Shown here: positions 1 through 64,000 of the stretch, piece by piece
Position numbering within the stretch: position 1 is the first letter of the stretch
How the letters are laid out: every line of letters begins with the position of its first letter
Source: Artocarpus heterophyllus
Taxonomy: Eukaryota; Streptophyta; Magnoliopsida; Rosales; Moraceae
NCBI GenBank assembly: GCA_025403435.1
Contig: CM046343.1
Coordinates: forward strand, 30,476,930 to 30,540,929
DNA: 64,000 nucleotides
Direction: 5' to 3'
The notes under the pieces: model-generated
Told to the model about the DNA's origin: nothing
Seen by the model: the letters and a program-made list of their open reading frames with translations, nothing else
Databases searched by the model: none
Position numbers and translations under genes: made by a program

Positions 1-1470
1 ATTTTTAAATTCTTGTCAAACCCAATTTGTCGGTACACGTTCATGCTAGTTGTACAGTTGGTTTCCAGTCTAATCGAGAGCCAAAAACTAGATATTAGAT
101 AATGCTGTAAACTTCAAGGTAGGGATAATGGCTATCGAAAGTCGTTTTCTTTTGGGTTGGACCGGATTGAAATGCTCTTTGTGTCTGCTCCCACCCTTTA
201 CCGCTGGAACCAAACGCACAAGAAAATAACTCCTGTTGGAGTTTCTGTCGTTGTAGACGGCCCGAGTTTCAGTAACAAGCTTGTAACAAGCTTAATATAT
301 TTATTTGTATCCAACGGCAGCCAACTCGATTTGGCGCAAGGGAAGCTTGCGGGGCACATAACCTATAGGTTCAGGATCGAAACCTAACTCTGACAGTATA
401 GCTTCCGCGCCGTCTCTTTTTCTATAACTCAACCATTATAATCTTTTGACTACATTGCCCCCAACTATTGTGGATTTATATAACGGTCCTTAAAACATCA
501 AATTTTAATAACTAATTCCTTGGATTCGAAATGCTTATCATTTACACTTGTTCAACGAATCCGGGTAAAAGGAACTAATTTAGAGCTATGTGTCAGGAAT
601 TTACCCCAAGAGAACAACTCGGCTGCAGCTTACGTGAGTTATCATTTTAGATAAATTTTTTAGTTTATTGCCCCTGAATTTTCATGGAACTATATGCTGG
701 TCCTTAAACTTTTAAGCTTACTGACTAATTCTCTGAATTCAAAGATTTTGTCAATTACACTTTATTCGATGAATTGGAGTGACAAAGATATGAACTAAGG
801 TAGAGTTATTTGTCAAGAATTTAACCCCCACAAACACAGCTAAGATGCATTGTACATGTTACTTTCTGTCGAAAAAACTACATCATTTACCAATTTGGAG
901 TTATTTGTCAAGAATTTTAAACTGAGCAAGTTGATTACTTTATTCCACATTTAAAGATCTGAGGACCATTTTGCCTATTCAACGGAAGTTCAAGGGGCAT
1001 AAATGCAAACATACTCTTTTTTTTCTCTCTCTCATCAGTCAGATCAATCCTTTTTTTTTTTTTGTTCCCTCCTAATTGTCTCTCTTTTATTCCTTTTCTT
1101 TAAGCTACAATCTGTCGCCTCATGGCAGCAAGTGGAACGTGTACATTGGATAAAAGGAACAGAAACAAAATGAACATTATTCATGGTCAAAATGACCATT
1201 ATTCATCATTGATCATTCTTTGATTAGATGCAAGCACTTGTTTGTTTCACCTAATTAATTCTCCCCTTGTTCTTTTTTTAAAAAAAAAAAAAGAAAAAAG
1301 AAAAATTGCACCCAATTGCCAGAGCACAGACTCTGACATCTAATCATCTATAGTCGGGAAAAAAAAACATAAAAAGCAAAATAAACATTATTAATCACGC
1401 TTGATTAGATGCTAACTGCTATCAATATTATTTGACTGTTTTTGTCTCCTGAACACAGTACAAGTTCACG
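1..1470. other. Intergenic, imperfect internal repeats, no gene seen
   Basis: No open reading frame here looks like a real protein. The stretch contains an imperfect direct duplication: about 480-640 and 690-860 share the order 'ggtccttaaa', 'taattc', 'caattacact', 'gttatttgtcaagaattt'-like blocks, with a third short piece near 890-925. A second repeat pair follows further right: 1470-1530 and 1631-1695 both carry 'cttgagatgat' and 'acaaaaacatctccagtt'. These look like decayed repeats downstream of the epimerase gene. Confidence 0.6.
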
Positions 1471-1830
1471 TACACTTGAGATGATATTAACGATGGAGAA
1501 AGTTACAAAAACATCTCCAGTTCCCTGCAAGGAAAATCAGCAAAAAGTATCAAATTGAACGTTATTAGTCATTCTTGACTAAACGGCTAGCACTATAATC
1601 AGGGACTATCTGTACAATTGAATATACTTCGTGTACACCTTGAGATGATACTAAGTACTAACAATGGAGAAGATTACAAAAACATCTCCAGTTTAAAGTC
1701 GGCAAAAGGCATAAAATTCTCTTGTTCCACTGTTGTGGGGGCAAAAAAAGGCACTGCTCAAAAAAGTGCCGCCAGGCGCCGTTCAATTCACTTGTGTGTC
1801 AGTAATCAGGATCAACAAGGTGAAACTTCA

Positions 1831-4800
1831 TTAGCTTGAATGGAGGAGGAGCAGGTCCAATCTTCCAGTCCATTCTTGACCAGGCTTCAACAAGATGGGG
1901 TTCTCAATTAATGCCCCATCCACACAAAGTGTGCGCTTGTACTCGTCGTCTCCAAAGTCTACCATCGCTTTGGATTTCCTCTCCCATGGATTCCAAACCA
2001 CTGCGGACAAGAAAAGCTCAATGTCAGAGGAAGTCATGTATACAGTATTTTTTGCCATTTCACCTTCCAATACATGTATTGAACATCATAGAGACAAGTT
2101 TGTAACTCATTAACCTTTGTCCTAAAGTTAGGACACCCATGTAATCTTTGTTAAAGAGGCATAGGAGTCTGAGGTATAACATGATCCTCCATGTTGCAGG
2201 AAAAAGTGACGATCAAATTCCAAAATGAATTATCTTTCGTTTAACCTGACTTCAATATTCTCAGGTTTCACTTTTGCATCTTTTAAAAAAGGTGTTTTTA
2301 TAATCCCAGATCCCATATAGAGCTGCTGATAATAATTACAATGCTTGAATTTTGAAATTTTTGTTTCGTCTTATGACCCCCAGTTTAGGACTTTGAGGAG
2401 GTTATAACATAAAAGAATGCCAAAAATGTTAACAGTCTGTGTTTAAAATTTAGGCAAGGAAATGAATGGTACCAACATCCGGAAGTCCCTCCTTCATTAT
2501 GACAAATGTCCGCTTCTTCTCATGATCCAAAATAGCCGCCTTGCTTGAAGTGCTAAGATACACTCGATCCACCTGCTAGAAAGAAACAGAGAAGTGAAAC
2601 CTCGACAAGCAGGATACTTCCAATCTGTTAACAACCAAATGAACACGATTGCATTGGAAATTTTGTTCCCGTGAGTTCTAAAAGTGAGGTTTTCTGTCAC
2701 ACTTTACCTCAGATTCAAATGTTAAGGAATCTCCTTGATCAGTGAAGCGCTCTCTCTGACGTAGGTTGTCAAGATAGTCTTGAGTCTCCAGGCCTTCAAT
2801 CCTCACTTCACTGTTAGACAATGTATATGTGACCCTTGCTTAACGCTCAGAACATAATGAAATTGAAAGCTAACATGATTCTAATAGAAATGGCTCACAT
2901 TCAAATTCTCATATTTATAAGAAAAACCAACCTGACTTGAACTTTGCCTACCTGATGTCAGAGATGGAGAAATATGTATGAAAGGCAAATGAGAAACTGA
3001 AAGGCTTGCAATTCATGTTCCTGACGCGTGCAATCAAAGATAGATTCCCATCAGCCCCCAAACAGACCCTCAGACGAAGCTCGAAACTGGGAGAAACATG
3101 ATTCAATCGTCATTTTCTCAATATAATTCAATCGCCATTTTCTCAATATTTGTTTTTGCACAAAAGTGAACTTTCATATGTGGCTGATTTCTTCGAAAAC
3201 TTTAAACAACGAATGACCATAAATTATTTTAACCATAGAAGATCATACCTGTGTGGCCAGACCTTGAGATCTTCATCAGACGGCTTGAGCAGCAAATCAA
3301 TGAATGTCTTTCCAGCGAAATTAATACCTTGCACAAAAGGTGGAGGATTCTTTTCAATGACCCAAAGCTTGTTCCTGGCAAACCCGTGTTGCTCCAGAGT
3401 TCCTCTGTTTCCAAACTACGAATTAAAAATCAAACCAAACCCCGTTATTAAGATGTAATGAAATTTTTAGATGATGAAACATACATGTACTCAACATGCA
3501 TATATTTACCTGTGGGAAACAAATTTGGATTCCTCCACGGACTGCCTTTGGTGGCTTAAAGACTGCCTACAGCAGTTGAATAAGAAAAAAAAGGGACAAC
3601 GAAAGGGACCAGAATTTTGTCAGAAGATATCAATGACAGATAAACAAGAAGATTAAATTGACGGAAAAGAAAAAGAAAGGAATCAGCCCGTACAAACATG
3701 TTACCAAAAATGCAGAACTGCCTTTCTTGGAGGCTTTTGCCCATCCACTCAAAACTTCTTGAACAAATTGCAAATTCCAATTTTTTGGAAGGTTTTATCA
3801 ACGCATGTAAACTTGTAAATCAATTGCAAAAATTCCCATTTCTTGGGGTGGTTCTCATTTTGCAAATAGTTCAAGACCGAAAAAAAAGAGCTATGCAGCA
3901 ACCCATAAGACAAAAAGTGTTAGAAAAATGGCAATTGGATGAATGAGAAATTGATGCTCATTGGTGGAGATTAATGGAGGTCATAAACCTCATATTGTAA
4001 CACCCAAAGGCATGGACTAATAGGTGATTATGAGCTTCATAATCATGAAAAATAGAGGGTTACACCCAATGGTTTAATGTGAGATTATGAACACCATTAT
4101 CATAATTATGAGCTTCATAATCATGAAAATGGAGGGTTACAACCAATGGTTTAATAGGAGATTATGAGCACCATTATCATGGGAAATGGAAGGTTGCAAC
4201 CAATGTTATTATGCACATAAATTCTGAATAATGCCTCATTATAATATGGATTGTAACTTCTATTCTCTTAAGCCTATATAATGAACTCTCCTCCACATGT
4301 TTGATACATACAATTGCATAGAATTTGCACTCACCAAGTCATAGAGTTTTTCCTTAGTTTTTCAAGTTCTACCAAGTTTTGTTGTAGTCGTTTTTGGTGA
4401 TAGAAGAAAAACACTGTTTCAAGTTCGCCGGAAACGGTATCCCATTGTGCTTAAGATTCCGTTGCTAGTCGTTGTATCCTGGGAGACAGACGTCCGTCGT
4501 ATCCTCGTGCACAACCGGAGGGGACGAATCTGTTTTAAGGAAAGCGTGACCTACACGTGCCTCGACTATTTCTGTTCAATTTCCATATTGCATTGCTTCC
4601 ATTGAAGGTTTTGTTGTATTTGTTTTCTTTAATTTCAATTTCTAATTTTTTTTTCAATTGTAACCTGTTCATTTTATCCATGCAATATATTGTTTGCAAT
4701 TCTTGGTAATAGTACATACAATATTGTGCTAACAATCTTAAAACAGAATCGCTTTTGAAGATGGACAGGTTACTAGAACGGAGAAATAAATCTTATTATT

Positions 4801-5011
4801 TCCTTCTGGAATTTTCGTTTTACTATAGATTTTTGTTTGCTTGTATATTTGATTATGACCATTTGTTAAGTTTCAACTTCTATAAATTTGGTTGGCTTCT
4901 GATATTGGTTTTTGTTATTGTTATAAACGTTTGATTTTTTTGAATATTTGAATTGATCATTCAGGTTGCTTTTTATTGATCTGTTCGTGAACTTTTGTTC
5001 TTGTTTTATGC

Positions 5012-5043
<32 letters not shown>

Positions 5044-8000
5044 TAATTAGTTAACGTTTTGTGCATAATCTGTAAAAGTTTTGTTTCGTTCCTGTATGTT
5101 TACATTTTAAATATAAAAAGGAACTGTTCGTGTAATAGTTATAACAAAAGAATTGCTATACATATATTTTACGTTTCCATGGTGATTATAGACATTGAGT
5201 TTTGAGTATGGAAAAGTCTTTTATACTATTTCGTTCAAGTATTAATTTGGTTCGATTTCTTTATTTCATTTAATTGTAATTTTGATTATGTGCTTTCAAT
5301 CAAAATGTTATATAACTTTAACATTAGTGATATAATTGCTTTTCGCATTAGTATACATTTTGACATTTAACTATTACGGTTCTATTTGCCTGTGATCATT
5401 TAGTGTCAAGTTTGTAAACTTTTGGTATTATTGCTTCTATTTGTGCTGCCTGCTTGGCTGTTTTTTTTTTTATAAACACATGGTGTTATAAGTATGTACA
5501 GTTTTATATATTGATTTGAATAACATTTGTTTCCTATTGGAATCAGTTACTTCCTCATAATTGTTGGAGGTTTGCATTTTTATTATAAGTTACTGCTAAG
5601 TTTTTTTTTTGTTTCGTCTTTTATTATATATGTATAGTTATATTACAGTTTCTATAAACAGTTTTATATAATTTGTTTTGTTTTGATTTGTTGTTAATAA
5701 CAGATTGTTTAACATTTTATTGTTATCAATCTGTTTCTTTAATTTCAAAGGAAACTAATTTTGGTGTCATTTTTCAGTTGATTGAAGTTCATTGAAGAAA
5801 TAGGTGATAACATGAATGTTGTTCCAACTGAGAATGTTCCAACTGGGAGCACTTTTGAGACACCGATGCCATCTCCTAGGGTCCATGCTTCAACCTCGAC
5901 ACAACCTTTGTTGGTTACGGTTCTTGTGAACCACAATGAAAAACCTGAAAAATTTAATGGACTGAACTTTAAAACTTGGCAACAAAAAATGTTGTTCTAT
6001 TTGACAACACTGAATCTTGCGAGATTCTTGAAAGAGGATCCTCCTACTGTTAGAGAGGATGAAACAGATGCTCAGACCTTGCTTGCTGTTGAAGCATGGA
6101 AGCATTCTGACTTCTTATGCAAGAATTATATTTTGAATGGCTTGACTGATGCACTTTATAATGTGTACAGTCCGAAAAAAACGGCCAAAGAAGTATGGGA
6201 GTCTTTGGACCATAAATACAAAATAGAAGATGCTGGTGCTAAGAAGTTCATAGTTGGACGGTTCATGAACTACAGAATGGTGGATTCTAAGACTATAATT
6301 AGTCAAGTACAAGAACTGCAATTACTCATTCATGAAATTCATGCTGAAGGAATGGTAATTAGTGAGTCTTTCCAGGTAGCTGCAATCATAGAGATGCTAC
6401 CCCCTGCGTGGAATGACTTCAAGAACTATCTGAAGCACAAGCGTAAAGAGATGAGCGTTGAAGATCTTATTGTTCGACTTCGCATTGAGGAAGACAATAG
6501 AATATCTGAGAAAAAGCTTTTTAACAAGTTTGTTGCCAAAGCAAATGTGGTGGAGCATGATAAAAGCTCCAAGAACAAGAAAACCAAGTCGGGGTTCAAG
6601 CTGGGGCCTAAGGGTGGAATTTCAAAGAAGCAGAAATTCCAAGGAAAATGTTTCAACTGTGACAAGGTGGGTCACAAGTCGGCAGATTGTAGGCTGCCAA
6701 AGAGAAACAAGAAGAAAGAGGCTAATGTGGTGGACACCATCACACAAGAAGTGTCAGACATTAGTCTCTCTGCCGTGGTCTCTGAAGTCAACATGGTGGA
6801 CTCCAACCCAAAGGAGTGGTGGCTAGACACTGGGGCCACACGCCATGTCTGCTGTGATAGAGCTGCTTTTGTTGAACTCGTACTGTTAGAAGTTGGGGAA
6901 AAGCTATATATGGGCAACTCTGCCACATCTGAGATCAAGAGCCAAGGGATGGTGGTTCTAAAAATGACATCAGGCAAGGAAGTCAAGCTGCAAAATGTGT
7001 TGTATGTGCCTGATATTCGAAAGAATCTCATTTCTGGAATTCTACTGAGTTCACATGGCTTCAAGATGGTTTTTGAAGCTGATAAAATGGTTTTGTCTAA
7101 ACATGGAATGTATGTGGGAAAGGGTTATGTGAAAGATGGGATGTGGAAAATGAATGTAATGGCTGTTAAGCCCAATTCCATCAATATAATTAAAAAGTCT
7201 TCCACTTATATGCTTGAGTCTTCTAATTTATGGCATAGTAGACTAAGTCATGTTAATTATAATACTTTGCGTAGATTAATTAACTTGGATCACATACCCA
7301 CATTTAATATTGATCCCAAACACAAATGTGAAATATGTGTAGAGGCAAAACTAACGAGATCTTCATACCAAATGATTGATAGAAATACTGAGCCACTTGA
7401 TTTGATACATAGCGATGTTTGTGATTTAAAATTTATTCAAACTAGAGGTGGGAATAAATATTTTGTTACATTCATAGATGATAGCACAAAATATTGCTAT
7501 GTATATTTGCTTAAAAGCAAAGATGAAGTTATAAAGAAGTTTGCTCTCTATAAGCAAGAAGTTGAAAACCAACTTAATAAGAAAATTAAGATGGTAAGAA
7601 GTGACCGTGGTGGTGAATATGTAGAACCATTTAGTGAATTTTGCGCACAACATGGTATTATCCACGAGGTTACGCCACCCTATTCACCTCAGTCAAATGG
7701 TGTGGCTGAACGCAAAAATCGTACCTTAAAGGATATGATGAATGCGATGCTGATAAGTTCTGGATTGCCACAGAACATGTGGGGAGAAGCCATTTTATCG
7801 GCTAATTACCTTTTAAATAAGGTACCCCGGAAGAAAGAAGACAAGACCCCTTATGAATTGTGGAAAGCTAGAAAGCCTTCTTACAAATACTTGAGAGTAT
7901 GGGGGTGTCTTGCAAAGGTAATGGTACCTATACCAAAGAAGATGAGAATAAGTCCTAAAAAGGTTGATTGCATCTTTGTTGGCTATGCCTACAACAGTAG

Positions 8001-11000
8001 TGCTTATCGGTTCCTCGTGTATGAATCTAAAAACCCTGAGATTCACAAGAACACGATAATGGAATCTAGGAATGCATCATTTTTTGAACATGTATTTCCT
8101 TGCAAATCCAAAGAGGATGGTCCAAGTTCATCTAAACGAACGTTTAAGATTATTGAAGAGAATAGTCAGGATCATCAAGAAGTTGAAACCGAATATGAAG
8201 AGGAAGAGCCTAGACGAAGCAAAAGAGCAAGGATAGAAAAATCATTTGGACCTGACTTTCTGACCTACATGCTAGAGGCTGAACCTCAAACTTTCAAAGA
8301 AGCTGTAAGCTTATCTGAGGGTCCTTTATGGAAAGAAGCCATAAAGGGTGAAATTGATTCCATCATGCAGAATCATACTTGGAAATTAGTGAACCTTCCT
8401 CTAGGAAGTAAACCGCTAAGTTCTAAGTGGATTTTCAAACTCAAAATGAAAGCTGATGGAACGATTGACAAGTATAAGGCTAGACTTATTATAAAAGGTT
8501 ATAGACAAAAAGAAGGCCTTGATTACTTTAATACTTATTCTCCTATAACGAGAATAACCTTCATAAGAATGATTATAGCGATTACCGCCTTGCGGAATCT
8601 TGAAGTACATCAGAAGGATGTAAAGACTGCTTTTCTTAATGGAGACCTTGAAGAGGAAATTTATATGGAACAACCAGAAGGTTGTATTGCTCCAGGACAA
8701 GAAAAGAAAGTCTGCAAATTGGTGAAGTCTTTGTGTGGGCTTAAACAAGCACCAAAGCAATGGCATGAGAAATTTGACAATGTTATGATGTCAAATGGCT
8801 TCAAATTAATGAGTGTGACAAGTGTATTTATGTCAAAAGAACAGACAATGGATATGTTATTCTTTGTCTGTATGTAGATGACATGCTAATCGTCGGTAGC
8901 AATGATCGGATGATCAAATCTACTAAAGATATATTGAACTCTAGGTTTGACATGAAAGACATGGGACCTGCCGATGTGATTTTAGGAATCAAAATCAAAA
9001 GGTCGCCTGATGGACTCATCTTGAGCCAGTCACACTATGTGGATAAGATACTTGACAAATTTAGTAAAAATGACACTGGTGTGGCCAGAACATCAATTGA
9101 TACTAGTCAACATCTGTCCAAAAATAGAGGAGAAAGTATATCACAGGTGGAATATGCTAGAGCGATAGGCAGTTTATGTACTTAATGAATTGTACAAGAC
9201 CAGATATTGCCTATGCTATAAGTAGTCTAAGTAGATTCACGAGTAATCTAGGAGATGATCACTGGAAAGCGATTGTTAGAGTACTCAGATACTTACGGTA
9301 TACTCGTAATTATGGGCTACATTATACAAGAGATCCTGCTGTTCTTGAAGGGTATTCTGACGCGAGTTGGATATCTGATATACAGGATTCTAAAGCTACA
9401 AGTGGATATGTATTCACTTTGGGAGGTGCAGCAGTTTCATGGAAGTCTTCAAAGCAGACGGTAATAACCAGATCTACTATGGAATCTGAATTTGTAGCTT
9501 TGGATAAAAGCGGTGAAGAAGCTGAATGGCTAAGGAATTTCTTGGAGGATATCCCTGAATGGCCTAAACCTATGCCTGCAATATGCATACATTGTGATAA
9601 TCAATCTGCTATTGGCAGGGCACAGAATGTGATGTACAATGGTAAGTCGAGGCATATACGTCGTCGACATAATACCGTTAGACAACTAATCTCAACTGGA
9701 GTCATGACAATAGACTATGTAAGGTCTAAAGAAAATATTGCGGATCCGTTAACCAAAGGACTGAATAGAGATCAAGTTGAGAAAACTTCAAGAGGAATGG
9801 GACTTAAGCCCATAAAAGAATAGGTCGAAACAGTGGAAACCCAACCTTGTTGACTGGAGATCCCAAGATCTAGGTTCAATGGGATAACTAAATTGAATAG
9901 ACTGAGTAAGATCACTGTGGGGGTTACCCCAACCCATTCCTATAATAAAAACAGTGATGCCCGTAGGGAAAGGTTAAGCAGTTTGCTTTTAATGATTCTT
10001 ATGCGTCGAATACGTTGAGAATTCGAGCGGAGTAATACGGGTTACTCTTAAGTAAGAAATCACCTATGTGAGAGAGAAGTGGGGCCGCTTCAAAGGAGAA
10101 TTGCTAGGGCTCAATTCTTTAGAAACTCTTGCAGAACCAGAGAGATGTTCATGGCCAAAATGAACATAACCATGAGAATTGAAACTGTGTCAGGAAAATA
10201 TCTGTGTTAGGTATGTTATCGTTTACACAAATGGCAGAACAGTTCAAGGACATCGCGTCTACTAGTCAGCCAGTAAAATAAACATACTTTCACAAGGGAA
10301 GGTTCAAGGGTTAACGCCTACCTATCCTATGCAGATATTAACCGTAGAACTCTATCATCGTGTAGTGTCTTCGTTTTTCCTCTGTAGTTTGTCAATTTCA
10401 TTCATGTGGGGGATTGTTAGAAAAATGGCAATTGGATAAATGAGAAATTGATGCTCATTGGTGGAGATTAATGGAGGTCATAAACCTCATATTGTAACAC
10501 CCAAAGGCATGGATTAATAGGTGATTATGAGCTTCATAATCATGAAAAATAGAGGGTTACACCCAATGGTTTAATGTGAGATTATGAACACCATTATCAT
10601 AATTATGAGCTTCATAATCATGAAAATGGAGGGTTACAACCAATGGTTTAATGGGAGATTATGAGCACCATTATCATGGGAAATGGAAGGTTGCAACCAA
10701 TGTTATTATGCACATAAATTCTGAATAATGCCTCATTATAATATGGATTGTAACTTCTATTCTCTTAAGCCTATATAATGAACTCTCCTCCACATGTTTG
10801 ATACATACAATTGCATAGAATTTGCACTCACCAAGTCATAGAGTTTTTCCTTAGTTTTTCAAGTTCTACCAAGTTTTGTTGTAGTCGTTTTTGGTGATAG
10901 AAGAAAAACACTGTTTCAAGTTTGCCGGAAACGGTATCCCATTGTGCTTAAGATTCCGTTGCTAGTCGTTGTATCCTGGGAGACAGACGTCCGTCGTATC

Positions 11001-12098
11001 CTCGTGCACAACCGGAGGGGACGAATCTGTTTTAAGGAAAGCGTGACCTACACGTGCCTCGACTATTTCTGTTCAATTTCCATATTGCATTGCTTCCATT
11101 GAAGGTTTTGTTGTATTTGTTTTCTTTAATTTCAATTTCTAATTTTTTTTTCAATTGTAACCTGTTCATTTTATCCATGCAATATATTGTTTGCAATTCT
11201 TGGTAATAGTACATACAATATTGTGCTAACAAAAAGAAGAAAGAAAATCGAAAACTTTCAAGAAGTTCACCTCATTACTAGTGAACAAAGGAATTAGAAC
11301 TATCTCATTCGGATTTGTAAACCAAATTGCAAAACCCCCATTTCTTGAAGGGTTTTACAATTCTGTGAATAGTGTGAGACTAAAACAGGCATTTTTTCAC
11401 GGGTATGAACATATCAATATGCTTCAGAATTTCTACGACCATAAACAAGGCAATAAAACATGAAAACCAATAAAGAAAAAATAAAAAATAAAAGAACTTT
11501 GAGAAGTTTACCTTACTACTAGTGAACAACAACTCTTCTCCACGGTCAGACGTCCAAGAACGAACCTGACCTCCATACAAGCTTACCTATAGTCATACGA
11601 CACAAAAGAATGCTCAATCTAAAGAACAAAATCAAGAAACGAGATCCAAAACTAGAATTTGTCGATTTCACACTCCAATTTTCATTTTTTTTCCATCATG
11701 CAAACAAGAAAAGAGATTCAGAACTAGGATTTGTCAGTTCTACATTCTAATTTTCACTATTTTTTTAACAGCAGAATGTAAACAAGAACGGAGATTCGAT
11801 TCAAGAACTTGCAATGCCATTCGGCCAAATTTCTACGAACACCAAATTCTCAGCAAAGAACACATGAAAAATCAAAGCACAAAACGAAAGGGTAATCGAA
11901 AGTGGAAACCGATCGATCAAGCAGCCATGAACGAGCAAAAGATAGTAAAGAACAAAAACTAACCCGCGCAGAAAAGCCCCCAGAACTCCTGAGAAGAACC
12001 TGATCGACTCCATTTCTGTCCTTCGCCACATCCACTGAGCCTCCTTTCTGACCACTACTCGTTCCTTTCTGATCACTACTCGTTCCAGAAGTGCTCAT
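1831..12098 (-). CDS. Glucose-6-phosphate 1-epimerase-like protein (aldose 1-epimerase superfamily)
   Basis: Eight exons, all in phase with GT-AG borders: 12098-11964, 11586-11512, 3566-3510, 3415-3249, 3086-2952, 2810-2708, 2572-2473, 2000-1831. They join to 942 nt, 313 residues, about the usual length for the plant family related to yeast YMR099C, which interconverts alpha and beta anomers of hexose 6-phosphates. Recognisable family blocks in order are YGGQV (about residue 49), [26 protein letters not shown] (H181, the conserved histidine), VDRVYL, VVVWNPWE and the C-terminal LCVDGA/KPGQEW segment. The Ser- and Gly-rich first 30 residues are poorly conserved in the family; no clear targeting peptide is visible. 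The start is the only ATG at the head of exon 1, followed by an in-phase donor. Intron 2 carries a 7.3-kb Copia element in antisense orientation; without it the intron would be about 626 nt. No stop or frameshift disturbs the exons, so the gene may still work if the long intron is spliced. Family assignment is strong; the substrate is inferred. Confidence 0.9.
3918..4734 (+). repeat. 5' LTR of the Copia element at 3918-11231
   Basis: The 817-bp LTR has a TATA-like box CTATATAAT at 4274-4282. Upstream of it lie two tandem copies of a roughly 79-bp module (about 4022-4100 and 4103-4180). Each contains a near-palindrome, ATTATGAGCTTCATAAT, and the block GAGGGTTAC followed by CCAATGGTTTAAT. This is the usual position for enhancer modules in U3, but function is inference. 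Confidence 0.93.
5812..9823 (+). pseudogene. Copia gag-pol polyprotein broken by two single-base frameshifts
   Basis: I place the start at 5812; an ATG 30 nt upstream is also possible. An open frame runs to 8877. Seen in order are a UBN2-type gag (about 5940-6560), a CCHC knuckle [14 protein letters not shown] (6649-6690), protease motif DTGA near 6826, a GAG-pre-integrase block [10 protein letters not shown], integrase motifs [14 protein letters not shown] and AERKNRTL, and the start of RT. At about 8803-8808 the frame shifts by one base; the YVDD active site (8870-8881) lies in the new frame. A second one-base loss near 9174 moves RNase H (GYSDAS from about 9349, and ADPLTKGL) into a third frame. 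So the integrase is uninterrupted but RT and RNase H are split. Such a copy could only move with help from an intact relative. Confidence 0.92.
10415..11231 (+). repeat. 3' LTR of the Copia element at 3918-11231
   Basis: This copy has the same length (817 bp) as the 5' LTR and four transitions against it. It is followed directly by the second copy of the AAAAG target duplication. Confidence 0.94.
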
Positions 12099-12199
12099 CT
12101 TCGAACAACTTTCTCTCTCTTCCTCTTTCTCTTTCTCTCTCTAAAAACTCAAACACTGCGAAAACTAGAAAGACCGAGAACCGACTTCTCTAACGCCGA

Positions 12200-12945
12200 C
12201 AATATATACGACGATTTCATGAGCCTTTCTTTTTCTGAGCAGTTGAAAAATCAAGAATTTCCTGTGAAGAAAAAAGATAAAAAAAAAAAAGAATTTCCCC
12301 TTTTTCTCGTGAAAGGAAACCAGATTCCCAACTACCAATTTAACTAACTAATTTCTCTCTCTTTGGAAGAGGCAGAAGAAGAAACATGAGACTGAAGCAA
12401 ACTTCCAGAAACGGTTATGCTTAGCATTTATGATGGGAAAAAAGATTTCAATAAAATGATTTTCTCTTTTTTTTTATTTAGTATTATTTATTTATTTATT
12501 TGGTTTTTTTGGGGGTCAGAGATTTTGTACTTGTGTAATCTTTTGAACATATCTAAGGAGGGTTTTGACAAATTTATGTGAAGTTCAAAAAGAAAAAGAG
12601 AAAAAAAAAAAGTTGAGAAAAACAAAATATTGGTCTAAATAACGAGAATTGACAACCATTAATGTTGCTTTATTTCTTTTTCTTTTACTTTTTTTTTTTT
12701 CCACACGGCCTGATGTGGAATAAAAAGTCTCAACATGCGAGCGCAGATTAACAGAAATAACTACCCTTTGAAAAAGGAACATAAACTATGAAAGCTATGC
12801 CCATAGAAGTTTTTTGCTAAATTTTTGCCCCTAAAAGATTCTTTATCTTCATTTGCGCCCCCCAAGAGCATGTCAAATTTTTTGGTTGGTTGGGGGGTGG
12901 TCTTTGAGATGTTCAGTGAAGGATGGGAAAAAGGTATTTTGAAAA

Positions 12946-12979
<34 letters not shown>

Positions 12980-14335
12980 TGAAAATGAAAATGAAAATGA
13001 AAATGAAAAACATTTGGTTTAGTTAACAATAGTAATAATACATGAAATTAACTTTTTTTAAAAAATTACAACACGTGAGTCATGGATGTACAATACATAA
13101 AATTGTCTTTGTTATGATTGTACCATTGAATATTCTAACATTTATATGGCCGAAAAAACGTGAGATTAGTCACTTGTGAGTCACGAATGGAATCTTTTTG
13201 GTAACATTGAATTCCAATAAGATTACTTAATTGGAGAAATTCCATTGCAAGGGACAGCTTTAGCACTTCTCTTACGTTTGAACAAGATACATGAATCCAA
13301 TCAAAAAAAACACAGAGAAAACTCACAAGAAAGTCAAAAGTTTGTGAGTTACTTCTCTTATGCTTGAACAAGATACATGAATCAAAATACAAGGAGAGAG
13401 AGAGAGAGAAAGAAAGAAAAAATCAACAACAACAATTAGCAAGTCAGAATTTGTATCGTTTTTGGACGGTTTCAACAGTGGACATTGCACAAAACTATCA
13501 GCAATGCCACACATTTTTGACCCATTTTTATTTTTTGAGAATGATAGGCTTTGACATGACAGCCACTCGAAAGAGAAAAGGGTCCCACTTTAAGAAGTAA
13601 CTGCTGAGCCATAAGATAAACAAGAAGGATTTTACATGGGCAAATTGGATTACATGCCAATGGTAAAGATTCAATGGAATTTCCTCTTAAAAGTCTTTTT
13701 CCTTTTTTTTTTTTTTCAATAAGCTTGCTGAGCTTTTGTCCCTACTTGTTTTTCAACTTGGAAAAAAAAAAAAAGATTCCAAAGGCACTTTACTTTTCTT
13801 TATTTAAACATGCCTATCACAAAGCTGAAATTTTCAGACCCAGGCTCAACTTTCTCCTAACTTCAGAATAAGACCAATCACAAAAGATTTTTTCTTCTTC
13901 ACTATCTGCACAAGGAGAACAACATGATTTGCATTTTGCAAAGATAACATTAAGTATATATTATATTGAATAGAATTCCCAATAAAATTTCGGTCATGGT
14001 ATCTAAGAAATAGCATACATAAGGTGCAATAATTAGTACAAACAACCTAAACTACCTTAATTGCCTAAAACAGTACTTATCCATAGAAGACACTCTCTCT
14101 GTCATAAGTTACTGGTTTAAAAAAAATATCCCTACAATGTATAAATATAATAGGTCAATAACTAATCACACAATGGCAAAAATGAAAATCACATGCAACA
14201 ATTCGTTAGACATGTCCCTCTTCGGTTAACTAGTTGCATTCTGCTACCTACGGTCGCAAGAATTCACTGTGAAACCACATAAACTAAGTCAAGAAATGGG
14301 GCAACACATGGCTGCATATGGGATCATCTTGTTGA
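12200..14335. other. Intergenic between epimerase and bZIP genes; CT-rich leader, microsatellites
   Basis: The 100 nt just right of 12098 are CT-rich in transcript sense and look like the 5' leader of the epimerase gene. Further right I see only low-complexity DNA, including a pair of near-identical 24-bp blocks, TTGAACAAGATACATGAATC-like, at about 13271 and 13361, inside a roughly 90-bp imperfect tandem duplication. No coding potential was recognised. Confidence 0.6.
12944..13010. repeat. Microsatellites (ATA)n then (ATGAAA)n
   Basis: About ten ATA/AAT units are followed directly by five GAAAAT units. Confidence 0.9.
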
Positions 14336-14389
14336 TCATCTAGCAGCAACTGTGTCAGCCCTGGAGCTTGAATCTAACAACTGATGAAG

Positions 14390-17300
14390 CTATGTTTCTG
14401 AATTAGAACTTTCGTGGGCGTTGCGATCTGGTTGCACGTTCCCATTTAAAGTATCAGAGTTGTTGAGTACTTTCTCTGTATTGTTTGTTAGGGTCAAATC
14501 AGCTTCAACGTTACTTGAGACTGTCTCTCCTTTCTTTGCTAGCCCTCTAACTTCTAGCTTCTCCTGCAAATTCAATCACAATCAGATACAACTTTGCTCA
14601 ACTACAAAGAATGTGTGTGCCTACATAAATGCACAAATATCAAAAAAGCAAGAATCGGCAAATTAAGCATGTCCTCAATATATGCTCAACATTGGCAAAC
14701 AAGAGGTAATACCATCATTGCGGCATTTTCATGCCTCAGTTTTTCTGAATCGGCTTTCAGTTGTTCCAGTTCAGATTTAAGGGCTACATTCTCCATATTC
14801 AATAATTCCCATCTTCTTACCAACTCCTCATATTCGGCCTGCTTTCTCAACCTAGACTTCCTGGCAGATTCTCTGTTAGCCTGTTTCCTTCTCTCCCGTT
14901 TCAACTGCCTATCATCCTGTGAAAATGAACATCCAGAAATATGATGTAATGCAAGACCTAATATTTTGTGAGTGCCTTATAATCCAGCTCAGTCTAAGTT
15001 ACTTTGCACTTAATCCATTTTTAGCCCCCAACATTCAAAATGTCCCACAACTAGACCTATTCTATTAAATTGTCCCATTACAGTCCTTACTGAAATTGGC
15101 CGCTAAAAACTAAGAAGTGAAAGGAAAACAAAATATCACATGAAGACCATGTCTTGTTTGAGGAAGAGCGCTACAAGCATTTCATATAAGTCAAATATTC
15201 ACATTAAATGTATAAAAAAATACACATTAAATTGTTACATTAAAGTCATGTCTTCCATCCCATTTTGTAACAGATTCTCAACGGAAGGACTTTAATGAGG
15301 GACTAGTTATGAGATGTTCTGAAGTTCTTGGACCAAAATGGGATTCGCCCCTAAGTTAGGGGACCAAAAATGAGATTAGCCCTTATTTTAAATGACACTG
15401 ACTGACTGGTTTGAGTTATAGCTATGGGGCTATGGCTGTTGAGGTGTTGAGATCCCGGGTTCGAGTCGTCGGAACCATTGCCGGGCAGGGCCCGTAAGAG
15501 AGAGTGAGAAGGCTTTGCACATCGCCGCATCGCTGGCGTTCTGCAGTAGCATGTGTCCCCGAAAGAGTTCGACATGCTCATCAGCATCAGTGGTCCCATC
15601 ATAAGACTTGATCTGCGGGACCTTGAACTTTGGCGGCATGGGCGCCCGCATTATGTTATCCGGAAAAGGTGGGTCCTGAGCTCCTGTCTCATCTAGACCG
15701 AATCTACAATTCCGGATCTCGTCAATTTGTCGCTGCAGTGCCCGAAACTGGCGGCTATTGGTGTCTTCAGGCAGTTCGACCCGATAGGGTACTCCGCCCT
15801 CAACACGGCCTCCAACTCCAGCGTGGCGGTTTCTGTTTATTCCTTGAGACCCGAGCCGGTCAAATACCGAGGCTCGGGAACCTTGTGGTGAAGGGGCACG
15901 GGCCGCTTGGAGTCCCATACGGCGTTCCTGAACTAGTCTATTGTCAGCCGGGATTCCTCTGGTGGATCCCGCAGACTGCTCGGATTGGCCTTCTTGTGGG
16001 TCGGCTGCACTTCGCTCAACCCGACCTCCGGCCTGGTCATCCTGGGCCGGGGGCGGTAGAGCTGGTGCAGCTTGTCGTTGAGCTTGCTGTGCGAGCTGCT
16101 GAGTCAGGATCCGGACAGCGTCTGTAAGTTCTCGGATCGGATCTTGGGTGGCTGGGGCATCCACCGGCTCTGCCCTGGCTGTACTTCCTTGCCCCCCGGA
16201 CCAGGATCTTGAGGTCCGAGGACGGCCCCTGGGCCGGCCTATGGCTGGTTGCCTATTTCTCGCCTCGCCCGACCCCTCCGGTCGGGCTGTCTCATCTCTG
16301 ACGTTACCTCAAGTTGTTATCTCAGGAGTCGGAGGTGATGTAGCTGAAGTCGGGATGAAGGCGTAGGGGCCCTCCTTCTAGCGCCAAAATGTTGATGCTT
16401 ACCGTTGTCCGGCGTCGGATCAACACCCACGTGCGGCTGCGCACGTCCTGACCTCTTCTTAGGCTTGCCCCTGACCGAGAGTGTGTACCTGCGAGAGGGA
16501 TGGTTCGGAGAATAGTGGGGTTAGTCAATAGACAAGGGCTCTCCGATGCTCAAGGCAGGTATTGCTCGGCAGAGGTCGGCAGCTAGTTAGGTGTGAAGAA
16601 ATCTCTCTCACTCTTACGGGCCCTGCCCGGCAGTGGTTCCGACGACTTGAACCCGGGATCTCAACACCTCAACATAAAACGCGTGTTCTAGAGAGAGACT
16701 CAAGCTCATCGCCCAGGTTATTCCAGCCGAGTTACATCCCAGCTGAGTTCCCAGGGACGTCAGGAGCCTCCACGCAGATTTGCCTCCCGCGGGGGAAGCG
16801 TGTCCCCCAGGGGTTTGAACCTGTGACCTCTTGTATAAGAGGCCTTAAGGTAACCCCCAGGTACCAATCCCTCCAATGTTGATGCTTACCGTTGTCCGGC
16901 ATCGGATCAACAATGGCGTTGATGAAAGACAAGAAAAAAAGTATCAAGGCCCAAATCTACACGTGATGATCTTATTTTGAGAGAAAAAGAGGCACAATCT
17001 TTTTAAGCAAAAAGTAGTAGGGAAAGGGCTATAGTTTTATGATTTACGTACCAGAGCCGAGGCGTCAGAAGGAAATCCTACCCCAGAAGAAGCAACAAAA
17101 GGGGCATTTCCTGCTTTCTCACACTGGGATCCCACATATCCAATTAAATTTACAGGAGGCATGGAATTCTCAGAGACATCAATAGAAGTCTCATTTGCTT
17201 TCCCTTCAATTGAAGAATTGACCTGACTATGGACTTTCACATCAAAATCTGCCGCACAGATAATTGATCAAAGAAATCAGTTGGCATGAAATAATTGACA

Positions 17301-18069
17301 TATGGCTCATCATTTAGGACCAGAAGCGTGACAAACATAACGCATGACCCAACTTTCAAGTCAACCAAAAGCACAAAATCTATTTTTCTCCCCGAAAGTG
17401 GGTAAAGAGGGATGGATGGTAAAGTGGGTGGGAATGGGAAGGAAAGCAGGACACAAGAAAATGCCTCTGAAAATAAACTTAGATCTCTTACGCAAAAAGT
17501 GTACCAAACTAGAAAGTTACATAAATAAGACATAAGCTAGTGAAAAGGAATTTACAACGTACCGCTGTTTTGCTTGCTCTCAGCCCCATTATTTATCTGA
17601 GATTTGTCTGCCTATAAGATGAAATCCACAAATACTTTAATTCACATGATGTATTATCATTAGAAAGCACATACATAAAGCAAAGGCAAAAAAAGAATTA
17701 ACCCATTGATAAGAATATGAAACATAACCAGTAGGTTTCTTACACCACTATTTCCATTGCTTCCATCCATCAGACCATCATTATCATTTTCCGATCTGCA
17801 TACATTATAATGTCAGCAATTAATCGGATTTCAGTAAGTTGAAACATAAAATTTACTAGCTGTAAGCTTCTAGTGAATATGCATTATCTCAATATAAAAC
17901 TATATACAATCTTCAAAACTCCCCAAGTTTGAGACTTTAGCCTAAATTTTCAGAGTAAAGAAGATCTCTAAGTAGGCAAACCACATACACACCTTTGGGG
18001 ATTATCACATCCAACTGGAGTGGGAAGCCCATCTGACCCTTTTAGCTTCTTTGTTAATCCTTGTTCCAT
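14390..18069 (-). CDS. G-box-binding-factor-like bZIP protein, truncated at both ends relative to the family
   Basis: Six coding exons, all in phase: 18069-17993, 17795-17744, 17611-17563, 17248-17052, 14916-14713, 14563-14390, giving 250 residues. A non-coding first exon probably ends at 18628 and is spliced to 18143. The bZIP is encoded mainly by the fifth exon: basic region KRERRKQANRESARKSRLRK with the N-x7-R signature, then leucines at heptad spacing (EEL, ELL, VAL, EQL, EKL). Plant GBFs bind CACGTG G-boxes as dimers in the nucleus. The start ATG is preceded immediately by an in-frame TAA and the protein opens with QGLTKKLKGSDGL, which matches an internal GBF block. The N-terminal proline-rich (MFMR) region is therefore absent. 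The reading frame stops at a TAG (14392-14390) just before a conserved GBF C-terminal block (see findings). The intron 17051-14917 is loaded with repeats. The family call is firm; whether the protein activates, represses or is a fading paralogue is open. Confidence 0.87.
15010..15395. mobile_element. Probable MITE with terminal inverted repeats, in a bZIP intron
   Basis: The left end (about 15020-15060: TTAGCCCCCAACATTCAAAA, then GTCCCACAACTAG) and the reverse complement of the right end (about 15385-15300: TTTGGTCCAAGAACTT, then CATAACTAGTCC) match imperfectly. This gives a 350-380 bp foldback unit with no ORF. Related 'TTAGTCTCCAAACTAG' sequence sits in a galactosyltransferase intron near 25695-25830. 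Exact ends are uncertain. Confidence 0.5.
15430..16164 (-). pseudogene. Truncated Gypsy gag
   Basis: An open frame of 244 codons. The N-terminal half is low complexity (QLAQQAQRQAAPALPPP). The C-terminal half carries the Retrotrans_gag signature: MPPKFKVPQIKSYDGTTD, ELFRGHMLLQNASDAAMCKA, then LTGPARQWFRRL. After that motif the family sequence breaks off, and the last ten or so codons are unrelated, so this is about the first half of a normal gag. Confidence 0.85.
16390..16912 (-). repeat. LTR-like block bounded by two 36-bp direct repeats
   Basis: The 36-bp unit at 16390-16425 recurs at 16877-16912 with one mismatch. Each copy is itself bounded by TGTTGAT and ATCAACA, as LTR termini usually are. 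The 523-bp block could be a real LTR, or an LTR end duplicated around captured DNA. It contains a segment of gag in inverted orientation (16608-16675), unusual for an LTR. Confidence 0.6.
16795..16875 (-). other. tRNA-like / SINE-like segment
   Basis: Read on the minus strand this has a G-rich 5' start (GGAGGGATTGGTACC), a short stem-loop (CCTCT, TATACA, AGAGG) resembling an anticodon arm, and AGGTTCAAACCCCT, close to a pol III B box and T arm. It does not fold into a proper tRNA that I can verify, so I call it tRNA-like only. It lies inside the LTR-like block. Confidence 0.35.
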
Positions 18070-18929
18070 TTACTCCAATGATTTTAACTCTCTTTAGTGC
18101 TTGAAGGAATGGCTGTAGGAAACATAATCCTCTTCAATTAAAGCTGCACAAAGTATACGCTTTTTCAATGAGAAATTGCATAGCATTAAAAAAAGGGCTT
18201 AAAAGAACAAAAATTTGAAACCAATATCTTTCAATTTACTTACATGACAATAGCCCGTAAATATGATATTTAACATGGATCAAAACTATTCATGGTATAT
18301 CAGGTCAAAAGTTTTGTTCATGCAATTAAAATTAATCACAAGTTTACCGAAACTTCCATTCCATTGAACTGTAATGGAAGGAAAAGAGGAATTCAAGTCA
18401 AAATTTTGTCTTTAATAAACATTTAAATTCAAATGTACTTCAAATGTAGGATTCGCAAAATTAATGTAAATTATTGTCCCAGACTGTCAGAGAAGTGAAA
18501 CTGAATCTCCACGAATCTATTCTGAATATTCATAAAAGTAGCCAAATTTCTGATCCGCAATAAAAAAGAAAATAAAGGAGAAAACTTTAAATTCCATGAC
18601 GAAAAAAGCTCCTCAAATTCAACAGACCTGAAAGTTTAGAATCTCCGACGGGCCAATTTGGGAGAGCTCGGAAACCCTAACCCAGACTCGAATTTTGCAG
18701 TGTTCGCTTCCTCTTTCTCGGAAATTGGAGGGAAAATTTTTTTGATTTGGTAGTGATGGTGACGGAGGGAAAGGAGAAGAGAGAATCGGTGGCGCACGCG
18801 CCGGCGCGTGTGGTGTGATCTGAGCGTGTTTTCTCAAGACAGTGGGTTGTCGTGTCGAAAGCGCAGGTAAAGGTCGTGGTGAACTGTGATAACCTGATTG
18901 GCCCAGATTGCCGTTTCCGGAATATTGCT

Positions 18930-18950
18930 GAACGTTCTCCACGTGTCGCA
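18930..18950 (-). promoter_or_regulatory. G-box/ABRE upstream of the bZIP gene
   Basis: CACGTG at 18940-18945 (palindromic), extended to ACGTGTC at 18941-18947, lies roughly 150-300 bp upstream of the presumed untranslated first exon. G-boxes are the binding sites of this bZIP family, so autoregulation is possible; binding is not shown here. Confidence 0.5.
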
Positions 18951-21454
18951 ATGTCGTGAAGAATGGGACTATTAAAATAGGCTTGTTATCAGCCGAACTT
19001 TCCTCGTCACGCGGCTTTTGCCTGCGGGAGCCGATGAGCAAACAAACCGGAGAGAATAACATCTCATGTGGCGCTTTTAAACAACAGATTTTATTTCTTT
19101 CCTTTCGTGCCAGGTTAACACTTATATTATAATAAGATGTTTAATAAAATTAATTTTAAACAGAGTTTTTTTATTATTACGGTATAAATTTTTATATATT
19201 ATGATAATAAAAAAATAAATTACAGTATAAAATTTTTAAATATTATAATTTTTAATCTAATTTTTTTTTTTAACTACACTTCTCAAACATCTTATATATA
19301 TTTTGTGCATATTTACTAGACCAAAAAAGTTATACACACTTAAACATATATGATATTTTGATGTAAGAGCGTACTTTAACTTAGGAGTCGGCTTATATAG
19401 CTTGGGCTTCAAAGAAGTGTTTGAGCCTGTTCGTTGTACGTGCCCATAGATTTGTAAGGGGTTCCTCAAAATAATGGCGCAAGCAAGTAGAGCTTCAAGT
19501 AGATTCTCCAATTTCGTTTTGGGTGGTGTTGAAAAGATTTGATTGTGCATCTTCATTAGTTGCAACTTTTGGAAGGGATGGTTGCTTCACTCTAATATCA
19601 CATTTGTAAAAAAAGTAAGTTTTAAATGATTATATATTTATGGTGCCTGCCCAAGCCTGCCCAATGTGGAAAGCAAAGTGGAGCCCATGGTGGATGGGGG
19701 AACTCTGGTTGCATAGACGGATTGGAGTCTGTTATTTTTATTCTTTGGTGGTCCTCATGATTATTTTAATATGGCCGAAAGAGTTAGGGACATAAAGTGC
19801 ACCAACTGATTCTTATTTTTAGTAGAAAAAAAGATTAGATATTTAAGAAAATTCTTCATTTTAGATCATTTTAAAATACTTCTCTCATAAAAAGAAGAAA
19901 ATAATAGAACTTTTTGTTGAAACCTACTAAATATCATAAAGAAATTGTAAATCTATGGTACCTATAGTTTTTTAACGTTGGTCTCCTATTTCTCATCTAG
20001 ATATTTGCTTGTGCCGTTGGATATAAAGTCAATGGTTTAGATCAAATAATGGGCAAGCTAAAAAAAATGTAACCCGTTTGAATGACGTGGTGTTTAACTT
20101 GTGTGTTTCATAACTAGATTATTAGAGCATTTAAAAAGTCAGTTCAAATCAATAATTTAAACTTAAAATATTGTAATAATTTAAATTCTATAAGAGAAAC
20201 CATTATAACGAACTTAGTTTAAACTAAAACTTTATAATTTAAACAAAATTCTCAACCGACAATATATCTTCTTAGAAATCACGCATATGATGTGGTACAT
20301 TGTATTGCAACTATCATAACCCAAATTCTTTTTTTTTTTTCTTAGTTCAATATTCATCACCTTTGAATACAAGAAGACTAATTAAAAACTCAATAGGTCA
20401 TAAACAAGCAGTAAACATTCTAAAATTTATTTTACTCTTCTTTGCTATATGAAAGTGTATTTAGTCCTAGCCAATTACACCATGTGTGTTTCATTGTTAC
20501 ATTTTATCTTCTTATAGGTTACATATATGATGTACATTATTACTTTGTATTGCAACTATCAAAACTCAAATTTCTTCTTCTTTTTTTATTCAATTTTCAT
20601 CATTTTTAAATAAGAATGACTAATTAAAAAATCCAAGGGTCGGTTTCCTTAGTTTAATTTTTTTAGTTTAAAATTTAAAATTTGGAAGAGTCGTCAATTT
20701 AGTATGGCCGTTACTAATTTAGTATGCTTGGGTTTCCCACTTTTATATTAGTTATCATCTCATTTATAGACAGCGTCACATAATATTTTAAATAACCTGT
20801 TTCATTATAGCGCCGATCATAATTTGTTGCATGCAACGAGACGATTCACAGATGGTTTGAGGGGTTTAGGCATGCCAATTAGCATTGCTGCAATAATGTA
20901 TTTAGAAGATAATTTGGATCTAAATTTGTGGTGCTTCTGTATTTTTGTTCAGAATGTAATGTATTACTGATCAACACTTGGAAACACTCCCAAATCAGCT
21001 TCTTGATGCATAAACGTAAAATTTCTTAATCAGGCTAAGGATGGAAATTCTCATGAAATAATAATAGTAATTATTATTATAATTATAATTATAATAAAAA
21101 ATACTCGAATTCCTTTTAATTGCCATCCTCTTAAAAACTCCATTTTGTTGGATCCAACAAAGTAATTGCAATGTGCAATTAAAAGCTAGAAGTATACACG
21201 AGGCATGAGCAATGAAGACAAGAAAATCGCTATGACGATCTAAATAATAATAATAAGGAAACAGAATACAGAAATAAAAATGCATATTCAAATTAACATT
21301 TCAATGAAGATGAGCATACGTGATTGCGTATCATTATGAAAAAAGGTCCCAAGTAAAGAAAGTACAGAAGGGACATTAGGATAAATTGCAGTTAACCTAT
21401 TGCCTTTTATAAAAGCAATTGGAGGCATTGCCTAGTTTACTTTCTTTTTTAAGG

Positions 21455-21499
<45 letters not shown>

Positions 21500-22181
21500 A
21501 TACTTTTGAGTCCATTGCAATGTAAACCGTTTTTACATTTAGTTAAATTTTTGTGAGGAATTTTACATGTAAAATGTTACGTGGAATTTCGGAAGGACTA
21601 AGTGATGAAGTCAAAGGACGGTTGATATTGGAAAGGACTACCAAATAAATAAATAAATAAAATCAAAAATCAAAAATCAAAATCGCTAGAATTAAAGGGG
21701 TAAAGTTCACCGTGTATGTTTAACATTCCTAGTTTAAACCAAAATTTTTAATTATTATAGCATAAAACTCTCATATGTTACAAAGCCAAACGAAAGTATA
21801 CCAACGTGTAAAGCTTTTATATGTTATAATATTTTAAAACAATCTCTTCTAACTAATGTGCCAAACACCTGACCCTTTTATATTAGTGACTATAATGCAT
21901 TGTACGGACTACATAGATAAGTCCCCCAACACAAGTTTCTCTAAGAATAAACGTGGAGGAGCTTCTGAAAGAACTTTGACTAGCAATTTGTGATATGCCA
22001 CATCTATGTTGACAAAACCTCCTTTTGGATGAACAAAATTACTCCTTTTGAGGCTGCTCAAAAGGAACTTCCAGCACAAACATTCGCAAGGAATCCATCC
22101 CGTTGAGCATAGATCGATGGGCATTCATTGTCTTTCTTCATAAACCAGGGGCGCTTGACAAATCTTGGTAGGAATGAAAGC
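18950..22181. other. Intergenic, AT-rich; microsatellites and short dispersed repeats
   Basis: I found no gene. Visible are a (TA)n run at about 21461-21496, an ATT/AAT-rich microsatellite near 21058-21100, and two copies of the short dispersed AT-rich repeat family noted in the findings (about 20150-20240 and 21730-21830). The DNA at 21909-22180 has a 71-codon minus-strand frame directly downstream of the galactosyltransferase stop; I do not recognise it and take it as 3' UTR or decayed repeat. Confidence 0.55.
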
Positions 22182-24404
22182 TCATGCGTTGGCACATATT
22201 GCTCCTGACCCAAAAATAAAATGAAGGAAAAAGAGAAAATGATACACGTGTGAAAAGAGTTGGACAATAATGTAGATAAACTATATAACTCAGCAGGATC
22301 AATGGTTTATTGTTAAGTCTACAATACACTTCCTTTGGCCATTGAATCAGATCATTGGTAATAGTTTTATTTCTTGTTTTCATATAAATATTTTTTGCCA
22401 TTCGGAAGTGCCGATTTTTTTTCATTTTCATTTTCATTTTCATTTTCCTTATCATCTTTGTCTACTACAAATTAATAAATATCAAAAGCAGATTACTTCT
22501 GTTTTTTGTATCTTTGCTAAGATCATCATATCCCAAAAATGGGGAAACCCACTGGAAGTCCTGTTTCATTATCTTAGCATGAAACAGAGCTTTGAAATGC
22601 AGAGCAAGAATGAAAGAGAAAAAAACCTAATGGCTTCACCCCTTCCATTTTTTTGGTTCTTTTTTTTGTTGGCCTGATTTTCATTACCTTTTTTTGAGGG
22701 AATATCATAGCAACCATTGAAAAAATATAGAACAACTAACCAGCGGACTGAGACGAGCAGCAAAACTTCCATTCAACGATGTGTTTGACATCAAGGCCAA
22801 TAAACCATGATCCAGCACTGACATCATCATGTGCATATGTGCGAAGAATAAACCTTAAGAAACGCCAGAAAAATGTTAGGCCAGAGCTACCATGTGTGGC
22901 TGCATTTTGCATGGTGTAATTAACAAGAGGGGTAACTTTGGAGAGAACTACCTGTTTACTGAAACATGCTGAGCCAAGGCTCTAGAAATAGCATATATAT
23001 CACCGGAGGCATGTCTAAAATATCTGCATTAAATTAAAAAGGAGAAAAAAAATCTAATTCTGAGACCAAGGTTGTTTACAAAAGAACATACATCAAATAT
23101 TTGAGAGGAAAAAACACAGTATCATACAGAAAGCATCAAGACCAAAACGTTGAAAGGTTATCCTATATACTTAAAATATGCAATTTAAGCGTAATGACAA
23201 CTCTTTTTTGCAAAAATACAGTAACAATAAGTAAGATGTTGTTTACGCACGATTTTGCATCACCAAACTTCCACCAATCTGGCTCATACCATCTCTTGGT
23301 CCTGTGTCATTAGAACAGTGCAGAAACACGCATTACACTATAATTTAGCATTGAAGAAGTTTCACAACCTTAAAATGTCACCAAATGAATCACATCAGCT
23401 AAACTCACGGCTCAGAGAAAACTTCGCCTGATTTCATACATCCAACATAGATTCGAGACTTCCCCAAGTAACTAGTAAGCATCGCTCCCAAGGAGTCTGG
23501 ACAACAGAGGAAAAGCAATAGTCAGCCTCAAATTCCATTCTACTCCCTTTAGCCCACTAAAGTCTGTAATGATATAAACAAAAACAGCCAACAATTTAAG
23601 ATGAAGCAATATAAGTCAGCTTCTCTTGCTTTGTGGTAATCTTGCTTCCGGTTATTTTACATGAAGCAATATAAGATGTTTTTAACCATAGAAGAAATCT
23701 TAAGAGCTTTCAACATATGTTGTGCGGTAAAACAGAGGAAAAAATGCTTTACCCTATATCATATTTTCTTTTGTTCATAGCATGATAAACAGGTTTGTAT
23801 CAATCCAGACATATTAAAACCTAAAGAGCCTTAGAAATGTGGGCTATGTGGGTTGATATTTCAAGAGTTCTCCAACATGATTTGCTCAGCTCATTTCACA
23901 AATTGGAAAACGCAATATTGGATAGAACTGAGAAGGGTATGTAAAAGAAGTTCCTGAGGTTTATATACAAACAGTTGTTCTTCTATAGTTTTCTACTAGA
24001 CAAAAATAAGGTTGTGATGATATAGAGAAAGCGCCAAATAGGCCCACCATACTTTGGTCTTAAAAGTGCCAAAATAGACCCACCATCCTTTGGTCTTAAA
24101 AGGTTGTCCATAAGGACTACCTACCAATATTTACAAAAACATCATCGTTGACCTTAACAAAAAACTCAGCTTCCCAATTCTCTACAGCATGAGCAAGGAA
24201 TGACATTATCTTTTTTGAACGCTTCTCTGGTGATTCCTCTTTGTCATCCTGTAGGCAAGGAAAAGTAGAAAAAGAATCACGTACTGGCATACCAATGCAT
24301 ATTTTTCTTTACACTGCAACCTTTAACCAGTATGGTTGATTGCCAAATGCCAATTGTAGATTTTAGAGATATGTTGCAATTTTAGTATTAAAAATGGTGT
24401 CTTG

Positions 24405-24439
<35 letters not shown>

Positions 24440-26429
24440 TAACTACAAAAAAAGTGAACCCAAACAAATTGTTAAACAACTTCACCAGATTACTGAACAT
24501 ACAAGAACAATGAAGTCCTTGGTTTGCTTATTTTCTCTGTCAATTTCCCTGTCCAAACTCTCTTCATGATTTGAACTGCAAGATACAAAACTTAAAGTAA
24601 ACAGGGAACTTGAAGCAATTCTTGTCATAACTCTAAATCATCTTATAACAAACCTTCTCCCAATCACAAACCGTACAATGATGCCCTTTTCATTTGCTAG
24701 TTTCTTTAAACCTGACCCTACAAAACAATGTATTTCCAGGATAATACTTGATAATGAACAATAATAAATTAGGGGAAACATAAAAATAATAAATATAGAA
24801 ATAATATCTTTACTTCCTATATTTATAGTTTTGATATTTTTTGTAATCTATTCTTGTTAAACATCAATAGTACACAAGCAAAGAAGGAATAACAAGATAT
24901 TCATAAGTTGCAGGACTCGGAAAGTCCATTTTCCCGTTAATATGAAAACCATATTAGAGCTGACATAAGATTTTTATTTTCCTCTGAGTCAGACATAGAT
25001 CGAGTGATCCAATACACACACAGCAATGAGAATAATCATGGGACACTAAACTGACATAAGAACAAGCAACGGTCAAGATACAAGTCTATCAATTAGAAAT
25101 ACCATAATTGAGTTACAAAAAAGTTCAACTTAGATGTTGGTTACTACAAAAGTAGAAGACCATGGCAGGGAAGTTCCAAGACAGCTTTTGCTGCTATGCT
25201 CAAAAGTGCAATTGTGAACATCAACAAAAAAAAAAAAAAACATTTTGGGAGTATGTCAGAAGGACTTGGATCATCATTTACATCAGCTTGACATTTGAAA
25301 CAAAGAACAGAATGAATAGACTCATAAATAGTTACCAGTTGGCATCCACGCCTTACGAATTGCGTCTCTATTTTTTCTACGCCCAAAGGTTGTGATAATT
25401 CCTATTACAGCCAAAAGCTTTTTCCTAGGACGAGCTTCATCGTGTTTTGGCCAGCTCTTTGAAACAAAGCCTTCCTCACTAGCTACAGCCAGCTCCTTTT
25501 CAAGAAATGTTAACTTCTTCTGTTGTTCCCTAAAAAATAAAGTGTCACTGCAGACCCCGAGTTGAAGTATGCAACTATGCATTACAGCAAATGTAGCTAA
25601 AATCATTGTCTTTACCTGCAGGTTATAACTTGTAGTGTATCGTCAACTGATATAGCTGACTGACCCTGAAAATGGGAGAATTGCCTAATCAATATTCATA
25701 GGGTTAAATTCATTTTAGTCTCCAAACTAGTATGCCAAAACCCATTTCAGTCCTTGATTTTTAAAATGTTCCAGAATGAGTCCTTAATCTACCAAATTGT
25801 CTCAAATTAGTCAAATTTAAGCAACAAGATACAGTTTCCTTTTCACGAGTTGTGCCCTACCAAGTTATACGCTCAAAATTGAAAGTTAAAAATACCAATA
25901 TATTCCGTAAGATCATGATACTTTCACCCTCTGAATACGCAATTACATGTACTCAAAAAGTAAAATTATTCATAGAATATTCATGTTGTAACTTGTTAGT
26001 GAGTTTGATAAGTTGTCTAAAAGATCACATAAACTGAATTAAGCTATTAACTTTGCATAGCATTAAACTGGCCACAAAGATGACCACTCAGAAAAACCTC
26101 AAAATCACATTCTTCCTTTAAAAAAAATGAAAAAACCTCAGAAGTAGTCTTATCAAGCTCCTGCATCAAATAAACTCTATTCTCCGCGTCCTGCCATAGA
26201 CTATCAACAATCCATTCCAAATATCGTCAAACATTGATCGTAAACAAATTCATCAACCAAAAACAAATTTAAAAAACAAAAAAACAAAAACAAAAACTTT
26301 TTTCCTTTAAACTTACCGGCCAGCGACGTAAACAGCGGCCATGGTGGCGAACAAGGCGAGAAAAAGAGGCGAAATCGGCGGCGGGGAAGCCGAACCAGAA
26401 ATCCGTTTCTGAGAATTCCGACTAAGCAT
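22182..26429 (-). CDS. Plant beta-1,3-galactosyltransferase, GT31 family (HPGT-like type II Golgi enzyme)
   Basis: Twelve exons, all in phase: 26429-26317, 26200-26137, 25665-25616, 25529-25336, 24717-24654, 24575-24503, 24248-24125, 23496-23409, 23301-23251, 23023-22952, 22853-22741, 22204-22182; 1029 nt, 342 residues. The N-terminus is short and basic, then one membrane anchor (about residues 18-37, SPLFLALFATMAAVYVAG), then the stem block RLWQDAENR, as in type II Golgi glycosyltransferases. Catalytic-domain landmarks in order are RDAIRKAWMPTG, RFVIGRS, SLDREID, the metal-binding DxD-type motif VNDDV, YVGCMKSGEVFSEP, WYEPDWWKFGD, YFRHASGDIYAIS, YAHDDVSAGSWFIGLD and FCCSS. The family transfers galactose in beta-1,3 linkage; the RLWQDA stem is also found in hydroxyproline O-galactosyltransferases that start arabinogalactan-protein glycans, but I cannot fix the acceptor. 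Full length with no defects. The acceptor at 26201 was chosen because it alone restores RLWQDAENR. Confidence 0.9.
22416..22447. repeat. (TTTTCA)n microsatellite in the last galactosyltransferase intron
   Basis: Five or so tandem TTTTCA units. Confidence 0.85.
24404..24431. repeat. (TA)n microsatellite in a galactosyltransferase intron
   Basis: About thirteen TA units between the exons at 24503 and 24248. Confidence 0.85.
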
Positions 26430-26639
26430 TTTTCGAGCAAAATTCTACAAGCAGAGCTTTTTCGCTTTTCAGTTAGCTTTTGAAGAAGCTTTGATTTATG
26501 TATCAGATCTGGAGGGTGAAGTTGAAGAATGGAAATGAAATGTGTGTTGAATCTGGGGTCGGAGAAAACTTGGCAACACGAGGAAGAAGAAGAAGACGAC
26601 GTTCTAACGAATACTTCAAGGTACGACTTTTCGGCCTTT

Positions 26640-29590
26640 TATTGCAGTTTTAGTTCAAAACATCTTCAACGCGACCCCAATCTATCAGTTTTAACCATTT
26701 TATCAGTTGGGTCTCAAAAAAATTACAAAATATATACAATTCTTTTCATCTCCGATAGAATTACTCTCCTACTTACTAAATTATGAACTTCAATCTAATA
26801 TATAGACTACAATATAATATATAGCATATCTTTTAAAATAAATCTTATTATTTTATTAATAACAAAGTTAATAACTTCAAATAAAATACCCCATATAATA
26901 TGTTAAATATTATCGTATTTGACATTTTTAATTTAAAACAAAACTTTTAATTTTACTACAATGCAAAGCTCTTATACATTTTAATATTAAACAAAAATAT
27001 ATCATAATATAAAACACGCACATGCTACCAACAACAAAGTTAAAATAGGACTAGGGGGCTTGATTTATATGTGTGTTTGCAACTAATTTGTATGCAGCCT
27101 CCTTAAAAAAAATAAAATGATTTTCCTCAAAAAAATTTAAAAAATATCAATGTAGATGAAAGCCTTAACTAAATGTCCCTAAGTATTTGGCAAGATCTTT
27201 TCCCTTTAACAATGGCTTCAAGCTTATTTATTTTTTTCTTTTATTTTTTCTATTTCTTGATTTTTTTTTTCACTGGTGTACATACTCGTTTTTTTTTTAA
27301 ATAACAACAATAATTTTTTAGAGAAAAAATTTAAATTGTATCATAATGTTTTTGAGAAGGACAAAGTATATCTTAATAAAGTATTTAATTATGGCGATTG
27401 TAAATTTGTGATGAGTTTATAACATTCTATTATTTTTTTGTTTTCATTTGTCAATTTATTGTTTTTGCATTACCCTTAAAAACTAGATTTCTTTGTCTAA
27501 TACATTCACAAAAATTCTCGCATTAAACAAAGATTCATTGAATGTGATGTAGACTCAAAAGGGTAGAAATTAATCTTTTATATAATAGCAAAAATTGGAC
27601 AATAGAAGAGTTAAACTTGATAGTACTTTTGTAATTAGGGATTTTTTTCTAAATACATGTCATAAATTCTATCAAATATGTATCAGTTAAATTTTAATGA
27701 ATAACTTTTTTAAAAAATTCTAGCGAACAATTGTTGGGATCGAACCACAATAATGATCATAATTGTTAAGACAATAATAATTTATTATTTTACTTAAATA
27801 CCTATTGTAAATATTAGTCACCCCACAATCAAAAATTCTGGCCTTGTCACTATATGCTATAATGTTTTAATCAATTGAATCTAACAAATACTTCTAAACA
27901 CCATAATAAAATAGCATTTTGTTGACAAAATATTCACATTATACTAAAATAAGCATTGTTAACAAAGCATCGAATTGAATTAATAAAAAGAGGGTGATTT
28001 GGAGGTGAGTTGTGACATTAATAGGGTATTGGAGAAAGGTTTTAAATCAATAATTTGAACTATTTTTTGTTTAAAAAAATTGTAGATACAAAGAGCTTTA
28101 TATTGTAGTTACTTTTTGTTTTACATTACATACTATTTGAATTGAAGAGTCCAAACCATGTGCCAAATAAAAGGTGACTCTTTGCAATTTATTGTTGACC
28201 TATTTACTTTTTATTTTTAAATATATCTAGACTCAAATTTCTTCTTTCAAGATATATTCTATTCATTAAAAGCAGTATGAAATTCAGTCTTTGAATTAAA
28301 AAAAATTGCCAAAATATATCCCTTTATTAAAATAAATGAATAGAAAAGGTTAAATATAAAATTTAGTTTTTTTTTTACATGAATACTTTTGAACTTTTGA
28401 CATTTAGCAACTGAGTCCCTGACATAAAAATTTTTACAATTAACTCCCAGACTTACAATTTATGAAGTTCTATCAGATTTAGGCTTTTTTGCATGGTTAC
28501 TCATGTTTTAGAAGGAGATTTCTTAGCAGGATACAGGAGGGAATTTTTTTTATAAGCTGTTGTATTCTTTTAAGTTGTAAAGTATTTTCATATTATAATT
28601 GAATTCCATTACATTGAACCCATTTTATACTTCACATAATCATTTTACGTTAGTCATACTTATTAATATTATTAAATGACGTCCTTAAAGACGATCCGTA
28701 CCTTCTAAGTTCTTAAAGGAAAAAAATATGTTAAAAAAGCTTGAATTGCATGAGTATTATTTGTTCGTATAGAATGATTTTCTACTAAATTGTATCATGC
28801 GGACAATTATATTCCTCTTTCATGATTTGGAGATGTCTTTGTTTCTTTAACTATCTGTTCGTATTAAAAAAAAGTATCTTTATTGATAATTTTGACATTA
28901 TTTTTAATAATATCTTTATTTCATAGAAAAAAAAAGAAGCAAAAAGCAAAAAAAGAATAAAACGTAAAGACAAAGAGAGGAGAAAAAAAAAAATCTTACA
29001 AGATTGAAATCTCCAATAGGAGCTCCATCTTGTGGGGCATAATGCATGTTAGATAAAGTATCTTTCGTAACCGTTTTAACTTTATTTTGTTCATTTTTAC
29101 ATTAAGAAATGCCTTTATTTTAGTTTGGGTATATTACCCGTTTGTGTGCTTTATGACATGTATGTATACAAAACACAACTCATAATGCTCTTTACTAATA
29201 AATCTTCTCCTTTTCTTGATCTGTAAATGACGTAAATACATTGCTGAACTACGTTAAATTTTTGTATTTTCTTTTAGCAAAAAAAAAGTTCTTTGTATTT
29301 TCTTCTATCTTTTATTTATTTTCTTATTTAATTTTCTATAATCTGTAACTTAGGCTTAGTTATTCAAATTGCTGTTTGTAAACAAATAAGTATGATACAG
29401 ACGTCCAAGAACAGATCCTTTATTCAACTAACAAAAAAACAACTCGTAGTTTAACATCCAAATTTTGCCTCATTAATCTCACACACAAACATTATCGTAC
29501 TTTAGGTTCATAATACGAATTCAAATCAGCTTGGAAAACAAAATAAATTCACTTAATTAAGATAAATGCGTCAGGCTAATCTCAACGTGA
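26640..29590. other. Intergenic, very AT-rich, no gene seen
   Basis: No coding potential was recognised. One partial member of the dispersed AT-rich repeat family lies near 26925-27000. The stretch at about 28370-28480 resembles the widespread 'stretch of TAACTCCC.. / GAGTCCCT' MITE-like relics common in eudicot genomes. The rest is low-complexity A/T DNA. Confidence 0.55.
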
Positions 29591-29601
29591 AGACGTAGGA
29601 T

Positions 29602-30015
29602 TTAAGCAGCAACTTTTCCAGACTCGAGTTCAACAGCTTTCTTCAGGAGGCTGTCCTCTTCCAACACCATCTGCAAAGGCAAGAACCCCATTCCATTAGC
29701 CATGGCAAGCATCATCCTCTTGGTCTCGGCCTTAAACTCTTCGAGGTCCACCGCGCCGCTCGAGTCGTGATCGAACAGCTCGAACAGCGAGTTGTAAACC
29801 CGAGCAAGCTCGGCAGGCTCGGTCTTGATGTCGATCCCGAAATGCGTCTCGAAGACCCGCAAAGATTCGAGCTCCTTTAGCATCTCGGCGTAGGAGAGGA
29901 GGCCGTCATGGTTGGTGTCAAGGTGAGCAAAACGGTCACATATCGAGCCATGGAATGCTTCTTCATCCTCCACAAAGTTGACAATGGTGGTAGCGTCTAA
30001 AATTTCAACACTCAT
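29602..30015 (-). CDS. Small EF-hand calcium-binding protein
   Basis: An intronless frame of 137 residues. Two canonical EF-hand loops are visible: residues 33-44 (DTNHDGLLSYAE) and 82-93 (DHDSSGAVDLEE), each with Asp at positions 1, 3 or 5, Gly at 6 and Glu at 12. Both should bind Ca2+. The pair is flanked by a plant-specific N-terminus (MSVEILDATTIVNF) and a conserved C-terminal segment (MLAMANGMGFLPLQMVLEE). The architecture is that of a plant family of small, probably soluble calcium sensors; the target is unknown. Higher GC than its surroundings is normal for a coding exon here. The start is the first ATG after a TATA-bearing promoter. Confidence 0.9.
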   Translation of the reverse strand: MSVEILDATTIVNFVEDEEAFHGSICDRFAHLDTNHDGLLSYAEMLKELESLRVFETHFGIDIKTEPAELARVYNSLFELFDHDSSGAVDLEEFKAETKRMMLAMANGMGFLPLQMVLEEDSLLKKAVELESGKVAA

Positions 30016-30132
30016 TTTTTTTGGTTGGAGGAACGAACGGAAACAAAAGGTTTAATTTGTTTTTCTAACTAACGAAGGCTGGAGTTTGTATTGTTTTTGA
30101 ATTTAGGATGAAAAAAGAAGTTGGTTTTCTCT

Positions 30133-30144
30133 GCTTTATATAGC
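30133..30144 (-). promoter_or_regulatory. TATA box of the EF-hand gene
   Basis: Minus-strand CTATATAAAG lies about 120 nt upstream of the ATG, which leaves roughly 90 nt of 5' leader. Confidence 0.6.
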
Positions 30145-30149
30145 CGGGT

Positions 30150-32165
30150 TTAGAGACACTATTTAGTAGTTTGAAACCCATTTTTTGCATTTATATATTA
30201 TTATGTACAGGCTTTACTTAATTTTTTATATATTCGCCAATTGTTTTGACATGGAATTTTACTTGAGTCATATACTTTGGTTTGGTTAACAGTGCGGTCC
30301 GCATAAGTGGAAAGGCCTTTTTAGTGAGAAGTCAGTGGGCGACGTTTCCTTTCGGTGCATAAATTCGATGGGCTTAGGGCGTCAAGAATAGAAAGTCAAA
30401 ATTCTAGGACATTGCAAGTCTAGGGGGATTCACCGACCTTTTAGGTTCTTCAACAACCAAAACTTTGTTTACTTCCTACGCGAAGTATATTCTTGGAAGG
30501 TGCTCTATTTCAAAACGAGCTTGATGTTTGCTGTAACGGTTTAGACTCATTTTTGACCATTTATACTATAAAGCTATCAGTAACTACAGCGTAAAGTCTT
30601 TTAGAGCTCTTTTTTGAATCATAAGTTCTCACTAGCTGTAATAGAAAGTCTCATGTAAACTAAAAATATTTTAAATCGTTGGTTTGAACTCTTCTCTTAA
30701 ACACAAGATTACCTAAGTATTTTTCTTTGAAATATTAAATAAAAGTACTATAACATAGTCTCAAGAGGTTAAAAGGCAACTTGTCAAAAAGAAATATTAA
30801 GTGTTCCGTTTGTCACTTTAGTTTTAATTCATCAGTTTAAACTGTGAATAGTATAAAGCTCTTAGCAGTTAAAGTAAAATAAAGCTCTCATATATTACAG
30901 TTTTTAAACTTAAAACTTCAGTTATAACTGAAATACCAAAAAGCCCCAAGAACCAAAATAAAATAAATTAAAAGGTACAGTCCACACTACAAACTTTAGA
31001 AATGTTAGAAGAATTAAGCATGTTATGATTTATGATACTCTAATAATAGGGTTTAAATTTCTATCTCCTACACAAACTGATAATAATGACGGAAATCCTA
31101 ATATTGTGGCATAAATCCGTGATCATGAGTAGTTTACGGCATGCCACTTAATTTCTGTTGTAACACTATTAGATTGACTACTAGTTTGGTTAGACCAACT
31201 TTTAGGGCTTGTTTGAGATAATTTGTGTTTTAACTTTTAAGCAGTAGAAGAATAGAAGTATAAGATTTGACTTTTTAATTAGTATTAAGATAGTGGATGA
31301 AAAAATGCTTTTTGATTTTAAAGGAGTTTTCGAAATTGTTTCGTTAAATAAGTCCAAAGTTCTTATTGGCCTAAAAATACAGTAATTCAAGGATATAGAC
31401 AAAACTCTTAAGTAAAAGGTAAAAATCTGTTTAGTTTTTTACATTGTTGCTCTTCGAACTTGTCGCACATTAGCAATTTGCCTCATAAACTTTTATTTTT
31501 AGTAAGTTAATCCCTAAACTTATAAATTTGTAACAAAGTATCCCTTATTGATAGTGATATTAGTCATTTGACTGAAATTGATTTGTTATTTTTCATATAA
31601 ATAGTTAATTAAGGATATGAAATGTCTTTTATAATAAATATTAGCCAAAATTTATATTGAAAAGTAAGTTAATTTAAAATTTCTATTTCAATAAAAGTAA
31701 TTGAAGATATTAATCACAATAAATATGGATTGTGAATAAAATACATATTAGGACATGAATGATTTTATGTTAATAGTTTGTTTTTGAATTTTGGCAAGTG
31801 AAAAGTATATTTCAAAAACAAAATGAGTTTAATAGAAGGTTTTTTATTTATTTTTTATCCTGTCCAACAAGTATGGGAAGGGTGGAATCAACAATTTCTT
31901 CAAATCCAAATCATGTGATTGTGGCTTTTAAAAATAAGATAAATTGTGAAATACTTAAAACAAAGAGTTATATTTATATAATTAACCCATAATAAAAAAA
32001 AACATATATACCATATCATCACTTATTTAAACATTTGAGAACTTAATTTAAACCAATAGCTTAAATTAAAAAAATTCTAACAATTTAAATTTTAAAAGAA
32101 AATATTATAGTCCGAATCATGTCTCTACTAAACACAAGAGTAAAAGGTTAAAGACTTCCTTGGTT
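30150..32165. other. Intergenic, AT-rich, with dispersed short repeats
   Basis: No gene was recognised. Two members of the dispersed repeat family occur at about 30530-30665 and 30831-30922, and a further relic is at 32035-32110. A MITE-like 'CTCTTCGAACTT...TTAATCCCTAAACTT' relic lies at 31430-31560. Confidence 0.55.
30831..30922. repeat. Short dispersed AT-rich repeat (MITE-like), clearest copy
   Basis: A unit of about 92 bp with inverted-repeat-like ends (CAGTTTAAACTG at the left, CAGTTTTTAAACT at the right) and two internal blocks, TAAAGCTCTTAGCAGTTA and TAAAGCTCTCATATATTACA. It has no ORF. The same blocks recur at 54886-54990 and, more decayed, elsewhere in the window. Confidence 0.55.
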
Positions 32166-32170
32166 ATTCA

Positions 32171-32636
32171 TGTTGGAAACCAAATCAAACCAAATTCTAC
32201 CAAGATCGTTCATGTTAAATCATTAAGAGGAATAATTATAAATTGCAGAAGCGTACCTTGATTCATGATTATGGATCAATTTGGGTTATTGCCTTCCAAT
32301 CCAACATGTATTTCTTGAGATTTTATTTGAAGATGGGATTTCAAAGAAAACAGGAAGAGAATAATACGTACGTATGGATTGGGGACCATAACCAGAATAA
32401 ATAACTTTAGTTATTTTAATGTATTTTCAGTTTTAACCATCATAAAATCCAGAAATTACAAATTGGTATCTTCATATATATTATTAATAATAATAACCCA
32501 TACTTTATATTAATACCCAAAAGCCTTTCAACTTTATCTTAATTATTCCACTTTAATTTAGGCTTTACCTTAAGATAACATTAAACAACGTATTTAAATA
32601 CATATGTAGACCCACATGAAAAATTATTTTCCAACA
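32171..32636 (-). repeat. 3' LTR of the Copia element at 32171-36310
   Basis: 466 bp, matching 35845-36310 along its full length without indels. Confidence 0.92.
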
Positions 32637-33048
32637 ATCTCTCACTTGGGCCACATATGTTTCTTTGCAAAAAATGTGTTTACCTTAATGAGCTCAACTT
32701 TTGCTATCATATATAAGGGTATTCCTGAACAATCTCGTCCATTGATCATACCAACATAGGACCAAAGCGGTCTTTGTCACAAATATAACATGACTAGACC
32801 CATCAATGATCACACATATCGATATAACCAAATGACATAGATCAAGTATGGATGTGTAGCATGGAAATTACATGCAAAGTGATCTAAGCATGTCTATTTC
32901 CAACTGGTCCTACCTTATACCTCAATGAGATCAAAACCGTACCAAAATCAGAGTGTAAGTAAACTATATTCTTTATTTCTGCAGAAAACATATACAAACA
33001 CACAATGTCTATATATAAAGAAAATTAGCATTCAAATACAAACTCCCA

Positions 33049-35715
33049 CTAAAACTGCATATCATCAAATAACTGAACACCCATATGAGCAGTGTGCTCA
33101 TGAAAGACCTTGGGTGGAAGCCCTTTTGTAAGCGGATCCGCTATCATGGAGTTTGTACCAATATGCTCTATAGATACCTGACCACTCTGAACTCTTTCTT
33201 TAACAACAAGAAACTTAATTTCTATATGCTTTGACTTTGAAGAGCTCCTGTTGTTGTTGGAATATAAGACTGCAGATTTATTGTTGCAAAACAACTTAAG
33301 TGGTCTTTCTATACTTTTCACAATCCGCAGCCCAGTGACAAAGTTTCACAGTCATATTCCATGATTGGATGCCTCATAACATGCTGTAAATTCTGCCTCC
33401 ATAGTGGAAGAAGCTATGAGTGACTGCTTAGCACTCCTCCAAGAAATAGCTCCTCCAGCAATAAAAAAAAATAAGATTGCTTAAGCCCATAGATGTATTT
33501 CTTTAATTTGCAAACCATCTTCTTTGGGTCTTCTGACTTAAAGTTTTCTAGCTGCACCATATAGATCGTTTCATCAATGTCACCATTTAGAAATGTCGTC
33601 TTAACATCCATCTGATGTAGCTCAAGATCAAAATGCGCTACAAGTGCCATAATTATCCTAAAAGAATCTTTCGTTGAAACCGGAGAGAAAGTCTCTTTAT
33701 AATCAATGCCTTCTTTTTTAGTAAAGCCTTTAGCGACAAGACGAGCCTTATATTGCTCTACATCACCCTTCGAATCCCTCTTGGTTTTAAATATCCATTT
33801 ACAACCAATGGACTTCGCACCTTCAGGCAATGGAATGAGATCCCAAACGTCATTGTCTTTCATAGACTTTATCTTATCTTTCATGGCATCCATCTACTTT
33901 TGAGAGTTGGAACTATGCATAGCTTGACGGACATTGATCGGATCATCATCCATCAATCCAACATTTTCCTCATGTTTTTCGAGAAATACTATGTAATCAT
34001 CCGGAGTAGCACTTCTCCTCTCTCTAGTGGATCTCCTTAATGACACAAGTTCCTGAGGTTCTGGTTCTTGAGGTTGTTGAGTTTGTACCTGAAGGGGTTG
34101 AACGACTATGTCTGGTTGTTCTTGATATGCAACTTGATCAATGTCAGGGATAGAAGCCTGAACATTATCAAAAGCAATTATAGGAATAGGAACTAATCCC
34201 TCTTGTACAAAAGGAACATGATCAAATTCATCCTCAAAGACAAAGTCTCTAACCTTATTTCTCCCCCCAAACTCAACATCCTCAAAGAATGTTGCAATTC
34301 CCGTCTCAAAAATAGCCTTAGTGGTGGGATCATAAAATTTGTAACCCCTTGACCGTTCAGAGTAACCAATAAAATAGTAGCTCATTGTCTTAGAGTCCAA
34401 TTTCTTTTCATTGGGCCTATAAGGCCTTGCTTCTGCTGGACAACCCCAAGTATGTAAATGCTTCAAACTATACCTTTTGCCGGTCCAAAGCTCATAAGGT
34501 GTTTTGGCTGCTGCCTTTGTTGGTACTCTGTTGAGAATGTAAGCTGCAGTCTTAAGTGCTTCACCCCAGAGGGATTTAGGTAAGGTGGAATGACAAATCA
34601 TACTCCTCACCATGTCCTTAAGTGTCCGGTTTCGTCTCTCAACTACACCATTCATACTAGGTGAACCTGGCATGGTATATTGAGGGACTATCTTGCATTC
34701 CTCTAGGAATTTAGCAAAAGGTCTTGGACGTTGTTTACCTGATCCGTCATATCTGTCATAGTACTCACCACCACGGTCAGATCTAATGCCCTTAATTCTT
34801 TTGCTGAGTTGAAGCTCAACCTCAGCCTTATATGACTTGAACACGTCCAAAGTCTGTGACTTCTCATGTATGAGATATAGGTAGCCATACCAGGAGTAAT
34901 CGTCTATGAACGATACAAAATATTGTTGACCATTCCATGAAGCCACAGGAAAATGGTCCATAAATGTCCGTATGTATCAATTCTAAGACATCCGTAGCTC
35001 TATTGGCACCCAATCCCCTTTTGTTGGTTTGTTTCCCTTTAATACAATTAACACAGGTTTCAAAATTCGTAAAATTAAGAGAATTAGGAATTTCATCTGA
35101 CACAAGTCTTTCCATCCTTTTCCTTGAAATATGTCCCAATCGCTTATGCCATAATACAGTAGAATTCTCATCGGTTAATTTACGTTTTATGCCACGAGAA
35201 CTAACATGCAAGGTTTCATTATAAGAAACAACTGTATCAAGCAAATATAGGTTATCTTGAAATGATAAAGAACCGGTACCAACAACATTTGAATTCAAAG
35301 AAAGACTAAACTAACTATTTTCAAATGAACAGTAGTATCCAGGTTTGTCCAAAGCAGAAATAGAAATTAAATTCCGCCTAAACGACGGTACAACAAAAGT
35401 GTCTTTCAAATCCAAATAATAACCAGAACTTAACAATAACCTAAAATGCCCTATTGCTTCAACTTCTACCGATTTGCCATCTCCCACATAGATGAATCTT
35501 TCAGCATCAATTGGCTTTCGGTAGCTCAGGCAACCCTGCATAGACATACCTATATGAGTAGTGGCACCTGAATCAATCCACCAAGTGTGTCTTGGCACTG
35601 AAGTTAAATTAACCTCAAAACAAACCAAATTGAGAAGCATACATTTCTTTGCACGCCAAACATGATACTTGGTGCAGACCTTCTTCATGTGTCTAGTTTT
35701 ACCCCAAAGAAACAA
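33049..35715 (-). pseudogene. Copia pol remnant lacking gag and the RT catalytic core
   Basis: Read right to left: a damaged CCHC-knuckle trace (FLWGKTRHMKKVC), protease with an intact DSGATTH motif (about 35590), GAG-pre-integrase (WHKRLGHISRKRM), integrase with RSDRGGEY and VERRNRTL (34961-33894), then the N-terminal part of RT ([13 protein letters not shown] block and MDVKTTFLNGD) up to GLKQ near 33480. There the sequence jumps to RNase H ([15 protein letters not shown] block, then ADPLTKGL at about 33130). The YVDD region is missing, and stops and frame changes separate the blocks. Upstream, only about 130 nt lie between the primer site and the knuckle, so gag is gone. No protein from this copy could drive its own movement. 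Confidence 0.9.
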
Positions 35716-35844
35716 CTATGATTTTCATCCTTACATATAAACCGAATAATGCAATACACTATAATCTTTATCAACGTAAAATTTAACCAAAAATTTGAGA
35801 AAATATTTCTCAATAATTCAACATGAAATCGCTCTGATGCTACT

Positions 35845-36310
35845 TGTTGGAAACCAAATCAAACCAAATTCTACCAAGATCGTTCATGTTAAATCATTGA
35901 GAGGAATAATTTTAAATTACGAAAGCGTACCTTGATTCATGATTATGGATCAATTTGGGTTATTGCCTTCCAATCCAATACGTATTCCTTGAGATTTTAT
36001 TTGAAGATGGGATTTCAGAGAAAATAGGAAGAGAATAATAAGTACGTATGGATTGGGGACCATAACCAAAATAAATAACTTTAGTTATTTTAATGTATTT
36101 TTAATTTTACGCATCATAAAATCTGAAAATTACAAATTGATATCTACACATATATTATTATTAATAATAACTCATACTTTATATTAATACCCAAAAGCCT
36201 TTCAACTTTATCTTAATTATATCATTTTAATTTAGACTTTACCTTAAAATAACATTAAACAACATATTTAAATACATATATAGGCCTACATGAAAAATTA
36301 TTTTCCAACA
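35845..36310 (-). repeat. 5' LTR of the Copia element at 32171-36310
   Basis: 466 bp. Its outer end is about 290 bp from the start codon of the V-ATPase subunit E gene, and it points away from that gene. Confidence 0.92.
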
Positions 36311-36599
36311 ATTCACCCCTATAAATTTACCTCGGTGGCCAAAATGCAAATACAACCTAGTGTGAGAGCAGACATTGCAATTTACCTCCCGATGTATACA
36401 TTTCGCTAATTAAAAAAAAAAAACAACAAAAAAAAGGGATTCGTGTTGAGTTATTTTCTGATGGGAACCAATTTATGACGCGCTTTGGCTCAATAATAAT
36501 CGGGTGGATCCAGGAAGTTTCGCACTCTTCTTCCTCTCCTTATTTCGTCCGCTCTGAATCATCACTCTAACTCTCGATCGTCACTGTTGATCGCCGAAA

Positions 36600-39274
36600 A
36601 TGAACGACGCCGATGTCTCCAAGCAGATCCAGCAGATGGTCCGCTTCATCCGCCAGGAGGCGGAGGAGAAGGCCAACGAGATCTCCGTCTCCGCCGAAGA
36701 AGTACGCCCACGCCTTTCCAATTTACTTTCTATAACTTTAGGTTTTTTTTTGGGAATATTTCCATCGGTTTCTTGTCGTAGATTTTGGAGCTTCGAATGG
36801 AGAATTTGTTGATTTTGTTTTTATTTTTGCGGAATTGATTGTGGAAATTGTGCGTGTTGATGTTGATTTCGCGTGTTTTTTTGGTTTTAGGAATTCAACA
36901 TTGAGAAATTGCAGCTAGTTGAGGCGGAAAAGAAGAAGATCAGGCAAGAGTATGAGCGGAAGGAGAAGCAAGTCGAGGTTCGAAAGAAGATGTGAGAATT
37001 ACTCAAATCTTGTTTGTGCATTTTAATTAACCTTCTATGTGTTATAATATGTAGTTTGGAATGGTATAAATTGTGACAAATGGGTTTTAGATCAGTGTGC
37101 TGACAACTGATAGCAGTAAAAGATCTGATTGGTTTATGCTTGATTAGAGCTAGAAGGAATTAGAAACCACGGTCTTGTTGATCGATTCTGAATTCATTGA
37201 TCGATGAAATTCAGATTCGGAAATGGTTATTGCTAGTTGAAAAGGCAAAACTATCTGTAGATTTGAACATTTTAAGTAATGCGTCAGAAAAAAGCTGGTT
37301 GCTTTTGCCTTTTGATTTTCTTATTGATTTGGACAGACGATGGTTGTTTTGAAAGACAGTGAAAGTGACTTATGTTATTATCCCAAGAAGTTGGGAGAAG
37401 TGAGTTTTCAGGAAACTGTTTAAAACTGTGCTGTTTAGAAATTGGTTCACAAGTAATCCAAGTTCTTAATTACTAAATAGCCCAATTTGTTTGGTTAGAG
37501 AAGTGGTTCCTTAATTTATACACTTGCAATCAAGTTCTCAATTACTAAATAGCTCAATTAAGTGGTTAATTAGTTTCTATGCAAGTAATCAAGTTCTCAA
37601 CTCCATCATAGTTCAATTTGTTTGGTATAGAAGAGGTTCATTTGACGAGTCTTTACCTCTTCGTGCTTTGGTACACAATACTCTTGTCTCCAGACCTGGA
37701 GAAATAACATTATTTTATTGGACGGCTGCAGTGAGTACTCCATGCAACTCAATGCTTCTAGAATCAAGGTTCTCCAAGCTCAAGACGACGTTGTTAATTC
37801 CATGAAAGAGGTAGCGGCCAAGGAGCTTCTGAATGTCTGCAGAAGTCATCATGTCTATAAAGAGCTCCTGAAAGATCTTATTGTTCAGGTTACTAGAGTT
37901 TGTTTGCAATTAATGTAGCTTATTTTAAGGGATATTGTCTTTTTATTGTCTGTATCTAGATGTATCTTTCAAGAAGTTCCTTGAGCGGTTGATAATTGGA
38001 AATTGAGAATATTCTTAGCATTGCCTATATACTGAAGCGTTCTGATTTTTATTGCAGAGTTTGCTCAGGTTAAAGGAGCCTGCTGTCTTGTTGCGTTGCC
38101 GGGAACATGACCTTTCCCTGGTTGAGTCAGTACTGGAATCAGCTGCAGAGGAGTATGCAGAAAAAACAAATGTCAGTCCACCAGAGATCACAGTTGACCG
38201 TGTCTATCTTCCACCTGCTCCTTCTCATCATAATGCGCATGGTCCTTTCTGGTATTCATTATTTTCTTGGTTTAAATTGCATTCCTATATATTTTCTCTT
38301 ATACAAAGTCAGCTGTGTTACTTTTATGAGACATATGGTAGCCAGCTGATCAGAACAAGATTTGAGTTCTCTTGCTGATAAAATATCTTCCCAATAGTTT
38401 CTCTGGCGTAAAAGAACGTTAAAAGTAATGCCTGCCGATGATTCTTTTTCTTGGTTGTGCAGTTCTGGAGGGGTGGTTTTGGCTTCTCGAGATGGGAAGA
38501 TTGTGTGTGAGAACACCCTTGACGCTCGTTTGGATGTTGTATTCCGTAAGAAGCTTCCGGAGGTACTTCTATAAAAACCAACTTTGTTTTTCACATATCT
38601 CTTTCTTTTGTGCTCTACTGCTGCAAATGTTCTGTTCATACAGTGACACTAAATCAAGTTCATTGCCTATAAAAATGGTGAAGTTCAGAGATAAAGGGGA
38701 TGTTTATAATCGTACTCAGATAAAACTAAATTTACCCATACTCGATTTCTGCTTATCCAAAATCAAGACAAGTAGAAACAAGAAGAGAACGAAGAAAAAG
38801 AAAAGAGTAGAACTATCGTGAACCTAGTAAAGTAGCTGAAGGGAGGCAGCTTTTAACTGCTCATGCCTTCTCACAATGTGCATTCACCGGTTTTTTTTCT
38901 CATTGGTAAAACAGATACGGCATGTTTGAACTTTGAACTTTGAGGTTTCATGGTAATTAGTGGCTACCCAAAGTCAGACGTATAGAATCAGATTCAAGCT
39001 CTAAGCTTTGTTACGGTCCTGTATTATTGTTACTTGCTTAAATGGACTCGTGGATCATTTCCTTCATATAAGCAACATAGCAAAGCAGTGCCACTTGAGA
39101 GTTTAAAGTGGTCATGTATTACATTAGACGATCTTCGCTGTAACTTCACTTTGTGTGTTTACATGGCAGCTTAGACGAGCTTAGTACTTTTCCTGTAATC
39201 ATGCTTGAGTTTAAGCTTCTTTCACTTTTCTATGGCAGATCCGCAAGCGGCTCTTCGGTCAGGTTGTTGTGTAA
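36600..39274 (+). CDS. VHA-E: V-type proton ATPase subunit E
   Basis: Six exons, all in phase: 36600-36701, 36891-36991, 37732-37888, 38058-38251, 38463-38562, 39239-39274; 690 nt, 229 residues, the usual size. Subunit E is one of the peripheral stalk (stator) subunits of the vacuolar H+-ATPase and forms a heterodimer with subunit G. Family landmarks: N-terminus MNDADVSKQIQQMVRFIRQE, a long charged helix through EAEKKKIRQEYERKEKQVE, then YSMQLNASRIKVLQAQDD, LLRLKEPAVLLRCRE, SGGVVLASRDGKIVCENTLDARL, and the C-terminal RKRLFGQV. Intron 2 contains short imperfect repeats (AAGTTCTCAATTACTAAATAG-type, about 37440-37650). No defect is seen. The promoter must lie within, or across, the roughly 290 bp left between it and a Copia LTR. 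Confidence 0.95.
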
Positions 39275-40970
39275 ATGGATGACGGGTTGTATTGCTCGCT
39301 CAATGATTATTTATTGTTTAGTCCTAAAACTTGGTCATGGAACCATGTGATGTATTTTTAGACTGCTTGCTTGTGTTGTTCCAATTTTCTTGTCACCCCG
39401 AATAACTTTATTTGCCAAGTAGCCTTATGTTGGTTTGGTTCTTAATGTCGCCTGCGTTGTAGAAGTACTTATTCTTGGCACCGATGATATCAATAAAAGT
39501 TTCCGGCGTGCGAGCATTTTGTTAAACATAGTTCCAGTTTACTGTTGTTTAATTTTTTCTTTTTCTTCAAAAAAGAAGTTTCAAGTCCGTCTGGGAACAC
39601 AGAGTCGTTTCACGGAAGGAATATGATCGAATGCAAGAAACGACATGTCAAATTGTTAATTAAACGAAAAGAAAAAAAAATCTAATAAACGACATGAAAC
39701 TTCTAATTCATAAACATGTTGCTCCACCTGCCTAGACACCGGAAACCTTCAAAACATGTCGTTTATGACAAAGGGGTTTATTTTATTCATTTATTATTAT
39801 TTTTTCTTGACAAGGTGTTCATTTGTACTTCAAACCGTTCTAACTGGGGAATTTCTACTACAATTATTTTGCAAATGCCCTTCAAATTAAATTCTCGATT
39901 TCAATTCAGCCCTTGACATTTACATTTAGATAATACGCTATGTTTGAGAAAGATAATGAGCTATCTTGATATATATTAAAATTAAACGGAAATTGTATCA
40001 AATTAAAGCTTTCATATGTTATAGTATTTTGATTTTAATAACGTTATTTTAGGCCAAATTTTAAGTTTAAAAAATATAACATATGAGAGTTTATACTACA
40101 ACAATTTTTTGTCATTTAATATAGCTACTAAAAATTTTACATTGTTCATAACTAAAAGTGATGAGTTAAAACTGAGTGTAGAGCAAACACCTACCAAACA
40201 TTATGTAACGATTCCTAGAATTTTTTTATCTGGGATTTTTTCTTTAATCTTTTATCTTTTGTCTGATGAAGAATGAGAGGTGGAACAATAACAAAATGAT
40301 AATTACGAAGACAAACTCCCTTAAAATACGAAAATACTGGCAAAAAAAAAAAAAAGAAAAACCTAAATTTCCTTTAAAAAAAAAAATCATCTTCCAAGAA
40401 AAGAAAAACACCGACGAGATCCTTCAGATCTTCTTATTTTTTCAGAAAACGAGGCATGAAAAGAATAATTCTCAAATTCGCCCCCACATGACTGGCACAT
40501 GAAACATTGAAGCAACTAGTGAGATCTTTTTTCACAGATTGGAGCAGCTTACTATTAAAAATAAATACCGGGGTCAAATTGAAACTGAACAAAATTAAAG
40601 AATTTTTTTATGAAAATTGTTCTTTCCATCCTGCAGTGTCTCGGAAGAATTTGAAAAAAGGGACAAAAAAATTTTTGAATCGAGTAAATAACCTTGTTTT
40701 GGATGGTTTTAAACCGAGGGATTTTTAAAAAAGGCTTATTGGGAAAAATTTTTTTGGTAAATATTTCCTTTTTTTAACAGTTTTTGACACAAAAAATTTT
40801 TTTTTTAGACATTAAAATAGTTTTAATTTTTTTTATCTTATTATTTTTTTTATTTTTTAAAAAAATTAAGACAATTTAACTATATAAAAAAACATATTTT
40901 TTAATTTAAAAATAAAAAAAGACCATTTACCCGATTAAAATTTTCTTTTTACGCTTTCGTCAAAATCTCC
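39275..40970. other. Intergenic, AT-rich, no gene seen
   Basis: The first 300 nt are the likely 3' UTR of the subunit E gene. A dispersed AT-rich repeat copy lies near 39985-40110. The stretch 40260-40960 is A- and T-homopolymer-rich; the lysine-rich frames there have no family resemblance. Confidence 0.55.
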
Positions 40971-41565
40971 CTTCTAAACCTCTCCTCTCTCTAGCCAAAG
41001 ACCGGATCTTCCTCTTTCTTCTTTATATTCTTCATCAAAGGTTTTAACTTTTTACAATTTTTTCCCCTTCTTAGAATATAACTCTCTCTCCTCTCTCAAT
41101 TCTCAAACCTTCACCGCACATCTAGTTTCCCGTTTTCTCTGCAACACGAATGATACCTAGAAACCCCAACTGCTTCTAGTTTTGCTTTGCCATAACATTT
41201 TTGTTCTCATTTAAGACTTATGCAATAGTAGACCCTTTCTCTGCAGCTAATTCTGCCACTTAATGTGATAATCTGCTTTTAAGTGTATGTAGGAGTCGTC
41301 TTCCGGAGAAAAATCATTCTTTTTTCATCTGGGTCTTTTTTTTTGGTGCATATTTTTGTCTCTTTTTTTTTTTGAATTTAATTTGAGTTTATTGGTGTAA
41401 ATGGGTGAACTTGAATTTATGGTTAGATGTTGTGTAAAAGGAAGCGCATTTCTAAGCTATTTGGTTTTTATTATTTCTAAAGTGCATTTCTTTGGTTGTT
41501 TTTCCAAGCTTTTTATTATTATTTTTTTTCCTTGTCTATATGTACAGATTTTAACACCCTTATGA

Positions 41566-44500
41566 ATGGCTTGGAGGGTACTTGAGAAGAAGGTAAGTTG
41601 TTGTATATCTCTGGTTAGTGAAACACTAAAAAAGTTTGCTAATGAATGTCAAATTTCTTATCAGCGTGGCAATTAACCACCTTGAATATGATCCTCTCTT
41701 TTTCTCAACTACGAAAGTGGCTTGGCGGAAATTGAAAGTTGCTTCAGCAATGTAGATGTAGTCAGATTTATTCTTGTATCCTGATTTGCCTTGCCCTCCA
41801 TTTTCAATATCTTTATAAATATCTTGTTGTAGGGAATACATTCAAGTCTTTCTAGAGCTCTAAAGTCAACACATCAAAAACATGTCGTAGGGTCAGTCAC
41901 TTCATCTGTTCCTGAGGATGCAGCAAAATCTGTTTCTCTCTTACTCGGTTGCATATCAGGTACACCGAAATCGCGGAAAATGCTTTCATGTGATACTTCT
42001 GCATTAAAATTAACTTATCTGATACGTAAATCTTGCTACTTGGGACGCTTGGTACATTATATTTTGATGTTTAGCCTATGTATTGTGCACGCTTTATAAA
42101 GATGAAGCGAATAATTGCCTGTTTCTCAAATTTGTTCTCCAGATAACTTTTTTGTCGCACTATCACGGGTACGGGGTTCTGATCATTGTGAAGTTTTGGC
42201 AAAAGAACCCCAATTCCGGTGAGTTTTCTGTGTTAATAATTCTTTTCATATTTTTTGTTCTACTCTTTAGGAAGTTTATGCCTATGTGTTCCAGCATAAT
42301 CACCTTCACATTCTTATATTTGCTATGCATTGAAGTATTATGTGTGTGGTATATTATGTAAACCTCTAGTTCATCTAAGTGAAGATAAGAGAGCAGAATG
42401 CACTAATAAATGCCTAACTCATCACTCATGCATCACTGTTATAGTTGTTGAGCCATGCTAATTGTTTTTCTTTTCTTTTTGTTAATGTAAGCCGTGCTAA
42501 TTTTTTCTATTCTTTTCTTGTTATTGTTCTCTGACCTTTTTTTTTTTTTGGAAACAAGAAACTGTATATATTAAGAAACAAAATAAGTGATTACAAAGAA
42601 GAGGGAGAGGCTTCCTCAAAAAGGGTCAAAACTAGAGAAGGGCTACAAGAAGGAAACCCAGCTCCCAAGCTAATACACAAAACTTAGAGGAGACCAAAAA
42701 TACAACGAATACTTCCACCCTCTCATAAGATCAAAGAACAAAAGATTACCAAACCCTTTGTCCTTATGGACCCAAATGGCAACCCAAATATGAATTTTAT
42801 CTCAAATAGCTGCAGGTTCTCCCTCATACTCTTCAAATATATGATTATTTCTCTCCAACCACGCCGCCCAAAGAATGGCTAAAGGAGCAACCCTATGTAA
42901 GATTGAAGATGGGCATTGTTACACTGTTACACTTACATGGTAAAGCATCGGCCATAGTGAAGCCATGCTCGAATTTAGCTCTAAATTCCAAACGGTAGAT
43001 AGCATGTAGAAAAAATCTCCATTAAATGTGGTTACTGAATATTAAATGAATGGAAATGAAAAAGAAACTAATTTTAGAAACTGATAAGTGCAAAAGCTAT
43101 AAGAATCACCACTCTTAATGGTGCAGATCAATTTTCATTTAGAAGAAAAAGAAAAGACAAAAGAAAAAACCCTTAAAAAACGAAGAAAACAAAAGTTGTT
43201 TAGTAACTGCTAAACAATCTGTTATTATTCTATTCATTTTTAATAGAAGGAAACTGTATATTGCTTATATAATGTTTTGACAGTGGAAATTTCTTAGGTG
43301 TTATCATGCGAGCAGAGAATTGTGTGCAAGAATGAGAGGTGCTGAGGCTGCAGTTGGTCTGAAGGCTCCCGATAGAGGGAAGTTTACAAAAACCGTCAAG
43401 AAAAGCCAACCGCCTGTTGAAGCTCCATATGTACCTCCACGGATGCAAAAGGCTACCAAATCATTGGATAAAACAATAGACATATTTGAAGGGATGACAC
43501 TCGTAGAGCTTGCCAAACATACTGGGCAGTCAGCACCCACTCTGCAAAATATCCTTGTTAATGTTGGGGAAAAGGTTGACTCTGAGTTTGATGCTCTCAG
43601 CATCGATGTTGTGGAGCTGGTAGCAATGGTATTTTCCTCTTTAGCTCTAAAATATTTTGAGTGGATGTCACATTATATGCAAATGTCGATCACCAAGATA
43701 TTCATATATCTGGTTTAATGGACCCTATTAATTTATTTTTCAGGAAGTTGGGGTCAATGTAAGGAGGCAACATTCCAATAAAGGTGCAGAGATTCTTCCT
43801 CGGCCTCCAGTTGTAACCGTTATGGGTCATGTTGACCATGGGAAAACTTCTCTTTTGGATGCTTTACGCCAGACATCGGTGGCTGCTAGGGAAGCTGGGG
43901 GCATAACTCAGCATCTTGGTGCTTTCGTGGTTGCCATGCCATCTGGAGCATCTATTACGTTTCTTGATACGCCTGGTCATGCAGCATTTAGTGCAATGCG
44001 AGCAAGAGGTGCTGCAGTCACAGATATAGTTGTTCTAGTTGTAGCTGCTGATGATGGGGTGATGCCCCAGACTCTTGAAGCCATTTCTCATGCAAAGGCA
44101 GCTAATGTACCGATCGTCGTTGCAATTAATAAGTGCGATAAACCAGCTGCCGACCCAGAAAGAGTAAAAATCCAGCTTGCTTCAGAGGGCGTTCTGCTAG
44201 AGGATATGGGTGGAGATGTTCAGGTGGTTCACGTTTCCGCACTGAAGAAGACAGGATTAGACGACTTAGAGGAGGCTTTGCTTCTTCAGGCGGAGATGAT
44301 GGATCTAAAAGCACGAGTTGACGGGACTGCTCAAGCTTATGTAGTGGAGGCAAGACTTGATAGAGGAAGGGGTCCGCTGACCACTGCAATAGTGAAAGCG
44401 GGGACTTTGGTCTGCGGGCAGCTTGTGGTTGTGGGCTCACAGTGGGGTAGGATTAGAGCAATTAGAGACATGTCCGGGAAGTTAATGGAGAAAGCGAAAC

Positions 44501-45683
44501 CTGCAATGCCTGTTGAGATTGAAGGGCTGAAGGGTTTGCCAATGGCTGGTGATGATATTGTTGTTGTGGAGTCTGAGGAGCGAGCCAGAATGCTCAGTGA
44601 AGGGAGGAAAGAGAAATATGAGAAAGATAGACTTAGAAATATTAGTGAGGGGAGGGAAGAGATTCCAGAAGAAGAATCAGAAGAGGCGTCTAAGCGGGTT
44701 GAGATGCCAGTAATAGTAAAAGCAGATGTTCAGGGTACCGTCCAAGCTGTTACAGATGCATTGAAGAGTTTAAATAGTCCTCAGGTATCCCATACATATA
44801 TCAAACACCAACTCTGGAGTTTTCGTTGACGGTCACACATTTGTGGTTGAGATAACATTTTGATTTTTACTGAAGTTCTTCATTTTCATTGCACAGGTTT
44901 TCATAAATGTAGTACATGTTGGTGTTGGGCCTATTTCTAAGTCAGATTTAGACTTGGCGCAAGCATGTGGTGCTTGTATAGTTGGATTTAATGTAAAAAG
45001 TCTACCAACCTCCATCAGTTTGGAAGCTACTAAAGCCAGTATAAAGGTACTAACCACCTGCTCCTGTTAATGTCGATTTTTGCCTCAAATATTGGTCTTG
45101 CTTCTTGGGTAACTAACACAATCATACGGAGATACATAATTTCATCATTGAGCTAGGGCATTCGAATGTCATGTACACTTATTCTAAAGCATTCTTTTAG
45201 CATATGAAACACAACAAAAACATGATTATTTGTTGCTTGTGTTTTTTTAATGGTTAGATATTTCTGCATCGTGTGATCTATCACCTTTTGGAGGATTTTG
45301 GCAATTTGATCGTAGACAAGGCCCCCGGGACTCCTGAAACTCATGTTGCCGGGGAGGCTGAGGTGCTGGGCATCTTTGAGCTTAAAGGACGCAAAAAGGG
45401 AAATGCGAAGATTGCTGGATGCCGGGTGGTTGATGGACAGGTTACCAAAACCTCAACCCTAAGGCTTTTGAGGAGCGGGGAAGTCTTGTTTGAAGGACCC
45501 TGTGCGTCTCTCAAGCGAGAGATGCAGGACGTGGACACCGTGAAGAAGGGGAACGAATGTGGGCTCATCTTTCATGATTGGAATGACTTGAGGGTCGGAG
45601 ATGTCATTCAGTGTTTGGAGCAAGTGGTAAGGAAGCCAAAGTTCATTTCCTCTGAAAGTGGTGCCGTTCGGATAGAATGCTGA
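41566..45683 (+). CDS. Mitochondrial-type translation initiation factor IF-2
   Basis: Exons read as 41566-41592, 41833-41959, 43284-43628, 43744-44784, 44897-45046, 45258-45683, about 700 residues. IF-2 is the GTPase that brings initiator tRNA to the small ribosomal subunit in bacteria and organelles. G motifs are clear in exon 4: GHVDHGKT (P loop, from 43823), DTPGH, NKCD, and SALKK. Domain II ([14 protein letters not shown]) and the C-terminal IF-2 domains ([54 protein letters not shown]) follow. The end [17 protein letters not shown] matches the plant mitochondrial form, and the short N-terminus ([21 protein letters not shown]) has a presequence look. All junctions are in phase except exon 2 to exon 3, where the obvious donor (41960) leaves phase 1 and the obvious acceptor (43283) needs phase 0; another donor, a missed exon or a small indel is needed. 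Exon 1 follows an acceptor at 41547, so a 5' UTR intron is likely. Confidence 0.88.
42538..42935 (-). mobile_element. 5'-truncated L1-type LINE 3' end in an IF-2 intron
   Basis: Minus-strand sequence ends in a poly(A) tail (poly-T at 42538-42550 on plus). It encodes, with one stop, the plant LINE RT/zf-RVT C-terminus: [15 protein letters not shown], then [10 protein letters not shown] and MRGWKYS, followed by a 3' UTR. Only about 400 bp remain. Orientation is antisense to the gene. Confidence 0.75.
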
Positions 45684-46890
45684 TGACCGATTTTTGTTTC
45701 TGTAGCAAATAACATAGGTTATAGCTATTCAGATATAGTTTATTTCTCCTCTGTTTGCTGCTGCACATATTTTAATCAAGTAGAGCTGGACTTGATGGAT
45801 TCATCCACTCATCTGAAAGATTTTGTTTTGTCAAGCTATATACTTTTAGAGGTCACATTCAATTTTCCTCTTTGAGTCATTTTTGGAAGATCATAGTGAA
45901 TACCTTTTCTTAGGTTTGGTATAAATTTGTTGTACTATGAAGAACCCAATGATAATTGTAAGAAATAAGGGTGAATGATAGATCGATGCTTTCACTTTCT
46001 GCTTCGTGTGTGCATACACAAGTCGATTTTTGTTCTTTCTCTAATCTTATCTGCGCATGCTCATTCATTAACCTTAAATACCATAAACAGGCAAGCTTGG
46101 CTTTTTGATCAAGTTAAATGTGTTAGGAGGGGAAAATGAAAGGGCAATATATATATATATATGTGTGTATTTTTATCAAACGGTGTGTCTTTATCTTTCA
46201 TATATATATATATATATATATGTGTGTATTTTTATCAAACGGTGTGTCTTTATCTTTCACATTCTTCTTGAAAGGAGCTATGCTTACTGCCTATGCTATT
46301 GAGATTTGAGTCTCATACTCAGCTTGGCTTTGCCAGCACAACCTTGATCCTCTTTTTATTTTTTATTTTTTATTTTTTATAGTTATTTGATCTATAAGAA
46401 ACCACAACCTTGACTTTGTTTCAACAAACTTTGTCTTTTTATGGATTGCCTTATTTGTGACCGTTGGACCTGTTTAAATCGCGTAAAAATAAAAAAGTAT
46501 GCAAAACAAACAATTTTTTATGTAAATCTCACGGTTGAAAAATAACCCTATGTATATATATGTAAAACATTTTTGCCGCTTAATTTATTTGTTGAAATAT
46601 TCATTCACACACACAAACGGAATCATAGTACAATGTGTACAAACTTCAAGGATCAAACAGCAAAGCAGATGCACGTAGCACCTAAAGTTCATAAATTAAC
46701 CAGCCAAAACAGAACATGAAAGGGTTTGATACAGGAAATAAGACGGCACTTTCAGCTTTCTTTCTTTGAAAATATGACGTCGTTTACTAATTACAAAGAC
46801 ATTTCAGCCTGTGGATCCTAGTCCAGTAGTCCTGTTAAAATCTCAACCTTCTTCTTTGGTTTGTTTCTTTCTTAAACATTACCAGTTCTC
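45684..46890. other. Intergenic between IF-2 and the ABCC remnant
   Basis: The first few hundred bases are the probable IF-2 3' UTR. The rest contains the minisatellite at 46147-46259 and a (TTTTTA)n run near 46353-46380. No gene was recognised. Confidence 0.6.
46147..46259. repeat. Two-copy minisatellite with (AT)n heads
   Basis: Each unit is an (AT)n run followed by GTGTGTATTTTTATCAAACG and then GTGTGTCTTTATCTTTCA. The two copies are identical outside the AT run, so the duplication or homogenisation is recent. Confidence 0.85.
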
Positions 46891-47381
46891 TTAAGTCGAA
46901 CCAGCATTTACAGCTCGAGACCAGTACTCCTTCACTAGCTGCCCAAAAAGCGTCCCTTCATTGTTCATCAGCTTCCTTGGCTCATCATATTCCACCAATT
47001 TTCCTATCAAATTCACAAGTTAAAAAACTTAACTTAAAGAAAATGGGAAAGGATTTGTTCACAAGAGCTTTGCATGTAGAACTTTGCAAATTATTACTAA
47101 TGCCAAAACATTTACTTACTTAAAGGGCATTTTATCAACTTGTAATGGCTTATAATTGAAACGCTTGAAATGAAAGAAATCAAACATTTGAATTGCAATT
47201 TTATTTTAGGAAGAAAATACATAAACTGGGAGCAGAGGGAAACACTCCTTGATGATATGTAAACATGGCCCCTTAGTACCAAGAAAAGGGGAACGGAACT
47301 TTACTAACCATCACTAACGGAAAGCACTTTGGTGCAGTCAATGACAGTTGAGCTTCTATGAGCCATAGTTATGGCAGTGCA
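46891..47381 (-). pseudogene. C-terminal fragment of an ABCC (MRP-type) transporter
   Basis: Two exons in phase: about 47381-47309 (CTAITMAHRSSTVIDCTKVL, then SVSDG) and 47003-46891 (GKLVEYDEP, then [11 protein letters not shown] and a stop). This is the last 60 or so residues of the second nucleotide-binding domain of ABCC transporters, starting at the segment that carries the switch (H-loop) histidine, seen here as AHRS. The splice sites between the two exons still look good. To the right, homology stops within a codon or two of 47381 and Copia gag begins. The Walker A, signature and Walker B motifs are absent, so this is a scrap of a gene. Confidence 0.8.
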
Positions 47382-50300
47382 GAACAAGTTGATCTGAAAG
47401 AAGCATGGGACACTTTTGTCACACTTTTTTCACAGAAGAATGATACAAGACTACAACTCTTAGAGAACGAGTTGCCATTCATAAAACAGGAAGATCTAAC
47501 GATCAATCAATACTTTACAAAAGTAAAGTCATTATGCCATGAGATTGTAGAACTTGATCCTACGGCCCGTATTGAGAAACCAATAATAAAAAGAATAATC
47601 ATTCATGGTTTGAGACAAGAGTACAGAGGCTTTGTTGCTGCATTACAAGATTGGCCTATTCCATTGTCGCTTGTTGAGTTTGAAAACTTGCTTGAAGAAG
47701 CATTGGCGAAGCAGATGGGTGGAGTCTCATTGAAAAGTGAGTAAGAAGCGCTCTTTAATGGTAAGCGCAAAGAAAAAACCAAACAGAATATTGGGAAAGG
47801 GTCAACAAGAAATGATGACAGATCGGGATGTCATCAAGGGAGTTCACACTCAGGGGGAGCTCAGATGCAAGGCAACAAAGGTAGTTAATTCAAACAAAAA
47901 CAGAAGTTTGGCAGTAATTGTTACTAAAGTGGCAAGAAAGGCCACATGGCTAAAAATTGCTAGTCTAAGAAAAAGTCAGCAGAAAGTAATGCAGTGACTT
48001 CTAAGTCAAAGAGTCAAAGTGACGATGAGTGGAATGCCGAAGCGTCATTTGTTATTGAAGAGGAGGTGGTGCTCACAGTGACTACCACTCGACGGATTGA
48101 CTATGAGAAAGATTGGATCGCCAACTCTGGGTGTTCAAATCACATGATTGGTGATCAAGGCAAGATGCAAAATATGACAGAGTACAAAGGAAACCGTGTG
48201 GTGCTAACAGCCAATAATTCAAGGTTGTTGATCACTCATATCGGTAAGGCAACTGTTGTACCCCGATATAGTCATAATAAATTGTCACTTGACAATGCCT
48301 ATCATGTACCGAGCATGAAGAAAAACTTGCTATCAGTGGCAAATTAACATTATCAGGCTACTATGATGTGTTCGGCACGCATAATGTAAAAATGCATCAA
48401 GGCATCAAGATCTTTGGCACACCGACAATGGAAGGATATATATTAGAGTCTGCTTATGCAATGTTAGCAGAGTCTACTTGTGTAGACAAGACTCAAAAGA
48501 ATAAGACGATGGATCTGTGGCATGCAAGATTAGGATATGTTGGCTACTATAAGTTGAAAGTGATGATGCAGAAGTAAATGCACAAGGATCCTCCTCAACT
48601 TAAAGTTAGAACTGACACTGTTTGTATAGGATGTCAATACGGTAAGGCGCATCAATTGCCATATGAAGAATCAAAGTTTAGAGCAAAGGCATCATTGGAG
48701 CTAGTTCACTTAGATGTCTTTGGCCACGTCAAGCAACCATCAATTAGTAGAATGAGATATATGGTCACATTTATTAATGACTTGTCAAGATATGTGTAGA
48801 TTTTCTTTATGAAAGAAAAATCCGAAACATTTATAAAATTTAAAGAATTAAAAAAAAAACAGTTGATGGAGAAATTGGCAGAGAGATCTGGTGCTTGTGC
48901 ACAAACGATGGTGGAGGGTACACTTTAGATGAGTTTGAAGAATATCTGCGAGAATGCCAAATATGACATCAGTTCACGTGTGCAAACACACCGCAACAAA
49001 ATGCAATAGTAGAGAGAAAGAATCAACATTTTGTGGAGATATGTCAGAGCATGCTTCATGTTAAGAACGTATCTGGAAGATTTTGGGCTGAGTGTATGAA
49101 GATAGCAACTCATGTCATCAACAGGCTTCCTCAACCAAGACTTAGATTTACTACACCGTTTGAAAAAAAAAACTGTGGGGTACTAACCTATAGTTGGTCA
49201 TTTCTGAGTTTTTGGTTGTGTGCTACGTGTTTATGCCTAGTCACTTAGATAACAAATTTGACAAAAAGAAAATACGATATATCTTTGTGAGATACGACAG
49301 CCTAAAGACAGGGTGGAAGTGTTGCGACCCTACAAGTGGAAAATGTTACATGTCGTGAAATGTGGTGTTTAATGAAGCATCTTTGTGGTGGTCTCCACAA
49401 AAAGAGGAGTTACCGAATTCCAAAGAAATAGAAGATCAACTTAAAGAAAAAATAGGGGAGCAGATTGTTGAAGTAAGACCAAGCCCAGAAGCACTTAAGG
49501 ACCCTAAAAATGAGAATGATGATGATCGCATGGTAGCGACAAGTCCTTGGTAAATGGGTGTATACCAAAGATCAACAGAGGCGGTTTCACGAGTGTACAA
49601 CAAGTCCACAAACACCGCTTAGAAGGTCAACCAAAGTGAGAGGCCAAATCCCTGATACGCTAATGCAGCCATAGTAGAGGAAGGAAGTCTTAAAGAGCCA
49701 GAGACTTATTAAAAAGCATCTCATAGCTCTGAATGGGTAAAAGCTATGAAAGAAGAAATTACCACATTGGAGCAAAATAAAACTTGAAATCCAGTGCCAA
49801 AGCCTAAAGATGTTAAGCTCATCTCCTGTAAATGGGTATACAAGATCAAGACCTGCCCAGATGGATCAATTGAGATATACAAAGCTTGATCTGTGGTTTG
49901 AAGGTTCTCTCAGCAATGTGGACTAGATTATGAAGAGAAGTTTAGTCTAGTGGAAAAAATCACTACCGTGCATGTCATTCTTGTAGTTGCAACTAGTAAA
50001 GACAGGAAACTCTGGTAGATGGATATGAAGAATGCCTTTTTACATGGAGTGTTGGATTGACAGCTGCATGATTCAATTGAGGGGATTTGAGAATAGATCT
50101 TATCCAGAGTATGTGTGTAAATTGATAAAGGCACTTTACAGTTTAAATCAAGCGCCTAAGGCATGGTATGGTAAGATCGTTGAGTTTCCTACACAAAGTG
50201 GATTTGTCATGGCACATGTAGATTCTAGCTTATTTGTTAAAGCTAGAGAAGGAAAGTTGGCAGTGGTGTTAGTGTACGTGGATGACTTGATTATCACTAG

Positions 50301-50530
50301 AGACGACGAAGGAAAGATTCGCCAAACAAGAGAGAAATTATCTGTGCGCTTCCAAATGAAAGAGCTTAGTCAACTTAAGCACTTTCTAGGGCTACAGCTT
50401 GATTGTATACTGGAAGAAATATTTCTCTGTCAGTAGAAATATGCCAAAGATTTATTGAAAAAGTGTGGGATGCTTCAATGCAGGCCAATCTCGACACAAA
50501 TGGAACCAAATGCTAAGATATATAAATAGG
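47382..50530 (+). pseudogene. Decayed Copia element without LTRs
   Basis: Order of remnants: UBN2-type gag (47382-47744, LKEAWDTFVTLFSQKND and LLENELPF), a frame-shifted knuckle trace (GKKGHMAKN-like, about 47930), protease (48110-48350) with NSGCSNHM where the family has a DSG motif, GAG-pre-integrase (LWHARLGY), integrase (48680-49150, several stops), RT with [10 protein letters not shown] near 50020, and YVDD with flanking [10 protein letters not shown] near 50275-50310. Multiple stops and frameshifts. No LTR, primer site or target duplication was found at either end. It abuts an ABCC remnant at the left and another Copia relic in opposite orientation at the right. Confidence 0.85.
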
Positions 50531-50539
50531 CATTTTATG

Positions 50540-51950
50540 TAAGGGAGTAACCTAGAAAAACACAAGGGGAGGAATGAGGAACAAGTTTATAAGGAGCGTA
50601 TGGACGAAGTCATGGATAACACAAACAACCAAAGACACAAAGGTTAGAATAATTAGGTGGAGAATGAAACAAGAGGTGATAAAGAGAGGAGAGACGAAGA
50701 GTTTGAGTGGGCATCCGATTAATAAGATAGACGACAATAGAAAAGGCATAAGACCGATAAGATAGTTGCATGGATGCATGGGAAAGTAAAGATAGACAAG
50801 TTTCAATGATGTGAAGTATGTGGAGGAGAAGTTAAATGAAAAATACCATGTCAGGAAAAAAAAGAAAGATAATGCTTGATATTCCCCTCTTGTTGGAATA
50901 AAGAGTGACAATTTCTTATCGAAGTAGTTTTCAACATGAGCTTTAATACCAAATAAAGACGGTAGACACATGGGATTTTCTTTTGAGAGGGTAGAATCAT
51001 ATGTATAGTGAACTGATCAACAAAAATGATATAGTATTTAAAGTCATCAACAAAAGGAATAGGTGAAGTCTAGACATCGAAAAAAAAATGATTTGTAGAG
51101 GAGAAGAGGAGACAAGAGAGGAAACAAAAAATAGTAACTTGTGCATTAACAATCTTCACAATTGAAGTTTAAGGATAATGGACTCAATAACTATAAATTA
51201 AAACTAGAGATAATATGCCTAAGAATTGAAAAAGATGGATGACCTAATCTATGATGCCACTCGGATGAAGTGGTCTTGACACTATAGAGTAAGCGATTAA
51301 CGGAGTAGACTTGAAAGAGGAAGTTGGCCGCTCGTATACACCATTCTTAGTCTGACCCTGCAAAAGAATTGCCCCTATGCGTAGATCCTTCACATGAAAA
51401 GAAATAGGTAGGAATTCAATGGAAATGTTGTTAGTTTGATAAAATTGAGAGATGGATATAAGATTCTTTTGCATGGTAGGAACACAAAGAACATTATTTA
51501 ATGTAATCGATTTAGAGGGAGCAGAGAGGGATATAGAACTAGTATTGGTGATAGGAAGACCGGTGTTACCTCCGATCGCAATGTTGTCAGGACCGTCATA
51601 TGGAGTAGGAGTGGAGAAACTCCTCAAGTTGGTGGTGACAAGGTGAAATGCTCTACCATCAAGGAGCCAAGGTGCATTGTCTGGAGTGGTAGTGGCTGAG
51701 GTTGTCGTGGAACTCGTCGAAAGAACGAGCAATGTGGTACTTCATGTCCTTGTTGATTGCATACTTGATAAACAACAATTTGACATTGATCAAACGTGTG
51801 TCCTTCTTGACCACACCCTTGACAATATGGAACTATTTGAAACAATAAGCATTGTCGAACTGTGTGTTCATATTGTTTACAACCTTGACAACGACCCCTA
51901 TAGACCTTTTTTTAAAGCGACGGCAGCCAGTAGGGTGTTGTAGTAGCAGC
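50540..51950 (-). pseudogene. Decayed Copia fragment, opposite orientation
   Basis: Read right to left: two zinc-knuckle-like motifs (CQGCGQEGHTFDQC near 51810, then a second C..CxxxGHxxxxC-type), a protease region (51732-51244) with the flanking motifs NVLCVPTMQKNLISISQF intact but the catalytic DSGATHH replaced by DGRAFH, and a badly decayed integrase (50971-50552; only a block like VENYFDKKLSLF is recognisable). The protease flanks differ from those of the other Copia elements here, so it belongs to a different Copia lineage. Confidence 0.75.
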
Positions 51951-52242
51951 GGGTGTGATGTGGCGGCAGCTATAGGGCGGCAGCTAGATGAAATTGTAGG
52001 AAACAAGTACGTAATATATATTTATGGCGCACAATAGTGACAGAGTCATGGTATAGAATGGTGGTAAAGCCCCATATCAATGTAGCTTCTTCTCTAAGGT
52101 CTAAATCCAACCATTTGTAATATTATTCTTTATTTATTTGAAAATGCTATTCTTTATTTATTTGGATAGGAAAATATAGAATCTTAATATTTGCAAAAGT
52201 TAAATAATAAATGATATGTTATTTAATATCTTCGTGATACAC

Positions 52243-52730
52243 ATCTATAAAAGTGAGAATGATTTGTTTTGGCATTATTCCATATGTCTCTTCCATATTA
52301 CTCCAGATGTCTTTATCATATCTTTTTTTCTTTTTTGTTGAATAGACTTACTCCACTTGTCTTTATCACAACCTCTCTTTTTTTTTTTAATGGGCTCTTT
52401 TTTTTTTTGCTTTTACTTCTTTTCATCTTTTTACTTTTTTTCTTTTTTATTTCTATCGTTTTCCTCATAACTTTATATCTATTTTTTTTCTTTTTTTATC
52501 AAACTGAATATGCACGCGCTTCTTTCTAGTTTATTTTAAAAAGTTTCAAAAATATGATTTTTTTTCCTCATTCTCTCCTAGATTTAACTTTGGGATCATC
52601 TCTTACCCCATCCTATTTTTTTCAATTGAGTTAGTATCAGTTCACAAAGAAACAATAGTGTTTTCTTTTCTATATATATATATATATATGAGAAAATATA
52701 TATTTATGATTTATCTTTTATATATCTTTA
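52243..52730. repeat. Left copy of a ~450-bp imperfect direct repeat
   Basis: Shares with 53492-53930, in the same order: ATAAAAGTGAGAAT, a GTCTCTTTCATATT-like block, GTGTCTTTATCA, a long T-rich tract, CAAACTGAATAT, TTTAGTTTATTTTAAA, TTTAACTYT, and TTTCTTTTCTATATAT followed by TTTATGATTTATCTTTTA. No ORF of interest. Confidence 0.8.
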
Positions 52731-53120
52731 ACATAAATATAAAAAAGAGAATAAGTTGCTTAAAACTTGAAAAGTTTCATAGTTTCTTTTTGCTAACATT
52801 TTTTTCAGCCGAAACATTTTTGGCTTTTCGAAACTTTTTTTTTTATCATTTTAAGTTGCTGAAACATTTTTTTCCTTTATTTCCCGCCCGAAACGTTTTT
52901 TTTCTTCCAAAACATTTTTTATTTTTGTTGTTTTTCTTATTTTATTTCATTTGCTTTTATTTTAATGGATTGTTTTTACTTTTTTGCTTAAACTTCTTTT
53001 TATCTTTTTTGGTTTTTCTTTTGTTATTTCTATTTCTTTTCCTCATAGATTTATATCTATCTTTTTTAACCAAACAAAATATGTACTTGTGTAGCGCATG
53101 ATTCTAACTAGTACATATAG

Positions 53121-53491
53121 GGCCCGTTTTATACAATTTTTGCATGTACTTTTAGTTAGTAAAAGATGAAAAATAAAAGCTGTATTTTTTTAAGAAGTAT
53201 TTAGAATCACATTTTTAAAGAAGATTTTATAGGTCAAAATGTTTTAGTTGTTTTTAAAACTTACAAAAATATTATATTTAAGCTTATAATTCATTATTAA
53301 TATTCTGGTGTAAATTTTAAAGTTTATTTTCAAAAGTGCTTTTTCGAAAAAAAAAGCCACATTTTATGGCTTGATAAGAAGCATTTTTGAAGAACAAAAT
53401 CATTTTTGACATATCATTCAGACACTTCTAAAAACAACTTTTAGATTCAAGAAATCAAAAGCAGCTTTTAAAAAGCCCCCTCAAACATACC
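53121..53491. mobile_element. MITE-like unit between the direct repeats
   Basis: Left end GGGCCCGTTTTATACA and reverse complement of the right end GGGTATGTTTGAGGGGGC are similar. Inside are AAAAGCAGCTTTTAAAAAG-type hairpin blocks typical of short non-autonomous DNA elements. No ORF. Ends are approximate. Confidence 0.45.
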
Positions 53492-53930
53492 CATAAAAGT
53501 GAGAATAGATTTTCTATATTGCTTCATGTGTCTCTTTCATATTGTTCCACGTGTCTTTATCACGTCCTTATTTTTTCTCTCTTTTTGAATGGACATTTGT
53601 GTTTTTGCCTTTTCTTCTTTCCGTCTCTTTGCCTTTTTCTTTTTCATTTCTATCTTTTTCCTTGTAGCCTTGTACCGATCTTTTTTTTTTTTCCAAACTG
53701 AATATAAGCACGTGCTTCTATTTAGTTTATTTTAAATAATTTTTAAAATCTGATATTTTTCCCATTCTTCTAAAAATTTAACTCTAGGATCTTCTTTTAA
53801 CCTATTCTATTTTTACCAATCGAGTTCGCACCAGTTTACAAAGAAGTAAGTAGTGTTTCTTTTCTATATATGCTTGAGAAGATATATATATTTATGATTT
53901 ATCTTTTACATGCAAGTACGTACGTATGTT
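53492..53930. repeat. Right copy of the ~450-bp imperfect direct repeat
   Basis: Homologous to 52243-52730. It has fewer TA units and several substitutions. Confidence 0.8.
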
Positions 53931-54551
53931 TTAATGGCTAAAATAATAAGACAAAATGACATATTTACTGGTAAGAATATATAATGCATTTTTAGCTAAT
54001 TACATGAAACTCCTCAAACCTCATCGCGTGACTTTGTTCTAATTTGATGAATAAGAACTCGAATTAACAGAAACGACACCGTATCACGCGACGTAATGTA
54101 AATAAAATTCTCGTTATAGGAGTGCATGTTTTTGAACATTAGATATAGCCAATATAAAACAAAAGGAGACACTTTAAAATATTTGCTACAAATTTCACGG
54201 TGAAAAAGAATTTATTAAAAGAGGTACTGGTAATTTCTTGGCCTCTTTGTACATCCTGTCTCCCTTATTTGAAAGGAGAAAACGTTTGAAATCAAAACGC
54301 ACAAAATTTTGCAACAACAACTGACTTCTCAATGAATTTGCTATCAAGAGAGTTTGATTTGATGCACTAACAGAAACTAAGAAACATGGCACAACAAAAG
54401 CAAATGTTAAAAGCAATGGAAATTCAAGGGGAAAATAATAAAAGAAAAAACGCAACTCCTCTGGAATATTTTTGAGCTGGGTTCTGAAGCAAACTCCCGT
54501 TGTTGCTCTCTGTCAACGTTTAAATTAAATTCGAGACTCCTTTGAATTTAG

Positions 54552-56575
54552 TTACAAAAAAAGCCTTCGGATGTCACTGAAGTTTGAACGTAAAGCCGAG
54601 AGGAATGCACCTGCAAAATAATATTGGAGTATCCTCATTAGCAAGTCGTCAAAAACAAGAACAGAAATCGACTGTCTATGGCTAGTTGTACGTAGTGCCG
54701 CCGAATGCTAAAAAGACGAACAGAAAAACAAGAGAATTTTAACAGAAAACCGATATTATTGTGTGGTGGTGGTTAAATATTTGCTCTCAAAAGTGACGAG
54801 CAAGACATGTACTGCCATCTATTGGTCATCAAACCAGTAACTGTTACAATGAAAGTAAAGGCTTGATTGGGAGCTCGATTGGAACCGTTGGTTTCAACAA
54901 ATAAACAATGCAAAGCTCTTAGCAGCTACACTAAATTGCTACAATATAACGCTTTTATATGCTACAGTTCCAAACTAGCGACTTCAGTTCCAAGCGCTCT
55001 CTCAAGTCTACCTCATCTAACTCACAACATCAATTTATTCTAGCCCCACAAGATTCATGTCTTAAAGGAGGACAAACTTGAGCTATATTGCCCCCAAAAA
55101 GTTGGGGCATATCATTAACTAACAGTTGTTGCTATTTTAAAGGAGTCCTATACTTTTAAGTCAACTTTTTTAACGCCACAATGGCAAGATTGCATCCATG
55201 ACGCGGCCTACTAAATCAAGACTGAATGAGATTGATCTTAGTGACACTAAGACAAGTGCTAAATTTCCAAATATGCAACATATCTGAAACTTGGAAGTTT
55301 TGAACTAAGGATTGTAGCATTGAGTACCTCCTACTTTGCCATCAAAAACACGGTGATCGGCAGACAATGTCAGGTTCATTTTGGTGATAGCTGCAGCCCT
55401 TTCGACTCCTACGGGAGACATAGAGTAAAAGTCACGTTTTATAGCCTGCAATCCTCAGGGCACCAAATATTTAATAGCGTACAATAAGAGACAAATATCT
55501 AAATCTTACCATCACTTCCAACTACTGGCTCCACAACTTTATTGCCTCTGCCTACCGCAAGGATACCAGCCTGCAAAAGTCGAAAGACTAAGCAAGATTC
55601 GGGACAATAACACCAAATATCTCATCGATGTTCAACTAGTTAAAGAGGTAAAAAGGGATTGATAAACGCTATAGTAAACAAAATGGAGTTAGGTAAAGAA
55701 CCTGTGGAGGGTTTATAATCGCGCAAAAGTTGTCCACTGGAAACATTCCTAAGTTTGAAATGCTGCAATGAAGATTAAAGAGAGTTACAATTATTGCTAT
55801 AAACAAAAGAGAAATACGGAGATTGAGGCAAAAACGAAAAGGAAATTAAGAATAATTGTCAAAATTCACCTGAAAGTTCCTCCTTGGAATTCATCTGGTT
55901 TAAGCTTCCCTGCCCGAGCCTTCTCAGCTAATTCCTTTACCTGAGTTAGAAAGTTTTGAAAGTTAAATAGGATGAAGTATAAATATACGCTCCCAATAAA
56001 AGTGTCAACATAATGAAACAGATATTGAACAGAGAATCTCCAAGGGTAACTTGACTGTCTAATTAATTCCTATCATTTAAATGGCTCAAAATTTCTTTGG
56101 CAGGTGTCAAAAAACATACCAAACAAATTACATGGATTAAATGATGCATGCCGCATATTGCATCAGACTTTTTTTTAGCCCCAAGTAAGAAGAAGAAGAT
56201 ACAGAACGAAGGAAGAACAGGGAATTAAAATTCTATAACAACAAATTGAAAGGCATGGTAGTGGAGTACCTCTGAGGAGATGGCTGAGATACTCTTCTGG
56301 TCAGCATTTCTCACTATTGGAGTCATCAAACCCTGGAACAATATACTTGTCACAATGTGATTGGATATGGTATAAACCCTTAAGATTAACTAATAGCACC
56401 AGTATTACCTTCTCAGTAGCCACTGCAATTGAAATATCAACAGATTCACAAGGAATGACCTCCCCTTTCTCAGCATCCCAGTAAGCTGCCATGTATCAAG
56501 TCAGAAAAGCCATTTAGAGCGTGAAACAAAATTTAAAGTGAGATGAAAAATGTATCAATTCAGCAAATTAAGATT

Positions 56576-56610
<35 letters not shown>

Positions 56611-57977
56611 AAACATTAGGACATTGGACCGGAATTTAATACAGTGAAAATAACATTATTTATTTATTTATTTTTACGAAAGAGCAAAACTTCTAGTCTT
56701 TTTAATGCGCAAACACATATGTTGATTAAATTTCCAGGGGAACACCCTTTGCTAATGCAATCCAGGAACTCAAAAGGGGTATATGTGTTGAATGGACAAT
56801 TTACAGAAGGCAGGTTGGGCATGCTCCAATAATAGGAAGAGCAAAAGGGCAAAAACATAGCAGAAATCACCACAATCACCAAAGTGTCAAATCACATTGT
56901 GTAATCTAATTAATAACAGACAACAAGATGATCAATCCCCACCCTTCCCCCAATCACCAAATTGTAAAATCACATGGCCTAATTTAATTGGTTATAGACA
57001 ACATCCCTCCCTCACCCCTAGAAATGAGATCTACTTCTATGTAAAGCTCATTGTATAAGCACAGCCCAAACAAACGAAATAGATATATCACCCTAAAGAG
57101 GCAGCTCATCAAGTAATTCTTTGGAAACATTACGTGTGTTGATAAGTTATTACCATTAGCTTCTGGTACATTTCTCAACGCAACAGCCACCGCTTTAATC
57201 ACAATGTCATTCACTGAAACTTTAACATTATGCTGCTCTGCAATTATGGAAACGATGAGAATGATCCATCAGGTTTGAAGTATGACAAGAGGGGACAAAA
57301 AGGAACAATGAGAATTATGTTATATACCTTTGAGATCCTTTCTAAGTGAAAGAAGAGGATCCAGTACAACCTCTGATACACAAAGAATAAGAAAAGTGTT
57401 ATATACGGATTAGTTTACATCAACAGACGTATAATAGAGCATAGAGGATCATTACCTGATGATAAATACAAGTGTGGTGTATTTTGTTTTGATTCCAACA
57501 GCCTTCTAGCAATCACCTGCAAAACAAATTACAATCTTATAATGAGTTATAGACCCTCCACTTTGAAACAAATAATTAATCTCATATATCTTTCTTATAG
57601 TAAGAGTAGTTATGTTTTATAAAATTATACACAAAAAAATAAAATAAAATAAAAAACAAGCTTTTGATTTTCACCAAAGGAGAACAATAAATGCTGTTAA
57701 TCAAATGCTGTTAATCAAATTGCAGGCATATACAAACCACCTGTCAGATGAGATTAAGCCTACCTTCCTTATTTGACTATTTGGAAAATCTTCAAAACTG
57801 TCTTCCTTTTTCGGGTGGGATTTTGTTCGTGGTGATGATGCTAGAGCAGTACCCCGTTGGACTTGAGGAAATGGCGTTGTCTTTTCTTTAGACGAAGAAA
57901 CTTTTGAAGATCCTATTCCAGCACTGATTGCAGCTAAAACATCCCCTTTTAATAATGTACCGTGAGGACCTGATGCC
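54552..57977 (-). CDS. LTA3-like: Mitochondrial pyruvate dehydrogenase E2 (dihydrolipoamide acetyltransferase), 3' half, cut by a Copia insertion
   Basis: Eleven exons in phase: 57977-57764, 57516-57456, 57372-57328, 57237-57154, 56485-56409, 56332-56270, 55940-55870, 55762-55702, 55570-55510, 55408-55328, 54610-54552. They encode 291 residues. Visible are the C-terminal half of the E3/subunit-binding domain ([17 protein letters not shown]), a Ser/Pro/Lys linker, and the complete acetyltransferase domain: [61 protein letters not shown], and the catalytic [14 protein letters not shown]2 forms the core of the complex and transfers acetyl from lipoate to CoA. The wording matches the plant E2 form with ALRNV and SADHR rather than the SCDHRVIDG form. 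The 5' part (targeting peptide, lipoyl domains) is not in the window: the Copia LTR begins at 57978, in or exactly at the edge of this first exon. No stop or frameshift is present, so the half gene is well kept. Confidence 0.88.
54886..54990. repeat. Short dispersed AT-rich repeat (MITE-like), second clear copy
   Basis: Contains AAAGCTCTTAGCAGCTACA and a TATATGCTACAGTTC block, followed by ACTTCAGTT, as in the copy at 30831-30922. Confidence 0.5.
56579..56608. repeat. (GA)n microsatellite in an E2 intron
   Basis: About fourteen GA units between the exons at 57154 and 56485. Confidence 0.9.
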
Positions 57978-58368
57978 TGTTGGAAACAAAGTGCGCAGCG
58001 GAATTTTGAAAATTTTTCATCAGAGTATTTTCCAAAATACAAGTATGACATGTTATATGTATAAATTAAACAGATCTTACTAACCTCAGTGTGCCGAAGA
58101 ACTTCCGCGACCTGTGTAGAGAAGTAACGTTCCAGAAGAGCCTCAACCAACTGGTCTTCTTTGCTATTCTCTATCCACAACCGGAGTGAGTGTGGGCTCA
58201 CACGTACAGCTCTTCCACCGGTGACTCTCCTTCCAACCAATAGAGAGAACCCAAAGCTAGTGTTCGTGATTTGTGAACAAAAGCACTCAGGGAGTTTTTA
58301 GATGCTCACTAGAAGAGTATCACGCTTAATCTCTCAAATTGATCTGAGTAAATCATTAGACTCACTCA

Positions 58369-58377
58369 CTTTTTATA
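58369..58377 (-). promoter_or_regulatory. TATA box of the Copia LTR
   Basis: Minus-strand TATAAAAAG with CCAAT just upstream. The expected transcript start is near 58345, leaving an R+U5 of about 370 nt. Confidence 0.6.
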
Positions 58378-58494
58378 CCTATTGGTCCTTGGGGTCAGTC
58401 CATATCAGATTAGGTCTCAAAAATCAAAATAGAATCAAGTTCGGATCAATATCTGATAAGATACGCGTGAAAAACGCGTAATCTTAGCTGTCGC

Positions 58495-58580
58495 GGTCGG
58501 CATGCCGAACTGTGAGATAGGCAGGCCGAACTGGCCAGTTCGGCAGGCCGAACACGTCATCCGGCATGCCGAACTGCCGA
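58495..58580. repeat. GC-rich palindromic motif array in the LTR promoter
   Basis: Four copies of GGCAKGCCGAAC (K is T, G, G, T in order) occur within about 85 bp. Two neighbours create a perfect 18-bp palindrome, CCGAACTGGCCAGTTCGG, at 58526-58543. The surroundings are AT-rich. Confidence 0.85.
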
Positions 58581-60024
58581 GAAAAAATCTCCGCGAATCT
58601 TTTATTTTCCACCCGAGATTCTAAAGGATAAAGTCTCAGTTTTGATTCAAATAGCCCAATAAAAAAGATATCTGATCAAAACAAACTTTATCAAGATAAT
58701 CTCTAAGAAAATAAATCAATTCACAATAATTCTACAAGTTTATCTTGTTCTAATTGTCCAAAATTAAAACAACCGATAAACAGACAAGAATTATCCGAAC
58801 GCCATAATTCAACAAGTTCATCTTGAACTAATTTCTTACATAATTAATTCAACCGATAAACAGACATGAATTATTTGATTCTTATAAATTTTAAACCAAT
58901 CTGATAAATCCGACATAAGTCACCAATTATTGGAAAAGCACGCCGTGTCGTTACAGGACTTTGTGAGCTAGCAAAGGGGACCAAAATGGACCTATAAAGT
59001 TCAAGCTCATGATAATTATGAAACCCAATATCCCAGATATACATTTCACAATTATCAACTCCAACGCTACTCCACTAAAAGCTTGGAGCTGCACTCTCGA
59101 ACTTTACAGAATTACGAAGCTCGTGTAGCTAAGTCTCCATGACATATCATAGTGTATCGCATCCCCATATGATCATCCATAATCGGCTTAAGGACAAGTT
59201 CTGTCTTACCTTCCCGATTATTTTTATCTTACGTTCCATTGTCTCACCATTAGAAAACTTACCATCCAAAGATAGTATACCATTCGGTTACACCTATGTA
59301 TCCAAATGGTTGAGCGCTCCAGTTTTCCAATTACAGGACAACGCATATAAGAGGATATCATTACTCCTAAAGAGGAGCTATGGATTCCATATCTATGAAT
59401 AACAAGTCTACGCTATCAAGAGTCATGCCTCCAACGTACCGGCATGCATGCCACTATAGAGATGTGGGAGTCACCCATTGGTACATCAAAAGACACAAGT
59501 CGAGACAACGGGCCCATTATTCATCTCAGGATTAAGATACAATACAAACGACTGTCTAAAGTGAATCGATTTGCCAAGACAGAATTATTAATCCAAATCA
59601 ATTCACTTTATGTCCCGATCCAACACATCGTCACCTATGACAATGCGCTAATGTTTCTATTCACGGAGTCCAACTCCGATGGCCAAGACAAACCATCTCC
59701 CAAAAGGGATATAGACAACATAACAATCTTTACATGAATAAAGCGCCCAACTTTATTCCCTCGATTGCGGATCATATATTTTAGACCATCACCTTAAGAG
59801 TCGTGTCTACCGCATAATCATCCCATCATATGCCCAACTCTTAAGGTTTAGACTGACAGTCTCAGACTACTGTTTGCTTATCATACATTCAACGAATATG
59901 AACGTAAAGAGGACAATATTTGGTATATATAAATGAATAAATTCTTTATTGATAAAAATGTCTCCAAAAACGTATTACATTTTTACTCCTTAGAGCATAC
60001 ATGTCTAACAATCTCCCACTTGCA

Positions 60025-63000
60025 CTAAGTGAGTAAATACTGCAAATTTCGCATCCCCATAGCTTCCACATGCCTTTCGAAGACTCTCCCAGAAAGTGTC
60101 TTCGTAAATGGATCAGCTAAATTGTCCTCTGACGCGATCTTGCATACCGTGACATGCCCGCTCTCAACGAAGTCCTTTATCACATGATACTTCCGATCAA
60201 TATGCTTACTCTTCTTGTGAAATCTTGGTTCCTTAGCATTAGCTACCGCTGCACTGTTATCACAGTACAGTGATACCGCTTTATCCATACCAGGAACTAC
60301 CTCAAGATCCCCAAGGAACTTGCGGAGCCACACTGCTTCTTTCGAAGCATCACTAGCCGCCACATACTCGGCCTCCATCGTTGAATCCGAAGTGCAATCT
60401 TGCTTCGCACTTCTCCAACTGATGGCACCGCCACCCAGAGTAAACACAAACCCTGAAGTCGATTTCCTAGAATCCAGGCAGGATTGAAAATCCGAATCAG
60501 TGTATCCTAGAGGAGTTAAATCCTCACCCGAATACACAAGCATATACCCTCGAGTCCTTCTCAGGTACTTGAAAATATGCTTTACCGCAACCCAATGGTT
60601 TGGTCCTGGATCCGCCTGAAATCGACTCACAATCCCGACCGCATAGCTAATATCCGGTCGAGTGCAAAGCATGGCATACATGAGACTACCCACTGCCGAA
60701 GCATAAGGCACCTTCTTCATGTATTCTCTTTCTTCATAAGACTTTGGAGAGTCTTTCTTAGAAAGAGTAATTCCAGACCTAGATGGTTGCCCACCTTTCT
60801 TGGAATCCTGCATTGCAAACCTCCTGAGAATTTTATCTATGTAGCCGGCCTGTGACAAAGCTATCATTTTGTTCTTCCTATCCCGCAAGATCTGGATACC
60901 GAGAACAAAATTAGCCTCACCCAAGTCCTTCATGTCAAACTGCTTGGTCAACCATAATTTGACCGATGACAACGCCCCAACGTCATTGCCAATTAGCAGA
61001 ATGTCATCTACATAGAGTAGTAGAAAAACCACCTTCCCATTCTTAATGTGTTTGTAAACACATGGTTCATCCACATTTTGTGAGAACCCATAAGTCTTGA
61101 TCACTTGATCAAATCTTATGTTCCAAGAACGAGAAGCCTGCTTAAGTCCATAAATAGACTTTAGCAACTTACAAACCTTACCCTCTTGACCCGTGACCTT
61201 GAACCCGTCTGGTTGTTCCATATAAATGGACTCATCAAGATAGCCATTCAGAAAAGCCGTCTTGACATCCATCTGCCAAATCTCGTAGTCGAGAGCGGCA
61301 GCTATGGACAAGAGAATCCGGATGGACTTAAGCATGGCTACAGGCGAAAAGGTTTCCTCATAATGGATTCCTTCCTTTTGCGTATAACCCTTAGCTACCA
61401 GTCTAGCCTTAAAGGTTTCGACCTTTCCATCCACTCCTCTTTTCCTCTTGTAGATCCACTTACACCCTATGGGTTTTACCCCTTCGGGAAGATCCACAAG
61501 CTCCCAGACACGATTAGTCTCCATAGACTTCATCTCAATGTTCATGGCCTCTGTCCAGAGTCTTGAATCAACATCCTCCATAGCTTCTGCGTAAGTATAA
61601 GGATCCCTGTCATGTTCATCCGGTTCAGCCAAAAAGACCTCCCCATTGAACATATACCTCTCAGGTTGACGCCCGATCCTCCCACTACGCCGAAGCCCCT
61701 GAGGTTGTTGTTCAGGTTTGTTTGGTTTTTCTACACCGATCGGAATGGTTTCGTTCGGAACCTCTGGAGTAAACGGATTACCCCTCAACTCCTCAAGCAC
61801 CACTTTGCTTTGAGGTTTAAAGTCGTTCATGTAACTCTCCTCAAGGAAAGTTGCATTAGTTGAAACCACGACTTTATTTTCCTTTGGGTTATAAAAATAA
61901 CCCCCTTTAGTCCCTTTTGGATATCCTACAAACACGCAAACTTCTGAACGTGCTTCCAACTTATTCGGATCCTTAAACAGGACATGAGCTGGACATCCCC
62001 ATATGCGAATATGGTTTAAGGATGTCTTCCGTCTTGTCCACAACTCGTGAGGAGTTTTAGGGACCGATTTTGAAGGCACATTGTTCAAAAGATAACATGC
62101 GGTTTGTAGTGCATATCCCCAAAAGGATAAAGGCAATGATGAATAACTCATCATGGACCGAATCATGTCCAACAAAGTCCTATTCCTTCTCTCTGCTACG
62201 CCATTCTGCTGCGGAGTGCCCGGCGCAGTCAAATGGGATAAAATCCCATTCTCTAACAAGTGTCCCAAGAACTCATCAGAAAGGTATTCTCCACCTCGAT
62301 CTGATCGAAGTGCCTTTATGGGTCTACCCAATTGCTTTTCCACTTCAGCCCGAAACTCCCTGAACTTATCATAAGTTTCGCTTTTGTGGTGCATTAGGTA
62401 CACATACCCATATCTTGAGTAATCGTCAATAAAAGTGACGAAGTACTCATACCCTCCTCGTGCCCGGATGTTCATCGGTCCGCAAACATCACTATGCACA
62501 AGTTCTAGAACCCCTTCGGCCCTATTGCCCTTAGACCCGTATGGTCTTTTGGTCATTTTACCCTCCAAACAAGATCCACATTGAGGTATAGATTCCACCT
62601 TTAAGTGACTTAAAGGTCCATCCCTTACCAACCTTTGAATCCTATTTAGGTTAATATGGCCAAGGCGCAAATGCCAAAGATAAGTCTTATTAGAGTGAGA
62701 AGTTTTAAGTCTTTTTGAGTTATTATCATTTATCTCAGCATTAAGCAACAAGTCCATCTTAGGTTTGATAAAATATAGATTATTTTGCATCCATCCAGAA
62801 CAGATAAAAGATTTGTTTTTACGAATCACCACTTTTTCATTAAAAGATACCACGTAGGAGTCTTTAAATAAAGAAGATACAGAAATTAAATTCCTTTTAA
62901 ATTTAGGAACATAAAAACAATCTCGCAAAATTAAACTCCTATAATTATCAAAATAAAGATGGACATCTCCCACTGCTTCCGCTGAGACCAAGGATCCATC

Positions 63001-63978
63001 GCCCATCCGAAGCGTTAAGTCTTCACGAAGTAGACTTCTCGTTTCTTTGAATCCCTGCAGAGAAACACAAACATGATTAGTTGCACCAGAATCTATGACC
63101 CAAATGTCACTGGATTCCTCAACCAAACAAGTTTCTAAATATAGAAGATCACACCTACCTCCCTTGGAAAGGAAGTCCTTGCAATGCTTCTTTATATGCC
63201 CGACCTTACCACAAAAGAAGCACTTAAGCTTCTTTGGGTTCTTCTTCTTCTTCTTCTTGCTCTTGATAGCAATAGGAATAGAAGACTTCCCACTCTTGGC
63301 CCGTTGTTTCTTTCCATTCCCAGAGTTAGGATTGGAACCAGAAGCAGCTACCATATTGGCCTCTCCACCAGCAGGAGACTCCCTGATCAGCAGTTCAAAC
63401 TCTTGTAACTGTTTCATCAGTTCTGTCAAGGTCATATCCCGTCTATTGCTTAGATTAAAAGTAGCTCTAAACGGAATAAATTCCTTAGACAGAGTCTCAA
63501 AGACCATAGTCATCTGAGTTTCAGCATCGATGTCGGCTCCATTGGTTTGAGCCTCAGCGAGGTAACCCATGACCAACATCATGTGCTCCTTTACAGATGT
63601 CCCCGGTCTCTGTCTACAGTTTAAGAGTTTCCGAAGCGCCCCTTGCCGCTTTGTTATGGCCTGGCCTCCAAACATGTCCTCAAGATTATCCAAGATCTGC
63701 TTCGCAGTCTCATAATCCTGATGTTGAGCCTGCAGCACGTTATTCATGCTAGCCATAACATAGCAGCGGGCCTGATCATTAGCATCTTTCCAACGTTCGT
63801 ACGCTTGGAATTGCTCATTACTTGAGTCTCCCGTAGGCTCGGGAGGACAAGGAGTTGTCAGTACATATTTCAGTTTCTCAAAGGATAGGACGATGTCCAG
63901 GTTCCGTTTCCAATCATTATAGTTCTCACCGGTTAATTGGTTTTTGTCAAGTATCGATGATAAAGCGTTTTTAGACAT
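60025..63978 (-). CDS. Intact Copia gag-pol polyprotein
   Basis: A single uninterrupted frame of 1317 residues from the ATG at 63978. Domains in order: UBN2-type gag (about 1-210); CCHC knuckle [14 protein letters not shown] (about 253-266); protease DSGATNH (about 296); GAG-pre-integrase [13 protein letters not shown] (about 434); integrase with D497, D560 and E596 ([22 protein letters not shown]), spacing D-35-E as in the family; RT with YVDD at 989-992; RNase H with D1161 (GYTD), the MEAEY glutamate near 1202-1204 and D1240 (YCDNS); C-terminal ADPFTKTL. Every catalytic residue I can check is present. The codon before the ATG would allow an earlier non-ATG start, but ATG at 63978 fits better. 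It is the only complete retroelement protein in the window and may be autonomous if the off-window 5' LTR is sound. Confidence 0.93.
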
Positions 63979-64000
63979 TTTCAATCTACAATAAAGAATC

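Follow-up and report, generated by a model that had tools for sequence, protein, structure and literature searches.

A recent sense insertion of a Copia element inside the subunit-binding exon of a PDC E2 component 1 gene, itself a member of a duplicate pair, very probably explains this locus; the gene was split, and an AUG within the LTR appears to have fallen into the E2 frame by chance. The window, which is the whole stretch of 64,000 nt that was analysed, comes from Artocarpus heterophyllus (GCA_025403435.1, CM046343.1; C17:30476930-30540929), and the searched genome was the 985-Mb assembly. Extended coordinates carry the numbering of the window on past 64000 into the neighbouring C17 DNA. 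The combination of a young Copia element in a housekeeping coding exon and an uninterrupted second copy makes the fate of the break, whether LTR read-out, cryptic splicing or plain loss, directly testable. The window gave no match in Rfam at gathering scores, and literature searches on general terms showed no account of this locus among the papers listed.

Table 1. Coordinates of the E2 exons, the Copia element and the candidate intron.
Feature	Position	Strand	Remark
E2 exon, part 3´ of the insertion (ASGPHG...NSQIRK)	57764..57976	-	continuous in orthologue fragments and in the second copy
Ten further E2 exons with the acetyltransferase domain, to the stop codon	54552..57516	-	
E2 exon pieces 1-6	57976-57764, 57516-57456, 57372-57328, 57237-57154, 56485-56409, 56332-56270	-	
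E2 exon pieces 7-11	55940-55870, 55762-55702, 55570-55510, 55408-55328, 54610-54552	-	
Candidate 108-nt intron (GTTAGT...CCAACAG)	57977..58084	-	acceptor formed by the LTR end and host G; holds ATG 58051
In-frame reading, portion encoded by the LTR (from ATG 58051)	57978..58051	-	24 full codons and CA of codon 25
3´ LTR of the Copia element (TGTTAG...CCAACA)	57978..60010	-	2,033 bp; matches the 5´ LTR; polypurine tract just upstream
LTR TATA box (TATAAAAAG)	58369..58377	-	sequence motif; putative function
Copia gag-pol frame	60028..63978	-	1,317 codons as it stands
5´ LTR	extended 67640-65635 (C17:30542564-30544569)		outside the window; 28 nt missing at its start relative to the 3´ LTR

The E2 gene on C17 lies in two halves on either side of the element. 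The 5´ half comprises 12 exon pieces with 343 open codons (MALSRLRQPV to ITEHGLD), ends at extended position 67641 and directly adjoins the 5´ LTR, in which the native E2 frame runs for 33 LTR codons and then meets a stop. The eleven exon pieces of the 3´ half are separated by GT-AG introns and keep the frame to the stop codon. Two lipoyl stretches are located in the 5´ half only and the acetyltransferase domain in the 3´ half only (Pfam domain cut-off, E ≤ 0.001), and the subunit-binding domain is divided between them; the full set of PDC E2 component 1 domains in one frame, by which gene membership was judged, is not found on C17. Loss of function of this copy would be expected.

The position of the element within an exon was established by comparison with relatives. 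The border region of 96 residues was used as the query against a protein database that contains many plant fragments, and it returned 66 matches, 65 of which are E2; the remaining one (P0067, E = 1.9e-3) is another LTR copy read as a frame. In 62 of the 65 E2 fragments, at least 14 residues run continuously into ASG, and the other three (P0025, P0060 and P0065) start too near ASG for continuity to be judged. The VED/VEN start was recognised in 19 of the 65 and is preceded by K (16), Q (2) or T (1). K or Q at this place is expected where translation continues in phase 0 from an intron ending AAG or CAG into the exon; T occurs in P0012, the one spliced NCBI protein. Four fragments (P0006, P0009, P0013 and P0018) continue beyond QIRK into other sequence. 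This continuity indicates that the native exon reaches well upstream of ASG, and by this sequence comparison the Copia element interrupts an exon of the PDC E2 component 1 gene, not an intron. The border CAACAG/GC might also be read as an LTR end that has replaced the acceptor of a native intron. This reading was rejected, because both the orthologue fragments and the second copy show one continuous exon.

The second E2 copy is located on C278, an unplaced contig of 252 kb, and shares 90% identity with the C17 gene across the 213-nt exon piece. The corresponding exon runs without a break through 6404-6808 (GLDTSSLKASGPHG), and no internal stop occurs in the reading between the first lipoyl exon and the stop codon, with the first exons placed by location. 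Both lipoyl domains, the subunit-binding domain and the acetyltransferase domain are all present. An assembly search with the full-length relative P0068 gave strong exon matches on C17 and C278 and weaker E2-family matches in the contig pairs C13/C14, C7/C8, C21/C22 and C9/C10. The pairing of these matches suggests a duplicated genome in which C278 carries the partner copy of the C17 gene. Within 100 kb, the C278 flanks and the window region share scattered, repeat-like matches only. The uninterrupted C278 copy would be expected to supply E2.

The C17 and C278 copies were compared on both sides of the break. The dN/dS ratio is 0.25 in the 5´ part (265 codons, dS 0.12) and 0.20 in the 3´ part (292 codons, dS 0.14), and these values reflect constraint during the long period that preceded the insertion and say nothing of use after it. 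Constraint in the 3´ half as a sign of use was therefore rejected: the two halves have similar ratios, and the break is too recent to have left a signal. The 3´ coding half is open and unchanged on C17, an appearance that would also be expected if it were in use.

The element has the structure of a Copia retrotransposon: a single frame carries Copia-type gag, integrase and reverse transcriptase (Pfam matches include Retrotran_gag_2, rve and RVT_2). Its two LTRs (57978-60010 and 65635-67640) are accompanied by a primer-binding site (TGGTATCAGAGC) after the 5´ LTR and a purine tract before 60010. A repeat search confined to the window found no second LTR. The first-pass annotation had called the element intact, which is apt for the single open gag-pol frame but not for the 5´ junction, where the LTR lacks 28 nt and the adjoining host exon 14 nt. 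Relative to C278, these 14 nt are missing between GGATTGGAC and G 57977. No target-site duplication is visible, and no copy of GGCAT stands beside the 5´ LTR. The missing duplication is read as a later or concurrent loss, most simply through a deletion that spans the 5´ junction. The LTR pair differs by four substitutions and one 1-nt indel over approximately 2,006 bp, which points to a young insertion. Assumed substitution rates would place it at about 77, 142 or 399 thousand years ago. The interval from 63979-64000 on to extended 65634 places approximately 1.65 kb between the 5´ LTR end and the gag ATG, a leader of unusual length among Copia elements.

The 3´ LTR faces the E2 3´ exons in the sense direction, and a transcript from it could span them. 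Judged by the position of the TATA box, transcription would be expected to start near 58345. ATGs at 58403 and 58356 precede this point, the latter by only 11 nt, and ATG 58051 is the next one downstream of 58356 on the minus strand. It had been described as the first ATG after the expected start, as opening a frame that passes the LTR/host border at 57978 without a stop, and as leading in phase through all later E2 exons to a product of 316 residues; each of these points was reproduced. Codon 25 at the border consists of CA from the LTR and host G 57977. As had been proposed, the 316-residue reading contains an acetyltransferase domain and no lipoyl domain: Pfam finds acetyltransferase only, and the lipoyl stretches belong to the 5´ half. 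The reading had also been credited with half the subunit-binding domain; the match to this domain comprises 35 residues of the C278 protein, 21 before ASG and 14 from ASG on.

The LTR border itself supplies a candidate splice site. The LTR ends with CACTTTGTTTCCAACA, and the next host base, G, completes a 3´ splice site in codon phase 0 (TTTGTTTCCAACAG/GCA). A donor in U5 (GAG/GTTAGT), from which the candidate intron would begin at 58084, is kept in 40 of 41 LTR ends. Splice matrices were built from the introns of the gene itself, and native sites were scored either leave-one-out (20) or with themselves included (21). By the leave-one-out scores, the candidate donor exceeds 11 of 20 native donors and the candidate acceptor 16 of 20 native acceptors; with native sites included, the values fall to 6 and 5 of 21, respectively. 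Scores as high occur in approximately 2% of the 4,237 GT and approximately 2% of the 4,670 AG dinucleotides on the minus strand. The candidate sites are within the native range and are ordinary rather than outstanding, and the intron length of 108 nt and its GC content of 30% are also within the native range. Splicing would probably remove ATG 58051 from many LTR-driven RNAs. The spliced RNA would have a leader without ATG; its first ATG gives MF-stop, and its first in-frame ATG opens a reading of 129 residues (MTPIVRN). LTR-driven RNA would be mostly non-productive. An in-frame AUG in an LTR says little where a splice acceptor arises from the end of that LTR.

The first-pass annotation had suggested that mRNA from the 3´ LTR retains ATG 58051 and encodes an E2 of 316 residues with an LTR-derived N-terminus, part of the subunit-binding domain and no lipoyl domains. 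The coding capacity is as described, with first AUG, open frame and splice phases in agreement, but the ATG lies inside the candidate intron, its frame is polymorphic in the family and the assembly carries an uninterrupted copy of the gene, and we consider such a protein very unlikely. The best hydrophobic moment of the LTR peptide was reached by 1,403 of 2,000 shuffles, so that it carries no amphipathic signal above shuffled peptides; the native leader was reached by 270 of 2,000, in a weak test in which the leader does not stand out strongly either. One search for proteins that contain the LTR peptide (lengths of 174-553 residues) gave seven candidates, none at E ≤ 10. In favor of such a product, truncated E2 cores are described as assembling in other organisms in one report (PMC2880790), by analogy with which a lipoyl-less subunit could fold. 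A further precedent is mouse DicerO, an N-terminally truncated, functional protein of oocytes that is made from the promoter and first exon of an MTC LTR (PMC8069103). By the same route, the LTR within the E2 gene could contribute a promoter and the initial codons for a protein truncated at its N-terminus. DicerO as described there differs in that its LTR is intronic, its first exon is spliced and its expression is known, whereas the present LTR splits an exon, its AUG falls within a candidate intron, and the evidence is DNA sequence.

The frame of ATG 58051 was compared among 41 LTR ends, which are the best 40 of 877 first-look candidates (including the window's own) together with the 5´ LTR and thus represent the closest copies. 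The ATG is present in all 41; in 37 of them it lies 74 nt from the LTR end, in the other four 75 nt. Its frame stays open as far as the LTR end in 19 and meets a stop in the remaining 22, a polymorphism within the family. Within the element, the indel between the two LTRs shifts the corresponding ATG of the 5´ LTR into another frame. With 19 of 41 ends open, chance suffices for an in-frame fusion, and by our estimate approximately 8% of coding-exon insertions would show one (one-third for frame and one-half for orientation). For a sense insertion, fusion in frame is nothing unusual. The in-frame position of AUG 58051 would accordingly reflect chance agreement between the LTR frame and the phase of the exon. 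Among 32 host-labelled ends (31 in fact, because L036 is really a shifted primer-binding site), 21 have a G next to the LTR, and this count is unusable since the G formed part of the query and the places had been ordered by match.

Acceptor 57977 could also be joined by the donor of the upstream exon at 67943 (score 4.9) or by a cryptic donor at 67775 (score 6.0), which would remove the element. Native read-through transcription would then yield an E2 that stays in frame and retains the acetyltransferase domain and both lipoyl domains, with most of the subunit-binding domain gone. Both donors join 57976 in phase 0, but a phase match is expected once in three per donor, the regular acceptor, located at 67814 before VED, is available as a competitor, and read-through of approximately 9.7 kb past two LTRs would be required; this course is very unlikely. 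In a report on Arabidopsis (PMC12112155), transcripts of genes with new insertions of the Copia element ONSEN are described as starting or ending alternatively within the LTR, and one insertion in an exon as intronized over its full length. The present Copia element in a gene fits the range reported there, although element and gene differ and the evidence here is confined to DNA sequence. The two outcomes could also coexist, with CAACA and host G as a working acceptor that has turned the exon insertion into a large intron: an in-frame E2 with both lipoyl domains and the acetyltransferase core but no working subunit-binding domain would be made along with an LTR-driven lipoyl-less subunit, and either could enter cores of the second-copy protein. 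Such a double output is highly improbable.

The preferred reading thus remains a split gene. Under this reading, the element would have entered the exon coding for the peripheral subunit-binding domain, the 5´ junction would have lost 14 nt on the exon side and 28 nt on the LTR side, and the LTR end would have made an acceptor that, with the U5 donor kept in the family, allows AUG 58051 to be spliced out of many RNAs. In the maize waxy gene, retrotransposons are reportedly spliced out. The likeness lies in LTR elements that alter splicing in a plant gene.

Several other repeats were observed in the window. Two tandem-like copies with 83% identity (58726-58794 and 58804-58874) are located in the LTR upstream of the TATA box. 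Downstream of E2, a diverged direct repeat (52352-52723 and 53546-53911, 76%) has weaker matches near the C278 copy. A 468-bp direct repeat with 93% identity (32171-32638 and 35845-36312) is spaced by 3.7 kb, and an 818-bp direct repeat with 99.5% identity (3918-4735 and 10415-11232), 6.5 kb apart, perhaps represents the LTRs of another young element.
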